Source: Cyanobacteriota bacterium
Lineage (GTDB): Bacteria > Cyanobacteriota > Vampirovibrionia > Vampirovibrionales > Vampirovibrionaceae
Direction of reading: 5' to 3'
Assembly (NCBI GenBank): GCA_019751815.1
Contig: JAIEMW010000004.1
Span: 167,933-231,932, forward strand
DNA: 64,000 bases
In this document: positions 1 to 64,000 of the stretch, piece by piece
Position numbering within the stretch: position 1 is the first letter of the stretch
Layout of the letters: each line of letters opens with the position of its first letter
Position numbers and translations under genes: made by a program
Notes under the pieces: generated by a model
What the model was told of the DNA's origin: nothing
Seen by the model: the letters and a program-made list of their open reading frames with translations, nothing else
Databases searched by the model: none

Positions 1-1977
1 TCAGTCGGGCGCTTCCCCGGTGGTTACATTAAACGTGAAGGTCGTCCTTCCGAAAAATCCATCTTGGCATCTCGTTTGATTGATCGTCCTATCCGTCCGT
101 TGTTTCCTGACGGGTACCGAAACGATGTGCAAATTGTGGCCACCCCGATGAGTGTGGATCATATCCATCCTTATGACGTTTTGTCGATTCTGGGTGCCTC
201 TATGGCCCTTGAGTTATCCGGGCTTCCTTTTGAAGGTCCAGTAGGTGCCGTTCGTGTGGGCCGAATCAATGGGCAATTCATTGCCAACCCAACCTACGCT
301 CAAACCCAAGATGAGAGTGACCTGGATCTGGTCGTGGCCGGAACCGATGACTCCATCATGATGGTTGAAGCCGGAGCCACATTTGTCTCTGAAGCCGATA
401 TGATTGCAGCAATTGACTTTGCTCATCAGGAAATCAAGAAGCAGGTTCAAATTCAGAACCAATTCAAAGCCCAGTGCGGTGTCACCAAAAAGGCATTTGT
501 CCCTGAGTTCGACCTTAAACCTCTATTTAATTTCGTCGACGGGGTTGTTCATCAGGCTGTATTTGAGGCCTATCACGATTTCGACCGTGATAGCCGCAAG
601 GAAAAACTGGACAAGGCCAAAGAAACCCTGAAGGAAGCAATTGCGGCATTGCCTGAGACCGATGCCATCAAGAGCTTCCTGACAGAGCAACCGCTGGATC
701 ATCTCTCTGAGACCTTTAAGAAGGTTGAGAAGAAGATTATGCGGGCCATGATTACGGAAGAAGGCGTTCGCGCCGATGGCCGGAAAAATACAGAAATTCG
801 CCCGATTACATGTGAAGTGGGTTTCTTACCCCGCGCTCACGGATCAGGCCTGTTCACCCGTGGAAATACCCAAGTCCTTTCTGTCTGTACTTTAGGCTCT
901 CCTGGGGATGCGCAAGAGCTGGACGGTGTGGATCCCACCAAAGAAAAACGCTGGATTCATCACTATTCCTTCCCTGGCTTCTCCGTAGGTGAAGTAAAAC
1001 CGATGCGGGGTGCTGGCAGACGAGAAATTGGTCACGGTGCATTAGCCGAACGTGCGATTGCCCCAGCACTGCCAGACAAAGAAACCTTCCCCTACACGCT
1101 TAGAGTCAACTCTGAAGTGTTGGAATCCAATGGTTCAACCAGTATGGCTTCCACCTGCGGGACATCCTTGGCGTTGATGCAGGCTGGCGTCCCCTTAAAA
1201 TCTCCCATTGGCGGGATTGCCATGGGCCTGATCAAAGAAGGTGACAAGAGCGTAGTCCTTTCCGACATCCAAGGCGTCGAAGACTTCTTGGGCGATATGG
1301 ATTTCAAGGTGACAGGGAATACCGAAGGGATTACCGCGCTACAGATGGACATTAAAATCCGCGGAATCTCGGTGGATATTATGAAGACAGCTCTCGCACA
1401 AGCCCGAGAAGGCCGGATTCATATTCTGGGCAAGATGGCTGAAGCCATTAATGCTCCCAGTGAGACACTGTCTCCTTTTGCGCCTCGAATCCTTACCATG
1501 CGTGTTGACACAGACCAAATTGGTACTGTGATTGGCCCTGGTGGTAAAATGATCCGCTCCATCATTGAAGAAACCGGTGCCACGATTGATATCGAAGACA
1601 GCGGTCTGGTCACCATCACCTCTGTGGGGCTCGGCGGCGAACAGGCCCGCGAAATCATTAAGCGTCTGACGATGAAAATCGAACGCGGGATGATTATGCC
1701 TGGCAAAGTCGTTCGGATTATCCCGATTGGTGCTTTTGTGGAACTGGTTCCCGGCAAAGACGGCATGGTTCACATCTCTCAAATCACCCAGGCCCGCGTC
1801 CAAAAGGTGGAAGACTACCTCCAGGTCGGCGATCAGGTCCTGGTGAAAGTGGTTGATATAGATGACCGCGGTCGGGTCAACCTCTCAATGAAAGGTGTCA
1901 CCCCAGAAGAGCGTGTTGGCTTTGAGCACATTCCCCTTGTGCCCCGTGAGCCCGCGTCCTCACCTGCCGCTCAATAA
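1..1977 (+). CDS. pnp: Polyribonucleotide nucleotidyltransferase (PNPase), 5'-truncated by window edge
   Basis: 3'-to-5' phosphorolytic exoribonuclease of mRNA turnover. The reading frame is open from base 1; the first visible residues (SVGRFPGGYIKREG) are the conserved PNPase motif that normally lies some 60-70 residues in, so the start codon is upstream of the window. Visible domains in order: most of the first RNase PH core, an all-helical linker (about codons 155-235), the second RNase PH core (about 240-470), a KH domain with the GPGG loop at codons 512-515, and an S1 domain (about codons 565-635, KVVRIIPIGAFVELVPG). The length seen (658 codons) fits a family of about 700 residues. It ends 17 bases before the next gene, so the two are probably cotranscribed. 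Confidence 0.97.
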   Translation, partial: SVGRFPGGYIKREGRPSEKSILASRLIDRPIRPLFPDGYRNDVQIVATPMSVDHIHPYDVLSILGASMALELSGLPFEGPVGAVRVGRINGQFIANPTYAQTQDESDLDLVVAGTDDSIMMVEAGATFVSEADMIAAIDFAHQEIKKQVQIQNQFKAQCGVTKKAFVPEFDLKPLFNFVDGVVHQAVFEAYHDFDRDSRKEKLDKAKETLKEAIAALPETDAIKSFLTEQPLDHLSETFKKVEKKIMRAMITEEGVRADGRKNTEIRPITCEVGFLPRAHGSGLFTRGNTQVLSVCTLGSPGDAQELDGVDPTKEKRWIHHYSFPGFSVGEVKPMRGAGRREIGHGALAERAIAPALPDKETFPYTLRVNSEVLESNGSTSMASTCGTSLALMQAGVPLKSPIGGIAMGLIKEGDKSVVLSDIQGVEDFLGDMDFKVTGNTEGITALQMDIKIRGISVDIMKTALAQAREGRIHILGKMAEAINAPSETLSPFAPRILTMRVDTDQIGTVIGPGGKMIRSIIEETGATIDIEDSGLVTITSVGLGGEQAREIIKRLTMKIERGMIMPGKVVRIIPIGAFVELVPGKDGMVHISQITQARVQKVEDYLQVGDQVLVKVVDIDDRGRVNLSMKGVTPEERVGFEHIPLVPREPASSPAAQ

Positions 1978-1994
1978 ATCATTCATTCATCTCA

Positions 1995-3404
1995 ATGACA
2001 CTGCCGTTGATCCAAGCCCTCAAGGCCTACGACCAGCGGCAGTGTTTGCGTTTGCACATGCCAGGACATGCTGGACATCCCGTGATCGAAAGCCTGTTAC
2101 AGCAGAGTATTCCGGGGATAACACCAGCCACCTATATTTTTGACCAGACCGAAGTAGAAGGATTGGATGTCCTGGGAAATCCCACTGAGTGCCTCCAAGA
2201 GAGTCAATCAATGGCGGCAGGCGTGTTTGGGTGTGCTCATAGTTTTTACCTCACTCAGGGGGCAACCACCGGCTTACAGGCGGCGATGCTCTGCTTGTTT
2301 CAGCCAGGGGATAAGGTCCTTCTACCCCGTAATGTTCACCGGGCCATACTCAGCGGTTTGATCATCAGTGGGGTAGAACCCATTTGGTTTCTGCCAGAAG
2401 CGCTCGGGGATTGGGGACTTTGGGGAGCTGTTCAGCCAGCGACGCTGGAAACCCTAATGACACAGCACCCAGAGGCCAAGGGGTTAATCCTCTCGTCTCC
2501 TACCTATGAGGGTCTTAGTAGTCCTGTGCGCGAAATCAGCAGGGTCTGTCATCGCCATGGCCTGAAGCTGATCGTGGATGAAGCGCACGGTAGCCTCTGG
2601 CCCTTTGCTGGTTTTTTACCAACCAGTGCTTGCCTTGTTTCCGCCGATGTGGTGATTCACTCACTACACAAAACGGCTGGAAGTCTTACGCAAACGGCAA
2701 TAGCGCACATCCCTTTTGGCTCCTGCTTAGAGAAAAAACGTGTTCAATTTCAAGAAGCACTGAACACACTCCACACCACCAGTCCTTCGTACCTACTGCT
2801 CGCTCACATTGAAGCCACCGTGGCTGCTCTGGGGTCAACTACGAAGATTCAGGAAAAACTACAGTCATTACATCAGACGATGTTGCGTATTCGCGGCGAG
2901 CTAAGCCAGAAAACCGAACTCTCCGTCCTGGGCGGCACTCAGCCAGAAGAAATAGGGCAAGATCCCTTTAAGCTATTTTTGCAACACCCCCGTATTAACG
3001 GGGACGACTGGGGGGTGGTGCTTGAAGCCACAGACGGGCTGGCTTATGAAGCCTGTACACCTTACGGCGTTCTGTATCAGGCTGGTCTGGGCACGTCTGA
3101 GGAGCTCTTGAATCAGATGCTGGTCAGGCTGATCGCAGCCCACAAGACTTTTAACCAGAAGCCCACACAACAAAAACCTCATTTTTGGGAAAACAGCGCC
3201 TGTCTTCCTGTGCTTGCCATGTCCCCCCGCGAGGCCTTTTTTGCCCCGAGCGTCTCCATTCCCAAAGAGCAGGCCCTCGATCATATTGCTAAACACACAA
3301 TAGTCAGTTGCCCCCCGGGGATTCCGGTTTTGATGCCTGGAGAGCGAATACAACCACACCATTTACCGCAAATGCCTGATACGGTTTGGGTAATTTGTGA
3401 ATGA
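1995..3404 (+). CDS. PLP-dependent Orn/Lys/Arg decarboxylase-family protein
   Basis: Fold-type I PLP enzyme of the Orn/Lys/Arg decarboxylase group, which makes polyamines or their precursors from basic amino acids; the actual substrate cannot be read. Evidence: N-terminal LRLHMPGHAGHP (the MPGHK-like motif of this family), FYLTQGATTGLQAA for phosphate and ring binding, LIVDEAHGS with the PLP-pairing Asp, and SLHKTAGSLTQ with the Schiff-base lysine at K226. At 469 residues it matches the short form found in Firmicutes and Cyanobacteria rather than the 700-residue proteobacterial enzymes. It starts 17 bases after pnp. The MPGHK lysine is replaced (MPGHAG), which is a small departure from most relatives. 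Confidence 0.87.
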   Translation: MTLPLIQALKAYDQRQCLRLHMPGHAGHPVIESLLQQSIPGITPATYIFDQTEVEGLDVLGNPTECLQESQSMAAGVFGCAHSFYLTQGATTGLQAAMLCLFQPGDKVLLPRNVHRAILSGLIISGVEPIWFLPEALGDWGLWGAVQPATLETLMTQHPEAKGLILSSPTYEGLSSPVREISRVCHRHGLKLIVDEAHGSLWPFAGFLPTSACLVSADVVIHSLHKTAGSLTQTAIAHIPFGSCLEKKRVQFQEALNTLHTTSPSYLLLAHIEATVAALGSTTKIQEKLQSLHQTMLRIRGELSQKTELSVLGGTQPEEIGQDPFKLFLQHPRINGDDWGVVLEATDGLAYEACTPYGVLYQAGLGTSEELLNQMLVRLIAAHKTFNQKPTQQKPHFWENSACLPVLAMSPREAFFAPSVSIPKEQALDHIAKHTIVSCPPGIPVLMPGERIQPHHLPQMPDTVWVICE

Positions 3405-3411
3405 TCTCTAG

Positions 3412-3441
3412 GTGAGTGATCTCAAGTGATCTCACATTTTT
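3412..3441 (+). terminator. Weak possible terminator with a 10-bp tandem repeat
   Basis: After the decarboxylase stop, GTGAG (3412-3416) can pair with CTCAC (3431-3435) and is followed by ATTTTT. The stem is only 5 bp. The same bases contain a perfect head-to-tail repeat AGTGATCTCA/AGTGATCTCA (3415-3424, 3425-3434), so the repeat may be the real feature and the hairpin incidental. Confidence 0.3.
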
Positions 3442-3461
3442 AAACATATTTTTTTGAAAAC

Positions 3462-3490
3462 TTGAGTCTGCGGCCCCGCTTCGCTAGAAT
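3462..3490 (+). promoter_or_regulatory. Sigma-70-type promoter of tRNA-His
   Basis: TTGAGT (3462-3467), a 17-base spacer, then TAGAAT (3485-3490). The -10 lies 47 bases before the mature tRNA 5' end, which leaves a normal pre-tRNA leader. A GC-rich stretch sits in the spacer. Confidence 0.6.
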
Positions 3491-3537
3491 AAACGTTCAG
3501 CCAGTAGGCATTTTATCTATTGGATGTGATCGAAGAT

Positions 3538-3614
3538 GGCGAGTGTCGCCAAGCGGTCAAGGCCCCGGATTGTGGTTCCGGTATACGTGGGTTCGATTCC
3601 CATCACTCGCCCCA
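3538..3614 (+). tRNA. tRNA-His (anticodon GTG)
   Basis: Cloverleaf read directly: acceptor GCGAGTG (3539-3545) pairs with CACTCGC (3604-3610); the anticodon stem CCGGA/TCCGG encloses the loop TTGTGGT with anticodon GTG at 3572-3574; the T arm has GTTCGATTC. The extra 5' G (G-1, 3538) opposite discriminator C73 (3611) is the identity element of histidine tRNAs. The 3' CCA (3612-3614) is encoded. The downstream LOG-family gene begins only 38 bases later and may be transcribed with it. Confidence 0.97.
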
Positions 3615-3652
3615 TCTTCAGTCCATTCAAACCAAAACGGAGTGTGTGTAAT

Positions 3653-4546
3653 ATGATTCCAGTGACCGTGAACACGGCATTTAGTCAGGCTGTGCGCCGA
3701 CAGCTCAAGCCCGTTGGTTTGCCAAGATTCTCTTGCAGCGAGACCCCTACACCGCCTCAAACAGGGGGGCCGCAAGCAGTGGCAGCCCCTACTGTTAGAA
3801 AAAGAACCCTACTTTCTTTAACAGAGCGCAGTGCCCTGGAAACCATCATTCCCACATTGCGAAAAATCGACAAACGCAATGCCACGAGCATCGACGGCAT
3901 TGTGAATAGCATTTACCGAAAATTACATCCCCGCGAACGTGGTGTGATTGTTTACGGCGGCAGTAAAATTAAAGAAGGCACCCCAGAGTATCAAATGGCC
4001 TATGAACTGGGCCAGGCCATTGGAAACACTCAACTGGCAGGCGGTCAAGCACATATCGTTACCGGTGGTGGCCCTGGGGCCATGCGTGCCTCAGCGCAAG
4101 GGGCGCTATCCGTCAAAGCCCACTCTGTCGGATCTGCGATGCACTTTATTGGCGAAGTCCACGAACCAGAATTGTTCCCAGAATTCTACATCCACCCCAA
4201 CTTTAATGAGCGCATCGACGGACGGGGAGGCTATCTTCACCGGGGTGCCTACACCATGGTCTTACCCGGCGGGTTTGGTACGCTGCGAGAAGTGGTAAAA
4301 ATCGCCGAGGAACTGGCCTTTAACAACACCATTTATCCTGCCCAAAAACAAGTCGTGTTGATCAACCAGAACAACTTTTTCACTGACCCAAATGGCTTTA
4401 TTCCACACCTGGATTACCTGATCGCCAAGAAATTAGCACGCCCAGAGCTCAGAGCCATGTTTAAAATCGTTAACACCCCAGCAGAAGCGGTTCAGGCCAT
4501 CCAAGATCCCAATATCCCCTGGACACCTGGGCAAGAAAAACCCTGA
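3653..4546 (+). CDS. LOG-family (lysine-decarboxylase-like) nucleoside 5'-monophosphate phosphoribohydrolase
   Basis: LOG-family enzymes split nucleoside 5'-monophosphates into base and ribose 5-phosphate; plant LOG activates cytokinins and bacterial PpnN acts on purine nucleotides. The family signature is clear: VTGGGPGAMRA followed by LPGGFGTLREVVKIAEE (the PGGxGTxxE active-site motif). The frame is open upstream through the tRNA, but the ATG at 3653 is the credible start because everything before it is tRNA sequence. About 90 N-terminal residues precede the Rossmann core and are not recognised; the first 50 look unstructured. At 297 residues it is longer than the 180-220 of minimal LOG proteins. 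Substrate unknown. Confidence 0.85.
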   Translation: MIPVTVNTAFSQAVRRQLKPVGLPRFSCSETPTPPQTGGPQAVAAPTVRKRTLLSLTERSALETIIPTLRKIDKRNATSIDGIVNSIYRKLHPRERGVIVYGGSKIKEGTPEYQMAYELGQAIGNTQLAGGQAHIVTGGGPGAMRASAQGALSVKAHSVGSAMHFIGEVHEPELFPEFYIHPNFNERIDGRGGYLHRGAYTMVLPGGFGTLREVVKIAEELAFNNTIYPAQKQVVLINQNNFFTDPNGFIPHLDYLIAKKLARPELRAMFKIVNTPAEAVQAIQDPNIPWTPGQEKP

Positions 4547-4559
4547 AGCTTATAATAAC

Positions 4560-4574
4560 GGGCTATTAAAGCCC
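4560..4574. terminator. Short hairpin between convergent genes
   Basis: GGGCT-ATTAA-AGCCC (4560-4574) sits exactly in the 31-base gap between two convergent genes. There is no clear T run on either strand, so intrinsic termination is only a guess. Confidence 0.3.
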
Positions 4575-4577
4575 TGG

Positions 4578-5954
4578 TTACTCAAACAGTTTTTCAATGG
4601 CAGCATCCAGCTCAAAGCGACCATTTTGATAGCGGTAAACGTGCAGAGGATGCCGCTTGTTGCTTGCATATTGCCGAACGACGAGTTCTGGAATCCCGTT
4701 GGCATCAAGGTCTTCCACCACTTGATACGCATTCACCCCGGCACTAAAATGGCACAGCGGCTGTTTTTGAGCGTTGTACAGCCAAAATTCTTTTGTCGAC
4801 TTTTCTGAACCTGTGGTGAGGCCCTCTGAGAGTTCGCTTTTGTGCAGATACAGGTAGAACGGGGACTCGCCTGGAACCCAATTCACGCGAAATGCTTCTT
4901 GAAGGCCTGCTTCTAATCCTTCTCCGGGCATCACTTTCTCAGGCACAGCTTCGGCCAACAAGGTTAGGCTTTCTGGCAGTTTATTGGTTGCAGACTGCTT
5001 TTTAATCTCAGACGACTTGCCAGATTTCTTATCAATAGCATTCCCTGAAGCATTACCTGAACTTTTCCGAGCAACTATCTCCGCTGGAGAAAGCATTTCC
5101 AAGGCACCGGCCATCGATTTTCCATAAGGAAGATACTTTTGGCTGAAATCTTGACGGGTGAAATCCGCGTACGCGGGCACGCCTGAGAGGCGGTCCACGG
5201 TATCAGCAAAAGCAGGCCAGAAACCGGGCTGGTGCATTTCTGAATCCCGGGTCACTGCATCAATCAGTTTATACGTCACATCGAGTTTCCGCATCGTCAT
5301 TTCAGCAGGGGACGATGCCTCTTGTCCTAAGTCCACATCCGCTTCTGCCAGCGCATAGGCCAAACTGGTAAACTGATTTTTAAGACGGTCATTTGCTTTT
5401 CTGAGGAAAAATAAGCCGGTTTTATTGTTTTTGAGGACTATTTGACCGTAGCCTTGATCGAAAAAACGAACCACATTCTCTGGCGCCAGCTGTTGCCGTT
5501 GAAACACCCATTTTAATAGGCGTTCTTGCTCTGTGGCATTTAACTCTTTAGATGCCCGGCGGAAGGCTTCCATATGGACCAACAAATGTTGATCTTGTTC
5601 AAGAGCGGGAAATAGCGTTTCAGCTTTTTCTAGCTTTTCGGGCCAGAGAGTGGCTTCGTGATAGGCCGTAACCGGAAACACAATTTGATGCAGCAGGTCG
5701 ACAGAGGAAGTTGCAGCAGAATTTACAGTCGATGTGGCCGTGATAATCACTTGCTTTGGCGGATCTTGTATCACCGCTTTTGGTAACACCGTTTTTGAAG
5801 CCTTGCTTGCAGCCTGTCCCTTGATAAGCTTTGCATCTACTGCCATATTAGACCCGTGAATGCCGCCCAGGCCTATGCCCAGAATAAAAAGAATACCCAC
5901 TTGCAGAACACTCGTTTTGCTGGTGTATCTTGCAAACCCCATTATTGTCGTCAT
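4578..5954 (-). CDS. Exported or membrane-anchored protein of unknown function with a C-terminal Ca-binding-like repeat
   Basis: 458 residues, family not recognised. Residues about 14-35 (VLQVGILFILGIGLGGIHG) form a hydrophobic segment after a short basic N-terminus, so the protein is anchored in or exported across the inner membrane. A Thr/Ser/Ala-rich linker follows, then a mostly helical charged region. Near the C-terminus the stretch VVEDLDANGIPELVVRQY has the D-x-D-x-N-G pattern of VCBS/FG-GAP calcium-binding loops, followed by a short beta-rich end (LHVYRYQNGRFEL). A Ser/Lys-rich low-complexity patch occurs around residues 295-325. It is convergent with the LOG-family gene and stands alone on its strand. 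Confidence 0.7.
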   Translation of the reverse strand: MTTIMGFARYTSKTSVLQVGILFILGIGLGGIHGSNMAVDAKLIKGQAASKASKTVLPKAVIQDPPKQVIITATSTVNSAATSSVDLLHQIVFPVTAYHEATLWPEKLEKAETLFPALEQDQHLLVHMEAFRRASKELNATEQERLLKWVFQRQQLAPENVVRFFDQGYGQIVLKNNKTGLFFLRKANDRLKNQFTSLAYALAEADVDLGQEASSPAEMTMRKLDVTYKLIDAVTRDSEMHQPGFWPAFADTVDRLSGVPAYADFTRQDFSQKYLPYGKSMAGALEMLSPAEIVARKSSGNASGNAIDKKSGKSSEIKKQSATNKLPESLTLLAEAVPEKVMPGEGLEAGLQEAFRVNWVPGESPFYLYLHKSELSEGLTTGSEKSTKEFWLYNAQKQPLCHFSAGVNAYQVVEDLDANGIPELVVRQYASNKRHPLHVYRYQNGRFELDAAIEKLFE

Positions 5955-6093
5955 TGGATTTCCCTGCTCCTGGCTTCCCGGCTTCTGGTTTTACCTCATT
6001 TATTGTACACAGAAGCGCTATATCAAAGCACTGTCTCCGGGTCAAAATTGTTACATTTGTCGTTTGAACTTGAGGTGGGCAGAATGAGTTGGC

Positions 6094-6149
6094 AAAACAA
6101 AAGGCAGTGGCCTCTGTGTCTGTTTGCACAGACTAGTATGCCCACTGCC
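6094..6149 (-). terminator. Intrinsic terminator of the phasin-like gene
   Basis: On the minus strand GGCAGTGG (6149-6142) pairs perfectly with CCACTGCC (6110-6103), with an inner stem GTCTG/CAGAC, and is followed directly by TTTTGTTTT. It lies about 75 bases past the stop codon of the 6225-6623 gene. The rest of 5955-6224 shows no gene. Confidence 0.7.
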
Positions 6150-6224
6150 AAATAATGTGTGTGTGTATGATAGAGATTAAAACGTCTTAAATCAGTCAAC
6201 TAGATTTAAAAAATAACTTGAAGA

Positions 6225-6623
6225 CTAGCCATTGCGGCGGGAAACGCTTGGGTTCACCCAATCCATGCCCTTGTTTATCGCATCTTGCATGACATCTTCA
6301 AACACGTGCTGATTTTTCACGTTCACTTCTTGCCACTGTTGGGCATAGTCATGAAACGATTTGACAGACCCTTTTTGCAGCTGCATCATTTTTTCAAACC
6401 AAACATTGGCATATTCCAAGTTCTGATTTTGGATATCGCGGTTAAACTGCTGCATTAAAGAAACATGGCTCTGTTGGAAATTCATCCAATGGCGCATCCC
6501 GTTTGAACCCATAGCAGACAATGCGGCGATGTGTTCATTCATAGCATGAGTGTAATCTTGAAAGGTATCTTTGTGGTTATTCTGGGTCTCGCGGTTCGTT
6601 TCTCTTGACTTGGTCTCTGGCAT
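6225..6623 (-). CDS. Phasin-like PHA granule-associated protein
   Basis: 132 residues, predicted to be almost wholly helical and amphipathic, rich in Gln, Asn, Met and Trp, with no cysteine, signal peptide or membrane segment. That profile, plus its place divergent from phaR in a PHA locus, fits a phasin coating polyhydroxyalkanoate granules. No specific family motif was recognised, so the call leans on context. Segments such as NRDIQNQNLEYANVWFEKMM and SFHDYAQQWQEVN resemble phasin helices in character. The Shine-Dalgarno AAGGAG stands 7-8 bases before the ATG. A TGC-palindrome shared with the phaE leader lies just upstream. Alternative: a small helical protein of the same locus with another role. 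Confidence 0.6.
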   Translation of the reverse strand: MPETKSRETNRETQNNHKDTFQDYTHAMNEHIAALSAMGSNGMRHWMNFQQSHVSLMQQFNRDIQNQNLEYANVWFEKMMQLQKGSVKSFHDYAQQWQEVNVKNQHVFEDVMQDAINKGMDWVNPSVSRRNG

Positions 6624-6653
6624 GGTGTGTCTCCTTATTCAGATAGTTTATTT

Positions 6654-6666
6654 TGCATATGCACAA
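6654..6666. promoter_or_regulatory. Candidate PhaR operator, copy A
   Basis: TGCATATGCACAA contains the perfect 10-base palindrome TGCATATGCA (6654-6663). It recurs with a single change (TGCATCTGCACAA) at 7385-7397 before the phaE-like gene. It lies between the likely promoter and the Shine-Dalgarno of the phasin-like gene, a position suited to repression. PhaR proteins are known to bind TGC/GCA-rich sites and to repress phasin genes. Confidence 0.55.
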
Positions 6667-6676
6667 TATAAATCCA

Positions 6677-6705
6677 GTTTAACCGCTGAGTTTTGATCCC
6701 GTCAA
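6677..6705 (-). promoter_or_regulatory. Possible promoter of the phasin-like gene
   Basis: On the minus strand TTGACG (6705-6700), a 17-base spacer, then TTAAAC (6682-6677). The -35 is good and the -10 poor. It points at the phasin-like gene, and operator copy A would lie near +5 to +20 of the transcript. Confidence 0.4.
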
Positions 6706-6751
6706 GGGGGTATCGCAAGACAAACCTGTTACTGCTACAATACCGACTGTT

Positions 6752-7363
6752 ATGACACCTTCTCTTCGCACCTACAAAAAATACAGTAACCGCCGTCTCT
6801 ACGATGTGGCCCAAAAAAGCTACGTGACCGTTGAAGCCATGGTTGAGCACATTCAGGCTGGCGGGTTGGTCAAGGTTTTAGACGCTACCACCCAGGAAGA
6901 CATTACACAAACTGTCTTGCTTCAAGTGGTTTTGGACACCCAAAAACAGCACCTTAATGCTTTGCTAACCACCCCACTCCTACATCAAATGATCCAATTC
7001 CAAGGTCTGGCGCCTGGTAAGCCGAACGACCCGTTGATGAATGATTTTTTCCAGAATAAACTCCCTCACCTCATGAATGCCTATGTGCAGTGGCAGCATA
7101 ATACACAAAATCAATTTTTTGAGTGGGCCCAATCTGGCTGGAGCACACCTTCAGGGTGGGGAATGCCTTCTGCCTGGGGGATGCCCCCTGGGTTTAATGC
7201 GGGTCGTGCGCCGAACCCTCCCGCTTCAACGTTCTCAGAAACGCCTGCAGAATCTCCTGAGAATACCCCAGAATCCCTGACTGAGCTGAAAGCCAAAATT
7301 GCAGAACTGGAAGCCCTGATCAAAAAGAAGAAGGTCTTGAAAAAAGAGAAGAAACCACGTTAA
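6752..7363 (+). CDS. phaR: PHA synthesis repressor PhaR (DNA-binding, PHB-accumulation regulator)
   Basis: Senses PHA polymer and represses phasin and synthesis genes when no granule is available. The N-terminal 60 residues are the PHB/PHA-accumulation DNA-binding domain: RTYKKYSNRRLYD, SYVTVEAMVEHI and VKVLDATTQEDIT match the family closely. The middle (TTPLLHQMIQF...) fits the second, polymer-sensing part. A Pro/Gly/Trp-rich linker (about residues 120-165) follows, then a short coiled coil ending in a Lys-rich tail. No Shine-Dalgarno precedes the ATG, and TACAAT (6736-6741) ends only 10 bases before it, so the message may be nearly leaderless. The phasin-like gene is divergent, and the phaE-like gene follows 94 bases on. 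Confidence 0.88.
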   Translation: MTPSLRTYKKYSNRRLYDVAQKSYVTVEAMVEHIQAGGLVKVLDATTQEDITQTVLLQVVLDTQKQHLNALLTTPLLHQMIQFQGLAPGKPNDPLMNDFFQNKLPHLMNAYVQWQHNTQNQFFEWAQSGWSTPSGWGMPSAWGMPPGFNAGRAPNPPASTFSETPAESPENTPESLTELKAKIAELEALIKKKKVLKKEKKPR

Positions 7364-7384
7364 AATAATCATAGCCAGTTTTGC

Positions 7385-7397
7385 TGCATCTGCACAA
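7385..7397. promoter_or_regulatory. Candidate PhaR operator, copy B
   Basis: TGCATCTGCACAA, 12 of 13 bases identical to copy A at 6654-6666, with flanking T/A tracts that also match (TTTTGC before, ACAAAA after). It is 61 bases upstream of the phaE-like start codon, so it could control the phaE-phaC-phaJ operon. Confidence 0.5.
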
Positions 7398-7457
7398 AAT
7401 CCACACAAGCCATATGGCGGGATAAGGGGTTTATTTACATAATAAGGAAACATTCTC

Positions 7458-8045
7458 ATGCCTAGCAAAAGCGCCTCTAGCGCCCATGAAACCGATTCCA
7501 ATTCGCAAGCCAATGCGCAATATCAGGCCTGGCTTGGGATGATGCAGCAAATGACACGAGACAATATGCAGTGGTTTCAAAATTCACTGGATATGGCTCA
7601 AAATTTAGCTCAAGGAACAGCCCAACAAGGATATCCCTTTAATACAGAAAGAACTGGGCCCCAAGTGGACCCGAAAAGCATGTATGACGCATGGCTCAAG
7701 AACTGGACACAGCATCTTGAATCCATGATGGCAGGCGCTGAGTTTTCTGAGCACAGCGGCAAAACACTCCATGCGGCTTCAGAAGCCAAACAAAACATGG
7801 ATCAAATGCTGCGTCAATACTGGCACTCTCTGCAACTGGCGAACGCTGAGGATATGAAAGAAGTGTATCTCAAGCTGTACCAAATGGAACGGCGGCTCGA
7901 TGACTTGACCGATATGCTCCACGACTGGATGAGTCTGCAGGAGAAAAATGCACCTGCACAAAAACCGGTAACCCCTGTCAAAAAGCCCACTGCTAAAAAA
8001 CCTGCTGCTAAAAGACCGACGAAAAAAATGAGTGAGCGCCCATGA
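7458..8045 (+). CDS. phaE: PHA synthase accessory subunit (PhaE-like)
   Basis: Class III and IV PHA synthases need a partner, PhaE or PhaR(IV), encoded next to phaC. This 195-residue helical protein overlaps phaC by 4 bases (ATGA), which implies translational coupling and equal dosage. Its C-terminal half contains EVYLKLYQMERRLDDLTDML, similar in character to the conserved helix near the end of PhaE/PhaR(IV), followed by a Lys/Pro/Ala tail (PTAKKPAAKRPTKK). It is much shorter than typical PhaE (about 350) and close in size to the Bacillus subunit (about 200). Gln/Met-rich segments near the N-terminus (AWLGMMQQMTRDNMQWFQNS) also resemble phasins. The Shine-Dalgarno AAGGA lies 8 or so bases before the ATG. 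Confidence 0.7.
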   Translation: MPSKSASSAHETDSNSQANAQYQAWLGMMQQMTRDNMQWFQNSLDMAQNLAQGTAQQGYPFNTERTGPQVDPKSMYDAWLKNWTQHLESMMAGAEFSEHSGKTLHAASEAKQNMDQMLRQYWHSLQLANAEDMKEVYLKLYQMERRLDDLTDMLHDWMSLQEKNAPAQKPVTPVKKPTAKKPAAKRPTKKMSERP

Positions 8046-9160
8046 CTACGACACAAGAAAACCCGTTTTTGGAACAATTTTTTTCAACATTTTGCCCAGA
8101 ACAATTTGAGCGTGTGCGCCGTGGGTTTGAGAACACACGTAATTGGTCTCCACAAATCGCGCAAACTCCGCATCGAACGGTCTACGAGATTGGCAAAGCC
8201 AAATTAGTTTATTACCCACCTGCCGCTGAGGCAGCCGTAAACTATTTACCACCGGTTTTGGTGGTGTTCTCTCTGATTAACCGTCCCTATGTACTGGATT
8301 TAAAACCGGGGAAAAGTGTAATTGAGCAGCTTGTGAAGGCTGGTTTCCCGGTTTATTTAATCGACTGGGGCTCTCCTGGGCCTTCCGATCAATTTTTAAC
8401 CCTGGATGACTATGTTAACCGTACCATGCGTCGTTTCGTGCAGTGGATTCAACGAAAAGACAGTGTAGAGCGTGTATCGATGCTGGGGTACTGTATGGGC
8501 GGCACGATGGCGGGCATCTTTGCGGCACGGTATCCTACCTGGATTGAGAATTTAATTTTAATGGCAGCCCCCTTTGATTTTGGTTCTGGCGACGGGCTGT
8601 TAAACCGTTGGTCTGACGAAAAACACTTTCAGGCGGGACATTTAGTCGCTGCCATGGGCGGTAATATCCCGCCTTGGTTTCTACAATCGTGTTTTACGAT
8701 GTTGAAACCAATGCAAAACACAGTGGATAAGTATGTCAAATACTATGAGAATCAGGATAATCCACAATTTGTGGATGATTTTCTCACTCTAGAATACTGG
8801 CTGAATGATAATATTCCTTTGGTGGGCCCTGTCTATCAACAGTTTGTGGAAGATTGTTTTCAGCACAACCGCCTCATTCAGCAGAAAATGCCCCTTGGCA
8901 ACCAGGTGATCGATTTAACGGCCATTCAATGCCCTGTGCTGTCGTTGGTCGCAGAGCATGATCATCTTGTTCCCCCTTCTTCCAGTAAAGCATTGCACGA
9001 TCATTTGGGGCCTACCCGCTCTGGCAAAGCGGATAATACGGTCATCAGCTTTCCTTCAGGCCACATTGGTCTTTCTGTCAGTGGACGGGCAATGAAAGAG
9101 CTGTGGCCACAAGCGTGTCAATGGCTGCAATCCCGTTCTGAGCAAGCGCGTTCTCAATAA
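8042..9160 (+). CDS. phaC: Poly(3-hydroxyalkanoate) synthase, class III/IV type (PhaC)
   Basis: Polymerises (R)-3-hydroxyacyl-CoA to PHA on the granule surface. It is an alpha/beta hydrolase with the lipase-like box GYCMGG carrying the catalytic Cys at C151, Asp at D307 (EHDHLVPP) and His at H341 (SGHIGLSVSG), spaced as in the Allochromatium vinosum enzyme. The sequence LINRPYVLDL...VYLIDWGSPG is strongly conserved in the family. The 372-residue length is that of class III/IV synthases; class I/II enzymes are about 560-600 residues. The start overlaps the PhaE-like subunit stop. A PhaJ-like hydratase follows 29 bases later. Confidence 0.95.
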   Translation: MTTTQENPFLEQFFSTFCPEQFERVRRGFENTRNWSPQIAQTPHRTVYEIGKAKLVYYPPAAEAAVNYLPPVLVVFSLINRPYVLDLKPGKSVIEQLVKAGFPVYLIDWGSPGPSDQFLTLDDYVNRTMRRFVQWIQRKDSVERVSMLGYCMGGTMAGIFAARYPTWIENLILMAAPFDFGSGDGLLNRWSDEKHFQAGHLVAAMGGNIPPWFLQSCFTMLKPMQNTVDKYVKYYENQDNPQFVDDFLTLEYWLNDNIPLVGPVYQQFVEDCFQHNRLIQQKMPLGNQVIDLTAIQCPVLSLVAEHDHLVPPSSSKALHDHLGPTRSGKADNTVISFPSGHIGLSVSGRAMKELWPQACQWLQSRSEQARSQ

Positions 9161-9189
9161 GAAACATCCTACAGGAGACATCCGTAATA

Positions 9190-9651
9190 ATGAGTCAACC
9201 CAGTCACTCCGGAGCCAGCGGCCTACTCAATCCCCATGCATGCCGTGCGGGGGATGCCGCCCAGATGAGCCTACCGATTACGGAGCAAATGGTACAAATC
9301 TATGCCGCCCTCACGGGGGATACAAACCCCATTCATACGGATCCTGAAACCGGTCGTAAAAGTATGTTTGGCACCAACATTGCACACGGCATGTTGGTTG
9401 GCAGCTTTTTTGGCCCCGTGATTGTAAACCAACTGATTGGACCAGGGGCCATTTACCGCAAGCAAACTCTGGAATTTGAGGCACCTGTGCCCATAGGAGA
9501 AGAAATTACCGCCGTCGTGAGCGTAAAAGAGGTCAAAGCCAGAGAAGATAAGACCGTCTATATTCTGCAGACGGAGTGTTTTCTATCCAGCAATCAGTCA
9601 GGCACGCGGGTCATTTCTGGAGAAGCCGTGATTGTGGTCTTAAAGTCTTAA
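9190..9651 (+). CDS. phaJ: MaoC-like (R)-specific enoyl-CoA hydratase (PhaJ-type)
   Basis: Hydrates trans-2-enoyl-CoA to (R)-3-hydroxyacyl-CoA, feeding PHA synthase from beta-oxidation or fatty acid intermediates. Hot-dog fold, with the hydratase-2 motif YAALTGDTNPIH containing the catalytic pair D44 and H49, then FGTNIAHGMLVGSFF. Length 153 is typical of PhaJ (about 135-160). The Shine-Dalgarno ACAGGAGA lies before the ATG. It is the last gene of phaE-phaC-phaJ. A related role in fatty-acid metabolism cannot be excluded, but adjacency to phaC favours monomer supply. There is no phaA/phaB in the window, so PhaJ may be the main monomer source here. Confidence 0.85.
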   Translation: MSQPSHSGASGLLNPHACRAGDAAQMSLPITEQMVQIYAALTGDTNPIHTDPETGRKSMFGTNIAHGMLVGSFFGPVIVNQLIGPGAIYRKQTLEFEAPVPIGEEITAVVSVKEVKAREDKTVYILQTECFLSSNQSGTRVISGEAVIVVLKS

Positions 9652-9730
9652 AAAGATTGTATTTTTTTCAACAACAGCCGATACAATAGAGTAATCTGCC
9701 TTACTCGCGTTGGAATTGAGGATTTTTTGC

Positions 9731-10405
9731 GTGCACGAACCGCATCATGAGCGCCCTGGATTTGACAATCACCGCGGCGTCTCCACCTACATTCACGAGT
9801 CTTCTATTGTCGAACAGCCTTGTCAAATCGGCGACAATACCCAAATTATGGCCTTTACCCACATTATGGCCCACGCCATCATTGGTCAGTGGTGCCATAT
9901 CGGTCATCATGTCACGATGGCCTCTGGCGTGGTTCTGGGAAACCAGGTCCGCGTCATGAACAATGCCTTGTTAAACAGCGGGGTGATTCTTGAAGACGGG
10001 GTTTACTGCGGACCCAGTACTGTCTTTGCTCCGCCCAACCGAATTCGCGGTTTTCAAAAAAACGTCTCAAAAATTAGCCCTACGCTGATCCGAACCGGGG
10101 CCTCGATTGGCCCGAATACCACCATTGCCTCTGGCATTACGGTCGGTCAATATGCCTTTGTAGAAGCCGGGACTGTTATTGATAGAAATATTCAGGACTT
10201 TGCGCTAGTATACGGTAACCCGCTCCAATTTGGCGGCTGGCGGTGCGAGTGCGGTGAAGCCCTCAGCTTCCCTGAGAAAGATCCCGGTAAACTAAGCACC
10301 TGTGATGCCTGTCACCAGCGCTACCAAATGAAGGCGGTCGGAAAAAACCCAGTGATTCAAAAGCAACACGCCTCCGTCGTCATTCGAAAGCAAGCCTTCT
10401 CGTGA
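9731..10405 (+). CDS. Left-handed beta-helix N-acyltransferase (WbpD/WlbB-like)
   Basis: Transfers an acetyl or other acyl group to the amino group of a nucleotide-linked amino sugar. The core is a hexapeptide-repeat beta-helix (IGDNTQIMAFTHIM, IGQWCHIGHHV, GNQVRVMNNALLNSGV, EDGVYCGPSTVFAPPN, IGPNTTIASGITVG). The end of the core, VYGNPLQFGGW, and the short C-terminal zinc-ribbon-like extension (CEC...CDAC) match the WbpD/WlbB subgroup. I chose the GTG at 9731, with TGAGGA (9718-9723) 7 bases before it; the frame is open back to a TTG at 9710. It overlaps the next gene (GTGA), so the product probably works with that aminotransferase. Confidence 0.8.
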   Translation: MHEPHHERPGFDNHRGVSTYIHESSIVEQPCQIGDNTQIMAFTHIMAHAIIGQWCHIGHHVTMASGVVLGNQVRVMNNALLNSGVILEDGVYCGPSTVFAPPNRIRGFQKNVSKISPTLIRTGASIGPNTTIASGITVGQYAFVEAGTVIDRNIQDFALVYGNPLQFGGWRCECGEALSFPEKDPGKLSTCDACHQRYQMKAVGKNPVIQKQHASVVIRKQAFS

Positions 10406-11565
10406 TCCCGATTCTAGATCTCACCCGACAATACAACAACCTCCAAGCCCAGATAGAGCCCGCCGTGCTCTCTGCGATGGCCTCTGGGCAGTATATTTTG
10501 GGGCCCTACGTCCAGGCGTTCGAGGAAAAAATTGCGACCTATCTCGGTGCCAAACATGCCATTGGTTGCGCCAACGGCAGTGACGCCCTCTATCTGGCGC
10601 TTCGGGCACTCAAGGTTGGCCCTGGGGATGAAGTAATTACAACGGCATTTAGCTATGTGGCCACATCCGAAAGCATTGTCAGAGCCGGTGCTACCCCCGT
10701 TTTTGTGGATATCGACCCGCTCACCTTTAATTTAGACCCGAACCGTATCGCCGAAAAAATCACCCCAAAGACCAAGGCTATCATGCCGGTTCATCTTTAC
10801 GGGCACGCGGCAGAGATGACTGCGATCAAGACTCTGGCTGAACAGCATGGGTTGTTTATCGTGGAAGATGCCGCGCAAGCAATTGGCTCACATTATCAAA
10901 CCCAAAAGGTGGGTACCATAGGTGATATTGGCTGCTTTAGCTTTTTTCCTACCAAGAACCTTGGTGCTTTTGGGGATGGGGGCTTACTTACCACCAATGA
11001 TGACTCCCTGGCTGAACGCCTCAGAATGCTTCGGGTTCATGGGAGCCGAAGACGCTATTATCACGATGAACTTGGGATTAATAGCCGACTGGATGCCTTG
11101 CAAGCCGTTATTTTAAGTATCAAGCTAGATCATCTCAATGCCTGGACCGCCCGCCGCAGAGAGATTGCTGATTTCTACACCAACGCATTTTCACCGTTGG
11201 CAGAGAGGATTGAAACACCCCAAATAGCCAGTTATACTGACCACGTATTTCACCAATACACCTTAACCTGCCGAGCCCACAGTCCTGAATACCGAGACAC
11301 ACTGGCTCAGCGCTTACAAGCAGCTGGCGTGCAAAGTATGATTTACTATCCACTGCCCCTATACCGGCAAGAGACACACGCCAACTTATCTCCCAATTTA
11401 GCCAAAGCCAGTGAGGAATATCCCGTCACAGAGAGACTGTGTCATCAAGTACTCTCACTGCCCATGTTCCCAGAAATCACTGAAGAAGAATTGACTCAAG
11501 TCGCCCGTGCTGTCACAGAGACGGTAAAAACTCTGGCAGACACCCAATTAATTGCCAGCTGCTAG
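10402..11565 (+). CDS. DegT/DnrJ/EryC1/StrS sugar aminotransferase (WbpE/WlbC-like)
   Basis: PLP enzyme that aminates a keto sugar nucleotide. All family landmarks are visible: LDLTRQYNNL at the start, ANGSDALYLALRAL, VEDAAQAIGSHY with the PLP-binding Asp, and FFPTKNLGAFGDGG with the internal-aldimine lysine K185. The GTG start overlaps the acyltransferase stop by 4 bases. The pair corresponds to the amination and N-acylation steps in making 2,3-diacetamido-type uronic acids for surface glycan or flagellin glycosylation; the oxidoreductase step is not in this window. A 14-bp imperfect tandem duplication spans its stop codon and continues into the stop codon of the convergent gene. Confidence 0.9.
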   Translation: MIPILDLTRQYNNLQAQIEPAVLSAMASGQYILGPYVQAFEEKIATYLGAKHAIGCANGSDALYLALRALKVGPGDEVITTAFSYVATSESIVRAGATPVFVDIDPLTFNLDPNRIAEKITPKTKAIMPVHLYGHAAEMTAIKTLAEQHGLFIVEDAAQAIGSHYQTQKVGTIGDIGCFSFFPTKNLGAFGDGGLLTTNDDSLAERLRMLRVHGSRRRYYHDELGINSRLDALQAVILSIKLDHLNAWTARRREIADFYTNAFSPLAERIETPQIASYTDHVFHQYTLTCRAHSPEYRDTLAQRLQAAGVQSMIYYPLPLYRQETHANLSPNLAKASEEYPVTERLCHQVLSLPMFPEITEEELTQVARAVTETVKTLADTQLIASC

Positions 11566-11579
11566 TTGCCAGTTGCTAA
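11552..11579. repeat. 14-bp tandem duplication carrying two convergent stop codons
   Basis: TTGCCAGCTGCTAG (11552-11565) is followed immediately by TTGCCAGTTGCTAA (11566-11579), 12 of 14 identical. The first copy ends with the TAG of the plus-strand aminotransferase; the second holds the minus-strand TAG (11578-11576) of the P-loop/HEAT gene. Confidence 0.85.
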
Positions 11580-14368
11580 ATTCGAGCGGATCGTCTGGAT
11601 TCGCTCACAGTGCCCGCCTCTTGAACTGAAAGCTCTTGCTTTAGGACGGCTTGTCGGGCGCGAATTTTAGTGATGGCCTGCCGAATGGTCATCAGGATAA
11701 TCTCTTGTTGGGCCTGAGTCTCCAAACGTCTGAGCAGGGCAAGCGCTTCAACACTGATGGCCATTTGTCCCAGACTCCGGGCACACATCCATAACAAGGC
11801 TGGCGCTTCGGTTTCCAAATCTTCTTCGCGCTTGTGGATAAAAGAGAGCAACACATTTTCGGCTTCAGGACTCACACGACGGCCCATGGCCCGAACGAGC
11901 AAGAGCGACATCTCCTCTTCTGAGGCGACCACACTGTGCTCTAAGGCCTCCATCAAGATATTCTGTGCCACAGAATGCTCCAGCTTTGCCAGGCGCTCAG
12001 CAACGGTCATTCGCACTTCTATCTCGGGGTCTTCAAACAAAACACGACGAAGTAGCTCAAGACTATCGGCGGTACCCAGCAAAACACAGCCTGTAACTGC
12101 TTCTTTTCGCACAGCAGGATCGGCATCATTCAGCGCCAGGTGAATGGCGCGTTTGGCATCAGCAGAAAGAATCTGGGATACCCCCTGGGAATTGTCGTGC
12201 GATGAGGCATTGTCTTGTGAATTCTGGATGTTGGCTTTAAGCTTGCTGCGCGTGCTTTCCAAGAGTGATACCAGGCCCTGAATCGACATTAAGCGAACGG
12301 GAGTATGGGCATCCACGAGGCCCTTCAGGAAAATAGCCTCTATGGGGTAACTCCAACGGTAACGCGAAATGGTGGCGTAAACTTCTGCCCGCACCACCTC
12401 AGACTCATCATCCAGAGAGGCACACAGTGCATTAAAAATACGGTCGTGGCTGGCAGAATGATAGATTCGCTCGGAGAGAACCATTAAATTACGGGCTGCA
12501 TACTCCCTCACCATCGGGTTTTCGTCATGAGTCAGTGCTTCAATGGCTTCATTCAGAGCCGCTTGAGACTCTAACAGCGCCAAGTTATTCAACGCATTCA
12601 CCCGAACAATCGGCGCCTCGTCGTGTACGTGCTGTAAAAAGGTCTCTTCCAGAAAGGCCAGCATATCGTGATTGCCGAGGGCTTCACACAACGCCAGGAC
12701 TTCTTTTGTTTTCTCACGGTCAAGTTCTCCCGATTTAATCGAGAGCGGGATCACCCGCTTCAGATAGGTCAGCTTGTCTTGGGTCGGGATGTCTGATTCA
12801 ACTGGGGCCGCAGCTTTGCGCTGTAAAAACCGATAAACAGGCAAGCTCTCAATTTGGTAGTAGGGGATACTAACGGCCTGAGCTCGGCTACCAGAACTGG
12901 TGTGTTCTGATGGTGGTGCCTCAGAAAGTTCTCCCAGAAACCCGTGATAAAACAGGGCATTCAGCATTTGGCACAAGAGCCATTCATCGCTTTTACTCGG
13001 ACCTTCGGCTGTTTTCAGCACCTTGGACACCACTTCTTGCAGTGTGAAAGGACGCTCTCCGTAGTCTCTGACCAACACACTCAACAGCCGGTTCAACAAA
13101 CTCTCATTATGGAGAAACTGCAATTGAATCCGCGTCAAAGAGGACTCAAAGAGATCCATCGTAATATCTTCCAGCTGGAGTTGTTGGTAAAATGCCCAAT
13201 CAATCCGTGTGACACTATTGGCTTGAGCTCTTTCCAGCAAAAATTTCTGTAGCTTAAGCATCCAATAGGGATTAGAGTGTGCCACTTCTATAATTGCCTG
13301 ATAAACAGGAGTATCTACTTCAATACCAGCCTGTTCAAAAGGCTGATTGAGCAGTTGCAGACGTCCCTCTGGAGATAATCCGGACAATAAAATAATTTGA
13401 GAGAATTCACCAAACAATTCTCGACCCAGACTATAGCTTTGACCCTGAGACTCACAGGAAAGTACCATCATGCAAGGATAATCCTGATCGGCTGTCTGCT
13501 GACATTCCGAAAACCAGGCTGTCACAAATTGCTTCAATCCCTCACGTTGCACTTCGGGAAGATTCAAAGTCGCTTGCCAATTATCAAACAGCAGAATAAA
13601 GGCGCTCTGTGTGCCCAGCAGTTGCTCACTCAAAACAACAAACAGGTGATTCAACCACTGAGCCATTTCTATGGGGCTGAAATCCAAACCAGTCGTTTCT
13701 TTTACGACAGGGCGTTGCAAAGTTTGCTTTTCACTCTCCCAGTGGGTCTTGACTTGATTGGCATACACCGCCACATCCGCAAGCGGGGTGTCTATTGGCG
13801 TCTCCAGCATAATGGCCACGTTCAACCAAGGATTGGCAATCATATAGGCCATTTCTTCAATTTGTTCTTGAACCGAGAGTTTTAGCTTCTTTGACGGCGG
13901 TACTGCACTTCGCAAGGCTTTCACCAGGTTCTCATGTTGTATCGCAGTTTTTCCACCAATACTTTCTTGTATTTTTACCAACGAAATCGCCCGTCGCAAG
14001 TCCGCATGTTGCCATTGGAAGCCCAGCGTATGGGTTATTTCATTGATATTTGCAAGCGTTTCGTCCAAAATACTTTGTCCTAGGTGTTGCAGGGCGGCAA
14101 CAATATCCAAGAACAGTGTTTGGGGGGTTGATAACCTGATATGCCTAAGGTCCAGAACACGGGTATTGGGTTCTTTCCTCAGTCCGCGACAGAACGCTTC
14201 AATCAGAGAGGTTTTTCCGATACCTGGTTCACCGGAAATAAGCACCGTTTGGGCTTGGCCTTGTTTTGCTTGATCCAAACAGTGTTGCAGGGTTTTTAGC
14301 TCTAAAACCCTGTCTAGATATAGGTTTGATTCTGAAAAAACGGTTTCTGGCCGACTGGTCACACTCAC
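11576..14368 (-). CDS. Large P-loop ATPase with C-terminal HEAT repeats (STAND-like architecture)
   Basis: 930 residues. The N-terminal AAA_16-like domain has Walker A GEPGIGKT (46-53) and a likely Walker B (SAFILLFDNW, around residue 256). A helical middle region follows (about 380-560). Residues about 560-900 form a chain of HEAT repeats (DEAPIVRVNALNNLALLES, DENPMVREYAARNLMVLS, DADPAVRKEAVTGCVLLG, DPEIEVRMTVAERLAKLE). An NTPase with a repeat platform is the plan of STAND-type signalling switches, but I see no effector domain (kinase, TIR, nuclease, HTH). The start is GTG at 14368 with GGAG 10 bases before it. It may be a scaffold, regulator or defence-type switch; function unknown. Confidence 0.8.
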   Translation of the reverse strand: MSVTSRPETVFSESNLYLDRVLELKTLQHCLDQAKQGQAQTVLISGEPGIGKTSLIEAFCRGLRKEPNTRVLDLRHIRLSTPQTLFLDIVAALQHLGQSILDETLANINEITHTLGFQWQHADLRRAISLVKIQESIGGKTAIQHENLVKALRSAVPPSKKLKLSVQEQIEEMAYMIANPWLNVAIMLETPIDTPLADVAVYANQVKTHWESEKQTLQRPVVKETTGLDFSPIEMAQWLNHLFVVLSEQLLGTQSAFILLFDNWQATLNLPEVQREGLKQFVTAWFSECQQTADQDYPCMMVLSCESQGQSYSLGRELFGEFSQIILLSGLSPEGRLQLLNQPFEQAGIEVDTPVYQAIIEVAHSNPYWMLKLQKFLLERAQANSVTRIDWAFYQQLQLEDITMDLFESSLTRIQLQFLHNESLLNRLLSVLVRDYGERPFTLQEVVSKVLKTAEGPSKSDEWLLCQMLNALFYHGFLGELSEAPPSEHTSSGSRAQAVSIPYYQIESLPVYRFLQRKAAAPVESDIPTQDKLTYLKRVIPLSIKSGELDREKTKEVLALCEALGNHDMLAFLEETFLQHVHDEAPIVRVNALNNLALLESQAALNEAIEALTHDENPMVREYAARNLMVLSERIYHSASHDRIFNALCASLDDESEVVRAEVYATISRYRWSYPIEAIFLKGLVDAHTPVRLMSIQGLVSLLESTRSKLKANIQNSQDNASSHDNSQGVSQILSADAKRAIHLALNDADPAVRKEAVTGCVLLGTADSLELLRRVLFEDPEIEVRMTVAERLAKLEHSVAQNILMEALEHSVVASEEEMSLLLVRAMGRRVSPEAENVLLSFIHKREEDLETEAPALLWMCARSLGQMAISVEALALLRRLETQAQQEIILMTIRQAITKIRARQAVLKQELSVQEAGTVSESRRSARI

Positions 14369-14384
14369 AAAAGACGATCTCCGA

Positions 14385-14412
14385 TTGGAACTGCGCTCCG
14401 GTATTATATAAT
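14385..14412 (+). promoter_or_regulatory. Promoter of the peroxiredoxin-like gene
   Basis: TTGGAA (14385-14390), a 16-base spacer, then TATAAT (14407-14412). The -10 lies within the self-complementary ATTATATAAT (14403-14412), so it can also be read on the opposite strand toward the P-loop/HEAT gene, though no good -35 is seen there. Confidence 0.6.
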
Positions 14413-14457
14413 AAAGACCCTATCAGGCCGATTATCTGAGAAAGTTGTCACATCACT

Positions 14458-15156
14458 ATGACCGATGAGCAAGAATCCTCCATTGCTGATCCCTCTGAGG
14501 ACTCATCCACTCTGAACGCTGCTTCACTCAGCGCTCCTGTCCGGGTGGTCATTGTCCTGGCAGCCAGTGCTCTCACGGCTGTGATGCTTTGGTTTCTTTT
14601 TATCACACCAAAGGCCCATGGAGAGGTGCATGCAGGCTCACCTCAAAATCTAAAAATGCCTTCTTTGGTCACCCTGAGTGAGGCCTATACGTTTCTCACC
14701 CCGGTGCCCGTTGGGCAAAAAGCCCCGGTTTTCAGCGAACGAGACGGTAACGGGAAAGCAGTCCACCTGAATGATTTTCGAGGGAAGAAAAACGTGGTCC
14801 TCATTTTCTATCAGGGTAGCTTTTGCCACGTTTGCGGCAAGCAGTTGGAAAGTTTTCAAACCCTGCTAGATAGCTTTAGCAAACACAACACCGAGGTGAT
14901 TGGTATCAGCGCTGATGACGATCTACACACCCAAGAAACCATTGGAGAGCACGGCATCACGTTTTCGCTTATTCCAGATCCTCAGAAAGCTCTTATCAAG
15001 CTATACGGCGTCCCCAATATGGCAAAAAACGGTCTGGCCTGGCCCTCACTTTTTATTGTGGATAAGCGTGGGGTAATTACCACCAGCTATGCCACCAAAG
15101 ACAGCCACCGACTGTCTGGGGCAGAGACGCTCAGTCTGATACAAAAACTAAAATAA
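14458..15156 (+). CDS. Membrane-anchored peroxiredoxin-like / thiol-redox protein
   Basis: AhpC/TSA thioredoxin-fold protein with the catalytic region FYQGSFCHVCGKQLE, giving a CxxC-type pair C123 and C126. This pattern is typical of peroxiredoxin-like and thiol-disulfide families rather than 2-Cys AhpC. A charged cytoplasmic N-terminus is followed by one membrane helix (about 29-50, VVIVLAASALTAVMLWFLF), placing the redox domain on the outer side of the inner membrane. The later landmarks VIGISADD, IPDPQKALIKLYGV and SLFIVDKRGVI fit the fold. It has its own promoter, and its start is divergent from the P-loop/HEAT gene. Likely role: peroxide removal or maintenance of thiols in exported proteins. 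Confidence 0.8.
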   Translation: MTDEQESSIADPSEDSSTLNAASLSAPVRVVIVLAASALTAVMLWFLFITPKAHGEVHAGSPQNLKMPSLVTLSEAYTFLTPVPVGQKAPVFSERDGNGKAVHLNDFRGKKNVVLIFYQGSFCHVCGKQLESFQTLLDSFSKHNTEVIGISADDDLHTQETIGEHGITFSLIPDPQKALIKLYGVPNMAKNGLAWPSLFIVDKRGVITTSYATKDSHRLSGAETLSLIQKLK

Positions 15157-15172
15157 GCCTCAAAGCCAAACC

Positions 15173-15781
15173 TTAAAAGCCGACTATTTGAGCCAAGGGA
15201 TCATCGTCCATCGGGACCTCTGCTTCCAGCTCATCCCAAACGGAAGTTTCACTCAAGGCAGAGCCAGTACCGGCAGATCCCGCAGTACCCGACCCAGTTG
15301 GGGGTTGAGATTGAGACCCTACCCCTTGAAGCCCAGTGGCTATCTGAGGCTGCTGAACGGACACGCCTCCAGGCGGTGAATGTGAGGGCTGATTTTGGAT
15401 ATTGGTCTGCCAAGCAGTACTGGCAAAAACAAGTAACAGTACCCCAGCCGCAATTGTAGAACGAGCGGCAGGACTGGAAAACAGCTGCCATAAGGATTTT
15501 GAATTCTGTATTGGTCGTGCTTCTTGGTGCAAACGGGCTTCTAACTGCGCTGTAAAATTCTCAGGAAGAGGTCTAGGCTCTGGCAGCGATTGAACCGCAG
15601 AGACCACGGCCTGATGAAAGGCCTGCTGCTCCTGCCAGTTGTGCTGGCAGGTATGGCAATCAGCCAGATGGGCCTGCAGTGACTCAGGAAGGATAGTAGA
15701 ATCGATACTTTTATCTAGCAAATATTCTTCTAGTAAGTATCCTTCTAGCAAATCGCTCAATTGAGCGCATGAGAGCGTCAT
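15173..15781 (-). CDS. Zinc-binding anti-sigma factor (ZAS type), membrane-anchored
   Basis: Holds the neighbouring ECF sigma factor inactive at the membrane until a signal arrives. With the ATG at 15781 (AGGAG 8 bases before it; 1-base overlap TAATG with the sigma gene) the cytoplasmic domain shows the ZAS motif H38-x3-C42-x2-C45 (HLADCHTC). One membrane helix follows at about 105-125 (TIAAGVLLLVFASTAW), then a Gly/Ser/Gln-rich periplasmic tail. The frame is open to an ATG at 15799, but the spacing favours 15781. The N-terminus contains a threefold 15-bp in-frame repeat giving LLEGY-LLEEY-LLDKS. Confidence 0.85.
   Translation of the reverse strand: MTLSCAQLSDLLEGYLLEEYLLDKSIDSTILPESLQAHLADCHTCQHNWQEQQAFHQAVVSAVQSLPEPRPLPENFTAQLEARLHQEARPIQNSKSLWQLFSSPAARSTIAAGVLLLVFASTAWQTNIQNQPSHSPPGGVSVQQPQIATGLQGVGSQSQPPTGSGTAGSAGTGSALSETSVWDELEAEVPMDDDPLAQIVGF
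15713..15757. repeat. Three in-frame 15-bp tandem repeats in the anti-sigma gene
   Basis: Units at 15713-15727, 15728-15742 and 15743-15757 share the core TCTAG(C/T)AA(A/G)T. On the coding strand they encode the successive pentapeptides LLDKS, LLEEY and LLEGY read from the other end. Confidence 0.8.
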
Positions 15782-16410
15782 TATATGTTCTCCTGGCATT
15801 CAAGGGATAAAGAAATCAGTCCCGCTTTATTAACAGACTTTTTTAAGGCTTCACGTGCCCGTTTCAGCCAAGTTCTCACTGTGTTTAAGGGGACTTTCAA
15901 GCTTTCTGCCATTTCCTCATAGCTAAAATCCTCGTTATACCGCAGGAGTAAGACACTTCGGTATTTAGGGTCAAGCTGGCTCAGAGCTTGCTGAATAACC
16001 TCAATGGTTTCTTGGTTTTGCATTTTTTGGTCCACTGTACTGGCATGATCCTCTTGTATCAAGGAAACGGGCTCTTTCCAGGTGGGTTCTTCTTGCAATG
16101 CAGAGAGCGAAACGGTCGGGCGTTGCTTTCGCAGAGCTGAAAGGGTGATGTTGGTGGCAATGCGAAAGAGCCAGGGCTTAAACGTCCGGTGTTCATCAAA
16201 CAAATCCAGTTTTCGGTAACACTGGAGAAACACATCTTGGGTCAGTTCAGCGGCCCAGGATTCTTCTCGGCAGAGCCTGTAAATGTAGTGATAAACCGGT
16301 GTTTGATAACGGGTGAGCAACTGACGAAAGGCCCCTGAGGCTTTACCAGGGTGATGACGAATTTGCTGGATTAAGTCACCATCAGTGAGTTCAAGCAAGG
16401 TCAAAGACAT
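15781..16410 (-). CDS. ECF-family RNA polymerase sigma factor
   Basis: 209-residue group IV sigma factor. Region 2 is visible as YQTPVYHYIYRLCREES...AAELTQDVFLQCYRKL...PWLFRIATNI; region 4 as LDPKYRSVLLLRYNEDFSYEEMAESL followed by the helix-turn-helix VPLNTVRTWLKRAREAL. Regions 1.1 and 3 are absent, as expected. It is the middle gene of a three-gene operon: Spy/CpxP-like periplasmic protein, sigma factor, anti-sigma factor. An ECF-type promoter (TGAAAC-N17-CGTA) lies in front of the operon, which suggests autoregulation. Confidence 0.93.
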   Translation of the reverse strand: MSLTLLELTDGDLIQQIRHHPGKASGAFRQLLTRYQTPVYHYIYRLCREESWAAELTQDVFLQCYRKLDLFDEHRTFKPWLFRIATNITLSALRKQRPTVSLSALQEEPTWKEPVSLIQEDHASTVDQKMQNQETIEVIQQALSQLDPKYRSVLLLRYNEDFSYEEMAESLKVPLNTVRTWLKRAREALKKSVNKAGLISLSLECQENI

Positions 16411-16454
16411 TTGTCAGTTGCTCCGCTGAAAGGGATTGAAATTCGGGTTCGATA

Positions 16455-17105
16455 CTAGAGCCCTGAGTCTGGATCAGAACCTGGCTGTGGCGAAGCAGAA
16501 GCACTGCTGCCACCTCGCTGCGTAAAGCGGCGAGAGAATCGACCACCGCCAGCACCTTGAGCACCTCTGCCTTGCAAGCCTTTTCCTTGAAAGCGTTGTC
16601 CCAAACCAGAGGCAGCTTGCTGCTTGCGCTCCATGAGTTTCTGGAACTGCTCTGGTGTCAGCAATTTTTTCATCTGAAACACAGAGCGAATCCGCATTTC
16701 ATGCATTTGGTTCATCAATTGGCCCAGTTCTTGCTGTTTGGCCAAAGCCGTTCCTTCATCAGCATTAGGGCTATGCATGTACTGCATAAATTCCTGACGG
16801 CGTTGTTGGATTTGTTCTTTGAGGGCTTGGGCTTGTTGGCGGTTTTGTTCGTGCATGGTTTTAAACTGCTGCAATTGCTCAGATGAAACACCCATTTTTT
16901 GCAGCCGCCCTTCCATCTCAGCGCGACGTTGCTTCATTTGCTCAGGTGTTTGGCCATGATCACCGCGATCGCCGCCAAAACCACCCGAGAATCTATTATG
17001 CCCCGTGCCAGAAGCATTGCCAGGATCAGCGTAACTCATTGAAAATCCACTGAGTAGAATACTCACCGCTAAGGCGTTAATTAAGTATCGGGTTGCTTTC
17101 ATCAC
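16455..17105 (-). CDS. Periplasmic Spy/CpxP-like (LTxxQ family) sensor or chaperone
   Basis: 216 residues with a signal peptide (MMKATRYLINALAVSILLSG..., cleavage probably after SYA near residue 26). The mature part is a helical, Gln- and Met-rich protein with LTPEQFQKLMERKQ, the LTxxQ motif of Spy, CpxP, ZraP and the metal sensor CnrX. It is first in the operon, 44 bases ahead of the sigma gene. By analogy to cnrYXH it could sense envelope stress or metals for the sigma/anti-sigma pair; Met-rich helices would suit Cu/Ag or redox sensing, but that is inference. The C-terminus is a Gly/Arg/Ser-rich low-complexity tail. Confidence 0.8.
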   Translation of the reverse strand: MMKATRYLINALAVSILLSGFSMSYADPGNASGTGHNRFSGGFGGDRGDHGQTPEQMKQRRAEMEGRLQKMGVSSEQLQQFKTMHEQNRQQAQALKEQIQQRRQEFMQYMHSPNADEGTALAKQQELGQLMNQMHEMRIRSVFQMKKLLTPEQFQKLMERKQQAASGLGQRFQGKGLQGRGAQGAGGGRFSRRFTQRGGSSASASPQPGSDPDSGL

Positions 17106-17163
17106 TTCACATCTCCTGGTTAGGGTTAAAAAAACTCGGCCGTAGGCGTCATCTGTCTCTATT

Positions 17164-17190
17164 TACGCAATCGGTCCTAAAAAAGTTTCA
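17164..17190 (-). promoter_or_regulatory. ECF-type promoter of the sensor/sigma/anti-sigma operon
   Basis: On the minus strand TGAAAC (17190-17185), 17 bases, CGTA (17167-17164). This is the -35/-10 form recognised by SigW-like ECF factors (TGAAAC-N16-CGTA in Bacillus subtilis), with a T tract after the -35 as usual. It is the only such pair seen near this operon and lies about 59 bases before its first start codon, with AGGAG next to that ATG. Confidence 0.7.
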
Positions 17191-17197
17191 AGCGTTT

Positions 17198-17998
17198 TCA
17201 GAGGCAGGGTTTTTCTGATGCAAATTGATATGGATCGGCCTTAATCACTTTGGTGAGTGCATCCCAGAAAGACTGTTCATGCTGCCAGGCAAGTGCGTAG
17301 TCACTCTCACTCCCCAGCAAAGCTGCGGCCGCATCAGCTTGGTGCATACACCATACCTGAATACTGCCTAACCCTTCTATCATCAATTTTTTTCCAGCAA
17401 ACATGCGCATTAAACGCCCCGCACCAAACGGCATGGATGGATTGACACATGCCCGCGAAAGCCACAAAGCCATCCGCTCGGCTTTTTCAAAAACAGCCTG
17501 CTGATAAGCCTGATTCAGGAAAGGTTTGCTTTGTTCTAAACCACTTTTCTGGCCGACTTCCAGCCACCATTCAGCCATCCGGGTTGCCAGGCCTTCTAGG
17601 GGATCAAAATCAGCAGGATTGGGGGCATAACCAGACACCCAATCGATTACGTCAGCTTGCAGAAAAGCGCCATCCGACTGTTTAAAGTCTTGAATCCCCT
17701 CACAGAAGAGCGTAAACGTATCGGGATCAAGCTGAAAGCCATAATGAATGAGATTGAGCAACTGGACAGGGGGCAAAGAATAGGCAATGGTTCTAGCAGT
17801 GGTAGCCGGCAGATACGACAACACGGCTTCGCCCACTTCAGTAAAGGAACGGTCCACCCAAGTGGCGGTTGTATCTCGGCCTACACCCAAAGGTCTTAAC
17901 AAGGCCGCTAATTTCATCGCCAAAGGCAGCGTTACTCGCTGTAAACTGGCAACCTGCGAATGGGCAGAATGCTCCGCGATGCTATGGATAAAATTCAT
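17198..17998 (-). CDS. Protein of unknown function
   Basis: 266 residues, not recognised. Mostly helical and soluble-looking, with a long acidic/aromatic middle (DVIDWVSGYAPNPADFDPLE, RMAEWWLEVGQ) and no signal peptide, clear membrane helix or catalytic motif. The start at 17998 is supported by TTTAGGACGG about 6-10 bases before the ATG. It is upstream of and on the same strand as the ECF operon, but the ECF promoter begins just after its stop codon, so it is probably a separate unit. Confidence 0.6.
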   Translation of the reverse strand: MNFIHSIAEHSAHSQVASLQRVTLPLAMKLAALLRPLGVGRDTTATWVDRSFTEVGEAVLSYLPATTARTIAYSLPPVQLLNLIHYGFQLDPDTFTLFCEGIQDFKQSDGAFLQADVIDWVSGYAPNPADFDPLEGLATRMAEWWLEVGQKSGLEQSKPFLNQAYQQAVFEKAERMALWLSRACVNPSMPFGAGRLMRMFAGKKLMIEGLGSIQVWCMHQADAAAALLGSESDYALAWQHEQSFWDALTKVIKADPYQFASEKPCL

Positions 17999-18316
17999 GC
18001 AGCCGTCCTAAAGAGGGAAGAATCACTGAGAGAACCCCGAAATTGAAGCGTGGCTGGGTCTTTTTTGACTCCTGTTTCTTCAACAGGTGGGTGTCCTCCG
18101 TGATCAAGCGCTGTTTCCAACACAAGGGCAAGCCCTTCAGTAGGTTTACATTGCGACCAAGCGAGTTCTGGACTCCCGTTTTAAAGGTGTAGAGCAAAAA
18201 AAACGGTCAGCCACATTTCGGGGTATCCCTCAGTGGGTACCGTTTTATTATCGCACAATCCTGTTCACACCATGCAATTCTTAAGGGCCAAGCAAGCGAA
18301 TCTCTAGCGGGTTTCT
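17999..18316. other. Gene-free stretch with a hairpin/terminator at 18196-18243
   Basis: 318 bases without a credible gene; the only ORF (minus strand, 18197-17982) overlaps the next gene's start and has no family character. It contains the terminator at 18196-18243, a small inverted repeat CCTGTT/AACAGG around 18071-18086, and a 13-bp tandem duplication at its right end. Confidence 0.6.
18196..18243 (-). terminator. Intrinsic terminator
   Basis: On the minus strand ACGGT (18243-18239) pairs with ACCGT (18207-18203), with an inner GGTA/TACC-CCC/GGG hairpin between, and is followed by eight T residues (18203-18196). The mirrored A/T tracts let it work on both strands. It would end the small gene at 18317-18580. 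Confidence 0.55.
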
Positions 18317-18326
18317 CTAGCGGGTC
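18301..18326. repeat. 13-bp tandem duplication over a stop codon
   Basis: TCTCTAGCGGGTT (18301-18313) then TCTCTAGCGGGTC (18314-18326), 12 of 13 identical. The second copy contains the stop codon (minus strand, 18319-18317) of the small gene. Confidence 0.85.
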
Positions 18327-18580
18327 TCTTTAGTCTCTAACAACCGGTGAGCAAGAACCGTATGAATCGTGTCGTGTCCGGCATGACTCTCAGATTGCCG
18401 CTTCTCTTTATTCGCCATGATCTCATCCATAATGGTTAATGAATCGTCCAACAGGCGCTGTCTTTCTTCCGTTTGAATCTCTGTTTTCTTGTCAACAGCC
18501 AGCGCTCGGCACTCCGCCCAAAGACGTTTCCAGAAAAGACCCGAGAAAATAGCGATGATATTTCCGTGCTTTTTGGACAT
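18317..18580 (-). CDS. Small charged protein of unknown function
   Basis: 87 residues, not recognised. I chose the ATG at 18580 because GAGGAG (18595-18590) stands 9 bases before it, a strong Shine-Dalgarno; the open frame extends 17 codons further without such support. The N-terminus has a short hydrophobic patch (NIIAIFSGLFWKRLW), and the rest is a charged helix (RQRLLDDSLTIMDEIMANKEK). It is followed by a terminator. Possibly a peripheral membrane peptide. Confidence 0.5.
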   Translation of the reverse strand: MSKKHGNIIAIFSGLFWKRLWAECRALAVDKKTEIQTEERQRLLDDSLTIMDEIMANKEKRQSESHAGHDTIHTVLAHRLLETKETR

Positions 18581-18701
18581 ACCCAAGGACTCCTCGAAGT
18601 TTTCACCTGCCGGTTGACATGAATCCGACACCAGTGACCGTTGTGAGTGAGTGAATTTTCTCTTTTTTCTCTCTCAAGCACACGAAGGCTTAGGACTCAT
18701 T

Positions 18702-18782
18702 ATGAGCCTTGCCCCAATCGGTGACATCACCCAAACAGAGGACCTGTCCAACAGAGAACTGACGGGAGCAGGGTATGTTTGA
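18702..18782 (+). CDS. Candidate 26-residue small ORF
   Basis: ATG with TAGGA 7 bases upstream, coding MSLAPIGDITQTEDLSNREL and six more residues (TGAGYV) to a TGA. It lies in an otherwise empty 320-base region (18581-18902) between divergent genes. No relatives are recognised and the length allows chance. The same region ends with a possible promoter for the 18903 gene (TTCACA 18856-18861, 18 bases, TATAGA 18880-18885). Confidence 0.25.
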   Translation: MSLAPIGDITQTEDLSNRELTGAGYV

Positions 18783-18902
18783 AGCACACGCAACGAGGAC
18801 ACAGCTAGTACATCACTAGCACAAAAAACCCTTCAGCGTGTTTTATGGAGTATATTTCACACAGGCCAAAACCGTTCAATATAGAATCGATCCACAACCA
18901 CT

Positions 18903-19676
18903 ATGCAGCTTAAGGCTTACAAAACGGGAGAATCTATCCCCGGAGGGTATCCTGTCAGCTCTCGTCAGCTGATAGAAGCGGGTGACGTCGTTGCGCGACG
19001 TCAGCGGCATTTTAGCCCTTTTCTGCAGCACACACAGCCCGATCCCATTCCCTCTCAACGGGCCTTTATTGCGAAAAACTTTACCCAGCACTTTTGGCCC
19101 AGCTATGAGCTAGGCTTTGTCCGCTATTTTGAAGAATGGCGAAAAAAACCCTTTAAAGCCGTCAGCGCCATTGCCATGGGCACCGGCATCGGCTTACTGC
19201 TCACTGCGTTTCGGAATCATTCTCATGTTGTGAAGGGAGTCTTTTTACTCGGCCTCATGGGAATTCCTGTTTTTTCTGCTGTGAAATACCTCCCTGAGAT
19301 GAAAGCCGCTTATAAAACGGTACAAGAAGGAGAGCCTACTAAGGGTTTAGAGCAATTTAAAAAAGCGATGGACGAGCTCGTCTACCAAGTCGGTCATGTC
19401 TACCTAAAACCCCTTACCCTGGGGCTGATTATAATCGCTCCCTTACTGGCACTCCCCCGAATGGCGAAACAGCCGATCAACTTCTTTGAAAAAGGGATGC
19501 AGCGGCTACTGACCTCTATGGGACCCAACAATACCAGAGTTACCCACTCATTTTTAGAGCCTATTCTCAGTCGGATTGATACTTTCGCTAACTGGCTGAT
19601 TCGCTTAACCAAGCCAGTAGAGAACACCAGACTGATGAAAGGGCTGGCAGAAGCCGCTGGCGTAAACAAACATTAA
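18903..19676 (+). CDS. Membrane protein of unknown function
   Basis: 257 residues, not recognised. Hydrophobic stretches at about 90-105 (AVSAIAMGTGIGLLLTAF), 111-127 (GVFLLGLMGIPVFSAV) and 173-187 (LTLGLIIIAPLLALP) suggest two or three membrane helices with cytoplasmic basic loops. The N-terminal 60 residues are polar. There is no convincing Shine-Dalgarno. In general plan it resembles the other orphan membrane proteins of this window (27782-28540, 45534-46859), but I cannot show homology. Confidence 0.65.
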   Translation: MQLKAYKTGESIPGGYPVSSRQLIEAGDVVARRQRHFSPFLQHTQPDPIPSQRAFIAKNFTQHFWPSYELGFVRYFEEWRKKPFKAVSAIAMGTGIGLLLTAFRNHSHVVKGVFLLGLMGIPVFSAVKYLPEMKAAYKTVQEGEPTKGLEQFKKAMDELVYQVGHVYLKPLTLGLIIIAPLLALPRMAKQPINFFEKGMQRLLTSMGPNNTRVTHSFLEPILSRIDTFANWLIRLTKPVENTRLMKGLAEAAGVNKH

Positions 19677-19827
19677 GTAACGAATTGGCGCTAAAGCCTA
19701 TCTGCAAGATATATACTCGAAATCTATCCTGAATAAAACACGTATCCAGTACTGATAGGAATCCCACTAAGCTGTAACATCAACTCGGACGGGCAAAATT
19801 AGACTATTGTTTTTTAAATGATACAGG

Positions 19828-19844
19828 TCATAATGACATTATCA
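19828..19844. promoter_or_regulatory. 17-base palindrome, Fur/PerR-box-like
   Basis: TCATAATGACATTATCA: two 8-base half-sites around a central A, 7 of 8 positions symmetric. Its AT-rich ATAAT/ATTAT halves resemble 7-1-7 boxes of the Fur/PerR family. A second inverted repeat, CGTTTTT-GAC-AAAAACG, is at 19860-19876. Both lie upstream of the small ORF at 19944. Confidence 0.35.
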
Positions 19845-19943
19845 GGTGGAGGTGGTTAGCGTTTTTGACAAAAACGACACTTTCCGGCACTGAGTTTTTA
19901 GTGTGTGTGTAAACCCAGTCATTGGTGGTGGAGAATCGAAATC

Positions 19944-20108
19944 GTGTTAACGTCATCGCGGCTCTTTGAGTCTTTGGGCGAATATCTGGGCGACTGTCTG
20001 GCCTCTGTGCATCCGCAAGAAGCATTTTTAACACAGACAGGGCTCGATTCCGTGGTATTCAATCCTGCGCCCTTAGCCCAGCAGAAGCGTTGGTCCATCG
20101 CATCCTAA
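19944..20108 (+). CDS. Candidate 54-residue small protein
   Basis: Starts at GTG 19944 with GGTGGAG 10 bases upstream and ends at 20108, followed 66 bases later by a perfect intrinsic terminator on the same strand. Nothing else would use that terminator, which is the best argument that this stretch is transcribed. The peptide begins MLTSSRLFESLGEYLGDCLA and shows no known motif. The 560-base interval between the 18903 and 20243 genes otherwise holds only the palindromes at 19828-19876. Confidence 0.42.
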   Translation: MLTSSRLFESLGEYLGDCLASVHPQEAFLTQTGLDSVVFNPAPLAQQKRWSIAS

Positions 20109-20174
20109 ACCATTGCGTCTTCGCTTTTTTTTAAACTGCTTTTTTAGTTTTTGCTTGCTCTCTCTTCTTCATTT

Positions 20175-20211
20175 AGGTGTGTATTGAACGATACACACCT
20201 TTTTCTTTTTT
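20175..20211 (+). terminator. Strong intrinsic terminator
   Basis: AGGTGTGTAT (20175-20184), loop TGAACG, ATACACACCT (20191-20200): a perfect 10-bp stem followed by TTTTCTTTTTT. It also excludes the far-upstream ATG at 20177 as the start of the methyltransferase gene. Confidence 0.9.
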
Positions 20212-20242
20212 ATATACTGGCTCTTATTGGAGTGACACCCCC

Positions 20243-21970
20243 TTGCAAGCAGAAAAAGCCAGAGACACGGCACTCAAACGAGCCGTCGATTTTGAGCAGA
20301 CCCGTCCCCTTCACGCGGGTGTATATTACACGCCACCGCTCTTAGCCAGGTGGGTTACTGCGTTTTGTCTGAGTGCCTATTGCAAGACCGGCGATTTGAA
20401 CGCGCCAACAATCATCGATCCAGCCTGCGGCAGTGGTATTTTCCTGGCCGAGGCTCTGTACTTTTTGTGGCACAGACGACAAGAGAGTGCCTATACCCTC
20501 TGTAAAACCTCTATCTGGGGAGTGGATACGGACGCTGAAGCAATAGAGACGGCCCGCCATATCCTTCTTGAGCTTATTTGCTCCCTAGACACCATTGAAA
20601 CAGCACAGGATAAAAAACGTGTCACAGAGATGCTCATCCAACAGATTAGTGTGGATAACCCTCTATCGGCAGACACCCGTATCCCTCTGGCTCATTGGGA
20701 CATGGTTCTTGGAAATCCTCCCTATATGCAGCCTGTCAGAAAGCACTCAAAAATGAGTGACACGGTTCTCAAAGCTTATGCACCGGGGAAAGCCGACTTG
20801 TGTGATGCCTTTGTGCTTTTGGGGCTAAAGCTCTTAAAAGATTCTGGGCATTTTGCCTGGATTCTGCCGGCGTATTGGCAGGATCGATACACCTCAAAAT
20901 ATCTTAGGGAGGTACTTCTCAGCCAAAGCAAACTTGAATATTACTGGAGTTTTGACCCTAAGACACCGTTATTCTCAAGAGCCACAGGGCATCAGAGCAG
21001 TATTTTAGTTGGATGCAAACAGAGCCAAACTCAAATGGAGTCTCAATCTCTCATTGATGGGGGAACCGGTCATTTAAAAAGCTTGCTCTCTATTAACCCT
21101 GAAGATAAAGAATCACTGCCAAAAATAATCCTGAAACAACAAGGGAAGCAGAGCGATTACAGGGTTCAATTATTTTTTAACCCCCTAGAACCCAGCATTT
21201 TAGAGAGGCTTTCAGGAAACGGAGACGCGCTGCTTCCCCCAAGCACCGTTCAGCAGGGGGTTATCCTGCCGCAAGACAGGCTCACACAAAAGGCTTGGAA
21301 AGATTCTTCTGTGAGCCAACAGACCATGGCCAGTCCAGGGGCGCCGATCTTCATTTTTTCTCAAGATGAAATAATCAACATGGCGCTGAATGATACAGAG
21401 AAGCAATGGTTTCGGCCCTACTGTAATCCTAAATCCTTTCAGTCCGGCGACTTTCAATCTGGGATTATTCGAGAATGGCTTCTTTACGCTAATCAAGACT
21501 TTAGACGCACTATAAAAACCCGACCCAAGGACTTTCCATGCTTAAAGCAGCATCTCGAGAGAATGGCACCATGGATTACGTCCAGCAACGCTCCCTACGG
21601 ACTTCACCGAGCCCGACAAGCTACTTGGTTCGAATCCCCTCACAAACTACTGGGGCTTCGCCAGTGCAAGCAGCCTGGGTTCATGTGGCTACCGCAACCC
21701 GCTTATGTGAATCAAAACTTCAACGTGATTGATGCGAATCGCTTCCCCCATGAGTCACCGTTTTACCAGAATCCGGCAACACTCTGCCAGGTCCTCAATT
21801 CCATCGAAGCAGCATTTTGGTGGTTCCACACCAAACGCAAGGGCGACCGGCTTCAGCTAGACAAAGACGCTTTGCTCAGCTTACCAGCAGCTATTATAAC
21901 CCCCTTAAGCCAAACGGAAACCCGGTATATCCAGGACTGGGCTGTGCAAAACGGGTTTTATAATTTTTAG
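20243..21970 (+). CDS. Solitary Eco57I/TaqI-class adenine-N6 DNA methyltransferase
   Basis: Class gamma N6-adenine methyltransferase. AdoMet motif I is DPACGSG (residues 59-65), preceded by the usual GVYYTPPLLARW (motif X); the catalytic motif IV is NPPY (158-161, in MVLGNPPYM). The C-terminal half (about 290-575) fits a TaqI-like target-recognition region. No nuclease motif is visible, and no separate restriction gene lies beside it, so it looks like an orphan methyltransferase or the remnant of a type IIG/BREX-like module. The TTG at 20243 has GGAG 10 bases before it and avoids the terminator that overlaps the longest open frame. Convergent with the prepilin-like gene, overlapping by 4 bases. 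Confidence 0.85.
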   Translation: MQAEKARDTALKRAVDFEQTRPLHAGVYYTPPLLARWVTAFCLSAYCKTGDLNAPTIIDPACGSGIFLAEALYFLWHRRQESAYTLCKTSIWGVDTDAEAIETARHILLELICSLDTIETAQDKKRVTEMLIQQISVDNPLSADTRIPLAHWDMVLGNPPYMQPVRKHSKMSDTVLKAYAPGKADLCDAFVLLGLKLLKDSGHFAWILPAYWQDRYTSKYLREVLLSQSKLEYYWSFDPKTPLFSRATGHQSSILVGCKQSQTQMESQSLIDGGTGHLKSLLSINPEDKESLPKIILKQQGKQSDYRVQLFFNPLEPSILERLSGNGDALLPPSTVQQGVILPQDRLTQKAWKDSSVSQQTMASPGAPIFIFSQDEIINMALNDTEKQWFRPYCNPKSFQSGDFQSGIIREWLLYANQDFRRTIKTRPKDFPCLKQHLERMAPWITSSNAPYGLHRARQATWFESPHKLLGLRQCKQPGFMWLPQPAYVNQNFNVIDANRFPHESPFYQNPATLCQVLNSIEAAFWWFHTKRKGDRLQLDKDALLSLPAAIITPLSQTETRYIQDWAVQNGFYNF

Positions 21971-22281
21971 TTACTCTGGGGCGGATTCACCGTAGGAATG
22001 TCGCCCGAGGTCACTGCACTGGGCAGGCTGCCTGTCACAGCTCGATAATCAATATAGCCTTGGGCATTCACCGGGACAGAACTGGTAATGGGGGCAGCAG
22101 GACTGGGTTGTGCCATATACATCACAGACGGGTTGGCCTGTGCCTGGATTGCCAACTGGCTTAGATAACTTAAGCCCGCCAGACCGGACACAAGAAGGAA
22201 GGTTCCCATCAAAGAGAATTCCATCAACTCGTGGCCTTTGAGAGCCACTCTAAACTTCAAGCAAGACTTCACAGGAAACAT
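21967..22281 (-). CDS. Prepilin-like small membrane protein (Flp/TadE-like leader)
   Basis: 104 residues from the ATG at 22281 (GTG at 22284 is equally possible; TTAGGA is about 11-13 bases upstream). The sequence ALKGHELMEFSLMGTFLLVS has the prepilin-peptidase pattern: basic leader, Gly at the cleavage site, then Glu at +5 and an aromatic at +6 followed by about 20 hydrophobic residues, as in Flp pilins (G/xxxxEY). After the helix comes a Pro/Ser/Ala-rich tail ending in NPPQSN. No pilus assembly gene is nearby. The frame is open to 22383 but lacks support there. It lies downstream of hemY on the same strand. Confidence 0.5.
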   Translation of the reverse strand: MFPVKSCLKFRVALKGHELMEFSLMGTFLLVSGLAGLSYLSQLAIQAQANPSVMYMAQPSPAAPITSSVPVNAQGYIDYRAVTGSLPSAVTSGDIPTVNPPQSN

Positions 22282-22410
22282 CACGGTCTCGTATATCCTA
22301 AGGAAATTGTCATGTAAATCATCTAACCCCCGCCAGGATTGGGAGTCTCTTTCATCTCTTAGTAGTGTTATCGACGCCGCCAACCCAAAATACAGAAAGA
22401 CCGCGAAATG

Positions 22411-23898
22411 TTACACAGTTGTTACGGTCTTGTTACAGCTGTGCTGTGACAACAGATACGACTCCACTTGCCTTGAGACCCGAGTGGCATATTTCACACA
22501 ATCATTGAGGGAAACCCCACCCAGATAATTCCCCACCAAATACAACCCACTGGCTTCCGGGTGAGAGTCCAAAAAGGACTGTATTTGCTGCACCCGAACC
22601 GTATGCGGTGTCTGACTATGAGTATATTGCGGAATCGCCCGTCTGTAACGAATCACCGAAGACCAGGCTGTCTGAATGGAAGTCAATTGCGGGAAAAGCT
22701 TTTTCAGATCAGCTTTCACCTGATTCAGCACGCGTTCATCTGACCATTCTGAAGTTTCTGGATGGTGAGCACCTCCCAGAAAGCAGCTCAGCAAATGATA
22801 CGGACCAACGGTACTATCGTGAATTTGCACCCGCTGAGGAAAGAGACTGCTTGTCCAGATAGCACCCAGCGTGATGATATCACTCTCCTTTCTGGGGACA
22901 AGACAGCCAAACCCGTCCAAGTTAAGACCAGGAGCCTCATAGGCCAAGTGAACCACCGACATCGGGGCATAGGGAATCGATTCAAGCGGGTCAACCAATT
23001 CAGGAAGAGCCTTCCCCAGCAAACGCGCGGTCACATCGGCGGGGGTTGCCAAAATCAGACAAGGCGCATGGTGAGTTTGACCTTCGTTTGTGTCTACTTT
23101 CCAAGTCACAAGCGTTGATTCTAAACTATGCGTGACAGACTGGACGGTTGTATTAAGACGAACAGAGTCAGCCGGAAGGGTTTCTACCAATTTTTTTGGT
23201 AAAGTGTCCATTCCTTCTGGGAAATTATACAGTCCGTAGGGACGTTTTTTAGTCGGAATTTTATTTTGCTTAAAGCGCCCAAACAGGAGTCCCTTCAAGA
23301 TACTACCGTATTCTTGTTCCCATGCCACCAGCTTGGGGAAAATTGCCGCTGCCTCCAACGTGTCTGGGTTGCCCGCATACACCCCAGAAAGAAAGGGAGC
23401 TACCAGGTAATCCAGAACTTCTGAGCCAAAGCGGCGACGAATAAAGGCAGAAACAGACTCATTTCCTGTTTTGTCGGGAATCTCTGTTCTAAACGGCTCA
23501 GTGAGAATTTGCCATTTCGCCCGAAGACTTAACAAAGGCGTGGTCATAAACCCCCATAGAGACATCGGCACTGGTGTTAAGTGTTTATTTTTGAAGATAT
23601 ATCTGTTCTTGGCGGTGGAAGACGTTGACTGCAAGGGCAAAGCAAGTGCTTCACACAAGGAAATCATCTCACTTCCTGAACTTTGGAAGGTATGTGGGCC
23701 TTCTTCAACCAAAAATTCGGCAAGAACAGAGCGATCAGACGAGTATAACGTCTCTTTGCAAGAGCGAATCACCCCACCCACATAGTCGCTTGCCTCTAGC
23801 AAAAGAACTTTCCGGCCCACTTGATTCAGCTGGTAGGCGGCTACCAGGCCAGACAACCCTGCCCCCACGATGATAACGTCCCATTCGGCCTGTCTCAT
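22411..23898 (-). CDS. hemY: Protoporphyrinogen/coproporphyrinogen oxidase, FAD-dependent
   Basis: Oxidises protoporphyrinogen IX (or coproporphyrinogen III in the alternative pathway) by six electrons. The N-terminal dinucleotide fold is DVIIVGAGLSGLVAAYQL (FAD GxGxxG), continuing LLLEASDYVGGVIRS; also SVSAFIRRRFGSEVLDYLV and FLSGVYAGNP are family signatures, and GLYLVGNYLGGVSLNDCVKY is the C-terminal FAD motif. 495 residues, within the normal range. Last of hemE-hemN-hemH-hemY, 23 bases after hemH. The presence of hemN and absence of hemQ favour the protoporphyrin route. A 14-bp tandem duplication covers its start codon. Confidence 0.93.
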   Translation of the reverse strand: MRQAEWDVIIVGAGLSGLVAAYQLNQVGRKVLLLEASDYVGGVIRSCKETLYSSDRSVLAEFLVEEGPHTFQSSGSEMISLCEALALPLQSTSSTAKNRYIFKNKHLTPVPMSLWGFMTTPLLSLRAKWQILTEPFRTEIPDKTGNESVSAFIRRRFGSEVLDYLVAPFLSGVYAGNPDTLEAAAIFPKLVAWEQEYGSILKGLLFGRFKQNKIPTKKRPYGLYNFPEGMDTLPKKLVETLPADSVRLNTTVQSVTHSLESTLVTWKVDTNEGQTHHAPCLILATPADVTARLLGKALPELVDPLESIPYAPMSVVHLAYEAPGLNLDGFGCLVPRKESDIITLGAIWTSSLFPQRVQIHDSTVGPYHLLSCFLGGAHHPETSEWSDERVLNQVKADLKKLFPQLTSIQTAWSSVIRYRRAIPQYTHSQTPHTVRVQQIQSFLDSHPEASGLYLVGNYLGGVSLNDCVKYATRVSRQVESYLLSQHSCNKTVTTV

Positions 23899-23921
23899 CA
23901 GTATCGTCTCATCCGTATCGC
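23894..23921. repeat. 14-bp tandem duplication over the hemY start codon
   Basis: CTCATCAGTATCGT (23894-23907) then CTCATCCGTATCGC (23908-23921), 12 of 14 identical. The hemY ATG (23898-23896) lies in the first copy; the second holds an equivalent ATG triplet 14 bases upstream in another frame. Confidence 0.8.
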
Positions 23922-25037
23922 TTAATTGAGCGTGAGGGGGACAGTTTTAACACTGTCGTAGTCCGGTAAGATTTGTCTTTGTGCGCCTTGCAAGGCTTCT
24001 TGGTACTTGTGATCAGACTCTGTCATGGCGTGACACACCAGATTGGCCATCGTGTGAATAAAACTCGGGCGGTCATTCATCACCGGAGCCCGGTGACAAT
24101 ACTGAATCCCAAGGTCATGCGCCAGATTGACGTAATCACGATCAAGTTCTACCAAGGTCTCTACGTGATCGGAAACAAAGCTGATCGGCACAATCAAGAT
24201 ATTATCCTGATTTAAACCGGCATAATAATGCAGCACCCCGTCAATATAAGGGCCCAACCATGGCATTTTTCCCACGCGACTCTGAAAGGAAAGATCCCAC
24301 TCATAGCTTGGAAAATACTTTGTCATCACTGTTTCTGCACTGGCACGAATCTGCTCTGGATACGGGTCCTTTGTCCGTTGGACGTGCTTGACCGGTAGAC
24401 TGTGTGCACTAAAGAGGATGCGAACATTTTCTTTGGGGCATCCCCAGGTATGCTTATCCAGCCCCTCTTGGATCGTCTCTGCAAAGGCATCTAAGTAGTC
24501 TGGGTGGTTATAGTAGGGCTCAATCACCACATTGGCAATGGGGTAATTCACCGCGCTCAGTGCCTGTTGCAAGGCATTGAGACTGGATCCCGTGGTGGTG
24601 TAAGAGAAATGTGGATATAAGGACAGAATGATCAGCTCTTCGATACCGTCTTGCTTAATACGCGCCACAGCCTCTTCCGTAAAAGGATGCCAGTAGCGCA
24701 TTGCGATATACACAGGGATATCCTCTCCCAGGCGCTTCGATAATTCTACCCGCAAGGCTTCTGCCTGTTCTTGGGTGCGAGGGAGTTGGGGAGAAAACCC
24801 ACCCATATGTTTATAGTTTTCTTTTGATTCTTCTCCTCGAAGGGCCACAATCAACGCGGCCAGTGGCTTTTGAAGAATGGCAGAAAAGGGCAGTCGAATA
24901 ATGTCCGGATCGGAAAACAGGTTATACAGAAAGGGTTTCACGCTGTCTAGAGAATCTGGCCCGCCCATATTGAGCAGTACTATCCCACGTTTGGGCTTTT
25001 GGTTTGTAAGCTGTCTTTCGTTCGAGTCCATATGCAT
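23922..25037 (-). CDS. hemH: Ferrochelatase
   Basis: Inserts Fe(II) into protoporphyrin IX, the final haem step. Clear family sequence: GIVLLNMGGPDSLDSVKPFL, YKHMGGFSPQLPRTQEQA, the catalytic His in FSAHSLPVKHV (H212) and the conserved acid in VSDHVETLVELD (E293). 371 residues. Two adjacent ATG codons (25037 and 25031) share the AAAAGG Shine-Dalgarno. Third gene of the haem operon, 29 bases after hemN. Confidence 0.96.
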   Translation of the reverse strand: MHMDSNERQLTNQKPKRGIVLLNMGGPDSLDSVKPFLYNLFSDPDIIRLPFSAILQKPLAALIVALRGEESKENYKHMGGFSPQLPRTQEQAEALRVELSKRLGEDIPVYIAMRYWHPFTEEAVARIKQDGIEELIILSLYPHFSYTTTGSSLNALQQALSAVNYPIANVVIEPYYNHPDYLDAFAETIQEGLDKHTWGCPKENVRILFSAHSLPVKHVQRTKDPYPEQIRASAETVMTKYFPSYEWDLSFQSRVGKMPWLGPYIDGVLHYYAGLNQDNILIVPISFVSDHVETLVELDRDYVNLAHDLGIQYCHRAPVMNDRPSFIHTMANLVCHAMTESDHKYQEALQGAQRQILPDYDSVKTVPLTLN

Positions 25038-25066
25038 TTAGCCTTTTATACTTTTATATGTTTTTA

Positions 25067-26458
25067 TCAGAGTGTTTTTGAGAATACTGGTGACGCTTGA
25101 GACTGTTCTGGCGATGCCTTGAGATACGCATCAAACAGCATCGCAATATTGCGGCTGAACACCCGACCCAAAGGGGTCAATTCAAAGCCAGTGGCAGAAT
25201 CCAGATAGCTTAAGAGACCGTCATGTTTCATTGATTCCAGCAGGGGCATGGCCTCAGGAAATTTTGCTAAATCTTCCCCAGTGAGTGTTCCCTGACACAA
25301 AATTTGTAGGATCACACTGCGGCGGTAAACATCGTCATCAGAGAGGGCCAGACCCCGCATCGTGGCAAATTCACCGCCCTGCACAGCTGCGTAATACTCG
25401 GAGATCTGACGCCAGTTTTGCCCGTAATGACGGTTTAACCCACTGATGGCACTCACACCAAACCCGTATAATTCACAACCGGCCTTGGTCGTATAGCCCA
25501 TAAAGTTTCGGTGTAAGCTTTTTTCCCGCCTGGCCACGGCCAGTTCATCACTGGGCTTGGCGAAATGATCCATCCCGATATACTCATAGCCGGCATCACT
25601 CAGCATCGACAAGGCCAATCGAAAAATCTGAAATTTTTGCGGGCCTGACGGCAAGCTGTCTTCTGGGATATGACGCTGGTGAGGGCTCATCCACGGCACA
25701 AAGGCAAAATTGTAGAGTGCAATCCGATCAGGGCTGAGGCGAAGCACTTCAGTCAGCGTGGTTTCAAACGTCGCCACTGTTTGGTGCGGCAGACCGTAGA
25801 TTAAATCAAAATTAATCCCTTCAAAGCCCAATTCCCGGCACTGATTCACCATCGCTTCTGTCATAGAAACCGGTTGTACCCGGTGAATCGTCTCTTGCAC
25901 AAGGGCTTCAAAGTCTTGTACGCCCAAACTAATTCGGTTAAAACCCCATTCCCGCATTGCTTTAATCTGCTCAGCGGTGGTGACTCTGGGATCAACCTCC
26001 ACAGCGACTTCTGCATCGGGAGCTAATTTAAACAGCTCTTGCGTTTGGGCCTTAAATAATCGTTCCATTTGGGCAATTGATAAAAACGTCGGGGTACCAC
26101 CGCCCCAATGGAACTGTTTCACCGGGCGACTGGCATCCATAAAAGAGCGTGTGTGTCGCATTTCCTGAATTACGGCATCAACATAAGGGTCGGCTTGGTC
26201 ATGATTCCGCGTGATCACCACGTTGCAACTGCAAAAGAGGCACCGACTTTCACAGAACGGGAGATGTGTATAAAGTGAAATCGGTAGATGACTGGCGGGG
26301 ATGGAAACCGCCTCCTTCATCTGGGCAGCACCAAATTCGTTTCGCCATTCAGGCGCTGTAGGATAACTGGTATACCTTGGACCGTTGGTATTATACCGGT
26401 TCAGCAGGTCTTCATTCAGACCTTCAAACAAAATAGTCGTTTCAGATAGGCGTGTCAT
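25067..26458 (-). CDS. hemN: Oxygen-independent coproporphyrinogen III oxidase (radical SAM)
   Basis: Anaerobic decarboxylation of coproporphyrinogen III to protoporphyrinogen IX. The radical-SAM cluster is C69-x3-C73-x2-C76-x-C78 (PFCESRCLFCSC), the CxxxCxxCxC pattern that marks true HemN rather than the HemW haem chaperone. YTSYPTAPEW at the N-terminus and HWGGGTPTFLS, DLIYGLPHQT and YGFGVSAIS are further matches. 463 residues, normal. The ATG overlaps the hemE stop by one base (TGATG). No hemF is seen in the window. Confidence 0.96.
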   Translation of the reverse strand: MTRLSETTILFEGLNEDLLNRYNTNGPRYTSYPTAPEWRNEFGAAQMKEAVSIPASHLPISLYTHLPFCESRCLFCSCNVVITRNHDQADPYVDAVIQEMRHTRSFMDASRPVKQFHWGGGTPTFLSIAQMERLFKAQTQELFKLAPDAEVAVEVDPRVTTAEQIKAMREWGFNRISLGVQDFEALVQETIHRVQPVSMTEAMVNQCRELGFEGINFDLIYGLPHQTVATFETTLTEVLRLSPDRIALYNFAFVPWMSPHQRHIPEDSLPSGPQKFQIFRLALSMLSDAGYEYIGMDHFAKPSDELAVARREKSLHRNFMGYTTKAGCELYGFGVSAISGLNRHYGQNWRQISEYYAAVQGGEFATMRGLALSDDDVYRRSVILQILCQGTLTGEDLAKFPEAMPLLESMKHDGLLSYLDSATGFELTPLGRVFSRNIAMLFDAYLKASPEQSQASPVFSKTL

Positions 26459-27570
26459 CAGGTTACCGGGGTGTTTGGTATTGTTTTACAGTGATATTGC
26501 TTAACAGTATCTACCACGAGCCGAACGTTATCAACAGGGGTTTGGGGCAGAATCCCATGGCCCAAGTTAAATATATATCCAGTGTCGCCGCCTTCTTGAA
26601 GTAGTTTTTGCACCATGGGCGCAAGAGCAGACGGATCGGCAAATAGCGCAGTGGGGTCCAGATTGCCCTGGACTGCGACGTTTTTTGGCCGAGCCTTGGC
26701 AATGGCTGTACTCAGCGGGGTGAGTGTATCCACACTCATCACCGTGGGGGCTGTCTCCAAAATGGCATCGATCACATGCGGAGAATTGTTCACATATAAG
26801 ATAACGGGAACTCTGTCTGTCGGCAGAGACTGAATAACTTGCTGGTGATACGGCTGAATAAATTGTTGATAGAGCGGTAACGGCAAAATCCCTGCCCAGG
26901 TATCAAACAATTGAACCACTTGGGCGCCCGCTTCAATTTGCGCATTTAGGTAAGCACTTACCGCGATGGTGATTTTCTCCAGCAAACTATGCAGCCGTTG
27001 AGGTTCATTCCACATCAGCGACTTTAAATGGGTAAAGTTGCGGGATCCACCCCCTTCAATCATATAGCTGGCGAGTGTCCATGGGGCCCCAGAGAATCCA
27101 ATGAGCGCTGTCTCCGGTTTATTGGAAAGTTCCGCCCGCAGCGTCCCCAGGATTTTCATCACATAGGCCAAATCTTGATTGGGATCAATTGCTCTAAGCC
27201 GCTCAATATCGGCGGGTGTCCGAATGGGATGATCAAACACCGGGCCCACGGATTCCGTGAAACGCACGGGGCAACCCATCGCTTCTGGGATGACCAGAAT
27301 ATCCGAAAACATAATCACCGCATCCATCCCAAAGGCAGTGAGTGGTTGCAAAGAAACCTCTGCAGCCAACTCTGGGGTTTTGCATAAGTCTAGAAATGAG
27401 ACCTTCTCTCGCACCGCACGGTATTCCGGCATGTAGCGACCGGCTTGGCGCATCATCCACACAGGGGGACGATCCAAAATGTCCCCGTAGCAGGCCCGAA
27501 CCAGCAACGGGTTCGCCAAATCTTTTCCAACAGCGCGTTCTTGATCTTGGGTGGCAGAGACAGAAGGCAT
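26458..27570 (-). CDS. hemE: Uroporphyrinogen decarboxylase
   Basis: Converts uroporphyrinogen III to coproporphyrinogen III. Signatures: PPVWMMRQAGRYMPEYRAVR, ITAFGMDAVIMFSDIL, SNSGAPWTLASYMIEGGGS-type segment (FSGAPWTLASYMIEGGGS) and FNLGHGILPQTPVDNV. 370 residues, slightly longer than usual because of an N-terminal leader. First gene of hemE-hemN-hemH-hemY. Upstream, GGACACA (27608-27614) and TGTGTCC (27635-27641) form an inverted repeat that could be an operator or leader hairpin. Confidence 0.96.
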   Translation of the reverse strand: MPSVSATQDQERAVGKDLANPLLVRACYGDILDRPPVWMMRQAGRYMPEYRAVREKVSFLDLCKTPELAAEVSLQPLTAFGMDAVIMFSDILVIPEAMGCPVRFTESVGPVFDHPIRTPADIERLRAIDPNQDLAYVMKILGTLRAELSNKPETALIGFSGAPWTLASYMIEGGGSRNFTHLKSLMWNEPQRLHSLLEKITIAVSAYLNAQIEAGAQVVQLFDTWAGILPLPLYQQFIQPYHQQVIQSLPTDRVPVILYVNNSPHVIDAILETAPTVMSVDTLTPLSTAIAKARPKNVAVQGNLDPTALFADPSALAPMVQKLLQEGGDTGYIFNLGHGILPQTPVDNVRLVVDTVKQYHCKTIPNTPVT

Positions 27571-27781
27571 CAGGCAATTTTCTCCCGCAAGATTTTTCTT
27601 AAAAACCAGGACACAGATACAGCTTTGTGCGTTAATGTGTCCCCTATCCTACCGCAAAGCCGCCAGAACATGTACTTGGAAATTCTGGTGCTTCAGGGGT
27701 GTTATCTTAATACACTTGCTTCCTTCACACTCGCTTTCGCTTGATAAGCGCACTGTCCCTGGAGAATCAGTAAAAACCCTG

Positions 27782-28540
27782 ATGCCAAAGCCCTTACCCA
27801 TAACACCTCCTATTTTACCCAACCCGTACAACCCATCGGGCTGGAGTCGCTGGGTGCAAAACATCGGGGAAATGGATCAAGCCCGCCTATTAGTGCATTT
27901 AAATGGGATGACCTACGTCCCGGCCGCCATACTCACTCCCATTGTCACCAATATCCAGCTTAAAAAATCGGGTTTACCAGATAAAGAGCGGCTGCTTTTG
28001 GTTCGACAAGAGATTGTTCGCCAATGCGTGAGTGCAGCACTGTGGTTTATCTCCTATTACGGCGGTGTTTGGGTCACTGGCAAAGCCTTTTCCGGAAAAC
28101 CCGTTAAAACCATAGCCCAATTTGTGGGAGGTATGGCACTCAGTACCATTAGTCACGGGTTTATTCGGCCGCTGATCACCAATGCCATCTTTTTACGCTG
28201 GTTAAAGCCCGAAAAAGAGACGCCAGAAAAAGAGACTACTTTGCAGCCCGCTTTAAATATGCCAGTATGGGGGCCACTACATAATACCCCACCGCACTCA
28301 TTCCCACGCCCAGCAAGGTGGAATACGGCCACTGCGGCCAGTAAAGAAATTCCATTGAACTTACCCAGTGGTATTGCTGGCTGGCCGATAGCAACACCGC
28401 CACAGCCCCCAGCCCCATGGCCCATAAACCAGAATTACGGCCCGAATCACAGCTGGATTTCTCCTGCCACAACAACCCCACAATGGGCACAAACATACAT
28501 GACGCATAGATATCAGCCGATATCCACAAGATTCGAATAA
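27782..28540 (+). CDS. Membrane protein of unknown function whose tail overlaps the convergent symporter gene
   Basis: 252 residues from the ATG at 27782 (GGAG lies rather far upstream; the frame is open to 27551). Residues about 40-60 and 85-125 include hydrophobic segments (FVGGMALSTISHGFI, ALWFISYYGGVWVTG), suggesting an integral or peripheral membrane protein. From about 28236 onward the frame runs antisense through the last 305 bases of the symporter gene and codes a Pro/Asn/Trp-rich tail of about 100 residues (IATPPQPPAPWPINQN). Such a tail is what a lost stop codon or frameshift would give. The segment with KERLLLVRQEIVRQ and FSG loosely recalls 45534-46859. Function unknown. Confidence 0.5.
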   Translation: MPKPLPITPPILPNPYNPSGWSRWVQNIGEMDQARLLVHLNGMTYVPAAILTPIVTNIQLKKSGLPDKERLLLVRQEIVRQCVSAALWFISYYGGVWVTGKAFSGKPVKTIAQFVGGMALSTISHGFIRPLITNAIFLRWLKPEKETPEKETTLQPALNMPVWGPLHNTPPHSFPRPARWNTATAASKEIPLNLPSGIAGWPIATPPQPPAPWPINQNYGPNHSWISPATTTPQWAQTYMTHRYQPISTRFE

Positions 28541-29696
28541 TATCCTGGAAGCACAGTGCAATCACCACTGCGGGAATCACCACCAATACCGTCGAAATTC
28601 GACTTACCCAGATAAGTTCTTGCTCTGGGGCATTGGGGCGAAACATTGCCTGGTATAGATCATGGGTCACTGTCAGGCTACTCACATTGATGGATGAGTC
28701 CATAGTCGAGCCTACGGCAGCCAATATTCCCAATATTGCTAAACAAAACAATGCGGGATGCGGTAACTGCGTTGCCAAATAAACCAAAACAGGCTCTGTC
28801 TTTGCCGCAGAAGAGACCAACAGCACACTGCAAATCCCAATCAGTAAAACGCAGACAAACAAAAATGCCAGACAAATAGTGGCACGCCAGGCGGCCTGTG
28901 CTGCCATCGTCTCTGAGCGGCAAGAGGTCATCCGCTGCCACATTTCTGGCGCAACGGACCAAGCCAGCACAAACGTTATCACCAGGGCACAATGATGCCA
29001 CCAGTCCACATCGAGACGCCAGAAACTGGCACCCTTTAATTGGGTAATCGCGGCGACGGCAAGATCAACCTGAGGATAGTGTTGCCACACCGCCCACAGA
29101 GAGAAACACCCTAGCATCAACAATGCTGTCGTAAAAAACAGGGTCTGTGTCATATCTGTTATCACCACGGTAAAGTACCCTCCCAGGGCAGAGTAAGAAA
29201 CCACAAATATGGCAAAGCAAATGGTGGCAATCGAAATATCTACATTTAAGACACTGTGCAGCAATTGTCCGGCCGCGACCAGTTGAGAGCCAACCAAGGT
29301 CGTACTAGACGCCAGGACAACACAGGATAATAATGCCCGTCCGGCCTGTCCGTAGTAATTTGCCACCGCTTCTGGTTGTGACATGGCTTGTTGACGGTTC
29401 ACTCGCTTTGAGAAAAAAGCGCTGATCACCATGCAAGAGAGTAACGAGGGGATGGCTAACTCCCAAAGTCCACTCAACCCGAGTTGGTGGTAGGCGTTTA
29501 CAGAGCCAATTGTGGATGCAGCGCCAAACCAAGCGGCTGTGAATGTAAAAGCCACAGGCCAAGCAGACAAACTCCGACCGGCCAGGAAAAAATCCAGTAT
29601 CGATTTTATTTTGCGGGAGAAAAACCGGCCTAGACCGAGTATCAATATTGCATATAGCAGTAAACACCCACAGACCCAGGGCAGGAAAGCAATCAT
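28236..29696 (-). CDS. Sodium:solute symporter family protein (SSS)
   Basis: Na+-coupled uptake of an organic solute across the inner membrane; substrate not readable. About 13 hydrophobic segments. Family marks: FFLAGRSLSAWPVAFTFTAAWFGAASTIG, SYSALGGYFTVVITDMTQ and LAILGILAAVGSTMDSSINV (Na+-site region). 486 residues, typical. The ATG overlaps the stop of the upstream P-loop ATPase by 4 bases (ATGA), so they are translationally coupled. The 3' end overlaps the convergent ORF 27782-28540 by 305 bases. Confidence 0.92.
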   Translation of the reverse strand: MIAFLPWVCGCLLLYAILILGLGRFFSRKIKSILDFFLAGRSLSAWPVAFTFTAAWFGAASTIGSVNAYHQLGLSGLWELAIPSLLSCMVISAFFSKRVNRQQAMSQPEAVANYYGQAGRALLSCVVLASSTTLVGSQLVAAGQLLHSVLNVDISIATICFAIFVVSYSALGGYFTVVITDMTQTLFFTTALLMLGCFSLWAVWQHYPQVDLAVAAITQLKGASFWRLDVDWWHHCALVITFVLAWSVAPEMWQRMTSCRSETMAAQAAWRATICLAFLFVCVLLIGICSVLLVSSAAKTEPVLVYLATQLPHPALFCLAILGILAAVGSTMDSSINVSSLTVTHDLYQAMFRPNAPEQELIWVSRISTVLVVIPAVVIALCFQDIIRILWISADIYASCMFVPIVGLLWQEKSSCDSGRNSGLWAMGLGAVAVLLSASQQYHWVSSMEFLYWPQWPYSTLLGVGMSAVGYYVVAPILAYLKRAAK

Positions 29697-30553
29697 GAGA
29701 GGGGCTCACCGTCCAAATCCAATGCTTCAAATAAAGGCGGTAGATCCAGACGCAACAGGGTGTCTTTTAAACACTGACACAGGCGTTGACGATCGTGTTC
29801 ACGGGTTAAATCCACCTTGGGAACCCGGCCCACCAAGCGAATATCCGCACTGGCTACAATCTCCGCTAACATTTCCTCATGTACCCGAGAAGCATCCCCG
29901 CACTGATTCAGCAATAGACCGCTCAAATCTTCTGGTGCAGTGTGCAACGCTCGAAGCGTTTCCTGTAAATCCGTATGAGCCGCATTTAAAACCATCAATG
30001 AACAAAAATGAACCGGCAAGTGATGCCAATCTTCTGCTTTAGACATAAACCCAGACAGGACGGGATGTATCCCGTCAATCAACACTAAATCATACTCTTG
30101 CACCAAACGAGAAAACCCATAGTAAAAGGCCTTTCGAGCTATTTTAAAGTCAGGGTTTTCAGGAGAAAACAGCTCCGGGTGTTTGGCATCGGGCTCTGCT
30201 ACAGGGCCCAGTAGAAAGAGATCCCACTCGTCAGACACAGAAACCAGCCCGTTTCGGACTTCCCAGTCAATGGCTTCCTGCACTGCTTCAAAAGGTTTCT
30301 CTCTCCAGGAAGAGAGATGTCCGCTAAGCCAAGCCGTGGCTGACGATTCTCGGCACACTGTTTCCCACGTTGTGCCCACCGGAAGTAACAACCGGGAGAT
30401 ACCACCCGCAGGATCCGCGTCAATAATCAAAACGCTAAAGGCTTCCCGCAATTCTGGGAGTAACAGATCCATCAGGACCGTTTTTCCGCTCCCGCTCGGC
30501 CCCAGCCACTGCAAAATAGAAGTCTTTGTTTTGCCTGGGGACATCTGCTTCAT
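29693..30553 (-). CDS. P-loop NTPase of the ParA/MinD/MobB-like group
   Basis: 286 residues. Walker A GPSGSGKT (18-25), then FSVLIIDADPAGGIS (switch/Walker A'-like Asp after the second strand) and YDLVLIDGIHPVLSG (Walker B). This is the SIMIBI layout of ParA, MinD, CooC or MobB; it lacks the deviant KGGxGKT signature of ParA proper. The middle (SAVTAWLSGHLSSW...) is unfamiliar. It sits between a small coiled-coil membrane protein (24 bases upstream) and an SSS symporter (4-base overlap), so it may control or localise that transporter; no such pairing is known to me. Confidence 0.75.
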   Translation of the reverse strand: MKQMSPGKTKTSILQWLGPSGSGKTVLMDLLLPELREAFSVLIIDADPAGGISRLLLPVGTTWETVCRESSATAWLSGHLSSWREKPFEAVQEAIDWEVRNGLVSVSDEWDLFLLGPVAEPDAKHPELFSPENPDFKIARKAFYYGFSRLVQEYDLVLIDGIHPVLSGFMSKAEDWHHLPVHFCSLMVLNAAHTDLQETLRALHTAPEDLSGLLLNQCGDASRVHEEMLAEIVASADIRLVGRVPKVDLTREHDRQRLCQCLKDTLLRLDLPPLFEALDLDGEPLS

Positions 30554-30577
30554 AAGAAATGCTAAACCCCTTCAGGA

Positions 30578-30892
30578 TTAAACGCGTTTTAACGCTTGGC
30601 TCAATGCTGCTTCTAGCGTTTCAATTTTTGCTTGTAAGCTCTGAATCATTGCCTGAGAACTTTCTACTGAGACCTCCAGCTTCTCTTTGGCTCTTTCTGA
30701 GCGCTTTCTCTGACCCTGAATGATCTGTCCACGGATTTCACACAAGAGCGCTGTAGAACCGCTAGCCAGCAACAAATAAGCCGGCGGCGAAAGAACGGCA
30801 AATTGAGGAGCCTGAACGGAGCAAAATAGGGCGTAGCCCAAGCCAAAAACACCACCCAGCAGCAGAATTATTTGCTGAAACGAAAGCGCCAT
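30578..30892 (-). CDS. Small membrane protein with C-terminal coiled coil
   Basis: 104 residues from the ATG at 30892 (AAGGAG 6 bases upstream; the preceding GTG is too close). Two hydrophobic helices (about 7-27 and 36-51) are followed by a basic stretch (RGQIIQGQRKRSERAKEK) and a heptad-like coiled coil (SSQAMIQSLQAKIETLEAAL). The topology puts the coiled coil in the cytoplasm. First gene of the unit with the P-loop NTPase and the SSS symporter. Not recognised as a known family; a membrane adaptor for the NTPase is plausible. Confidence 0.7.
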   Translation of the reverse strand: MALSFQQIILLLGGVFGLGYALFCSVQAPQFAVLSPPAYLLLASGSTALLCEIRGQIIQGQRKRSERAKEKLEVSVESSQAMIQSLQAKIETLEAALSQALKRV

Positions 30893-30945
30893 CACGGTCT
30901 CCTTTCTATTAGCGTGTAACTAAAGAGTGTGATTGTAATACAACG

Positions 30946-31914
30946 TTAATACAAGGCTGTCAAATGAGCCCAAGTGTCTACCAGCCGTGGCTCCATGGGT
31001 CGCTCAAACTGTAAGGGTTTTCCACTGATTGGATGGCGAAAAGCCAATTGAAACGCCTGCAATCTTTGCCCTGGTGACTTTAAACCCAGTTGCTGAAACA
31101 AACCAGAACCATATAACATGTCTCCCACCACTGGATGACCAATAGAAGCCAAATGAACCCGGATTTGATGGGTTCTCCCTGTTTCCAGAGAAAGCTGGAC
31201 CAGAGAGAATTGGCGTTGTATCTGCTCACGTACCTGCCAATGGGTAACGGCCCGTCTGCCTCCTGGCACATTTTCCGGGACAATTCGCATTTTATCTCGA
31301 TGTTTGGGGTCTCTGCCAATCGCCGCGTTCACCGTGCCTGCTTCTGTCTGCAGCTCGCCTTGGACAATGGCCAGATAATCTCTTCTGGCTGATTTGTCTT
31401 TTAACTGAGCGGATAATCCCCAATGAGCCGCTTCCGTTTTAGCCACCATCAGGAGTCCAGAGGTCTCTTTGTCCAGCCTGTGGACAATCCCAGGGCGAAG
31501 TACACCATTAATTCCTGGTAATTTCCCTTCACAATGGTATAACAAGGCGTTTACCAATGTGCCTGTAACTTGTTTTCCGGCTGGGTGAGTTAACATTCCT
31601 GCTGGTTTATTGACTACCAGAAGATCAGCGTCCTCATACACAATCTTGAGATCAATTTCCTCTGGGATTAAGTTCATCTGTTGTGGCTCAGGAACAGAGA
31701 GCGTTACCTTTTGGGCGAGCTTAAGCCGAGTTGACACCTTAGAGCAAGGCTGTGAGTCTAGCAAAACACAGCCAGACTCAATGAGATCTTGAATACGCTC
31801 ACGAGAGAATTGGCCCAAAAGCTCTTGCACCAAGTATTTATCCAGACGTTCATCATCCTGATCTTCGGAGACTTGAAACACCCAGGCTTGATCGGGCTCT
31901 TGCGGGGTCGTCAT
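30946..31914 (-). CDS. rluD: 23S rRNA pseudouridine synthase, RluA/RluD family
   Basis: Isomerises uridines in 23S rRNA. N-terminal S4 RNA-binding domain (ERLDKYLVQELLGQFSRERIQ), then the catalytic core with LLVVNKPAGMLTHPA and the motif HRLDKETSGLL bearing the catalytic Asp (D148 from this start), and GRTHQIRVHLASIGHPVVGD. 322 residues from the ATG at 31914, which overlaps the lspA stop (ATGA); AGGAG is about 10 bases before it. lspA-rluD is a very common gene pair. RluD specificity (1911/1915/1917) is assumed from that context. Confidence 0.92.
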   Translation of the reverse strand: MTTPQEPDQAWVFQVSEDQDDERLDKYLVQELLGQFSRERIQDLIESGCVLLDSQPCSKVSTRLKLAQKVTLSVPEPQQMNLIPEEIDLKIVYEDADLLVVNKPAGMLTHPAGKQVTGTLVNALLYHCEGKLPGINGVLRPGIVHRLDKETSGLLMVAKTEAAHWGLSAQLKDKSARRDYLAIVQGELQTEAGTVNAAIGRDPKHRDKMRIVPENVPGGRRAVTHWQVREQIQRQFSLVQLSLETGRTHQIRVHLASIGHPVVGDMLYGSGLFQQLGLKSPGQRLQAFQLAFRHPISGKPLQFERPMEPRLVDTWAHLTALY

Positions 31915-32387
31915 GGTGAGGAATGCTCCTGGAAACGGTGCCGCCAAAACGAACTAAAAACCAGGACGACACCACTAAAAATAAGCATATCAGCAAGATT
32001 AAAAATCGGAAACCCAACAGCCACAATATCAATATAATCAATCACAGCCCCGTAAAAAAGACGATCCCATAGATTGCTAGCTGCCCCACCAAGAATTAGC
32101 CCGTAGCCAAATGTCTCTAGCATCGTCAACTGCTTCTGAGAAAACACAAAACAAAGAATACCGAGAAACAAGATACCAGAAACCAATAGTAATAAGCCCG
32201 GCTGGTCTGCTCCAAGACTAAAAGCTGCACCTGTATTGTGTGTTAAAGTCCACTGCAACAAGGAAGGCAAGCAAGGCAGGGACTTCCCCAGAGATAGCTT
32301 GCTTATTGCCCAGTATTTACTGAGCCGGTCGCAGCCGCCAGCAATTACAATCAGTACCCAAAGCCCTAGTCGTCCGTTCAGAAACAT
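31911..32387 (-). CDS. lspA: Lipoprotein signal peptidase (SPase II)
   Basis: Membrane aspartyl protease that cleaves prolipoproteins. Four hydrophobic segments; conserved THNTGAAFSLG, and the catalytic aspartates D117 (GAVIDYID) and D133 (FPIFNLADM). 158 residues, typical. It follows the NTF2-like secreted protein gene by 8 bases and overlaps rluD by 4 bases. Confidence 0.95.
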   Translation of the reverse strand: MFLNGRLGLWVLIVIAGGCDRLSKYWAISKLSLGKSLPCLPSLLQWTLTHNTGAAFSLGADQPGLLLLVSGILFLGILCFVFSQKQLTMLETFGYGLILGGAASNLWDRLFYGAVIDYIDIVAVGFPIFNLADMLIFSGVVLVFSSFWRHRFQEHSSP

Positions 32388-32395
32388 CTCACGAA

Positions 32396-33523
32396 CTATG
32401 GAGTGGAGGGAACTTGGGGCTGCGGCTTATCCGTATCAGAAGGAGGGGCTGCGGGAGGAAGTTCCTGAGGGCTAATCGTTCCCTGCATTTGCAGAGAATT
32501 TTCCTCATCTGATTTAGGCTGCTCTGCTTTAGCAAGGTTCACTAAACCACTGGCAGAAGTCGAAACCAGCTCCGGCTGTTTTAAAGCATCTGGCGAGGCA
32601 ACACGAGGCAGCACGTTCACCCGTTTAACCAAAGTAGCCACACCGGTAAAGCGAATGGTCGGTCTCTCTTCGGCATCTTGGCCCACTTCCGTCAAACCAA
32701 TGGTCGCTGTCACCATCTCATTATGGTTTGTCTGGTTCGCCTGGAAGACTCGCTCTAAACTATTGTGCCGGTCAGATAATGAGCGAAAGCGCTCTTTTGG
32801 CGAAGTTTGAGGATATTGTAATGACTCTTTGGTGATAGAGGAAATGACCACATTGCCCGGCAATAGGTCTACATCGATTTTAGCGGTGTAGGGTTCCCCA
32901 GAAAAGACCAGGTCTGGGGCAGACAGGTTAACCTTGAGTTTTTGTGCCTCTCCGTAAGCAATAAAGGCATTTTCATAGACCGTAAAATCACTCTGGATTT
33001 CCCATGTCTTCCCAATTCGGTGCAAGAATAACAATCCGCGAGAACTGCTTTCCATTTTGCCTGTGGCGTTCATCACGGCTTCGTCCGTTTTAACACTGGC
33101 TTTGGCAGAATCCAGACTTTCAACCGTCGCCCAGTCTCCGTTAAAGCGAATTTCAAGGGTTTTAGAATCGTAATGGATATCGGGATAGGTTTTCCAGGTA
33201 TCTTGAATTAACTTCTGCACATCAGAAAGCGGCAGATTGTCCCCACTGGTAAACCGAGCTGAGTAATGCTTCAAGACACTGTCCATATCATGGCCGTTGG
33301 ATGCGTCCATCAGCTCGTGAATAACGGTTAAAACCTCCTGAACCTCAGGTGCTTTGGCATCGATACCCACCACATGAATATCCGCTGTTGCGTACTTGGC
33401 TGCTGGAGCGGCAGCCATTGCCGCGTGATTGAAAGAGGCACTGAAACAAGTCAGTAAGCAGACACCCAGAACCAGGTTTAGTGCATTGTTTACTGCATTC
33501 ATTCGCTCAAAAAAAGGTCGCAT
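32396..33523 (-). CDS. Secreted protein with an NTF2/SnoaL-like domain
   Basis: 375 residues. Signal peptide (about 1-37, NLVLGVCLLTCFSASFNHAAMA). Residues about 50-170 (VLTVIHELMDASNGHDMDSVLKHYS, IRFNGDWATVESLDSA, LHRIGKTWEIQSDFTVYENA) have the helix plus curved-sheet pattern of SnoaL/NTF2-like domains. A second beta-rich part (about 180-290) and a Pro/Ser-rich C-terminal tail follow. Probably a periplasmic or cell-surface binding protein; function not recognised. 8 bases upstream of lspA. Confidence 0.7.
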   Translation of the reverse strand: MRPFFERMNAVNNALNLVLGVCLLTCFSASFNHAAMAAAPAAKYATADIHVVGIDAKAPEVQEVLTVIHELMDASNGHDMDSVLKHYSARFTSGDNLPLSDVQKLIQDTWKTYPDIHYDSKTLEIRFNGDWATVESLDSAKASVKTDEAVMNATGKMESSSRGLLFLHRIGKTWEIQSDFTVYENAFIAYGEAQKLKVNLSAPDLVFSGEPYTAKIDVDLLPGNVVISSITKESLQYPQTSPKERFRSLSDRHNSLERVFQANQTNHNEMVTATIGLTEVGQDAEERPTIRFTGVATLVKRVNVLPRVASPDALKQPELVSTSASGLVNLAKAEQPKSDEENSLQMQGTISPQELPPAAPPSDTDKPQPQVPSTP

Positions 33524-33583
33524 CGCGGGGGCATCCTTACATCAGTGTGAATTGATCATGCCCCTCATTCTACAGCAGAAAGC

Positions 33584-34537
33584 TCAATTCAAGAAACTTA
33601 ATAGCGAAGGCTGAATGACCCGAGAAAGGACCTGCAAAGAACTCTGATACACATTTTGTTGAAAGTTCAGATCAGAGATCGTTTTCGGTAAATCCAAATC
33701 CTGAATACTGGAATATTCTTTGGTAAACGTATTTTTTCGTTGATCTAAACGGTTTTGAGCCAAGTCCAGACGGTTTTGAATAGAACCCACTGATGCCTTC
33801 TGGGCATCAACATTAGTCAGATCGGTGTCCAAATCATCTAAACGAAGCCGAATTTCTGGTAAATTACCGGCCTGGAGGTTCAGTTTGAGATTGACCAAAG
33901 TTTTCAGTAAACCCGTAGAACCCGCTGCAAAGGTAGGGGGGTCCCCGGCAAAGGTGACAGCCACATGACCAAACACAGCATCCCCGTTAACGTTAATGGT
34001 TTGAGCTACCCCGTCGCTGATCTCAATCTGGCGTTCGAAGGAGCCAGCCACATTGGCAGAGCCTGTATAGGTCACATCATCCACGGCCCGTGCAAAGGGA
34101 GCCGATCCGTTATTAAAGCCGGCAAAGATAAATTTGTCGCCCACTTTTGTGTTAGCAACTTGGACGGCCTGATTAATCAGCTGATCAATTTCTAGGGCAA
34201 TCGCATTGCGGCCCTGTTGGTTGGTGGACACGTTGGCCCCTTGAACGGCTAATTCTTTAGCGCGCGCAATAATATCCGTCACCGAAGTGAGAGATGAATC
34301 AGTGGTATTTAACTCAGAATTGGCCTGTGTAATGTTATCCGCATAGCGTTTGTCGTAATTGAGCGCATCCGTCACAGACAGCAGCCGACTAAATCCCAAA
34401 GGGTCATCAGAAGGACGGTTAATATTTTTATTGGTGCTTAATTTTTCTTGCAGTTTTGAGAGCAAGCTCGAATTGGCATTGAGATTATTAATACCCTGAT
34501 TTAGGAGAAAGGAAGTTGAAATCCGTCCGACACCCAT
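33584..34537 (-). CDS. flgL: Flagellar hook-filament junction protein FlgL
   Basis: Second junction protein between hook and filament (HAP3), exported by the flagellar apparatus. N-terminal flagellin-like domain (ISTSFLLNQGINNLNANSSL, KLSTNKNINRPSDDPLG) and C-terminal flagellin-like helix (LQVLSRVIQPSLLSFLN). 317 residues, typical. It is the last gene of the flagellar operon, 25 bases after flgK. Confidence 0.95.
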   Translation of the reverse strand: MGVGRISTSFLLNQGINNLNANSSLLSKLQEKLSTNKNINRPSDDPLGFSRLLSVTDALNYDKRYADNITQANSELNTTDSSLTSVTDIIARAKELAVQGANVSTNQQGRNAIALEIDQLINQAVQVANTKVGDKFIFAGFNNGSAPFARAVDDVTYTGSANVAGSFERQIEISDGVAQTINVNGDAVFGHVAVTFAGDPPTFAAGSTGLLKTLVNLKLNLQAGNLPEIRLRLDDLDTDLTNVDAQKASVGSIQNRLDLAQNRLDQRKNTFTKEYSSIQDLDLPKTISDLNFQQNVYQSSLQVLSRVIQPSLLSFLN

Positions 34538-34562
34538 GACAGTGGTGCTCCCTTAAACATTA

Positions 34563-36074
34563 CTACTGAACAATACTCAAAATACTTTCCATCATTTGAT
34601 CGAAAGTTTTTACCATTTTGGAAGAAGCCTCAAAAGCCCGTTGATAACGAACCAAATCAACCGCTTCTTGATCCGCATTGACCCCGGAAACACTTTGTCT
34701 TTGTTGATCCACGTTATTAACGGCATTGTTTTGGGCTGCATAGCGTGAATTATACTGGCTGGCATCAACCCCAAGTGACGAAAGAGTCGAATTTAAGTAT
34801 TGATCGAATTTAACCCCGGCCACTAAGCCCGTTGTTTTAAGTTGAGCAAGAGCCAAAGCGTTTCGTCCGTCACCTGGTCCAGCAAAGGCACCTGCGCCAC
34901 TGGCAGCAGCCAATAAATTCGGGTTAGCCACAATGTTACTATTGGCAGTATAGCCAAAGATAGCTAAAGGCGGTGTCACAGCGGGAGGCACAATAATTTG
35001 ATCGTTGGGGGCAACAGGAGTCGCTCCGGTTAAATCACGACCACCGGCCTGAAGGGCGTTTACTTGCGAGACCACGGCACCCAGCAGCGTGTCTAAATTA
35101 ACCAGTAGCCCTCGAACCGTTGTTTGCCCTGGACTGGCATTACCGGCCACATCCACATACGCTTTCAATTCTCCACCTTTAATAACGTTGGTTATATCTG
35201 TTGCGGGTGCAGTGACTGTTTGAATTAGTGTGGGTGTAAATTCTGAAGCCGGTGCTGCAGCTGGGTTTGCAACAGCCTGCAAACTATCGAGTTGCTGAAC
35301 GCCACTCACCATTAAATGGCCCGCAATCGTAACGTTCACTTGATTATTGGCGGTGTTATCGACCGTAATATCAATTTTTTTGGACAGTTGATCCAGAATC
35401 TGATCCCGTTGGTCCATCAAATCATTGGCCTGACCACCCGCAGAAACCACGGATAAAATTTGACGGTTCAGATCGGCCACACCGGCCAGCTGAGAATTCA
35501 CTTCACTAATCCCAACACCCAAACGGCTACTGGCGATACTACCGGCAACGGAACCACGACCGACCAACTCTAGCTGGAGATTATCCAGTTGGGTGGCATT
35601 ATCTTTAAAGGTATTCACCATATCCCCAGCCCGTTGCATAAAACTGGTTCTCGCAGCGGCATTTTCTGGGTTTTGGCTTAATTGCTGAGCGGCAGAAAAG
35701 AACGCCTGTAGTGAGGTATTAATTCCGTTATCACTGGGCTCTCCCACAAACGACTCGATCCGTCCAAGCGTACTTTTTTGTTGTGCATTAAAGCCTAATG
35801 TACTATTTTCAGCGCGAAATGACCGATCGAGATAGACATCACGAATACGGCTGATGCCTTGTACAATGGGCCCCTGACCCAACTGCAATCCATTTAACGG
35901 ACCTGATAATCCAGGAATGGAGTAGGGGTTTTCTGTCACTTGCACAATTTGTTGACGAGAATATCCGGGTGTATTGGCATTGGAGATGTTATGACCAATC
36001 ACATTCAAGCCGGTTTGCGCGGCAATTAAACCACGCTGAGCGTTAAATAGGGAAAAATTACCCGGAATGTACAT
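34563..36074 (-). CDS. flgK: Flagellar hook-associated protein FlgK
   Basis: HAP1, first junction protein. N-terminal rod-family motif FSLFNAQRGLIAAQTGLNVIG and NISNANTPGYSRQQ, and C-terminal AVDLVRYQRAFEASSKMVKTFDQMMESIL. 503 residues, within the usual 450-560. Between flgN (its chaperone) and flgL. Confidence 0.95.
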   Translation of the reverse strand: MYIPGNFSLFNAQRGLIAAQTGLNVIGHNISNANTPGYSRQQIVQVTENPYSIPGLSGPLNGLQLGQGPIVQGISRIRDVYLDRSFRAENSTLGFNAQQKSTLGRIESFVGEPSDNGINTSLQAFFSAAQQLSQNPENAAARTSFMQRAGDMVNTFKDNATQLDNLQLELVGRGSVAGSIASSRLGVGISEVNSQLAGVADLNRQILSVVSAGGQANDLMDQRDQILDQLSKKIDITVDNTANNQVNVTIAGHLMVSGVQQLDSLQAVANPAAAPASEFTPTLIQTVTAPATDITNVIKGGELKAYVDVAGNASPGQTTVRGLLVNLDTLLGAVVSQVNALQAGGRDLTGATPVAPNDQIIVPPAVTPPLAIFGYTANSNIVANPNLLAAASGAGAFAGPGDGRNALALAQLKTTGLVAGVKFDQYLNSTLSSLGVDASQYNSRYAAQNNAVNNVDQQRQSVSGVNADQEAVDLVRYQRAFEASSKMVKTFDQMMESILSIVQ

Positions 36075-36107
36075 AGGGTTGGTTCTCTCTCTCTTAAGTG
36101 TTTTTAG

Positions 36108-36647
36108 TTAGCCAGACGTTTGTATTGTCGAGTGAGTGAGATCACCCGATGCTGGAGACGATAAAATGGTTTGCTTATTACCACGAGGGGTATAGCCAGT
36201 TGCTTCTGGATTTAACACCGATGCAATATATTCCACCGTGGAGGAAATCCACTGAATGGAAAGTGAGATCAGTCCCCGATGACTTTGATTCATCGCTTGT
36301 GCGGTTTGCACCTGCCCGCGAAGTTCTTGACGCATTTGATTCAAGGCATGGGCATATTCTGGGCGAAAAGCAGTTAATAACTCGCTTAACGGGCGGTTGG
36401 GATCCAGCCCGTTCTCCTGAAGTAACTCTGTCCTTTGTGCCTCTAATTGACGCAGCTGTTGTGCCAGTCCCGTTAAGGTAATATCAATTTGCTGGAGTTT
36501 CCCGGCATCCCCTGCAATCAGTGTGGTATGCTTTTCCTGCAAATTCTGATTTACTTCGGCGTAGAGAACTGATTCTTGCTTCAGCAACGCAAGCAATTGT
36601 TCTGCGGTAATATCGGCGGGATTGTTTTGTTTATCTGAGTGCGTCAT
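36108..36647 (-). CDS. flgN: FlgN-like flagellar export chaperone
   Basis: FlgN-family chaperones keep FlgK and FlgL unfolded for export. 179 residues from the ATG at 36647 (AAGGA 9 bases upstream); predicted as two long antiparallel helices (LLALLKQESVLYAEVNQNLQ, LAQQLRQLEAQRTELLQEN), as in FlgN. The C-terminal 40 residues are unstructured. The position immediately upstream of flgK is the normal place of flgN. Sequence similarity of the family is low, so the call relies on helix pattern and context. Confidence 0.75.
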   Translation of the reverse strand: MTHSDKQNNPADITAEQLLALLKQESVLYAEVNQNLQEKHTTLIAGDAGKLQQIDITLTGLAQQLRQLEAQRTELLQENGLDPNRPLSELLTAFRPEYAHALNQMRQELRGQVQTAQAMNQSHRGLISLSIQWISSTVEYIASVLNPEATGYTPRGNKQTILSSPASGDLTHSTIQTSG

Positions 36648-36674
36648 CGCATCGGTTTCCTTATTACTATTTAT

Positions 36675-36702
36675 TAAGCCCTTTAGTCTAAGCCCTGTAG
36701 TC
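36675..36702. repeat. 14-bp tandem duplication over a stop codon
   Basis: TAAGCCCTTTAGTC (36675-36688) then TAAGCCCTGTAGTC (36689-36702), 13 of 14 identical. The stop codon of the gene at 36688-37005 (minus-strand TAG, 36690-36688) falls at the junction. Confidence 0.85.
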
Positions 36703-37005
36703 AGCAAGTAGGCTGCTGCCGTGAAAATAAGCCCGTTCTATATCTTTGTGAGTGACACCAATAAGACCGACCTGTTTTGCCACTGATTGAATATCTTCAA
36801 AGGGGATAACCGGTGGAGAAAGTAAGGTAGACGTCTTAGTGGGTGTTACTTCTTTACTGGATGGGGTCTTTAGATTGGCATCCAGTGCTGACTGGAAATC
36901 ATCCTCCTGTGATAAGGACTGTGCATCTTGTCTGGCACGAGGGCGAAACGCCTGTTGAACCTGAAAAGCTGAAAGTGATCGAAATCCCTGAATTGACTCT
37001 GTCAC
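36688..37005 (-). CDS. Unrecognised small protein at the flgM position of the flagellar operon
   Basis: 105 residues, start GTG at 37005 with a GAGGTGG stretch upstream. The N-terminal two thirds are polar and likely disordered; the C-terminal part IPFEDIQSVAKQVGLIGVTHKDIERAYFHGSSLLADY is conserved-looking and helical. Between flgJ and flgN, genomes often carry flgM (anti-sigma-28), which is likewise a disordered protein with C-terminal helices; I do not see the usual FlgM sequence pattern, so I leave it unnamed. Confidence 0.65.
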   Translation of the reverse strand: MTESIQGFRSLSAFQVQQAFRPRARQDAQSLSQEDDFQSALDANLKTPSSKEVTPTKTSTLLSPPVIPFEDIQSVAKQVGLIGVTHKDIERAYFHGSSLLADYRA

Positions 37006-37029
37006 TGTAAACCACCACCTCTAGATTAT

Positions 37030-37386
37030 TTAAGAATCGAGTTTTTGTGCTTTCGCGGATTGTTCCATTTGTTTGTAAACTGTTTCTGCCAGACCCAACC
37101 CGCTACCGCCAGCCCGCTGGCTCATTTGCAACGCAATTTGTTGGTTGAGCATCCCCCGAAACGATTCTTCAGCAGGACCACCCGAGAACATCCCGTCGTG
37201 CTGAACCGTCTTATCCATCGCATCGACCAGCTGTTGAATAAAAATGGCTTCAAATTCCTGGGCCGTTTTCTTCATCTTGGCCTTATCGGCCGATTGGCTG
37301 GAATGTGTCGCCGATTCTCCCAACTGCTTAAGTTGCGTCAGGTTTAAAGACGTCGTATTGGGTAAATTGCAGTTCAATCCGTCCAT
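37030..37386 (-). CDS. flgJ: FlgJ N-terminal rod-binding protein (no muramidase domain)
   Basis: Rod cap/scaffold. 118 residues match only the rod-binding domain: KKTAQEFEAIFIQQLVDAMDKTV, then FRGMLNQQIALQMSQRAGGSGLGLAETVYKQM. The C-terminal glucosaminidase domain of enteric FlgJ is missing, which is common outside gamma/betaproteobacteria; a separate lytic transglycosylase gene heads this operon. 58 bases after flgI. Confidence 0.9.
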   Translation of the reverse strand: MDGLNCNLPNTTSLNLTQLKQLGESATHSSQSADKAKMKKTAQEFEAIFIQQLVDAMDKTVQHDGMFSGGPAEESFRGMLNQQIALQMSQRAGGSGLGLAETVYKQMEQSAKAQKLDS

Positions 37387-37444
37387 ATAGTTCTCATGTT
37401 GCCGCTTTTGTCATCAAACGTATTCCTCTGTTTGGAGGATCTTT

Positions 37445-38581
37445 TTAAATAATCTCTAAAGTGGCTTCCAGACTGCCTGCAGCCTTCAGTGCCTGCAAGA
37501 TGGAAATGAGATCACTGGGGGTGACCCCGATATTATTGAGCGCCGTCACCAGGTCATTCAATGTGGCATTGGCCTTGAGCTCAATCAAAGAACCCGTTTG
37601 TTCTTTAATATCAATTTGGCTGTTGGTCACCCCGATACTTTGACCCGATGTGGCCAGAGCCCCTGGCTGAGAGACCGCATTGGTTGTATTGACGGTAACC
37701 GTAATCCCACCGTGTGCCACTGCTGCCGGTAATAGATGGACACCGTTACCAATCACAATAGTCCCCGTTCTTTCATTCACAATTACCTTGGCCACTTCCT
37801 GGGTAGAGTCGACATCCAGATTCTCAATCAAGGACAAGAAAGCAACCCGGTTGTACTGATACTTTTCAGGCCAACTAATCCGGACTGTACCACCGTCCAC
37901 CGCACTGGCAGGGGAAAGTTTTTGGCTGACAAGATCGGCAATCCGACCCGCCAATGTATAGTCAGAACGGTTTAAAACCAGATCAAACCCAGTGTCATCA
38001 CCCAAATCAGTGGCAATATCTCTTTCCAAAATCGCCCCATTCGGTACACGGCCCGAGGTGGTAATGGCCGTTCTCTTAGAAGAACCACTGGCTGAGACCG
38101 AGACCCCACCCACAGAGATAGGACCTTGAGCAGTGGCAACAATTTCCCCACTAGGAGCCTGTAGTTGTGTACTTACGAGTACACCGCCTTCTAAACTTTT
38201 GGCGTCCGCCATCGATGAAACCGTAACATCTAAGGTGTCCCCGGATTTTGCAAAAGGAGGGACAATGGCAGTGACCATCACAGTGGCCGCATTGACTGCA
38301 CGAACGTCGTTTTGGTTGTTGAGACGGCCACCAAAATTTTGGATTAAATTATACGACGTGCTTTGGGTGGAGATACTTTGGTCTCCGGTTCTGCTTAAAC
38401 CAACCACCAAACCAAACCCAACGAGTTGGTTTGATCGAACACCCTTGATATGGGTGATATCTTTAATCCGCAATTTACTGGCATAAGTCGGAGAAGGAAC
38501 AACCAGCGCTGAAGAAGCAAGCAGTGCAGCCGCCATTACAACCCGACAAAATTTATGGAACTGTGACGAAATCATGATCAT
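37445..38581 (-). CDS. flgI: Flagellar P-ring protein FlgI
   Basis: Builds the peptidoglycan-level bushing. Start ATG at 38581 with GAGGTG 7 bases upstream; this leaves a normal signal peptide (CRVVMAAALLASSALVVPSP...YA). Signatures: LRIKDITHIKGVRSNQLVGFGLVVGL, RTGDQ, and repeats typical of the family (VNAATVMVTAIVPPFAKSGD, ERDIATDLGDDTGFDLVLN). 378 residues, usual size. A P ring implies a peptidoglycan layer with an outer membrane. Confidence 0.95.
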   Translation of the reverse strand: MIMISSQFHKFCRVVMAAALLASSALVVPSPTYASKLRIKDITHIKGVRSNQLVGFGLVVGLSRTGDQSISTQSTSYNLIQNFGGRLNNQNDVRAVNAATVMVTAIVPPFAKSGDTLDVTVSSMADAKSLEGGVLVSTQLQAPSGEIVATAQGPISVGGVSVSASGSSKRTAITTSGRVPNGAILERDIATDLGDDTGFDLVLNRSDYTLAGRIADLVSQKLSPASAVDGGTVRISWPEKYQYNRVAFLSLIENLDVDSTQEVAKVIVNERTGTIVIGNGVHLLPAAVAHGGITVTVNTTNAVSQPGALATSGQSIGVTNSQIDIKEQTGSLIELKANATLNDLVTALNNIGVTPSDLISILQALKAAGSLEATLEII

Positions 38582-38615
38582 CCCTGAGCACCTCTCTGCT
38601 TGACACAATAAAAAT

Positions 38616-39278
38616 CTAGTTAAAAAATTGATACATCTTGTTAATAAAGCCATCGTTATTTTGACGGCTGATCACCCCACGCCCGCTTGAGGCAATTTGG
38701 AAGTTGGCCACTTGCGCGGATGGAATCTTATTGGTTTTATCCAAATAAAATGGGTTCACAATCCCTGATACTGTGAGTTGAATATTTTCCTTATTCATCA
38801 AGACCATTTTTTGTCCTTGTATGACCAGATGGCCATTGGGAAGAACTTGCACGACTTGACAAGTAATTGAATCTTTGAATGAGTATGTCCTACTGGCATC
38901 TGTTGTGTTGGTAAGCGCATTGGCATTATTGACACCGGTAATGGTGGGGACGTTCAAGCGCTTGGAGACACCTAAGTTGTGGAGAATTTGATTAAAAAAA
39001 GTGGTTCCATTTTGAGTTAAGGTGTGGGTTTTTCCGACATCAAATTTGGCTTCGTCTTTACTTTCTGTGGTCTCACTAATCGTTATGGTCACAATATCAC
39101 CCACCTGATTGGGGGTTGGAGGGGCATACAAAGAATGACGAATGTAGCCAGGCTGTGAATACGCTTGGCTTACATTAGCGCGAAATAAGGATTCAGCCTG
39201 CACAGATGACGTATTAGTAACGGCACTGAGAATGCCGATAGACATAGCGCACACTGCCATAAAGGATTTAATTCTCAT
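38616..39278 (-). CDS. flgH: Flagellar L-ring protein FlgH, apparently without a lipobox
   Basis: Outer-membrane bushing of the rod. From the ATG at 39278 (AGGGA about 10 bases upstream) it has 220 residues. The core motif is present (PNQVGDIVTITISETTESKDE; VVQVLPNGHLVIQG; INKMYQFFN-like end). The signal sequence ends VQAES and looks like a signal peptidase I site; no L-x-G/A-C lipobox is visible, while enteric FlgH is a lipoprotein. The frame is open to 39428, where it would overlap flgA. Confidence 0.92.
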   Translation of the reverse strand: MRIKSFMAVCAMSIGILSAVTNTSSVQAESLFRANVSQAYSQPGYIRHSLYAPPTPNQVGDIVTITISETTESKDEAKFDVGKTHTLTQNGTTFFNQILHNLGVSKRLNVPTITGVNNANALTNTTDASRTYSFKDSITCQVVQVLPNGHLVIQGQKMVLMNKENIQLTVSGIVNPFYLDKTNKIPSAQVANFQIASSGRGVISRQNNDGFINKMYQFFN

Positions 39279-39312
39279 CTCTCTTGTTTCCCTAAATTCT
39301 GCTAACGAAATA

Positions 39313-40122
39313 TTAAATATTGACCTCGACATGATTTTTTTTGACCACACGAGCGGTATAGTATCTATCTCGGTTAAGTCTGTTTTGTACCCGAACCGTT
39401 TGACCAATCCGCCCTTCATCGAGAGCAATTCCCATCAACGTAATTTCAAAGCCTTTATCACATTTCAGCGTCACCCACACTTCTTCATTTCGGCGAACAT
39501 CCGGTGGGATCAGAATTTGGCGCCTATCAAGCAAATCTCCGGGGCGTAGCGGAATACGAGCTGCATATTGTGGCCATTCATTGGGCGGCATGGAAACAAG
39601 ATTGGGGAGCTGAATACTAACATCTCTGTTCTCTTGGGCGACATCCGCCCGTTCTATCAATTGCCCCGGCATAATGGCATTACGCAAAACCCAAACCGGT
39701 TTTTGGATGGTGATTTCAACCGGCACGGCCAGATCAACTGACTGTCCACCTTCCATAAGACGCGCTTTAACAATCACCCGATTACTATAGAAGTGAGCCA
39801 ATGAGGAGCTGAGTTCCCACTGGACGTGAGCCGGGAGATCCGCAGTTAGAAACTTGACTGGCGCCCCCAGAACACGACCTGATTTGATCGTCACAGAGGC
39901 ATTCGTCTTGGGCTCTAAATACCGCGACTGAAGTTCAGCATGGACAAATTGTGCGATTTTTTTTTGAACCTGTGTCTCGTTTATCTGCACTTCTGCAGAA
40001 ACGACAGAAAACAACTGACTAGGCAAGAGAGCGACGACAGCCCACATGGCGATGCAAACATGAGCGCGCAGTCTATCTATTAAGAGGGGGAAACGCAAAA
40101 TAATTGCCTTTATTTTAATCAC
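39313..40122 (-). CDS. flgA: FlgA, periplasmic chaperone of P-ring assembly
   Basis: SAF-domain protein required for FlgI assembly. N-terminal hydrophobic leader (about 20-43), a variable middle, then the SAF/C-terminal region VLRNAIMPGQLIERADVAQ, RIPLRPGDLLDRRQI and GIALDEGRIGQTVRVQN. 269 residues. GTG start at 40122, 5 bases after the flgG stop. Its stop is 34 bases before the chosen flgH start. Confidence 0.9.
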   Translation of the reverse strand: MIKIKAIILRFPLLIDRLRAHVCIAMWAVVALLPSQLFSVVSAEVQINETQVQKKIAQFVHAELQSRYLEPKTNASVTIKSGRVLGAPVKFLTADLPAHVQWELSSSLAHFYSNRVIVKARLMEGGQSVDLAVPVEITIQKPVWVLRNAIMPGQLIERADVAQENRDVSIQLPNLVSMPPNEWPQYAARIPLRPGDLLDRRQILIPPDVRRNEEVWVTLKCDKGFEITLMGIALDEGRIGQTVRVQNRLNRDRYYTARVVKKNHVEVNI

Positions 40123-40127
40123 GAAAC

Positions 40128-40922
40128 CTATCGAATAATATTGGTGACAGATTGCAACACCTGATCAGATGATTTAATCACGTTCGTATTGGCTTCAAAC
40201 GCACGTTGAGCCGTAATTAACCCGATCAATTCTTCGACAATCTGGACATTGGATGTTTCAATAAACCCTTGATTGGTAGTTGTACGGGCAAAATCTCCTT
40301 GTCCCGGTTGTCCCACAATAGGGGTCCCAGAAGCAGGGGTTTCCACAAAAATATTACGACCAATACTTTCCAAACCAGCAGAGTTAGAAAAACGGGCCAA
40401 CTGTAATTGAGCCACTTGACTTAATGTTTGAGAGCCCGCTTGTCGAATAGAGACAGCTCCGTTAATACCGATCGAAACTTCGGTGGTATTGGGAGGAATA
40501 ATTACACTGGGAATCAGCGGATAGCCATCACTGGTCACCAGGGTACCATTGGCATCCCGCTTAAATGTCCCGTCTCGAGAGTAACCCACTTCTCCACTGT
40601 TCAGTTGGACTTGGAAAAAGCCCTCACCTTGAATCGCTAGATCCAAAGAGTTTCCAGTTTGAGTAAAAGCACCTGGGGTGAACACCCGTTGTGTGGCAGA
40701 AATACCCACACCCAAACCCACTTGGATACCCGTTGGTGTGGTCGTCCCTTGTTGTCCCAAAACGCCCGCTGCACGAAATGTTTGGCTGAGTAAATCCTGA
40801 AATTCGGCACGAACTTTTTTATAGCCATTGGTGTTCACGTTAGAGACGTTGTTGGCGATAACATCAATATTAAACTGTTGGCTTTGAGCCCCGGTGGCTG
40901 CGGTATAAAGTGCACGTAACAT
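40128..40922 (-). CDS. flgG: Flagellar distal rod protein FlgG
   Basis: 264 residues (enteric FlgG is 260). N-terminal rod motif MLRALYTAATGAQSQQFNID and NNVSNVNTNGYKKVRAEFQD; C-terminal SNVQIVEELIGLITAQRAFEANTNVIKSSDQVL, diagnostic for FlgG. 53 bases after the FlgF-like gene. Confidence 0.95.
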   Translation of the reverse strand: MLRALYTAATGAQSQQFNIDVIANNVSNVNTNGYKKVRAEFQDLLSQTFRAAGVLGQQGTTTPTGIQVGLGVGISATQRVFTPGAFTQTGNSLDLAIQGEGFFQVQLNSGEVGYSRDGTFKRDANGTLVTSDGYPLIPSVIIPPNTTEVSIGINGAVSIRQAGSQTLSQVAQLQLARFSNSAGLESIGRNIFVETPASGTPIVGQPGQGDFARTTTNQGFIETSNVQIVEELIGLITAQRAFEANTNVIKSSDQVLQSVTNIIR

Positions 40923-40975
40923 CGGATTTTACTCCCTATTTTATTAATTAAATCTGGCGTTAAATTCTCTCTCAA

Positions 40976-41758
40976 TTATTTATAGCGGCCGACCTCATTG
41001 ACGGCCTTCTGAAGCGTTTCGTTATGAACCTGAATATTTTTTTGCAACATATCGTACGTCCTAAGCCCCGTAATGGAGTTGACGATTTCATTAATCATGT
41101 TGGTATTGGATAATTCCAACTCTCCCTGGGTCAGACTGTAAGGAGGGCGCTTCGAATTACTGGGGGCCGGTAATTTTTGCGCCCCTTCTTGGGCCCTATA
41201 CACACTGCCGCCAACACGATCTAATGCCTGATTATTGGCAAAACGAGAAATCTGAACATATTGAGGAGAAGATCCTTCCGCCCCAATTTGGCTAATTAAT
41301 CCATTGGAATCAATCTTAAATTCTTTTCCCAGGGCCACTTTGACATTGCCACCCCCGGCATTCTGTAAAAAATGGCCTTCAACGGTACGGATATTTCCAT
41401 TGGCATCCAAATGGAAAGACCCATTGCGGGTATAGAGTTCTTCACCTTTGTCATTTTTGAGCGTAAAAAATCCATCCCCTTCAATCGCCACATTCAGAGG
41501 ATTTCCAGTACGCTGTACCTCACCTTGACCAAAATTGGTGGTGGTTGCATACACGCGCTCTCCGTTGCTGAGCTCTCCAATTTGGGTAGAACCCTCAGGA
41601 GTTAAGCGCTGCATCAAAACATCAGAGAAATTTTGAAAGTGAGCCGTACTCTTTTTAAAGCCTGCTGTATTCACATTGGCAATATTATCGGCCATAGTAT
41701 CCGTCATCGTCATATTGGCGATCATGGCTGATGCGGCTGTATAAATACCTCGTAACAT
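40976..41758 (-). CDS. flgF: Flagellar proximal rod protein FlgF-like
   Basis: 260 residues, paralogous to FlgG: MLRGIYTAASAMIANMTMTD, DNIANVNTAGFKKSTAHFQ, and the end NMINEIVNSITGLRTYDMLQKNIQVHNETL. The order flgF-flgG-flgA-flgH-flgI supports FlgF. The second gene of the operon, 33 bases after the transglycosylase. Confidence 0.88.
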   Translation of the reverse strand: MLRGIYTAASAMIANMTMTDTMADNIANVNTAGFKKSTAHFQNFSDVLMQRLTPEGSTQIGELSNGERVYATTTNFGQGEVQRTGNPLNVAIEGDGFFTLKNDKGEELYTRNGSFHLDANGNIRTVEGHFLQNAGGGNVKVALGKEFKIDSNGLISQIGAEGSSPQYVQISRFANNQALDRVGGSVYRAQEGAQKLPAPSNSKRPPYSLTQGELELSNTNMINEIVNSITGLRTYDMLQKNIQVHNETLQKAVNEVGRYK

Positions 41759-41791
41759 CCCGGTTTATCCTCTTAAAGTTTTGGCTGAAAA

Positions 41792-42349
41792 TTAACTGTC
41801 ATCAGACTGGCTAAATTGCTGGTAGAGATTCATGACCCGTTTAACATACTGTTGTGTTTCTTTATACGGAGGAATCCCCTTATGTTTATCCACGGCACCG
41901 GGGCCTGCATTATATGCCGCCACAGCATTGGGTACGGAATCATATTTTTGCAATAGTTGCTTGAGATATTTTGTTCCCCCTTGGATATTGTCATCGGGGT
42001 TAAAGCTGTTTTGTACACCCAAGGTTTTTGCCGTTGAAGGCATTAATTGCATTAATCCACGGGCACCCACAGGAGAGACCGCATGGCTGTTAAATCCAGA
42101 TTCTGCCTGAACAACTGCTTTGACCAAATTGGGATCAATCTCCTGCTCACTGGCGTGATCTTGAATTAAATCCAATACTTCTTGGCGTGAGGCACTCGGC
42201 GGGAGCGCTTCTGTTTCTTGATTCAAGAGCGATTGAAATGTTTGTCCTTCTTGATTGACAGGTTGAGCATTTACAGCAGGTTTTGGCGCTGCTTCAAAGC
42301 GTTGTTGAATCTCTTCAATTCTGAGTAATGCTGCCTGTAGACTATTCAA
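41792..42349 (-). CDS. Lytic transglycosylase (SLT domain), first gene of the flagellar operon
   Basis: Cleaves peptidoglycan, here probably to let the rod through. SLT core: IDPNLVKAVVQAESGFN with the catalytic Glu at E83, VSPVGARGLMQLMPSTAK, VAAYNAGPGAVDK. 185 residues. No signal peptide is visible, as in transglycosylases exported by the flagellar machine (for example SltF), or it may be carried out with the rod. It would supply the muramidase activity missing from the short FlgJ. Confidence 0.9.
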   Translation of the reverse strand: MNSLQAALLRIEEIQQRFEAAPKPAVNAQPVNQEGQTFQSLLNQETEALPPSASRQEVLDLIQDHASEQEIDPNLVKAVVQAESGFNSHAVSPVGARGLMQLMPSTAKTLGVQNSFNPDDNIQGGTKYLKQLLQKYDSVPNAVAAYNAGPGAVDKHKGIPPYKETQQYVKRVMNLYQQFSQSDDS

Positions 42350-42688
42350 AATTTACCCGCCTCGCTGGTTACAGCGAAAAATTGCCTCTATGTTTATCTC
42401 TCTGTTTTGATGAACCCATTGCTTCTTGTGTGTAGAAACACTGTCACTGGATCGACAATAAATCCAAAACAGTTTGTCCTACATTTACAGTAAACTTCCG
42501 CATCTGCCTTTTCATCCACCAGATGCAGGAGAGCCACGCTAAACAGTAAAAACTCCCCCAGACAAAGGACATGTATAGTGGTTTAAGCGCGAACTGGTTT
42601 ACGCTAGAATAAGCGGGATTAAGCTAGAATAAGATGGTAAATCCCCCCGTTAAATGCAATTTAAGACCCAGGAGACCCTTCCAAATTC
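42350..42688. other. Divergent regulatory region of the flagellar operon and the amidinotransferase gene
   Basis: 339 bases without a gene. It contains the palindrome TTTACAGTAAA (42484-42494), an inverted repeat GCATCTG (42500-42506)/CAGATGC (42520-42526), and a direct repeat GCTAGAATAAG (42603-42613 and 42623-42633, period 20). I find no convincing sigma-28 (TAAA-N15-GCCGATAA) or sigma-54 (GG-N10-GC) promoter toward the flagellar genes. Confidence 0.6.
42603..42633 (+). repeat. Direct repeat of GCTAGAATAAG (period 20), each with a -10-like TAGAAT
   Basis: Two perfect 11-base copies at 42603-42613 and 42623-42633. Each contains TAGAAT; the tRNA-His promoter carries the same GCTAGAATAA at 3483-3492. 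Good -35 boxes are lacking at 17 bases, so promoter function is possible but unproven. Confidence 0.55.
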
Positions 42689-43585
42689 ATGGCGTCCCTT
42701 CCAGCCCCACTCAATCTAAACGCTCCAGGCATTACCCCACTTAGCAGTGCGAAACAGGCCGCCATTTTGATGTGCCCTCCAGACTACTTTGAGGTGGCCT
42801 ATCAAATTAATCCCTGGATGGACGCAGGGGTCCCTCTCAATCTGGACTTGGCCCAAAAACAGTGGCTAACACTCAAGCAAACGCTGGAACAAGAAGCCAA
42901 AACCAAAATTTACACGCTGCCCCCTGCCAAAGGACTCCCCGACTTGGTGTTTACCGCCAACGCTGCTTTTGTCTACCAGGATTTGGCCGTAATCGCCCAT
43001 TATAAATATCCCGAAAGACAGCCCGAAGAGCCTATTGCCCGACAATGGTTTGAAGAGCAAGGATTTCGCATAGTCACTCTTCCTCCTACCCTATACTTTG
43101 AGGGCGCAGGAGACGCGCTCATTTGGAATGGTTACGTTTTTGCTGGATACGGCCCTCGTACCAAGATGGAATCACACAGCTGGATTAGTAGAGAGTCTGG
43201 CCTCCCTGTTCTGTCTCTCGAACTCGTTAATCCACGGTTCTATCATATCGATGTGTGCCTCTGTCCTCTCAGTGATGGGCACTGTCTGTATTTCCCAGAA
43301 GCCTTCTCTCATCTCAGTCAACTGCTGATTGAGCGGACCATCCCGGCAGATCATCTGATCCGGGTCAGCGCAGAGGAGGCCAGCCATTTTGCGTGCAATG
43401 CCGTCAATGTTGGCAATGTTGTTGTGTTTAACCAGGGCAAACTTGATAACAAGAGTCCTAACGAGCTTCAGGGCGGGCTTCAGGACACACTGACTGAAAG
43501 AGGATTTCGCGTCATCCCGCTCGATCTCAGCGAGTTCCTCAAATCTGGCGGGTCAGCCAAATGCCTGACACTGCGAGTCGGATAA
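42689..43585 (+). CDS. Amidinotransferase-fold arginine dihydrolase / dimethylarginine dimethylaminohydrolase-type enzyme
   Basis: Hydrolyses the guanidino group of arginine or a methylarginine. Pentein-fold signatures: ILMCPPDYFEVAYQINPWM (substrate Asp/Asn side), LVFTANAAFVYQ, YFEGAGDALIW (E138/D142), HIDVCLCPL with catalytic His H186, and the nucleophile near the C-terminus in GGSAKCLTL (C292). MCPPDYFEV...NPWM is the signature of the cyanobacterial arginine-guanidine-removing enzyme ArgZ/AgrE N-domain and of related DDAH proteins. Here the domain stands alone (298 residues); the C-terminal ornithine-cyclodeaminase-like part of AgrE is absent. Arginine to ornithine plus ammonia is the likeliest reaction, by family inference. 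Confidence 0.85.
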   Translation: MASLPAPLNLNAPGITPLSSAKQAAILMCPPDYFEVAYQINPWMDAGVPLNLDLAQKQWLTLKQTLEQEAKTKIYTLPPAKGLPDLVFTANAAFVYQDLAVIAHYKYPERQPEEPIARQWFEEQGFRIVTLPPTLYFEGAGDALIWNGYVFAGYGPRTKMESHSWISRESGLPVLSLELVNPRFYHIDVCLCPLSDGHCLYFPEAFSHLSQLLIERTIPADHLIRVSAEEASHFACNAVNVGNVVVFNQGKLDNKSPNELQGGLQDTLTERGFRVIPLDLSEFLKSGGSAKCLTLRVG

Positions 43586-43593
43586 AGATTGAC

Positions 43594-44019
43594 TTATTCA
43601 AATAAACCAGCGAGACGCTTGGTATCAAAGCCCTCTTGATGGTGGGTTAAAACCACTTCGGTTGAAATCCCACCACGGGGGGTAAAACTTCCGGTAATTT
43701 TAATATACCGAGGCTGACAGACGGCCAAGATGTCATCGAGAATCTGGTTTACTGCGTTTTCGTAGAATATACCGCGGTTTCGGTAACCCAACAGATAGTA
43801 TTTAAAGGCTTTCAGCTCGATACAATTCGTATCCGGCACGTACTCCACTAAGATAGTTCCAAAGTCGGGGAGCCCGGTTTTAGGGCACACTGAGGTAAAC
43901 TCTGGGGTCTCAATCCGGATTAAAAAATCACGGTGGGCATTTCCATTAGGCCACACCTCAATAGCGTAATCAGTTCCAGCCTGTTCAGTCCGTGTCTGTG
44001 TCGTTGTTTCAGCAGTCAT
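43594..44019 (-). CDS. queF: NADPH-dependent 7-cyano-7-deazaguanine reductase
   Basis: Reduces preQ0 to preQ1 in queuosine synthesis. Type I (single-domain) QueF: the covalent Cys C45 in FTSVCPKTGLPDFG, the substrate Asp in PDFG, and LKAFKYYLLGYRNRGIFYENAVNQI. 141 residues from the ATG at 44019; a TTG at 44061 is possible but has no ribosome binding site. The leader does not show a preQ1 riboswitch that I can recognise. Convergent with the amidinotransferase gene, 8 bases apart. Confidence 0.95.
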   Translation of the reverse strand: MTAETTTQTRTEQAGTDYAIEVWPNGNAHRDFLIRIETPEFTSVCPKTGLPDFGTILVEYVPDTNCIELKAFKYYLLGYRNRGIFYENAVNQILDDILAVCQPRYIKITGSFTPRGGISTEVVLTHHQEGFDTKRLAGLFE

Positions 44020-44126
44020 CGTTGAAAGCCCATTCCCTTGTTTATCGATCTTTCGTATCAAGTAAGGGCATCATAGTACGGGCAGAGAATACCTGCAAGA
44101 CAATGGGTTATGGCCGATCTACCTGG

Positions 44127-44150
44127 CTATTTTAGCTGACTATTTTAGCT
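44127..44150. repeat. 13-bp-period tandem duplication over a stop codon
   Basis: CTATTTTAGCT (44127-44137), GA, CTATTTTAGCT (44140-44150). The second copy includes the stop codon (minus-strand TAA, 44147-44145) of the acidic repeat protein. Confidence 0.85.
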
Positions 44151-45293
44151 TTCTTGGGGAAGCGCATTTTGCGGAATAGTCAGAAAGGAGTCAATTGGCA
44201 GTGCCAACTCTAACGGGGGATCAGAGGCCACGGGATCACAGGCAAGTTCCGCATGGGGTGTCTCTGTCTCTGGCAGTTCCCAGGCGCTCTCCTCGAAAGC
44301 CTGTTGAAAGGGACTTTCTGGAGAAAGATCAAGGACAACCACTTCCAACTCTGGCTCTGCCGATATCATTTGTAGCGGAATGGCCTCTGCCTGCATGGAG
44401 GGGGCAAATACAGGTTCTGTAAAATCGGATTCTTCAAAATCTGGCTGCGTAAAATCTGTTTTTTCAGCAGGCGAGACCTGGCATACCACTTGCTCCCAAA
44501 TCACATCTGAAGGATCTTGGGCCTGGACCATCGTTACGACGGGTTCTTCCGGCATCCATCCTTCTTGCTGGTCTGGGGGAAAGAGATCATCCAGATTCAG
44601 AGGCTCTTGCAGATTCAGCGGCTCTTGATAAAGAAACACGTCTGGCATCTCTTGAACTTGCGCTGTCTGAATACCCGTTTCTGGCTCGTCTAGCTCCCGG
44701 ACACTCAACTCTAGTATTTCAAAATCTGCCTCAGTCAATGTTGAACTCGTATCTTGCTGCATCGTGACATCTTGCTGCATCGTGACATCTTGCTCAGTTG
44801 CCAGCGCATGGCTTAACGCTTGAAAAGAGTCAGATTGAAAAGAATCAGATTGTAGGGAGTCTGATTGAAATGATTCTACCGGCTCTTGGTATTCTGCTGT
44901 TTGGATCTGTGATTGAAACACAGGCGGCATTACCCAGGATTCTTCCCAAGAACCCATGTTTACAAAGGCATTTTCTGGCTGAGAGTATACCCTGGGCGCA
45001 GCAGTCGTGCTTGCTGAGGGTGACTGAGCAGACATTACCGGAACCGTAACGCTGACATTCGTGTCTTCTTGATTGAGAGACGATGCTGGGTATTCTGTAG
45101 GCTCAGGTTTCAAATTTTCTGGTTTCAAATTTTCTGGCGCAAAACTCTCTTGGACTTGGTACCGGTCCAACCCAAAGCCAGGCCCAGAAACGGGAATCCA
45201 AGCAGAACGAAGCTTGGGAGACAGCAAATCCTGTGGATTTAGCTTTTTCTTACTCTTCTCTGAGGGAGAATGAAAAAACGCAAACTTCGACAT
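44145..45293 (-). CDS. Acidic, low-complexity repeat protein
   Basis: 382 residues, not recognised, very acidic and rich in Glu, Asp, Gln, Ser and Pro; almost certainly intrinsically disordered. No signal peptide or membrane helix. The N-terminal 30 residues (MSKFAFFHSPSEKSKKKL) are basic. It contains several short in-frame tandem repeats: ENLKP twice, a (S/F)-QSD pentad four times, QDVTMQ twice, QEPLNL twice, and a DFT-P-F/E-SD pair. Most are exact at the DNA level (15- or 18-bp units), so they arose recently. It could be an interaction hub or linker; no function claimed. Confidence 0.65.
   Translation of the reverse strand: MSKFAFFHSPSEKSKKKLNPQDLLSPKLRSAWIPVSGPGFGLDRYQVQESFAPENLKPENLKPEPTEYPASSLNQEDTNVSVTVPVMSAQSPSASTTAAPRVYSQPENAFVNMGSWEESWVMPPVFQSQIQTAEYQEPVESFQSDSLQSDSFQSDSFQALSHALATEQDVTMQQDVTMQQDTSSTLTEADFEILELSVRELDEPETGIQTAQVQEMPDVFLYQEPLNLQEPLNLDDLFPPDQQEGWMPEEPVVTMVQAQDPSDVIWEQVVCQVSPAEKTDFTQPDFEESDFTEPVFAPSMQAEAIPLQMISAEPELEVVVLDLSPESPFQQAFEESAWELPETETPHAELACDPVASDPPLELALPIDSFLTIPQNALPQES
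44753..44788. repeat. Perfect 18-bp tandem repeat in the acidic protein gene
   Basis: CTTGCTGCATCGTGACAT occurs at 44753-44770 and 44771-44788 without a mismatch, coding the repeated QDVTMQ. A four-copy 15-bp array (44820-44879), an 18-bp pair (44592-44609, 44610-44627) and a perfect 15-bp pair (45106-45120, 45121-45135) lie in the same gene. Confidence 0.9.
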
Positions 45294-45533
45294 AGCCTAA
45301 ACCTCGTGATGCTCCTCTGGGGGACGAAAACTGACAACAAGCGCCAAGTAGATAGTAGACCCATTGACCCAGAAAACACCTTGATATTTTTTATCCAGGC
45401 CAGTTCTACTTGTGTTTCCTCTTCGGCATCTTTACGAGCAACTTCAGTTCTGTCGGCAAAATGTAACGATCTCTCTTACAAGCTCAATCGCCCAAGTTCA
45501 CTCATGAGGCAAGATGATTATTGCGGGAGTAAC

Positions 45534-46859
45534 CTAAGACTTTCCCCAATCCTGAAAGGATTTCCGTCGAAAAAAGACCGACTCCTCCGATTGGCCCTGT
45601 GGCACGAAGGTGGCGCTTCTAGAATCCATTTGCTGACTATGCATTTTTTCAGATTTATCGGCCTGTTCTCTACGGTATCGCCAAGCCGTAAAAAACTGGT
45701 TAAACACAACAGGCATAGCACCCACCACCACTAAATTGACAGCCAGCGCAAGGGCATTTCGGGTATTAAGATGCTTCAGCAAAGGCTGCATCAACTCTGG
45801 AGCCTCTTTGGAAACGGTCTCTAACACCTTTCCATAATTAAGTGGCTTAAAGCGAGCAGCTTTATCCAGTACTTTTGCGTCTACCCGCTCCATCAGTGCC
45901 TTCACCAGCCTTGGCGTGGTAATGTAGCCAAGTAAGAACGTCCCAAACTTTGAGGCTTGCTCAATCACCTCGTACTGATCACGACACCCCAAAAACCAAC
46001 CGAGATAAGAAGGGACACCCCACACCCAGAGCGATTGTTTGGCAGACTTCTGTACCGCATTAATCTGATTGGAATGCTTGCCCACAAAGGCCCAGTCCTT
46101 AAACAAGTGCTCCAGTCTCTCTGGGTTGAAAAAGCCGCCCGGTTTCAGCATCAGGTTCCCGCGTCTGGCAATCCACCCTGCGGCGGCCATTGTCCCCAGC
46201 ATTGCTGCCAACCCGCCGACTAGTAACCCTTGGATAATTCTGAGATTTTTTTGGGCGGCCGTATCAGCTTGTTTTCTGTCTTCGGCCGTCGGCACTTTTG
46301 AGCCGCCCAGACCCACCACCTGTTTGTAATCACTAAAGCCTGTTCGACGGATTGTCCGGTAGTTCCTCAAATAAGTGGTTGCAACCAACATAGAAGCGAT
46401 GAGGGCAGATACTCCAAGTGATTTTCCCAGTTTGGCAATCAGCACGCGCTGCCGTTCAAGGCCTTTCAGTCCGGCCAGAGTTACCGCATTCTGTCCCGAA
46501 ATCTGGCGTGCTGGAATTCCTGAAAACCACTGTTGAATGTGATTGGCAACCGCACTCCCCAAGGGCAGCATCACAAACAGCGTACTCCCTTGGGTTAATT
46601 CATTGAATAAGACTTCTTTACGTTCAGCACTGTTGCGTGTAATCGCGGTTCTGGGCAGTACATTGCCAAAAATTTTGGACAGCAGAATAAACCCAGGCTC
46701 GTAGGCTCGTTCAAAAAAGGAGAAAAGCTGGGTCAACGGCCCCACAGAAGTGACCAAGGGCAGTGCTATCGACCCCAAGTTGCCACGAAATGAAACTGTC
46801 TGTCCAAGTAATAACGGCGGTTTATTTGGACTTACAGTTATCCCACCCACTGGGCCCAT
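45534..46859 (-). CDS. Multi-pass membrane protein of unknown function
   Basis: 441 residues. Hydrophobic segments at about 29-45, 85-105, 145-165, 215-235, 285-305 and 365-385 suggest an integral membrane protein with basic cytoplasmic loops; no known family motif. It overlaps the upstream gene by 22 bases, so the two are probably translated together. Segment NSAERKEVLFNELTQG...WFSG is loosely similar in pattern to KERLLLVRQEIVRQ...FSG in the 27782-28540 protein. The 240 bases downstream to 45294 hold no gene. Confidence 0.65.
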   Translation of the reverse strand: MGPVGGITVSPNKPPLLLGQTVSFRGNLGSIALPLVTSVGPLTQLFSFFERAYEPGFILLSKIFGNVLPRTAITRNSAERKEVLFNELTQGSTLFVMLPLGSAVANHIQQWFSGIPARQISGQNAVTLAGLKGLERQRVLIAKLGKSLGVSALIASMLVATTYLRNYRTIRRTGFSDYKQVVGLGGSKVPTAEDRKQADTAAQKNLRIIQGLLVGGLAAMLGTMAAAGWIARRGNLMLKPGGFFNPERLEHLFKDWAFVGKHSNQINAVQKSAKQSLWVWGVPSYLGWFLGCRDQYEVIEQASKFGTFLLGYITTPRLVKALMERVDAKVLDKAARFKPLNYGKVLETVSKEAPELMQPLLKHLNTRNALALAVNLVVVGAMPVVFNQFFTAWRYRREQADKSEKMHSQQMDSRSATFVPQGQSEESVFFRRKSFQDWGKS

Positions 46860-47926
46860 TGTACCGCTTCTTTCTGCCGCTCAATCGCATCGCTATCCAT
46901 AGCATTAACCGACCACGACACAGGTGCTGATGGGCGAATTCGGGAATGAACCAGGATAATGGGGCCTTCTGCTTCTCGCTTTTTGGTGTCCAGCTTGCCG
47001 ATTCGAGTGGACAGATACAATCGTCCCTGATCGTCAATATGATCCAACGTGGTATCAAACTGAAGGGCATTATGCACATAGAACGGGGCGAGATAGCTTG
47101 CCGTCATGTCTTCTACAACAGACTCCCCCGTGCCAACCTGAGAGCCTTGAATATTTTTCACCAGCTGTTTCATATCTTTTACCGCGTTGGCAGCAGCAAT
47201 CCCGCCATGACCTGTTCCTTTTTTGTTGAGCATATGGGTGGTCACATAGACATTTCGGTTGATGAGTCTCGTGGGTGACGAGGCCACAGAAGCCAAACTC
47301 ACCGGCGATTGTGCATTCAGCCTTTTTGCCAACTGTCGGTAAAACCCACCCAGGTTTTGCCCCCATTGCGCTGCTTCTGCATTACATTGCTGTTCTTGCG
47401 CTCCGTTGAGGGTTAAACCAGGAACCCCCACCGTTTTAAGCCCCCCACTCCCATGGACACTGGCAGGATCGACCGCGACAAAGGTGGCTTTCCCAGCAAC
47501 AAATGGGGTTCCAGACTGGGAAGACTGGGCCTCGCTTGACATCACCATAAAGCCCATATCTTTGCCCTTGTTGCTGACCGTATAGGCATGATCCACTTGG
47601 GCCTGAATGGTGGCATGGACATCTAAAGGCTGCGCTTGCTGAGGAAGGCCAGGCTTAAATTTCAACCCAATCAGTGTCGTAAATGCCTCATTACCAGAAT
47701 AAACTTCACCTGTCACAGTCATGGCTTCATCCAAGCGCTCGATGGCAGAACTGACCGTATCACGACCGTCAATCGGAAGCCGGTCATTAATGAAACGGCT
47801 ACTCTGCATAGACGTTGGTGGCGTGAGTTGGGATATCCCTGAGAATAAATTTTTCTTAGAGACGAAATTTTTAGCCGGCGTCACAGACATTGCAGATGCC
47901 CGGTAAGGCAGATGAATGGTATTCAT
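46838..47926 (-). CDS. Protein of unknown function, possibly with two hot-dog-like domains
   Basis: 362 residues, soluble-looking. Shine-Dalgarno GAGAGGA is placed 8-10 bases before the ATG. Residues about 60-145 (ERLDEAMTVTGEVYSGNEAF, KFKPGLP..., GFMVMSSEAQ) and 255-345 (DMTASYLAPFYVHNALQFDTTLDHI, GRLYLSTRIG, GPIILVHSRI) each show a helix followed by long strands, as in hot-dog folds, but no catalytic motif can be named. The gene overlaps the downstream membrane protein, suggesting joint function. Confidence 0.6.
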   Translation of the reverse strand: MNTIHLPYRASAMSVTPAKNFVSKKNLFSGISQLTPPTSMQSSRFINDRLPIDGRDTVSSAIERLDEAMTVTGEVYSGNEAFTTLIGLKFKPGLPQQAQPLDVHATIQAQVDHAYTVSNKGKDMGFMVMSSEAQSSQSGTPFVAGKATFVAVDPASVHGSGGLKTVGVPGLTLNGAQEQQCNAEAAQWGQNLGGFYRQLAKRLNAQSPVSLASVASSPTRLINRNVYVTTHMLNKKGTGHGGIAAANAVKDMKQLVKNIQGSQVGTGESVVEDMTASYLAPFYVHNALQFDTTLDHIDDQGRLYLSTRIGKLDTKKREAEGPIILVHSRIRPSAPVSWSVNAMDSDAIERQKEAVQWAQWVG

Positions 47927-48149
47927 GAATCAGTTCCTCTCCCCGGGGAAACCACATGGCACCCTCTCACAGGGCCTACCCATATCATTTTCCCCTTATT
48001 TTTGTTACCCAGACCTAAACACGGTAAATAACTGTTGTCTATTCCTGTTAATGTTACAAAAAACATCCTCAGATGGCGACCATTTTTTCCCGTGAGGAAA
48101 GTCGATATAAATATTTTGTAACAAGTATCCTTTTTCCAGGCTAGGCAAC

Positions 48150-48178
48150 TTGGGATCTGGTCTGGCTTTGTATATAAT
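48150..48178 (+). promoter_or_regulatory. Promoter of the dicarboxylate symporter gene
   Basis: TTGGGA (48150-48155), 17 bases, TATAAT (48173-48178). Transcription would start near 48185, leaving a leader of about 130 bases. Confidence 0.7.
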
Positions 48179-48244
48179 GTGCCCACATCCATTTGATCCA
48201 ATTTCAAGTCTTGGGAATGACAACCTAGTAAAGTATTTCAAACG

Positions 48245-48267
48245 GTTTGGGCATAGATACCCCAAAC
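48245..48267 (+). promoter_or_regulatory. Leader hairpin before the symporter gene
   Basis: GTTTGGG (48245-48251), 9-base loop, CCCAAAC (48261-48267): a perfect 7-bp stem within the untranslated leader, 50 bases ahead of the start codon. It could be an operator palindrome or an mRNA structure; no T run follows, so it is not a terminator. Confidence 0.4.
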
Positions 48268-48316
48268 TCACTTGTGTTTCAGTATTATTTGCAGAATGAA
48301 AGTAACCTGATCACTT

Positions 48317-49636
48317 ATGCTGTCTCAACTTAAACTTTGGCCTTTCAAACTTTCCTTAACCACACAGGTCTTTCTAGGATTGATTGTGGGTATTCTTCTG
48401 GGTTGCTTTGCTCCGCAAGTGGCAGCAGAACTTAAACCACTTTCCACCATATTTTTACGCATGATCAAAATGCTCATTGCCCCTCTCCTGTTTGCCACGC
48501 TTACCATTGGGATTGCCGGGACAGGAAACCACAAAAACTTAGGCCGAATGGGACTGAAAACCTTTGTTTATTTTGAACTTGTGACCACAGCGGCTTTGGT
48601 AATTGGCCTGGTGGTCGCCAATGTCTGTCAACCAGGGAGTGGAATGACACTCCAATGGCTCAGTCAACATAACGATGCCCATGCACTTCAAGAACTCTCT
48701 CATATTACCCAAAATGCCAGTACAATTTCTCATCAATCCCACTGGGACTTATTTATCCAGTTATTTCCGACTTCAGTGATTGATGCGATGGCCCGCGGGG
48801 ATATTCTACAGCTGGTGGTGTTTTCTGTCTTTTTTGGCCTGGGTTTGGCCGCCGCAGGAGACAAGGGAAAACCTGTATTTACACTACTGGAAGGCCTCTC
48901 TGAGGTGATGTTTAAATTTGTCGGCTACGTGATGGCCTTTGCCCCACTCGGTGTGATGGGCGCGATGGCTTATACTATCAGCGTAAATGGGTTTGGGGTG
49001 TTGTGGGTCTATGCCAAACTCTTGGGTTCTTTGTACCTCGCCTTGGCATTATTTGTATTTTTGGTGCTTTATAGCGTTTGCGCTTGGGCAAAAGTCCCCT
49101 TTGGTCGTCTACTTCAAACCATTAAAGAGCCTTTTCTTTTGGCATTTTCCACGGCCAGCAGCGAAGCTGCCCTGCCTAAAGCCATGCAAGTCATGGAACG
49201 CTTTGGGGTGCCAAAGGCGATTGTGGGTTTTGTGATGCCTACGGGTTACAGCTTTAACTTGGACGGCAGTACTTTGTATCTCGCCCTGGCTGCATTGTTT
49301 GTGGCCCAAATGGCCGGAATTGAACTGTCCCTGCAACAGCAAATTCTGATGATGCTGACCTTGATGGTTACCAGTAAAGGGGTGGCCGCAGTGCCTCGGG
49401 CATCTTTGGTGATTTTAGCTGGGACATTAACCGGTTTTGGCCTGCCCGTTGAGGGAATTGCTGTGATTCTTGGGATTGACCACTTACTCGATATGGGCCG
49501 GACATCGATTAATCTGCTTGGCAATTGCGTTGCAACAACAGTGATTGCTCGCTGGGAAGGTTGCCTGGATGATGCCGCAATGGCAGGCATTGCTCCTGAG
49601 AGTCAGGGAACGACACTCAAACCACAAGCGATCTAA
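48317..49636 (+). CDS. Dicarboxylate/amino acid:cation symporter (DctA/GltP family)
   Basis: Takes up C4-dicarboxylates, glutamate or aspartate with Na+ or H+. Eight hydrophobic segments plus the re-entrant motifs of the family: FSTASSEAALPKAM (HP1 serine loop), VMPTGYSFNLDGSTLYLALA (TM7), VPRASLVILAGTL (HP2) and LLGNCVATTVIARWEG (TM8). The DctA-type TM7/TM8 wording suggests dicarboxylates, but substrate is not certain. 439 residues. Shine-Dalgarno weak. Confidence 0.93.
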   Translation: MLSQLKLWPFKLSLTTQVFLGLIVGILLGCFAPQVAAELKPLSTIFLRMIKMLIAPLLFATLTIGIAGTGNHKNLGRMGLKTFVYFELVTTAALVIGLVVANVCQPGSGMTLQWLSQHNDAHALQELSHITQNASTISHQSHWDLFIQLFPTSVIDAMARGDILQLVVFSVFFGLGLAAAGDKGKPVFTLLEGLSEVMFKFVGYVMAFAPLGVMGAMAYTISVNGFGVLWVYAKLLGSLYLALALFVFLVLYSVCAWAKVPFGRLLQTIKEPFLLAFSTASSEAALPKAMQVMERFGVPKAIVGFVMPTGYSFNLDGSTLYLALAALFVAQMAGIELSLQQQILMMLTLMVTSKGVAAVPRASLVILAGTLTGFGLPVEGIAVILGIDHLLDMGRTSINLLGNCVATTVIARWEGCLDDAAMAGIAPESQGTTLKPQAI

Positions 49637-49681
49637 CTCAAGATCAAGAATCCTTTGCGAGATTTGCGCTAAAATCGGGGT

Positions 49682-50563
49682 ATGTCTCAAGTCTCTGATA
49701 CAACTCATGCGGTTCGCCTGGACGGAAAAGTCGTGGCCGGCCATCTGCTTGCCTCTCTCAGAGACAGCTTACAGAGCGTTATAAAGAGCTCTCAACGGGC
49801 TCCAAAACTGGTTGTTGTCCAAGTGGGAGAAGATCCGGCCAGTTCCGTCTATGTCAAAAACAAGATAAAAACCGCTCAGTCATTGGGCATGGCCTCTGAG
49901 CACAGACATCTGCCAGAGAGCATTTCTGAGCAAGCCCTGTTTGCAGAGCTTGACCAACTCAATCAAAACCCCAGTATCGATGCGGTATTGGTTCAGATGC
50001 CACTCCCTAAACACCTGGACGCACTCTCTGTCATTGATAGACTGGGTGCCAGCAAAGATGTGGACGGTTTTCATCCAGTGCATCTGGGGAATTTGGTTTG
50101 CGGCAACCCAGGCGGCGTTTTGCCCTGCACCCCAGCGGGGATTATGCAGATTTTAGAACACTACCGGATTCCCGTCGAAGGGAAGCACGCTGTGGTCATT
50201 GGTCGGTCCAACATTGTCGGGAAACCCCTCAGTTTAATGCTGCTTCAGGGCAACGCAACGGTGACCATTGCCCACAGCCGCACGCGAAACCTATCTGAAC
50301 TCACCCGCTCTGCCGATATTCTCGTTGCAGCGGTTGGGGTAGCGGACCTCGTCACGGGTGATATGGTCAAACCAGGGGCTGTTGTCATTGATGTGGGGAT
50401 GAACAAAAAAGACGGTAAACTGGTTGGGGATATTGATCAAGCCGCTGTTGGCACTGTGGCTGGCTACTTAACACCAGTGCCGGGCGGGGTTGGGCCAATG
50501 ACCATAGCGATGCTGATGAAAAACACCTGGACGCTTTACCAACAGCATATTCTACAAGTGTGA
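49682..50563 (+). CDS. folD: Bifunctional methylenetetrahydrofolate dehydrogenase/cyclohydrolase
   Basis: Interconverts 5,10-methylene-, methenyl- and 10-formyl-THF. Catalytic YVKNK (Y57, K61), VQMPLPKHLD, DVDGFHPVHLGNLVCG, LPCTPAGIMQILEHY, the NADP loop VIGRSNIVGKPLSLML, and the C-terminal PVPGGVGPMTIAMLM. 293 residues, normal. It lies 45 bases after the symporter gene. Confidence 0.97.
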   Translation: MSQVSDTTHAVRLDGKVVAGHLLASLRDSLQSVIKSSQRAPKLVVVQVGEDPASSVYVKNKIKTAQSLGMASEHRHLPESISEQALFAELDQLNQNPSIDAVLVQMPLPKHLDALSVIDRLGASKDVDGFHPVHLGNLVCGNPGGVLPCTPAGIMQILEHYRIPVEGKHAVVIGRSNIVGKPLSLMLLQGNATVTIAHSRTRNLSELTRSADILVAAVGVADLVTGDMVKPGAVVIDVGMNKKDGKLVGDIDQAAVGTVAGYLTPVPGGVGPMTIAMLMKNTWTLYQQHILQV

Positions 50564-50597
50564 CACTTTGTAAAATTACGCGCCTGTCTGTGCTTGG

Positions 50598-50637
50598 TTG
50601 GTGTATTCTTTACACCAAAGCGGTTTCTTTGTGATAT
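50598..50637 (+). promoter_or_regulatory. Promoter with a palindromic operator over the -35 box
   Basis: TTTACA (50609-50614), 17 bases, TGATAT (50632-50637). The perfect inverted repeat TTGGTGTA (50598-50605), TTCTT, TACACCAA (50611-50618) covers the -35, as expected for a repressor site (many Old Yellow Enzyme genes are under TetR- or NemR-like repressors). No regulator gene is adjacent. Confidence 0.6.
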
Positions 50638-50677
50638 CGTTCCCTAAAGTAATGACAAACCTGAATCGGAGCCATTC

Positions 50678-51790
50678 ATGAGCTTAGCCACCACCGATGT
50701 TGAATTTAAGCACCTTCTCAACCCTCTACAGATTGGCGATTTAAATCTGAAAAACCGGATTTTCATGGCCCCCATGACACGTAGCCGTGCAGGAACTGAA
50801 CGGGTGCCTAACGAATTAATGGCAACCTACTATGCGCAAAGAGCTTCAGCTGGATTAATTATCTCTGAAGCGACCAGCATCTCAAAACAAGCCATTGGCT
50901 GGCTCAATACTCCTGGCATCTTTAATGATGCTCAAGTAGAAGGCTGGAAAACCGTTGTCAGCAAAGTTCATCAAGAACAATGCCCTATGTATTTACAGCT
51001 TTGGCACTGCGGCCGGGCATCTCACAGTAGCTTTCAAGACGGCGGGGTGCTGCCTGTGTCCGCCTCTGCCTTGAAAATCGAGAATGATCAAATCCATACC
51101 CCTCTTGGCAAACTTCCCTATGAGGTCCCACGGGCCATAGAAACCTCAGAAATTGCCGGGATTGTTGCAGATTACAAAGCTGCGGCCGAAAGAGCCAAGC
51201 AAGCTGGTTTTGATGGCGTGGAAATTCACGGTGCCAATGGCTACTTAATCGACCAATTCTTGCAAAGCAAAACCAATCAACGCCAAGATCAATACGGTGG
51301 TAGCGTTGAAAACAGACTGTGCTTTCTTAAAGAAGTGCTCGAAGCCGTTTTAACCGTTTGGCCGGCCAACCGCGTTGCGGTTCGTCTCTCTCCTAACGGA
51401 CGTTATAACGATATGGGCTCCGATGATTACCAAGAGACCTTCCTGGCAGCCGCAAAACTGTTGGACGGCTACAAACTGGCCTACCTGCACATTATGGACG
51501 GAACAGGCTTTGGCGCCCCGGAAAACGGCCCCCCAATGACCCTTCAAGATTTCAGAGCCGTCTATTCTGGAACATTAATTGGCAACGTGGGCTATACGCC
51601 AGAAACTGCCGAAAAGGCCATCACTTCTGGACTTGCAGATGCCATCGCCTTTGGCCGTCCGTTCATCACCAATCCGGATCTGGTTGCCAGAGTGCAACAC
51701 GGCTGGCCTCTCAATATTTCAGAAGACATGTCAACCTGGTATGCCTTTGACGCCCATGGGTATACAGACTATCCCGTGTATCACGAATAA
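50678..51790 (+). CDS. Old Yellow Enzyme family NAD(P)H:flavin oxidoreductase
   Basis: FMN ene-reductase acting on electrophilic alkenes, nitroesters or quinone-like stress compounds. Class I OYE pattern: IGDLNLKNRIFMAPMTRSRA, QLWHCGRASH, VEIHGANGYLIDQFLQ (substrate-binding HxxN and Tyr), DQYGGSVENR, and GLADAIAFGRPFITNPDLV (FMN phosphate). 370 residues. CGGAG is 7 bases before the ATG. Confidence 0.95.
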   Translation: MSLATTDVEFKHLLNPLQIGDLNLKNRIFMAPMTRSRAGTERVPNELMATYYAQRASAGLIISEATSISKQAIGWLNTPGIFNDAQVEGWKTVVSKVHQEQCPMYLQLWHCGRASHSSFQDGGVLPVSASALKIENDQIHTPLGKLPYEVPRAIETSEIAGIVADYKAAAERAKQAGFDGVEIHGANGYLIDQFLQSKTNQRQDQYGGSVENRLCFLKEVLEAVLTVWPANRVAVRLSPNGRYNDMGSDDYQETFLAAAKLLDGYKLAYLHIMDGTGFGAPENGPPMTLQDFRAVYSGTLIGNVGYTPETAEKAITSGLADAIAFGRPFITNPDLVARVQHGWPLNISEDMSTWYAFDAHGYTDYPVYHE

Positions 51791-51875
51791 ACGGGCCGTA
51801 ATCATCAGGTAAACACCCTGTGTTTGTGCTATATCTCTAAGCACAGACAACGTCGGTTATGTTCGCAATTCTGTA

Positions 51876-51903
51876 TTGAAATAGATAACTTGAAATAGAA
51901 GGA
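51876..51903 (+). repeat. 14-bp tandem duplication including the sod Shine-Dalgarno
   Basis: TTGAAATAGATAAC (51876-51889) then TTGAAATAGAAGGA (51890-51903); the first 10 bases are identical, and the second copy ends in the AGAAGGA ribosome binding site of the superoxide dismutase gene. Confidence 0.65.
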
Positions 51904-51912
51904 AGCCAAAGG

Positions 51913-52512
51913 ATGACAGCAACGATGGTAAAACCATACGAAGCCAAAACCTACACCCTGCAAGGCCTGGATGGTATTTCTCAAGAGCAACTCGAGCAGC
52001 ATTACAAGCTCTACAGCGGGTATGTCAACAATACCAACATCATCAACGAAAAATTGTCCGAACTGCTCCGCAACGGGCAAGTGGGCACACCAGAGTACAA
52101 TGAGCTGAAGCGCCGTTTCGGCTTTGAGTACAGCGGCATGCGTCTGCACGAGTTTTACTTTGGCAATATGCGCGCCAACGGCGGTTCACTCAGCGAAGGC
52201 AGCCGCCTCTACAAAAAGCTCGTCGAAGATTTTGGCAGCTTCGCCAACTGGGAAAATGACTTCAAAGCCACCGGTAAAATGCGCGGCATTGGTTGGGCTG
52301 TCTTATACCAAGACCCCTTCAACGGCCGGCTGCAAAACTTCTGGGTAAGCGATCATGAAAATGGTCACCCTGCTGGCTTCCAACCCATCTTGGTGATGGA
52401 TGTTTGGGAACATGCCTTCACTGTGGACTACAAGCCCACTGAAAAACCAAACTACATCGATGCTTTCTTTAAAAACATTGATTGGGATGCCGCTGAATCC
52501 CGCTTAAAGTAA
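51913..52512 (+). CDS. Fe/Mn-family superoxide dismutase, divergent subgroup
   Basis: Dismutates superoxide. Metal ligands are readable: H30 (EQHYKLYSGYV), H79 (GMRLHEFYF), D163 and H167 (VMDVWEHAF). Compared with SodA/SodB, the N-terminal helix is one residue shorter and the gateway His of HYGKHH is absent, while the Tyr before V is kept; the NHxFYW motif is replaced by RLHEFYF. This belongs to a divergent SOD lineage. 199 residues. Shine-Dalgarno AGAAGGA is 9 bases upstream. Confidence 0.88.
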   Translation: MTATMVKPYEAKTYTLQGLDGISQEQLEQHYKLYSGYVNNTNIINEKLSELLRNGQVGTPEYNELKRRFGFEYSGMRLHEFYFGNMRANGGSLSEGSRLYKKLVEDFGSFANWENDFKATGKMRGIGWAVLYQDPFNGRLQNFWVSDHENGHPAGFQPILVMDVWEHAFTVDYKPTEKPNYIDAFFKNIDWDAAESRLK

Positions 52513-52545
52513 GCATTCACTTGGTATTAAACCCATAAAAAAACT

Positions 52546-52590
52546 AAAAAACCCCTGACTGAGCTTAAAGTATCTCGTTGGGGGTTTTTG
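52546..52590 (+). terminator. Bidirectional intrinsic terminator
   Basis: AAAAACCCC (52547-52555) pairs with GGGGTTTTT (52581-52589), 9 bp, with T residues after and A residues before, between the convergent sod and DUF309 genes. It would serve both strands. Confidence 0.8.
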
Positions 52591-52603
52591 GTTTTGCCTA
52601 TTT

Positions 52604-53020
52604 TTAGGACTGGTTTGGCGTTTGACGGCTTAACCGTTTAACTGCCTTTATAAAAGCAGCCCAGTCTCTAGGCCTGTCACTGACTTCGGCAGGACACCCA
52701 ATCTTCTCTGTTTCACAGTACTTCTCTGCTTCAGCGTACTTCTCTGCTTCACGATCGACACCGTCCTGTTCTAGATGGGCCACGCCCTTGCTGAGGAGGA
52801 CCTGAAAGCCATGTACATTTCCCGAAGCATGATGATGAAAGGCCACGGCCACCTGTAACAGGCCTTGTAACAAATGGCGTTGGGCTGTTTGGCTTACCGG
52901 AGTCTGCATCCAGGCTGTCTCTAGGTATTCATGGCAGGCATAAAACTGGCCACTGTCCCACAGCTCAGGCACACCCAAAGGATAGTTTGCCAGGGGATAA
53001 CGCAAGTCCTGATAAAGCAA
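52604..53020 (-). CDS. DUF309 family protein
   Basis: 138 residues. The N-terminal two thirds match DUF309: ELWDSGQFYACHEYLETAWM (the HE of the family), RHLLQGLLQVAVAFHHHASGN and GFQVLLSKGVAHLE. Function of the family is not established; it is a small all-helical protein. A threefold 18-bp in-frame repeat (52703-52756) gives the AEKYAE-AEKYCE-TEK stretch. It follows the duplicated-domain gene by 10 bases. Confidence 0.85.
   Translation of the reverse strand: MLYQDLRYPLANYPLGVPELWDSGQFYACHEYLETAWMQTPVSQTAQRHLLQGLLQVAVAFHHHASGNVHGFQVLLSKGVAHLEQDGVDREAEKYAEAEKYCETEKIGCPAEVSDRPRDWAAFIKAVKRLSRQTPNQS
52703..52756. repeat. Three 18-bp in-frame tandem repeats in the DUF309 gene
   Basis: Units 52703-52720, 52721-52738 and 52739-52756 all begin CTTCTCTG(C/T)TTCA; they encode repeated EAEKY hexads on the minus strand. 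Confidence 0.85.
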
Positions 53021-53030
53021 GGCTAACGAT

Positions 53031-53381
53031 CTAGTCAGGACTGAGTGAACTGGTCAGACCCTGTTTTTTGAGGGCTTCCAAAAACCGCAGTGCTGCTTGG
53101 CGTTGAGCTTCTGGTGGAACGACACGCAATAATTCTACCGCCCGAGAGACAACGGGATCTTGATCATACCAACGGTTTCCGAATTTATCAGGCTTAGACA
53201 TCGCATAAAACTGGTCCAAGGCTTCTTTCCCGACTTGGGCTTCAATTTTTTCAATAAATACTTCTGCTTGCGAACGCACATCGGCCTGAAATGCACGCAA
53301 AAGGTCCAGTACTTCAATCAAGACCGGGTCATAATCGTACCAGCGTTTAAATTCAGGCTGTTGGGGTGTGGGGCTTGTCAT
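53031..53381 (-). CDS. Small protein with an internal domain duplication
   Basis: 116 residues from the ATG at 53381 (AGAGG 7-8 bases before). Two copies of about 35 residues: RWYDYDPVLIEVLDLLRAF...QAEVFIEKIE and RWYDQDPVVSRAVELLRVV...QAALRFLEAL. The shared signature RWYD-x-DP-hydrophobic-5-LLR is not one I can name. Helical, soluble. It sits between murA (13 bases upstream) and the DUF309 gene, on the same strand. Confidence 0.7.
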   Translation of the reverse strand: MTSPTPQQPEFKRWYDYDPVLIEVLDLLRAFQADVRSQAEVFIEKIEAQVGKEALDQFYAMSKPDKFGNRWYDQDPVVSRAVELLRVVPPEAQRQAALRFLEALKKQGLTSSLSPD

Positions 53382-53394
53382 GGCGAACCTCTTC

Positions 53395-54690
53395 TTATAT
53401 AGCCGCTTTTTCGGGGCTATCTTCTTCAACGGGCACACGGATCATATCGGCACCCAGGCTGTTTAGTTTGGGCACCAGGGCCTCATAGCCGCGGTCCAAA
53501 TGATGTAGATCTAAAATCTCAGTAGTACCGTGGGCCTGCAGTCCCGCAATCACCAACGCAGCTCCTGCTCGAAGGTCACTGGCACGAACTTGTGCACCAG
53601 ACAGGGCTTCCACCCCAGTCACTACGGCCACATTACCTTCTTGCTGAATTTCAGCACCCATCCGCTTCAGCTCACCAATTTGCTTAAACCGGTTTTCATA
53701 AATCGTCTCTTTAATAATGCTGACACCTTCAGCCGTCGTGAGCAGTGCCATCATCGGCGCCTGTAAATCTGTTGGAAAACCGGGATAGGGCAGTGTCACA
53801 ATATTGGTTGCTTTGGGCCGTTCAGGACACTGAACTCGCAGTGAATTGGGGGATACTGTGGTGATTTCCGCCCCCACTTCTTGCAGTTTATAAATAATCG
53901 GGCTGAGATGGGTGGCAAACACATTGTGCAACGTCACATCCCCGTGGGTAGCCACGGCCGCCATCAAGTAGGTAGATGCTTCGATGCGGTCAGGGACCAC
54001 ACTATAGGTCGCTCCGGTTAATGACTCTGGCTTGACCCCGTTAATCACAATTTCGGTGGTGCCTGCTCCGTTCACATCTGCACCCAGCGTGTTCAGGAAG
54101 TTGGCCAAATCAAGGATTTCTGGCTCTTGGGCCGCGTTAGAAATCACCGTCGACCCTTTGGCAAGAACGGCAGCCAGCATAATGTTTTCTGTGGCACCGA
54201 CACTGGGGATATCCAGGAGAATTTCTGCCCCGGTGAGTGCTTTGGCCTTCGCGCTGACGTATCCATGGTTAATCTCGATTTCAGCACCCAGGGCTTCTAA
54301 ACCCTTCACGTGAAGATCGACACCGCGCTTACCTATGGAACAGCCTCCGGGCAAGGATACTTTGGCTTCACCACAGCGCCCCAGAAGTGCCCCTAGCACT
54401 GTAAAGCTTGCCCGCATCTTGCTCACAAGCTCATAAGGGGCTTCTACTGAGGTGAGTTCTCTGGCACGAAGTTGGACCGTATTATCGTTTTGACTGACCT
54501 CACAGCCCAAATAGGCAATCACATCCTTCATCACATCCACATCGGACAGTGAGGGGACATTGTTCAAAATAATTTCTGCCGGGGTAAGCAAAGAGGCTGC
54601 CATCAGCTTGAGCACTGAGTTTTTGGCACCCGAAATGGCCACATCTCCCCGAAGGGGCTGACCACCATGAATCACAAACTTTTCTGCCAC
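53395..54690 (-). CDS. murA: UDP-N-acetylglucosamine 1-carboxyvinyltransferase
   Basis: First committed step of peptidoglycan synthesis. K23-N24 in ISGAKNSVLKLMAA, catalytic Cys C117 in LPGGCSIGKR, and PYPGFPTDLQAPMMALL. The Cys (rather than Asp) predicts fosfomycin sensitivity. 431 residues. GTG start at 54690. Confidence 0.97.
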   Translation of the reverse strand: MAEKFVIHGGQPLRGDVAISGAKNSVLKLMAASLLTPAEIILNNVPSLSDVDVMKDVIAYLGCEVSQNDNTVQLRARELTSVEAPYELVSKMRASFTVLGALLGRCGEAKVSLPGGCSIGKRGVDLHVKGLEALGAEIEINHGYVSAKAKALTGAEILLDIPSVGATENIMLAAVLAKGSTVISNAAQEPEILDLANFLNTLGADVNGAGTTEIVINGVKPESLTGATYSVVPDRIEASTYLMAAVATHGDVTLHNVFATHLSPIIYKLQEVGAEITTVSPNSLRVQCPERPKATNIVTLPYPGFPTDLQAPMMALLTTAEGVSIIKETIYENRFKQIGELKRMGAEIQQEGNVAVVTGVEALSGAQVRASDLRAGAALVIAGLQAHGTTEILDLHHLDRGYEALVPKLNSLGADMIRVPVEEDSPEKAAI

Positions 54691-54877
54691 GTCGTTTTGT
54701 CTTTCTGGATTCGTGTTTCTGCTGTGCGGGGTCGAGTCTCAACGTCTGCCAAAATCAGCCGCAGCATCTCGCTGTCAATATCATATCATATCGTTACAAT
54801 CTAGGCAGCGACAATACGGCCGTGACAACGAGGGTTAATCCACAGAAAGAGAGCGAGTACTTTATTTCAGACTTGTT

Positions 54878-56023
54878 CTAAACCACGCCACCGGTTGAGA
54901 GTCGCGCAAAATTTTTGGCATATTCCGCATTCCCAGGCGCGGCTCGAAAAGCGGCTTGATAATGTTCTTTGGCCTTGCCCAAGCTTCCCAACAGTTCATA
55001 ACAGTGGCCCGCATGTGAATGCAAATCGGCCAGAAAAAGGCCTGCTGTCTGTGTGGTCTTTGCCTCAGCCAAAAGCGCCTCAAAGTGAGGCAGGGCCTTT
55101 TCCGGGGCCTTAAGCTCCTGATATAACAAAGCCACTTGACGGCGGTTGACCCCTTGCATAATCTCCTGAGAATGGCTACTCAAGCGACTGACTTCCATAT
55201 CCAGGGCTGCCAGCGCCTTTTCGGTCTGCCCGTAGTCTTTATGGAGTCTGGCCAGGCGAATATAGTAATTTTCATGGCTTTTTTGTACAGGTGGAAGATT
55301 TTCGTAATACGTCACTGCGTTCTGATAGCAAGCGTTGCTCAATGCCGTCCAGTTGATTCCATCCGTTTGATTGGCATTGACTCGTAAGGCTTTATAATAG
55401 GCCGCCGTACGGAACTTATCAGACCCATCACCATAACGAACCATCGCTTTGGCGCCGTATCGATGATCGTGAACCCGTTTTTGAATGTGCTCATCTGTCG
55501 CCGATTTGGCCCATTCCGCATCCTCGGCAATCCGTTTGAGGCCGTCTGCCAGACTTTGATAAGTCGTAAACAACCCAGAGGCAGTGAACCCATCATATGG
55601 GTAGCGCAGCGTGAGCCGTGTTGCCACCAGATAGGCTTCTAGTTTCCCCTTGCTGAGGGCATGGTAGCCCTGTTTAATCAGTCTCTGCCGCTCAGCACCA
55701 TGGTCTTCATCCGGCACCCAGACCGGGGCTTCTTTGGTTGTTGCCTTAAAAACATCCCACATTAAACGCTGCCAACCGAGCTTGAGTAAAAGCTTTCCCA
55801 CTCTCATGCGCTCAGAGAAGCTACCTGGACGTGGCATCACCGGATCGAGAAATGCAAAGGGCTCGGGAACCACAGGCAGAGAGGCTTGTGGGGCAGGCGG
55901 CTGAGACGCACCCGCATTACCCGCAAAATACACCGTATCACGCTGCTGACCCGGCAGTTTCTGTCCTTTTGCGGGTAGCGCGTTTGCTAGTTGCGGGATG
56001 ACTTGTTTTGAAATAACGTCCAT
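54878..56023 (-). CDS. TPR-repeat protein
   Basis: 381 residues. At least three tetratricopeptide-like units in the C-terminal third (YYIRLARLHKDYGQTEKALAALD, VALLYQELKAPEKALPHFEALL, HAGHCYELLGSLGKAKEHYQAAF); the middle is helical and degenerate. The N-terminal 70 residues are Pro/Gln-rich, with no signal peptide. A scaffold role is usual for such proteins; partner unknown. A 14-bp tandem duplication lies just upstream. Confidence 0.8.
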   Translation of the reverse strand: MDVISKQVIPQLANALPAKGQKLPGQQRDTVYFAGNAGASQPPAPQASLPVVPEPFAFLDPVMPRPGSFSERMRVGKLLLKLGWQRLMWDVFKATTKEAPVWVPDEDHGAERQRLIKQGYHALSKGKLEAYLVATRLTLRYPYDGFTASGLFTTYQSLADGLKRIAEDAEWAKSATDEHIQKRVHDHRYGAKAMVRYGDGSDKFRTAAYYKALRVNANQTDGINWTALSNACYQNAVTYYENLPPVQKSHENYYIRLARLHKDYGQTEKALAALDMEVSRLSSHSQEIMQGVNRRQVALLYQELKAPEKALPHFEALLAEAKTTQTAGLFLADLHSHAGHCYELLGSLGKAKEHYQAAFRAAPGNAEYAKNFARLSTGGVV

Positions 56024-56042
56024 GGGCCCAAAACCTCACTGA

Positions 56043-56078
56043 ATCATTTACACACCATCATTTACAGACCATCATTCA
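56043..56078. repeat. 14-bp tandem repeat upstream of the TPR gene
   Basis: ATCATTTACACACC (56043-56056), ATCATTTACAGACC (56057-56070), then a partial ATCATTCA (56071-56078); the two full units match at 13 of 14 positions. Confidence 0.85.
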
Positions 56079-56183
56079 ATCAGCACACACCTTCATTCGA
56101 TGCGGTGAGTATAGCCCAAAATACGACAGGCGTCAAAGGACGCCTGTGTCAGTGCATCGATGACTGAAGCGGTGACAAAAGCG

Positions 56184-56750
56184 CTAGGCTTCTGTCTCTT
56201 CCTCTGTCTCTGCTTCGTAAGAAATATCTTCGTAAGCAATTTCTTCAGCAGCAAAGGTCTGTGGCTCATTATAGAAACCGGCTTCGGCTTCTGGGCCAGT
56301 CAAAATAGCCGCAATTTCAACGGAAACAGTGGCGGTCACTTTGGAAGAGAACTTCACCGCAACGGTGTATTCACCCACGCGGTTCATCGGCGCATTCACG
56401 CTGATGTTTTTACGCTCAATTTCCAAACCGGATTTTTCAAAGAGGATCCGGGCAATTTCTTTGGTGGTGATAGCGCCAAACAACTTGCCGTTGTTACCGG
56501 CATTGGCTTCAATCTTGAAGGAGCCAATGGCCGTGATTTTTTCGGCCCGGGCTTGATCTTCTTGATTCTTCTTTTCTGCCTTTTGGCGGATCCGCTCAAT
56601 ACGGGTCTCACGGTCTTCAAGCGCTCCTTTGGTGGCTTGAATGGCAAAATGCTTTGGCAAAAGGTAATTACGGGCATACCCATCTGCAACGCTTAGCACA
56701 TCGCCGCTTTCGCCGAGGGTTTCAACATCTTTGGTCAGAATGACTTTCAT
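56184..56750 (-). CDS. rplI: 50S ribosomal protein L9 with an acidic C-terminal extension
   Basis: MKVILTKDVETLGESGDVL and VADGYARNYLLPKHFA are diagnostic of L9. The ATG at 56750 has GGAG 10-11 bases upstream; the frame extends 21 codons further without support. Two globular domains joined by the long helix (RQKAEKKNQEDQARAEKI). L9 is normally about 150 residues; this one has 188, the extra part being an acidic tail (EEIAYEDISYEAETEEETEA) with no known counterpart. Confidence 0.95.
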   Translation of the reverse strand: MKVILTKDVETLGESGDVLSVADGYARNYLLPKHFAIQATKGALEDRETRIERIRQKAEKKNQEDQARAEKITAIGSFKIEANAGNNGKLFGAITTKEIARILFEKSGLEIERKNISVNAPMNRVGEYTVAVKFSSKVTATVSVEIAAILTGPEAEAGFYNEPQTFAAEEIAYEDISYEAETEEETEA

Positions 56751-56878
56751 AGGAATGAATTCTCCAGTCAGATCAGATAAGGCTCGCTTACACAAGGGAC
56801 ACCAGAACGACATTTATATCACAAGAGGGGATACAACGTCATGCGCCAAGCAATGGCAAGTCGATCTGGCCGCTTCCG

Positions 56879-56907
56879 TTGACAGGTCAAGCGTTGGCCC
56901 GTATACT
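56879..56907 (+). promoter_or_regulatory. Consensus sigma-70 promoter of the TrmB-type regulator
   Basis: TTGACA (56879-56884), 17 bases, TATACT (56902-56907): the strongest promoter in the window. Confidence 0.85.
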
Positions 56908-56913
56908 ACGAAA

Positions 56914-56937
56914 TACTACTGAGCATAGTAAGTAGTA
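56914..56937 (+). promoter_or_regulatory. Palindromic operator at the transcription start
   Basis: TACTACT (56914-56920), 10 bases, AGTAGTA (56931-56937), a perfect 7-bp inverted repeat from about +1 to +24; another TACTAC half-site overlaps the -10 (56904-56909). The position suits autorepression by the TrmB-type protein just downstream. Confidence 0.6.
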
Positions 56938-56968
56938 GGTTTTGACTGCTTTCTTTGGGAGTTTCGCT

Positions 56969-57000
56969 GTGGAGGATTTAAGCAGTGGAGGATTTAATCG
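56969..57000 (+). repeat. 16-bp tandem duplication of the TrmB-gene start region
   Basis: GTGGAGGATTTAAGCA (56969-56984) then GTGGAGGATTTAATCG (56985-57000); the first 13 bases are identical. The second GTG is the start codon, and the GGAGG of the first copy sits 9 bases before it as the Shine-Dalgarno. The 16-base period puts the two GTGs in different frames. Confidence 0.85.
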
Positions 57001-57803
57001 AAAAGCTGAAAGACATTGGCTTCAATACCTATGAGGCCAAAGTCTATCTAACCCTGCTGAAACATCACCCAGCCACAGGCTATGAGGTGAGCAAAGAGTC
57101 TGGGGTGCCTCAAGCACGGGCCTATGATACTTTAAAGGCTCTGGAAAACGCCGGAGTAGTAGTCCCGATTGACGGCAAGCCCGTCACTTATCTGCCAATC
57201 TCTCCCTCTGAACTGCTCGATCGGCACGAGCGCTCCTTCAAAAATTCGATTAATTTTCTGCGGGATTCTTTGCCCAATATGGGCAACGAGACCATTGAGC
57301 CCATCTTGAATATTCGCGGGTCCGATTCCACATTTAAGCAAATCCGCGACATGATTGAGCACGCCAAGCAATCCATTTTTATTGAGATCTGGAGCGATGA
57401 CGCACTGGCCATTGAGGATAACCTCAGACGGGCTGCGGCTCGTGGGGTGGATATCAAGATTGTGGGCTACAACCAAGTACCTTTCACCTTTTGTGATGTC
57501 TACGCCCACGGGCTTGCCCAGGATATTGAAACCTCTCTGGGGGGTCGCTGGCTGATTATGTCTGTCGATGACAGCGAGGGGATTATCGGGCATGTGCCCA
57601 CCACGGATTCTAGCCCGCGTGCCGTATATACCCGTAACCCGGGAATCGTTTTCATTATCAAAGAACTTGTCGTTCATGATATCTTCCTGTTAGACGTGGA
57701 GAAAAATCTCCAGAACGAGATTGAACACGTCTACGGCCACACGATGATGAAGCTGCGCAACAAGATTTTTGGCGAGCACACCTCTGTGATGGTCCATCAT
57801 TAG
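56985..57803 (+). CDS. TrmB-family transcriptional regulator
   Basis: 272 residues. N-terminal winged helix: LKDIGFNTYEAKVYLTLLKH, ATGYEVSKESGVPQARAYDTLKALENAG, with the PVTYLPISPSELL wing. The C-terminal TrmB effector domain (about 100-260: SIFIEIWSDDALAIEDNLRRAAARGVDI, GGRWLIMSVDDSEGIIG) resembles a phospholipase-D-like fold that binds sugars in archaeal TrmB. Such regulators control sugar uptake and metabolism; glgA lies downstream on the other strand. Consensus promoter and palindrome upstream argue for autoregulation. GTG start. Confidence 0.9.
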   Translation: MEDLIEKLKDIGFNTYEAKVYLTLLKHHPATGYEVSKESGVPQARAYDTLKALENAGVVVPIDGKPVTYLPISPSELLDRHERSFKNSINFLRDSLPNMGNETIEPILNIRGSDSTFKQIRDMIEHAKQSIFIEIWSDDALAIEDNLRRAAARGVDIKIVGYNQVPFTFCDVYAHGLAQDIETSLGGRWLIMSVDDSEGIIGHVPTTDSSPRAVYTRNPGIVFIIKELVVHDIFLLDVEKNLQNEIEHVYGHTMMKLRNKIFGEHTSVMVHH

Positions 57804-57825
57804 CCACTATTTAAAGGATAGCCTG

Positions 57826-58044
57826 ATGGAAACCCCAGCTAAACCAGTCAAAAAGAACAGTGCCGCCCTTGAAAAAATGATGGGCATTTTGACCGCCGTC
57901 TTCTTTGGTGGGGTGTTGCTCTATTCCATTCTGCCAGAAGGGCCGGTTCGCGGCAGTACAATTGGGGTTTTTAGCTGCGGAACGTACATGCTGCTCTACC
58001 GCTGGCTCTTCCCGCCTAAAGTGACTGTCAAAAAGCCGGATTAG
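57826..58044 (+). CDS. Small two-helix membrane protein
   Basis: 72 residues, 22 bases after the TrmB-type gene, with AAAGGATAG upstream. Two hydrophobic segments (ILTAVFFGGVLLYSIL and STIGVFSCGTYMLLYRWLF) flanked by Lys-rich ends. Not recognised. Operon position suggests it shares the regulator's control. Confidence 0.65.
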   Translation: METPAKPVKKNSAALEKMMGILTAVFFGGVLLYSILPEGPVRGSTIGVFSCGTYMLLYRWLFPPKVTVKKPD

Positions 58045-58062
58045 GCCAGCTATAAAGGCCAG

Positions 58063-58683
58063 TCAAGCCTTCGTTTCTGTCTTGAAAAAACGTTGACTTT
58101 CAATCAGGACAGGCAGTCCACGAATTAGGCAAAAAGCCACTGTCCCGTAAAGCGCAATAGCCACAGGCCATTCTAGTTGATGCTGCCAAGTTTCTCGGAT
58201 GCCACTGGGTCCCGGTCCTGGCATATGAAGCAAAATCACCAGACTAAAGGCAACTGCCTTACAAGCGGCATAGGTCCAACGACTAAAGCGCGAGCTGACC
58301 AGTAATATGCCCACGGGACTTTGCATCATCGACGACTTACCAAAGGCGGTATACCCTTGCTCAGTACCCATCGCACGAAACCCGTCTACCAGGACCCCGC
58401 GGACTATCACTGCCATCACCATCCACAGCGGCACCCAATTCAAGGCCAAAAACAACAGCCAGTAGACTTGCTCCACCACCCGGTCGCCCAAAATATCAAA
58501 CATGGCCCCAAAGCGACTGGTCTCATTGAATTTACGGGCCAAGTAACCATCCAGCCCGTCCATCCAGATAATCAGCACAGTCAAAACAAAGGCCCACCAG
58601 TAATGATCGTGAGAGCGAGCAAGCAGCAACCAGGCCACCACAAAGCACAGCAGCATTCGCATTAATGTCACCCAGTTGGCCAT
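58063..58683 (-). CDS. CDP-alcohol phosphatidyltransferase (PgsA-like)
   Basis: Phospholipid head-group synthase of the inner membrane. Signature D42-x2-D45-G46-x2-A49-R50-x8-G59-x3-D63-x3-D67 complete (MDGLDGYLARKF...FGAMFDILGDR). About five membrane helices. 206 residues from the ATG at 58683, which overlaps the glgA stop by one base (TAATG). PGP synthase is likeliest, but other alcohol acceptors are possible. Confidence 0.88.
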   Translation of the reverse strand: MANWVTLMRMLLCFVVAWLLLARSHDHYWWAFVLTVLIIWMDGLDGYLARKFNETSRFGAMFDILGDRVVEQVYWLLFLALNWVPLWMVMAVIVRGVLVDGFRAMGTEQGYTAFGKSSMMQSPVGILLVSSRFSRWTYAACKAVAFSLVILLHMPGPGPSGIRETWQHQLEWPVAIALYGTVAFCLIRGLPVLIESQRFFKTETKA

Positions 58684-60137
58684 TATCTCACCCCGCTTTC
58701 TTGTCGTTGATTCCGGTATAAACGCTGATAGGCACGCGCACTGTGTTGCCACGAAAAATCTTGCACCATCGCACGCACCACTGCCTGTTGCCAGGCGGGC
58801 TGTTGATGATCATAACATGTGGTCACCTGCTGCATCGCACGGAACAATGCACTGGGGCTGGGCTCAGCAAACCAAAAGCCGGTTGCTTCCTCTGGAAACT
58901 GCTGCCAGTCCACCACGGTATCACAGAGTCCACCGGTGGCTCTTACTAAGGGCAGAGAGCCGTAGCGCATCGCCATCAATTGACTCAGCCCACAAGGCTC
59001 ATAGCGGCTGGGCATCAGGAAAACATCAGACCCCGCGTAGATTTGCTGTGCCATTGCGAGATGAAAGCCCCCATAAAAAGCGATAGATTCTGGATGTCGA
59101 GCGGCCAGTTCTCTCAGTGCCGCCTCAAAATAAGGGTCTCCTGTGCCTAAAATCACCCATTGGGCAAAAGGAATGGGTTGATTTTCCCAAATTGAAAGCG
59201 CCCCAATCAAGAGATCAATCCCTTTTTGATCCACCAACCGGCTGACCATCCCCATTAAGGGAAGTTCAGGGCGGTAGGGGAGACCAGTTTCTCCGCAAAG
59301 AGCTTGTTTACAGGCTGCTTTCCCCTCTAAATAAGTATTATTGTCATACCGCCGGGCAAGAAACATATCTGTCGCCGGGTTGACCAAGACCGTATCAATC
59401 CCGTTCACAATCCCGATCACTGTATCCTGACGACTTCGCAATAGTCCGTCCAGCCCGGCACCGCCTTCAGGCGTTTGGATTTCGGCCGCATAGCGCGGAG
59501 AGACCGCTGTAATCCAATCCGCATAGCGAATCCCTTGGGCCAAAATGTTTTCCGGCCAGGCAGGCCCCTGATAGCCCACATTGTGAATGGTCAGTATCGA
59601 TTGTTTAGGCAGTGTGTCTGGGTCACCAGCCTCTCGGGCCTCGGGCAGTAGTTTGGCGAGGAGTGCTGTGTGCCAGTCATGCAGGTGCAAGGTCTCGACG
59701 CGGAGATGCAAAAGAGAGAGCGCCGGGAGTACTGCAAAGCAAAAGTCACAGTAGGCGGCCCGCTCCGCGTCAAAACTACCAGCTTGATAAGGCCCGGGCC
59801 AGGTCCCAAAGGTGTGGGGGAAGTCTAGAAAATACACTGGGACTGTATTAGAGGCCCCTTTAAGCTCCGTCTGCCAAATGGCAGAAACCCTTTGTTGTAG
59901 TAACAATTCGGCACCCAACAGCGTCGTGTCGCTTGCATTACTGGCAGACCAGCAACACTGCCATCCCATCGCATCGGGATCTAAGTTTCCGTAACGCGGG
60001 AGCATCACAGCCACAGACTCGCCCAAGTTGTCTAAGGCCAAAGGCAGAGAGCCGATCACGTCCCCCAGACCTCCCACCTTCATCCATGGGGCGGATTCTG
60101 CAGCCACAAATAAGACATTGATATCGGTATTTTTCAA
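58683..60137 (-). CDS. glgA: Glycogen (starch) synthase, ADP-glucose type
   Basis: GT5 glycosyltransferase that elongates alpha-1,4-glucan. N-terminal FVAAESAPWMKVGGLGDVIGS with the ADP-glucose-binding K20-x-G-G-L; TIHNVGYQGPAW; C-terminal GMVSRLVDQKGIDLL, FLMPSRYEPCGLSQLMAMRYG and RATGGLCDTV. 484 residues, normal. The start appears to be TTG at 60137. Confidence 0.95.
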   Translation of the reverse strand: MKNTDINVLFVAAESAPWMKVGGLGDVIGSLPLALDNLGESVAVMLPRYGNLDPDAMGWQCCWSASNASDTTLLGAELLLQQRVSAIWQTELKGASNTVPVYFLDFPHTFGTWPGPYQAGSFDAERAAYCDFCFAVLPALSLLHLRVETLHLHDWHTALLAKLLPEAREAGDPDTLPKQSILTIHNVGYQGPAWPENILAQGIRYADWITAVSPRYAAEIQTPEGGAGLDGLLRSRQDTVIGIVNGIDTVLVNPATDMFLARRYDNNTYLEGKAACKQALCGETGLPYRPELPLMGMVSRLVDQKGIDLLIGALSIWENQPIPFAQWVILGTGDPYFEAALRELAARHPESIAFYGGFHLAMAQQIYAGSDVFLMPSRYEPCGLSQLMAMRYGSLPLVRATGGLCDTVVDWQQFPEEATGFWFAEPSPSALFRAMQQVTTCYDHQQPAWQQAVVRAMVQDFSWQHSARAYQRLYRNQRQESGVR

Positions 60138-60197
60138 GCGGGGCGGCCTGTCTCTATCGCTTTAATATACGGGCGCTTCAATTTACGGGGCCAAGAC

Positions 60198-60626
60198 TTA
60201 TTGAGCGGGTGAGGGCGCGGCTCCTGCAGGGGCACTCTCTGTCACAGCCACTTTTTCCACACCAGCCGTTTGGGCCGCATCCATCGCATGGGTCATTGCA
60301 TTGTGAGTGGCATTGGGATCCACATCAATCACCACCCCATCCGGCTTAGCGTTCTTCAATTCTCGAATAGCATTACTCAGCATCAAAGCACTCACTTCTT
60401 TTTGGTCGATTGAGAAGCGGTCTTGTCCGTCAATATGGATTTGTACCGTCTTGGGTTGCTCTTTGGTATCAGCCGAGGGCCCCACAGAGGGAACTGCTAG
60501 CTTTAGTCCGGGATATTGCAGCATCGGGGCAACCACCATCATGATAATCAGCAGCACCAGAAAGATATCTGTCAGTGGCGTGATATTGATCTCAGTAAAA
60601 AGCTGTTTTCTTTTCCCCGTGTTCAT
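60198..60626 (-). CDS. exbD: ExbD/TolR-family proton-channel subunit, second paralogue
   Basis: 142 residues. LFTEINITPLTDIFLVLLIIMMVVAP is the ExbD transmembrane helix with the essential Asp in PLTD. The periplasmic part is distinct from the first paralogue, and the C-terminus is Ala/Pro-rich (ESAPAGAAPSPAQ). It overlaps the preceding exbD by 4 bases (ATGA). Confidence 0.93.
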   Translation of the reverse strand: MNTGKRKQLFTEINITPLTDIFLVLLIIMMVVAPMLQYPGLKLAVPSVGPSADTKEQPKTVQIHIDGQDRFSIDQKEVSALMLSNAIRELKNAKPDGVVIDVDPNATHNAMTHAMDAAQTAGVEKVAVTESAPAGAAPSPAQ

Positions 60627-61069
60627 GAAGTAGGCTCTTCCGATTTAAGCTCAGACTCCCGCTCGTCGCTGAGGGGCTCTCCGGCAACAGTCACTTTTTG
60701 GTATTCGGCATCCCGGGCGGCATTAAAGACTTTGAGGACAGCACTGCTCTTGGTTTTCCCATCAGCACGCACCACCACATTTTTTTCTTCCATTTTGCCG
60801 GCTTTCTCTTTTAGAATAGAGACTAGTTCACTCTCATTGACGGCCTTTCCGTCAATGTAGATCCCGCCTTCTGTGGTCACTTCCACAATCAGCTTGCCTT
60901 GCTCCATCGCCATCCCGCCTTGGATTTTGGGCGGCTTAATCGACTGGTTTTGCTGCTGCATCAAGGGGGCAACCACCATCATAATGATCAGCAACACGAG
61001 AAAAATATCGGTCAGCGGGGTGATATTAATCTCGTTAAACACCTGTTTATGTTTGCCTGAGGAATGCAT
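60623..61069 (-). CDS. exbD: ExbD/TolR-family proton-channel subunit, first paralogue
   Basis: 148 residues. VFNEINITPLTDIFLVLLIIMMV carries the same proton-relay Asp; the periplasmic region includes YIDGKAVNESELVSILKEKA and VVVRADGKTKSSAVLKVFNAA, typical of ExbD. 46 bases after exbB. Confidence 0.93.
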   Translation of the reverse strand: MHSSGKHKQVFNEINITPLTDIFLVLLIIMMVVAPLMQQQNQSIKPPKIQGGMAMEQGKLIVEVTTEGGIYIDGKAVNESELVSILKEKAGKMEEKNVVVRADGKTKSSAVLKVFNAARDAEYQKVTVAGEPLSDERESELKSEEPTS

Positions 61070-61115
61070 GGCGGGGTATGCCTTTTTATTCGGTTGATTC
61101 GTTCGTCTCTACGGC

Positions 61116-61766
61116 CTACATACTGCGGGCATAGCCACCACCTGTGGCGGGGCTTTGCTCATCAGCAAAGCTCAAAAAGAGCAATTTCAGAAGCTGGAAG
61201 TCGTCCTCATAACGGTTCACAATGGTTTGGAACCAGTTATTGAGGGCAACAGCGGCAATGGCCACACCCAGACCAAAGGCCGTGGCGATTAGAGCAGAAC
61301 CAATCCCAAACATAATCTGCGGGGCGCCTGTGGCAGACCCTGCCTTAGAGAGTTCACCAAAGGTGAGTAGAATCCGAATAACCGTTCCAAACAAGCCAAG
61401 ATACGGACAGATGGTGGCAATGGTTCCTAACACGGAGAGGCGCTTTTCTAACTTCCGCCCTGCCAAGGCGACCGTAATATCGTAGGAACGCTCAAAATCC
61501 CCATGTTGTTCTTGCAGCACACGGAGTCCTTCTTCAGACACTTCTCCAATCACCCCACCCACTTGGGCACTCAGCACCTGGGCATTTTCCAGATTGCTGC
61601 GTTGAAGCTCTCGTTGCAAGCGGTGAATAAACTGCACCACATCGCGTTTATTCTTGTTGTAATAGACCAGGCGGTCCCAGGCAACAGCTGCGGTTAACAC
61701 TGAGCACAGCACAATGGGCATTAGGACCATCCAGTCGTGCTGAATCGCAAATAAAATGAGTTCCAT
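61116..61766 (-). CDS. exbB: ExbB/TolQ/MotA-family proton-channel protein
   Basis: 216 residues with three membrane helices: one N-terminal (WMVLMPIVLCSVLTAAVAW) and a pair around LGTIATICPYLGLFGTVIRIL and IGSALIATAFGLGVAIAAVALNNWF, which hold the family motifs. Works with ExbD to energise TonB. The four genes tonB-exbB-exbD-exbD are in one direction. Confidence 0.93.
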   Translation of the reverse strand: MELILFAIQHDWMVLMPIVLCSVLTAAVAWDRLVYYNKNKRDVVQFIHRLQRELQRSNLENAQVLSAQVGGVIGEVSEEGLRVLQEQHGDFERSYDITVALAGRKLEKRLSVLGTIATICPYLGLFGTVIRILLTFGELSKAGSATGAPQIMFGIGSALIATAFGLGVAIAAVALNNWFQTIVNRYEDDFQLLKLLFLSFADEQSPATGGGYARSM

Positions 61767-61858
61767 GGGGTTATATGCTCCTTCCGTGACGTGGCTTGAC
61801 CATCATAATGCCAATCGACTCTTTGCTCAAGTGTCCGTGCTTCAACTTGACCGAACCC

Positions 61859-62965
61859 TTACCGAGCACCAGAACCAAGGACCTTATAGTCAAACGTGAA
61901 GACAATGGGCACTGATTGACCGGTGTAGGTGGGCGGCAAAGGCTGAAAGGGCGCAGAAACCTGCACCGCTGCAATGGCTGCTAGATCCGCTTCTGGATTT
62001 CCAGAACTGGTTTGCACACTGATTTTTTCCAACTTACCCTCTCTCCCTATCTCAAAATTGAGGATGACCAGGCGAGTCGCCGCCCCTCGAGGAGGATGCC
62101 AATTTCGGGCCAGACGCCGTTTCAGTTCAGCAACATAGGGTCCAAACTCATTTTGCAGTGCATTGACACCGGGTGTTTTAGCAGCGCCCGCTTCTGGGTT
62201 GAGAGGACGTTGGCCTGTTGCAGTGCCGATATGCAGTGCCCCTTCTGGGCTGATTAACAAAGGGCTTGCCGCTTGCGCTGCTTGGGCAGCAGCGGGGTTG
62301 GAAGAAGTAACGACGGGCCCACTCGGGCTGTTTTGCGCCGTTATTTGCTGTGTGATAGATGTCATATTTCTGATATCACTCTGCTTGGCAAGTTTGGGGG
62401 GAGTAAACCCAAGTAGATAAAACCCTTTGGGGCTTTGCGTTGTAATTTTGGGCTTCGGGGCCTGTTGCTCTGGTTTTGGCTGTTGCTCTGGTTTGGGCTG
62501 TGATTCTTGTTGCTGCTTGGGCTGTGCTTGCTGCTGTTTAACTTGCTGCTGAGGTTTTTGAAAGACCGGCTGCTGCGGCAGTTGTGTTTCACTCTCTTCG
62601 GGAGAAACTTCACGAGCTGGGTCTGGTTTTCCGCCGGCCTCTTGATTGTTTGCTGCAGAAAATTGAGCGGTGACGGGAGGTTTCACCTGAGTCTTGGGCA
62701 CAATAATAAATTCAATATCTTTGGGTTGGTTTATGGGAGGCTTCATGAACCAGTCAAATAAATGCAAATTGAGGTGAAATAGGAAATTGAGCAGCCACAA
62801 CACAAGCGTCAGAAGGGCCAGCCACGCAACGGGTGCCAGCAAATGCATGCCAAAGGAGATTCCCACCGAATAACGAAAGGGTAACTCACCCTCACTGGTA
62901 GTGAGAGCGATGCTTCGCTTGAGATTATGAGCCGGACTGGCTAATTGAGAGGCAGATTGAGGCAT
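61859..62965 (-). CDS. tonB: TonB-family energy transducer
   Basis: 368 residues. N-terminal membrane anchor (about 38-66, LAPVAWLALLTLVLWLLNFLF), a long Pro/Gln/Lys-rich periplasm-spanning region (about 110-180), and the TonB C-terminal domain (YVAELKRRLARNWHPPRGAAT, VILNFEIGREGKLEKISVQT, FQPLPPTYTG). A YxxxL/R-R..NWxPP pattern is typical. It ends 92 bases before exbB. No TonB-dependent receptor gene is seen in the window. Confidence 0.92.
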   Translation of the reverse strand: MPQSASQLASPAHNLKRSIALTTSEGELPFRYSVGISFGMHLLAPVAWLALLTLVLWLLNFLFHLNLHLFDWFMKPPINQPKDIEFIIVPKTQVKPPVTAQFSAANNQEAGGKPDPAREVSPEESETQLPQQPVFQKPQQQVKQQQAQPKQQQESQPKPEQQPKPEQQAPKPKITTQSPKGFYLLGFTPPKLAKQSDIRNMTSITQQITAQNSPSGPVVTSSNPAAAQAAQAASPLLISPEGALHIGTATGQRPLNPEAGAAKTPGVNALQNEFGPYVAELKRRLARNWHPPRGAATRLVILNFEIGREGKLEKISVQTSSGNPEADLAAIAAVQVSAPFQPLPPTYTGQSVPIVFTFDYKVLGSGAR

Positions 62966-63040
62966 GGATTGACTCTGATATTAACAGAGGCACGCCTGAT
63001 GACGACGTGCCTCTGGAGGAAAGTTTAACACAGGAGGGGA

Positions 63041-64000
63041 CTAGCCACCGTAATTATAGTTATACGGCTGTTGCTGATTAGGATCAGGCTGTCCGTACTG
63101 CTGATAAGATCCGGGCTGCTGTTGATTATACCCACCCTGTTGTGCTGGATAACCATATCCAGGGGCGTAATTATTGGGTTGATAATTGGGTGCATAGCCC
63201 TGATTGCCGTAACCACCTGCTGAAGGAGCAGTGGTTAAGGGTTGATCCAGGACGATATTGACTGGTTGCCCTGCTGGCAAGACCGCTTCTTCTCCTTTTT
63301 TGAAGGCAGCATACAAGGCACCGCTACCAGCACCCACGGCTGTTCCAAAGACTGCACCCCGCCCAACACGACCACCTGATAGCGGTCCTAAAGCTGTTCC
63401 AAGGGCAGCTCCCAAGCCAGCACCAACCCCCGTATTGAGAGCGGCTTTACCAAGGCGTCCTTTGGTGGTACCGCCACGAATAATGCCTGAGCCGTCTTCA
63501 GTCTGAATACGAGCTGACAGGGGGACACGCTGTCCGTTGGGAGTGGTGGCTCCGGTAAAGCGAATCACGAGTTCACCCGGTTTCCCAGTCCGGCCAGCTG
63601 ACTGTGAAGAGACCACTTGACCTTCCAGCTGACTGCCGGCAGACAGGATGACGGCGCCGCCTGCGGCTAAATCTGACCCTAAAGTGGCCGTGATTTGTTG
63701 CCCAGGATAGGCATTTTGACTGCTAAGAGGGGTTTGAAGACTGGCAGTGATGAAGCTTCCTGCAGGGGCAGTGACCACACGCCCTTGCAACGGGGGAAGA
63801 TTTTGAGCCAAGGCCGGTGCAACTTGAGGGTTAAAAGCAGGAGCCGGGTTATAGCCTTCTGTCTGTGTCAGCGGCGGCAAAGCTTGAGAGGACTGGCTAG
63901 CCTTCGGAGTGGTGACCGTTGCCGGTTTACTGGCCGTATTGGTCTGCTTGGCAAAGCCGGGCAAACTGAGACTGAACAAACTGATCAGGGTCACGCCTGT
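63041..64000 (-). CDS. Secreted Gly/Tyr/Gln-rich protein with a glycine-zipper region, 5'-truncated
   Basis: The frame is open to the window edge; the visible N-terminal part (SLFSLSLPGFAKQ) is the end of a signal peptide, so the start is just outside. Residues about 65-170 are beta-rich (VVTAPAGSFITASLQTPL, PGQQITATLGSDL, RVPLSARIQTEDG) and could form a TrbI/VirB10-like beta domain. About 175-240 is a Gly/Ala membrane-inserting or glycine-zipper segment (AALNTGVGAGLGAALGTALG). The C-terminal 70 residues are a Tyr/Gln/Pro/Asn-rich tail of low complexity. Upstream of tonB on the same strand; function not recognised. Confidence 0.75.
   Translation of the reverse strand, partial: TGVTLISLFSLSLPGFAKQTNTASKPATVTTPKASQSSQALPPLTQTEGYNPAPAFNPQVAPALAQNLPPLQGRVVTAPAGSFITASLQTPLSSQNAYPGQQITATLGSDLAAGGAVILSAGSQLEGQVVSSQSAGRTGKPGELVIRFTGATTPNGQRVPLSARIQTEDGSGIIRGGTTKGRLGKAALNTGVGAGLGAALGTALGPLSGGRVGRGAVFGTAVGAGSGALYAAFKKGEEAVLPAGQPVNIVLDQPLTTAPSAGGYGNQGYAPNYQPNNYAPGYGYPAQQGGYNQQQPGSYQQYGQPDPNQQQPYNYNYGG

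Follow-up and report, generated by a model that had tools for sequence, protein, structure and literature searches.

The window, by which we mean the whole 64-kb stretch of DNA that was analysed, contains a PHA locus where a PhaR-like regulator gene lies between a divergent phasin-like gene and the genes of a class III PHA synthase. Three relatives that carry the same regulator are used for comparison alongside the window's own genome (G000): G003, G010 and G014, all MAGs from the Vampirovibrionales, one of them titled 'uncultured cyanobacterium'. The genes of the locus are the following:

6225 to 6623, minus strand: phasin-like gene, named from synteny and from homology to its G010 (L006) counterpart
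6752 to 7363, plus strand: PhaR-like regulator gene (PF07879)
7458 to 8045, plus strand: phaE, class III PHA synthase subunit (PF09712, 26.0 bits)
8042 to 9160, plus strand: phaC, class III PHA synthase (TIGR01836, 339 bits, E 2.9e-101)
9190 to 9651, plus strand: phaJ-like MaoC-domain hydratase (PF01575, 82.6 bits)

These profile matches bear out the gene calls of the initial annotation, which had placed a PhaR-like gene at 6752-7363, followed by phaE, phaC and phaJ. The product of the regulator gene scores 68.6 bits against PF07879, the PHB_acc_N DNA-binding domain, well above the cut-off of 25; against the NCBIfam PhaR equivalog TIGR01848 its 68.6 bits fall below the cut-off of 109.45, as do the 89.0-100.8 bits of the PhaR proteins of the three relatives, and we class it by sequence as PhaR-like under PF07879 rather than as an equivalog under TIGR01848. 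A Pfam search with the 6225-6623 product returned no phasin match, so that the label 'phasin-like' depends on synteny and on the homology of a relative's protein: the syntenic protein of G010 (L006), to which it is homologous (BLASTP E 7e-13; hhalign 97%), reaches 30.2 bits for Pfam Phasin_2, above the cut-off of 24.9, while those of G014 and G003 stay under it with 21.6 and 19.1 bits. The PhaE match passes its cut-off of 25.7 and adjoins phaC, as expected of a class III synthase; PhaC remains under the TIGR01836 cut-off of 365.3, this family being by far the top-scoring PHA synthase class for the 8042-9160 product.

In the two gaps next to the regulator gene, the initial annotation had noticed a shared 13-base word and had seen in it the mark of a PhaR regulon. 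Both words are found there, TGCATATGCACAA at 6654-6666 and TGCATCTGCACAA at 7385-7397. The 13-mer itself does not stand as the element, since each copy is the right-hand part of a 16-bp inverted repeat, TTGTGC-N4-GCACAA, with a centre unlike that of the known PhaR box; the regulon, as we shall see, fares better. The match that had also been claimed for the flanking T and A tracts holds only in part: on the left, TTTTGC lies three bases further out at the second site, and on the right the flanks disagree when aligned without a gap and agree only with one. The elements that we consider in and around these gaps are:

6651 to 6666, no strand assigned: putative operator O1, TTTTGC-ATAT-GCACAA, 11/12 to TTGTGC-N4-GCACAA
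7382 to 7397, no strand assigned: putative operator O2, TGCTGC-ATCT-GCACAA, 10/12, between phaR and phaE
7946 to 7961, no strand assigned: weak candidate for a third N4 dyad, 9/12, inside the 3' end of phaE
6676 to 6705, minus strand: predicted phasin promoter, TTGACG-18-TAAACT, by consensus match
7337 to 7366, plus strand: predicted phaE promoter within the end of phaR, TTGAAA-18-TAAAAT, by consensus match

O1 sits within a 20-nt palindrome (6649-6668), and O2 aligns with complete or near-complete sites in the three relatives. The candidate in the 3' end of phaE was rejected as a third operator: codon shuffling of the phaE tails of the four genomes gave 0.107, 0.002, 0.144 and 0.174, a single tail out of four being improbable, and the dyad at 7946-7961 may be due to chance because 11% of codon shuffles reach its score. 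Counting this dyad, three of 9/12 with an N4 centre occur between 6373 and 7961 within the coding regions of the phasin-like gene, phaR and phaE; the whole window has 17 such dyads, of which these three and O1 and O2 make up 5. An RNA element at the sites was also rejected, Rfam having no match at 5900-7600.

Both repeats lie at predicted promoters. Promoter-like sites number three in this stretch, against 1.4 expected by shuffling; O1 lies just downstream of the predicted phasin -10, and O2 follows the predicted phaE promoter. The latter promoter and its operator align in all four phaR-bearing genomes, the operator coming 3-4 nt after the -10 in the relatives and 15 nt after it in the window. 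Coding constraint on the tail of phaR may explain part of the promoter match; it does not explain the operator, because this follows the phaR stop codon. On the phasin side, the three relatives have, as judged by eye, a site directly upstream of the -35 of a promoter TTGAC/T-17-TAAACT.

The regulator is carried by 4 of the 58 related genomes searched, own genome included, and searching 18 genomes of the order with a profile gave the same four. In each of them the phasin-like gene is divergent from phaR, which phaE follows, and the inverted repeat is found again in both corresponding gaps of the three relatives, where in fact the half-site TTGTGC/GCACAA was first recognised. G014 and G010 have the complete repeat (12/12) in their phasin gaps, and in the other six gaps it scores 9-11/12, those of G003 having sites of only 10/12 and 9/12; the four PhaR proteins are only 39-42% identical. 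When TTGTGC-Nk-GCACAA is scored in each of the eight gaps, the best scores add up to 85 at k=4, for a shuffled mean of 57.3 (sd 2.34), that is z = 11.8, a sum that none of 2000 shuffles attained; at k=3 the sum is 61 (z = 1.6). Scores above the shuffles are also seen at k=6 (z 6.9), k=7 (z 5.5) and k=2 (z 4.5), probably as echoes of repeated half-sites. Overall, spacing 4 is the best or joint-best dyad class in all eight gaps, except that a longer spacing exceeds it by one or two in G000_E and G003_E, and across the gaps the half-sites are well kept as the centre bases vary.

How far such words are distinctive must be judged with the whole genome in view. A scan of the own genome (2.62 Mb), which had been proposed as a check of the regulon, finds exact TGCATNTGCACAA only at the two sites; as the same pattern read backwards also has 2 copies, the exact-copy count alone proves nothing. 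With 2 mismatches allowed, the window holds 12 matches against 9.0 expected, hence no excess. The shorter word TGC-N4-GCACAA is more instructive. Twenty occur in the own genome, 18 within ORFs, and the 2 outside are the two sites described here; G010 has 34, the 3 outside ORFs all falling in both pha gaps, and G014 has 22, with 3 of the 4 outside ORFs in both pha gaps, whereas G003 has 14, with none of its 4 outside ORFs at pha (backwards controls: 9 in G000, 2 in G010, 11 in G014, 23 in G003). These ORF calls are mechanical, and one G014 pha-gap site was once counted as lying in an ORF owing to an upstream GTG start. Loci from 17 genomes of the order contain, among the matches listed, at least five full 12/12 sites: three in ORFs, in G012, G013 and G008, where a profile search found no PhaR, and only two outside ORFs, between phaP and phaR in G014 and in G010. 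What lifts the sites beyond chance is therefore their place, as the sole out-of-ORF words of the own genome, together with their conservation in relatives. A wide regulon in the own genome was rejected, as there is no further intergenic TGC-N4-GCACAA, and among the out-of-ORF sites examined with at most 2 mismatches, both cores are kept by the two at pha alone; on this sequence evidence the regulon seems limited to the pha locus, PHA-synthase operon included.

Published PhaR boxes, from alpha- and betaproteobacteria, share the half-sites and differ in the centre. In the parts of the sources available for comparison, a 3-bp centre is found in TGCRNYGCASMA (PMC6201568), in the core YGCRNYGCR (PMC12542648), in TG[N]TGC[N]3GCAA and CTGC[N]3GCAG (PMC3206438), in YTKNTGCRNYGCANMAR (PMC12849132) and in NGCN(3)GC[GA]N(3) (PMC10888616). 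We computed observed over expected counts of TGC-Nk-GCA within 400 bp upstream of PF07879 ORFs, using the best-scoring PF07879 matches only (loci for 30 of 51, 30 of 101 and 24 of 24 places) and leaving out the near-duplicate L092 and the 2 of 29 Desulfobacca-phylum loci that had no ORF. The Desulfobacca phylum (27 of 29 loci, best-scoring matches) gives 20/2.5 at k=3 and 4/2.6 at k=4, the phylum of the Leptospiraceae locus (24 loci) 13/1.5 and 1/1.6, Pseudomonadota (31 loci, best-scoring matches) 16/4.0 and 4/3.7, and Vampirovibrionales (4 loci) 1/0.14 and 3/0.3. When the arms are scored, one more Leptospira-phylum locus being dropped, z at k=3 and k=4 is 5.0 and 0.4 in the Desulfobacca phylum (27 loci), 9.2 and 2.7 in the Leptospira phylum (23 loci), 3.0 and 2.1 in Pseudomonadota (31 loci), and 0.0 and 9.8 in Vampirovibrionales, where 4 of 4 loci reach at least 10/12; an N3 spacing at the Vampirovibrionales pha loci was rejected for want of signal. 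Upstream of phaR in Pseudomonadota (L124-L153, L090), k=1 (28/3.2) and k=6 (18/3.4) reach the same level of enrichment as the N3 box; overlapping TGC repeats may be the cause. Since the spacing picture of this phylum is mixed, it is chiefly the other two phyla and the published boxes that carry the contrast. N3 PhaR-box-like repeats were also seen before the PF07879 gene in L045 (Desulfobacca), L049 (Leptospiraceae) and L050 (Balneolales), from phyla for which no PhaR-box report was found in the parts of the literature compared.

Judged from these sequences and from the published boxes compared, the half-sites of Vampirovibrionales stand one base further apart (4 against 3 bp), a new detail that so far concerns one order and four genomes. 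Inverted TGC/GCA half-sites are present at the phasin and pha promoters, as in a PhaR box; the element would function like one there, yet it departs from the 3-bp centre. Likeness and difference recur in each known system, as far as the cited sources cover it. The box of Alphaproteobacteria (S. meliloti AniA/PhaR, B. diazoefficiens and, as cited, R. sphaeroides) has TGC/GCA half-sites in TTGTGC...GCACAA arms and phasin promoters among its targets, as here, and the EMSA-tested S. meliloti phaP1 promoter site has the very half-site TTGTGC/GCACAA (PMC12542648); its centre is of 3 bp (YGCRNYGCR, TGCRNYGCASMA, CTGC-N3-GCAG), not 4, and its regulons are large, where that of the own genome would be limited to the pha locus. 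In R. eutropha H16, PhaR binds phaP1 around the TSS and immediately before the -35, the same promoter positions as here, at a degenerate palindrome with a central single-nucleotide axis, hence an odd palindrome, TGC-N3-GCA, where ours is even (PMC12849132). Herbaspirillum seropedicae PhbF, a PhaR homologue, represses phasin and its own gene via TGC/GCA sites, again with a 3-bp centre, in TG[N]TGC[N]3GCAA, unlike the 4 here (PMC3206438). The PhaR of Haloferax mediterranei is, as here, a local regulator that shares a class III pha cluster with the phasin, phaE and phaC genes, but it is an unrelated AbrB-like protein, with tandem repeats before phaRP (PMC9049629, PMC10948481).

In a tree of 88 PF07879 rows, built on few columns, with several long branches (L003 included) and with the seven weakest Leptospira-phylum rows (L170-L176) left out, the four Vampirovibrionales PhaR proteins form one clade (100/99). 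It lies amid proteins of the Desulfobacca phylum and of Pseudomonadota, with six other Cyanobacteriota proteins placed elsewhere. This placement suggests horizontal acquisition of PhaR, with a change of spacing on that branch. The six other proteins, from genomes outside the order (L082-L087), have another gene context, with neither an N4 site nor a PHA gene found in the 3-kb stretch, and lie near Leptospira-phylum proteins in the tree; that other Cyanobacteriota share the same PhaR system was rejected on these three grounds. Residue 22 is Lys in all four Vampirovibrionales PhaR proteins, where two large groups have Ser in 58 of 58 rows; Lys22 also occurs in L168, L169 and L089, and as L169 has an N3 site this residue cannot alone set the spacing and was rejected as diagnostic. 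The predicted structure is confident for the DNA-binding part (pLDDT about 90; overall pTM 0.43); its comparison with the PDB gave no clear match, which has no bearing on whether the fold is known, and a sequence search for a solved structure of the PhaR repressor family found none.

Several explanations may account for these observations. That the 13-mers resemble each other by mere chance, without function, would fit exact copies no commoner than in the backwards control and the lack of excess in the window; we hold it as very improbable, for four genomes keep the repeat in both gaps despite such divergent PhaR proteins, and both sites are the sole intergenic copies in the own genome. Another transcription factor might co-regulate the locus through these sites, PhaR binding elsewhere. 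The unusual spacing, compared with the known boxes, speaks for such a factor, which we nonetheless consider unlikely: the half-site is that of published PhaR sites, the intergenic words lie mainly or only beside phaR in three of the four phaR-bearing genomes, and no N3 signal is there to offer PhaR an alternative target.

A subtler alternative accepts PhaR binding and sees in the 4-bp centre only the shared ancestry of four loci combined with a loose tolerance of spacing, recognition geometry being unchanged. Four genomes of one order, and several spacings enriched at Pseudomonadota loci (k = 1, 3, 6), make it a possibility to be taken seriously, if a doubtful one: the half-sites are kept while the centre varies, spacing 4 is best or joint-best in 8 of 8 gaps but for the two exceptions mentioned, and k = 3 has no signal. 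Against the first two readings, control of the locus by PhaR is favoured by the sites, gaps and promoters shared by all phaR-bearing genomes of the order (4/4), by half-sites identical to published PhaR half-sites, by the grouping of the four PhaR proteins in one clade, and by an own genome free of other intergenic TGC-N4-GCACAA. Weighing on the other side are the N4 centre, unlike that of the published boxes compared, the imperfect sites of G003 with its intergenic words all away from pha, the TIGR01848 scores below cut-off in all four proteins, and a sample of just four genomes.

We may thus see O1 and O2 as very probably the binding sites of the regulator that they flank, and, with good confidence, as operators of a PhaR-like repressor acting as follows. 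A PhaR oligomer would bind TTGTGC-N4-GCACAA at O1, just downstream of the phasin promoter, and also O2, downstream of the phaE-phaC-phaJ promoter, and once bound would block transcription from both; nascent PHA would then titrate PhaR, so that phasin and the synthase operon would both be released. The repeats, their positions, spacing and conservation are observed; from them we infer binding and repression. PHA as the signal is carried over by homology from PhaR in Proteobacteria: in the parts of the sources considered, PHB is said to titrate PhaR in S. meliloti (PMC12542648), and R. eutropha PhaR was measured to bind both DNA and amorphous PHB (PMC3570403). Our search of the open-access PMC literature found no report of PhaR or its operators for the Vampirovibrionales lineage.

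A broader scenario is tentative, and we would put it at somewhat less than an even chance: on the Vampirovibrionales branch, a horizontally acquired PhaR and its operators would have exchanged an odd palindrome (N3) for an even one (N4), altering the geometry of the DNA-bound dimer, and this PhaR would control the synthase operon as well as phasin, in a self-reinforcing storage switch. Control of the synthase operon indeed predicts that polymer made by the synthase would relieve repression of the synthase, so that storage would reinforce itself. The consistent 4-bp centre may serve as a natural experiment on the way in which a repressor family sets the spacing of its half-sites, and the arrangement predicts PHA control in a little-studied, non-photosynthetic lineage of cyanobacteria.
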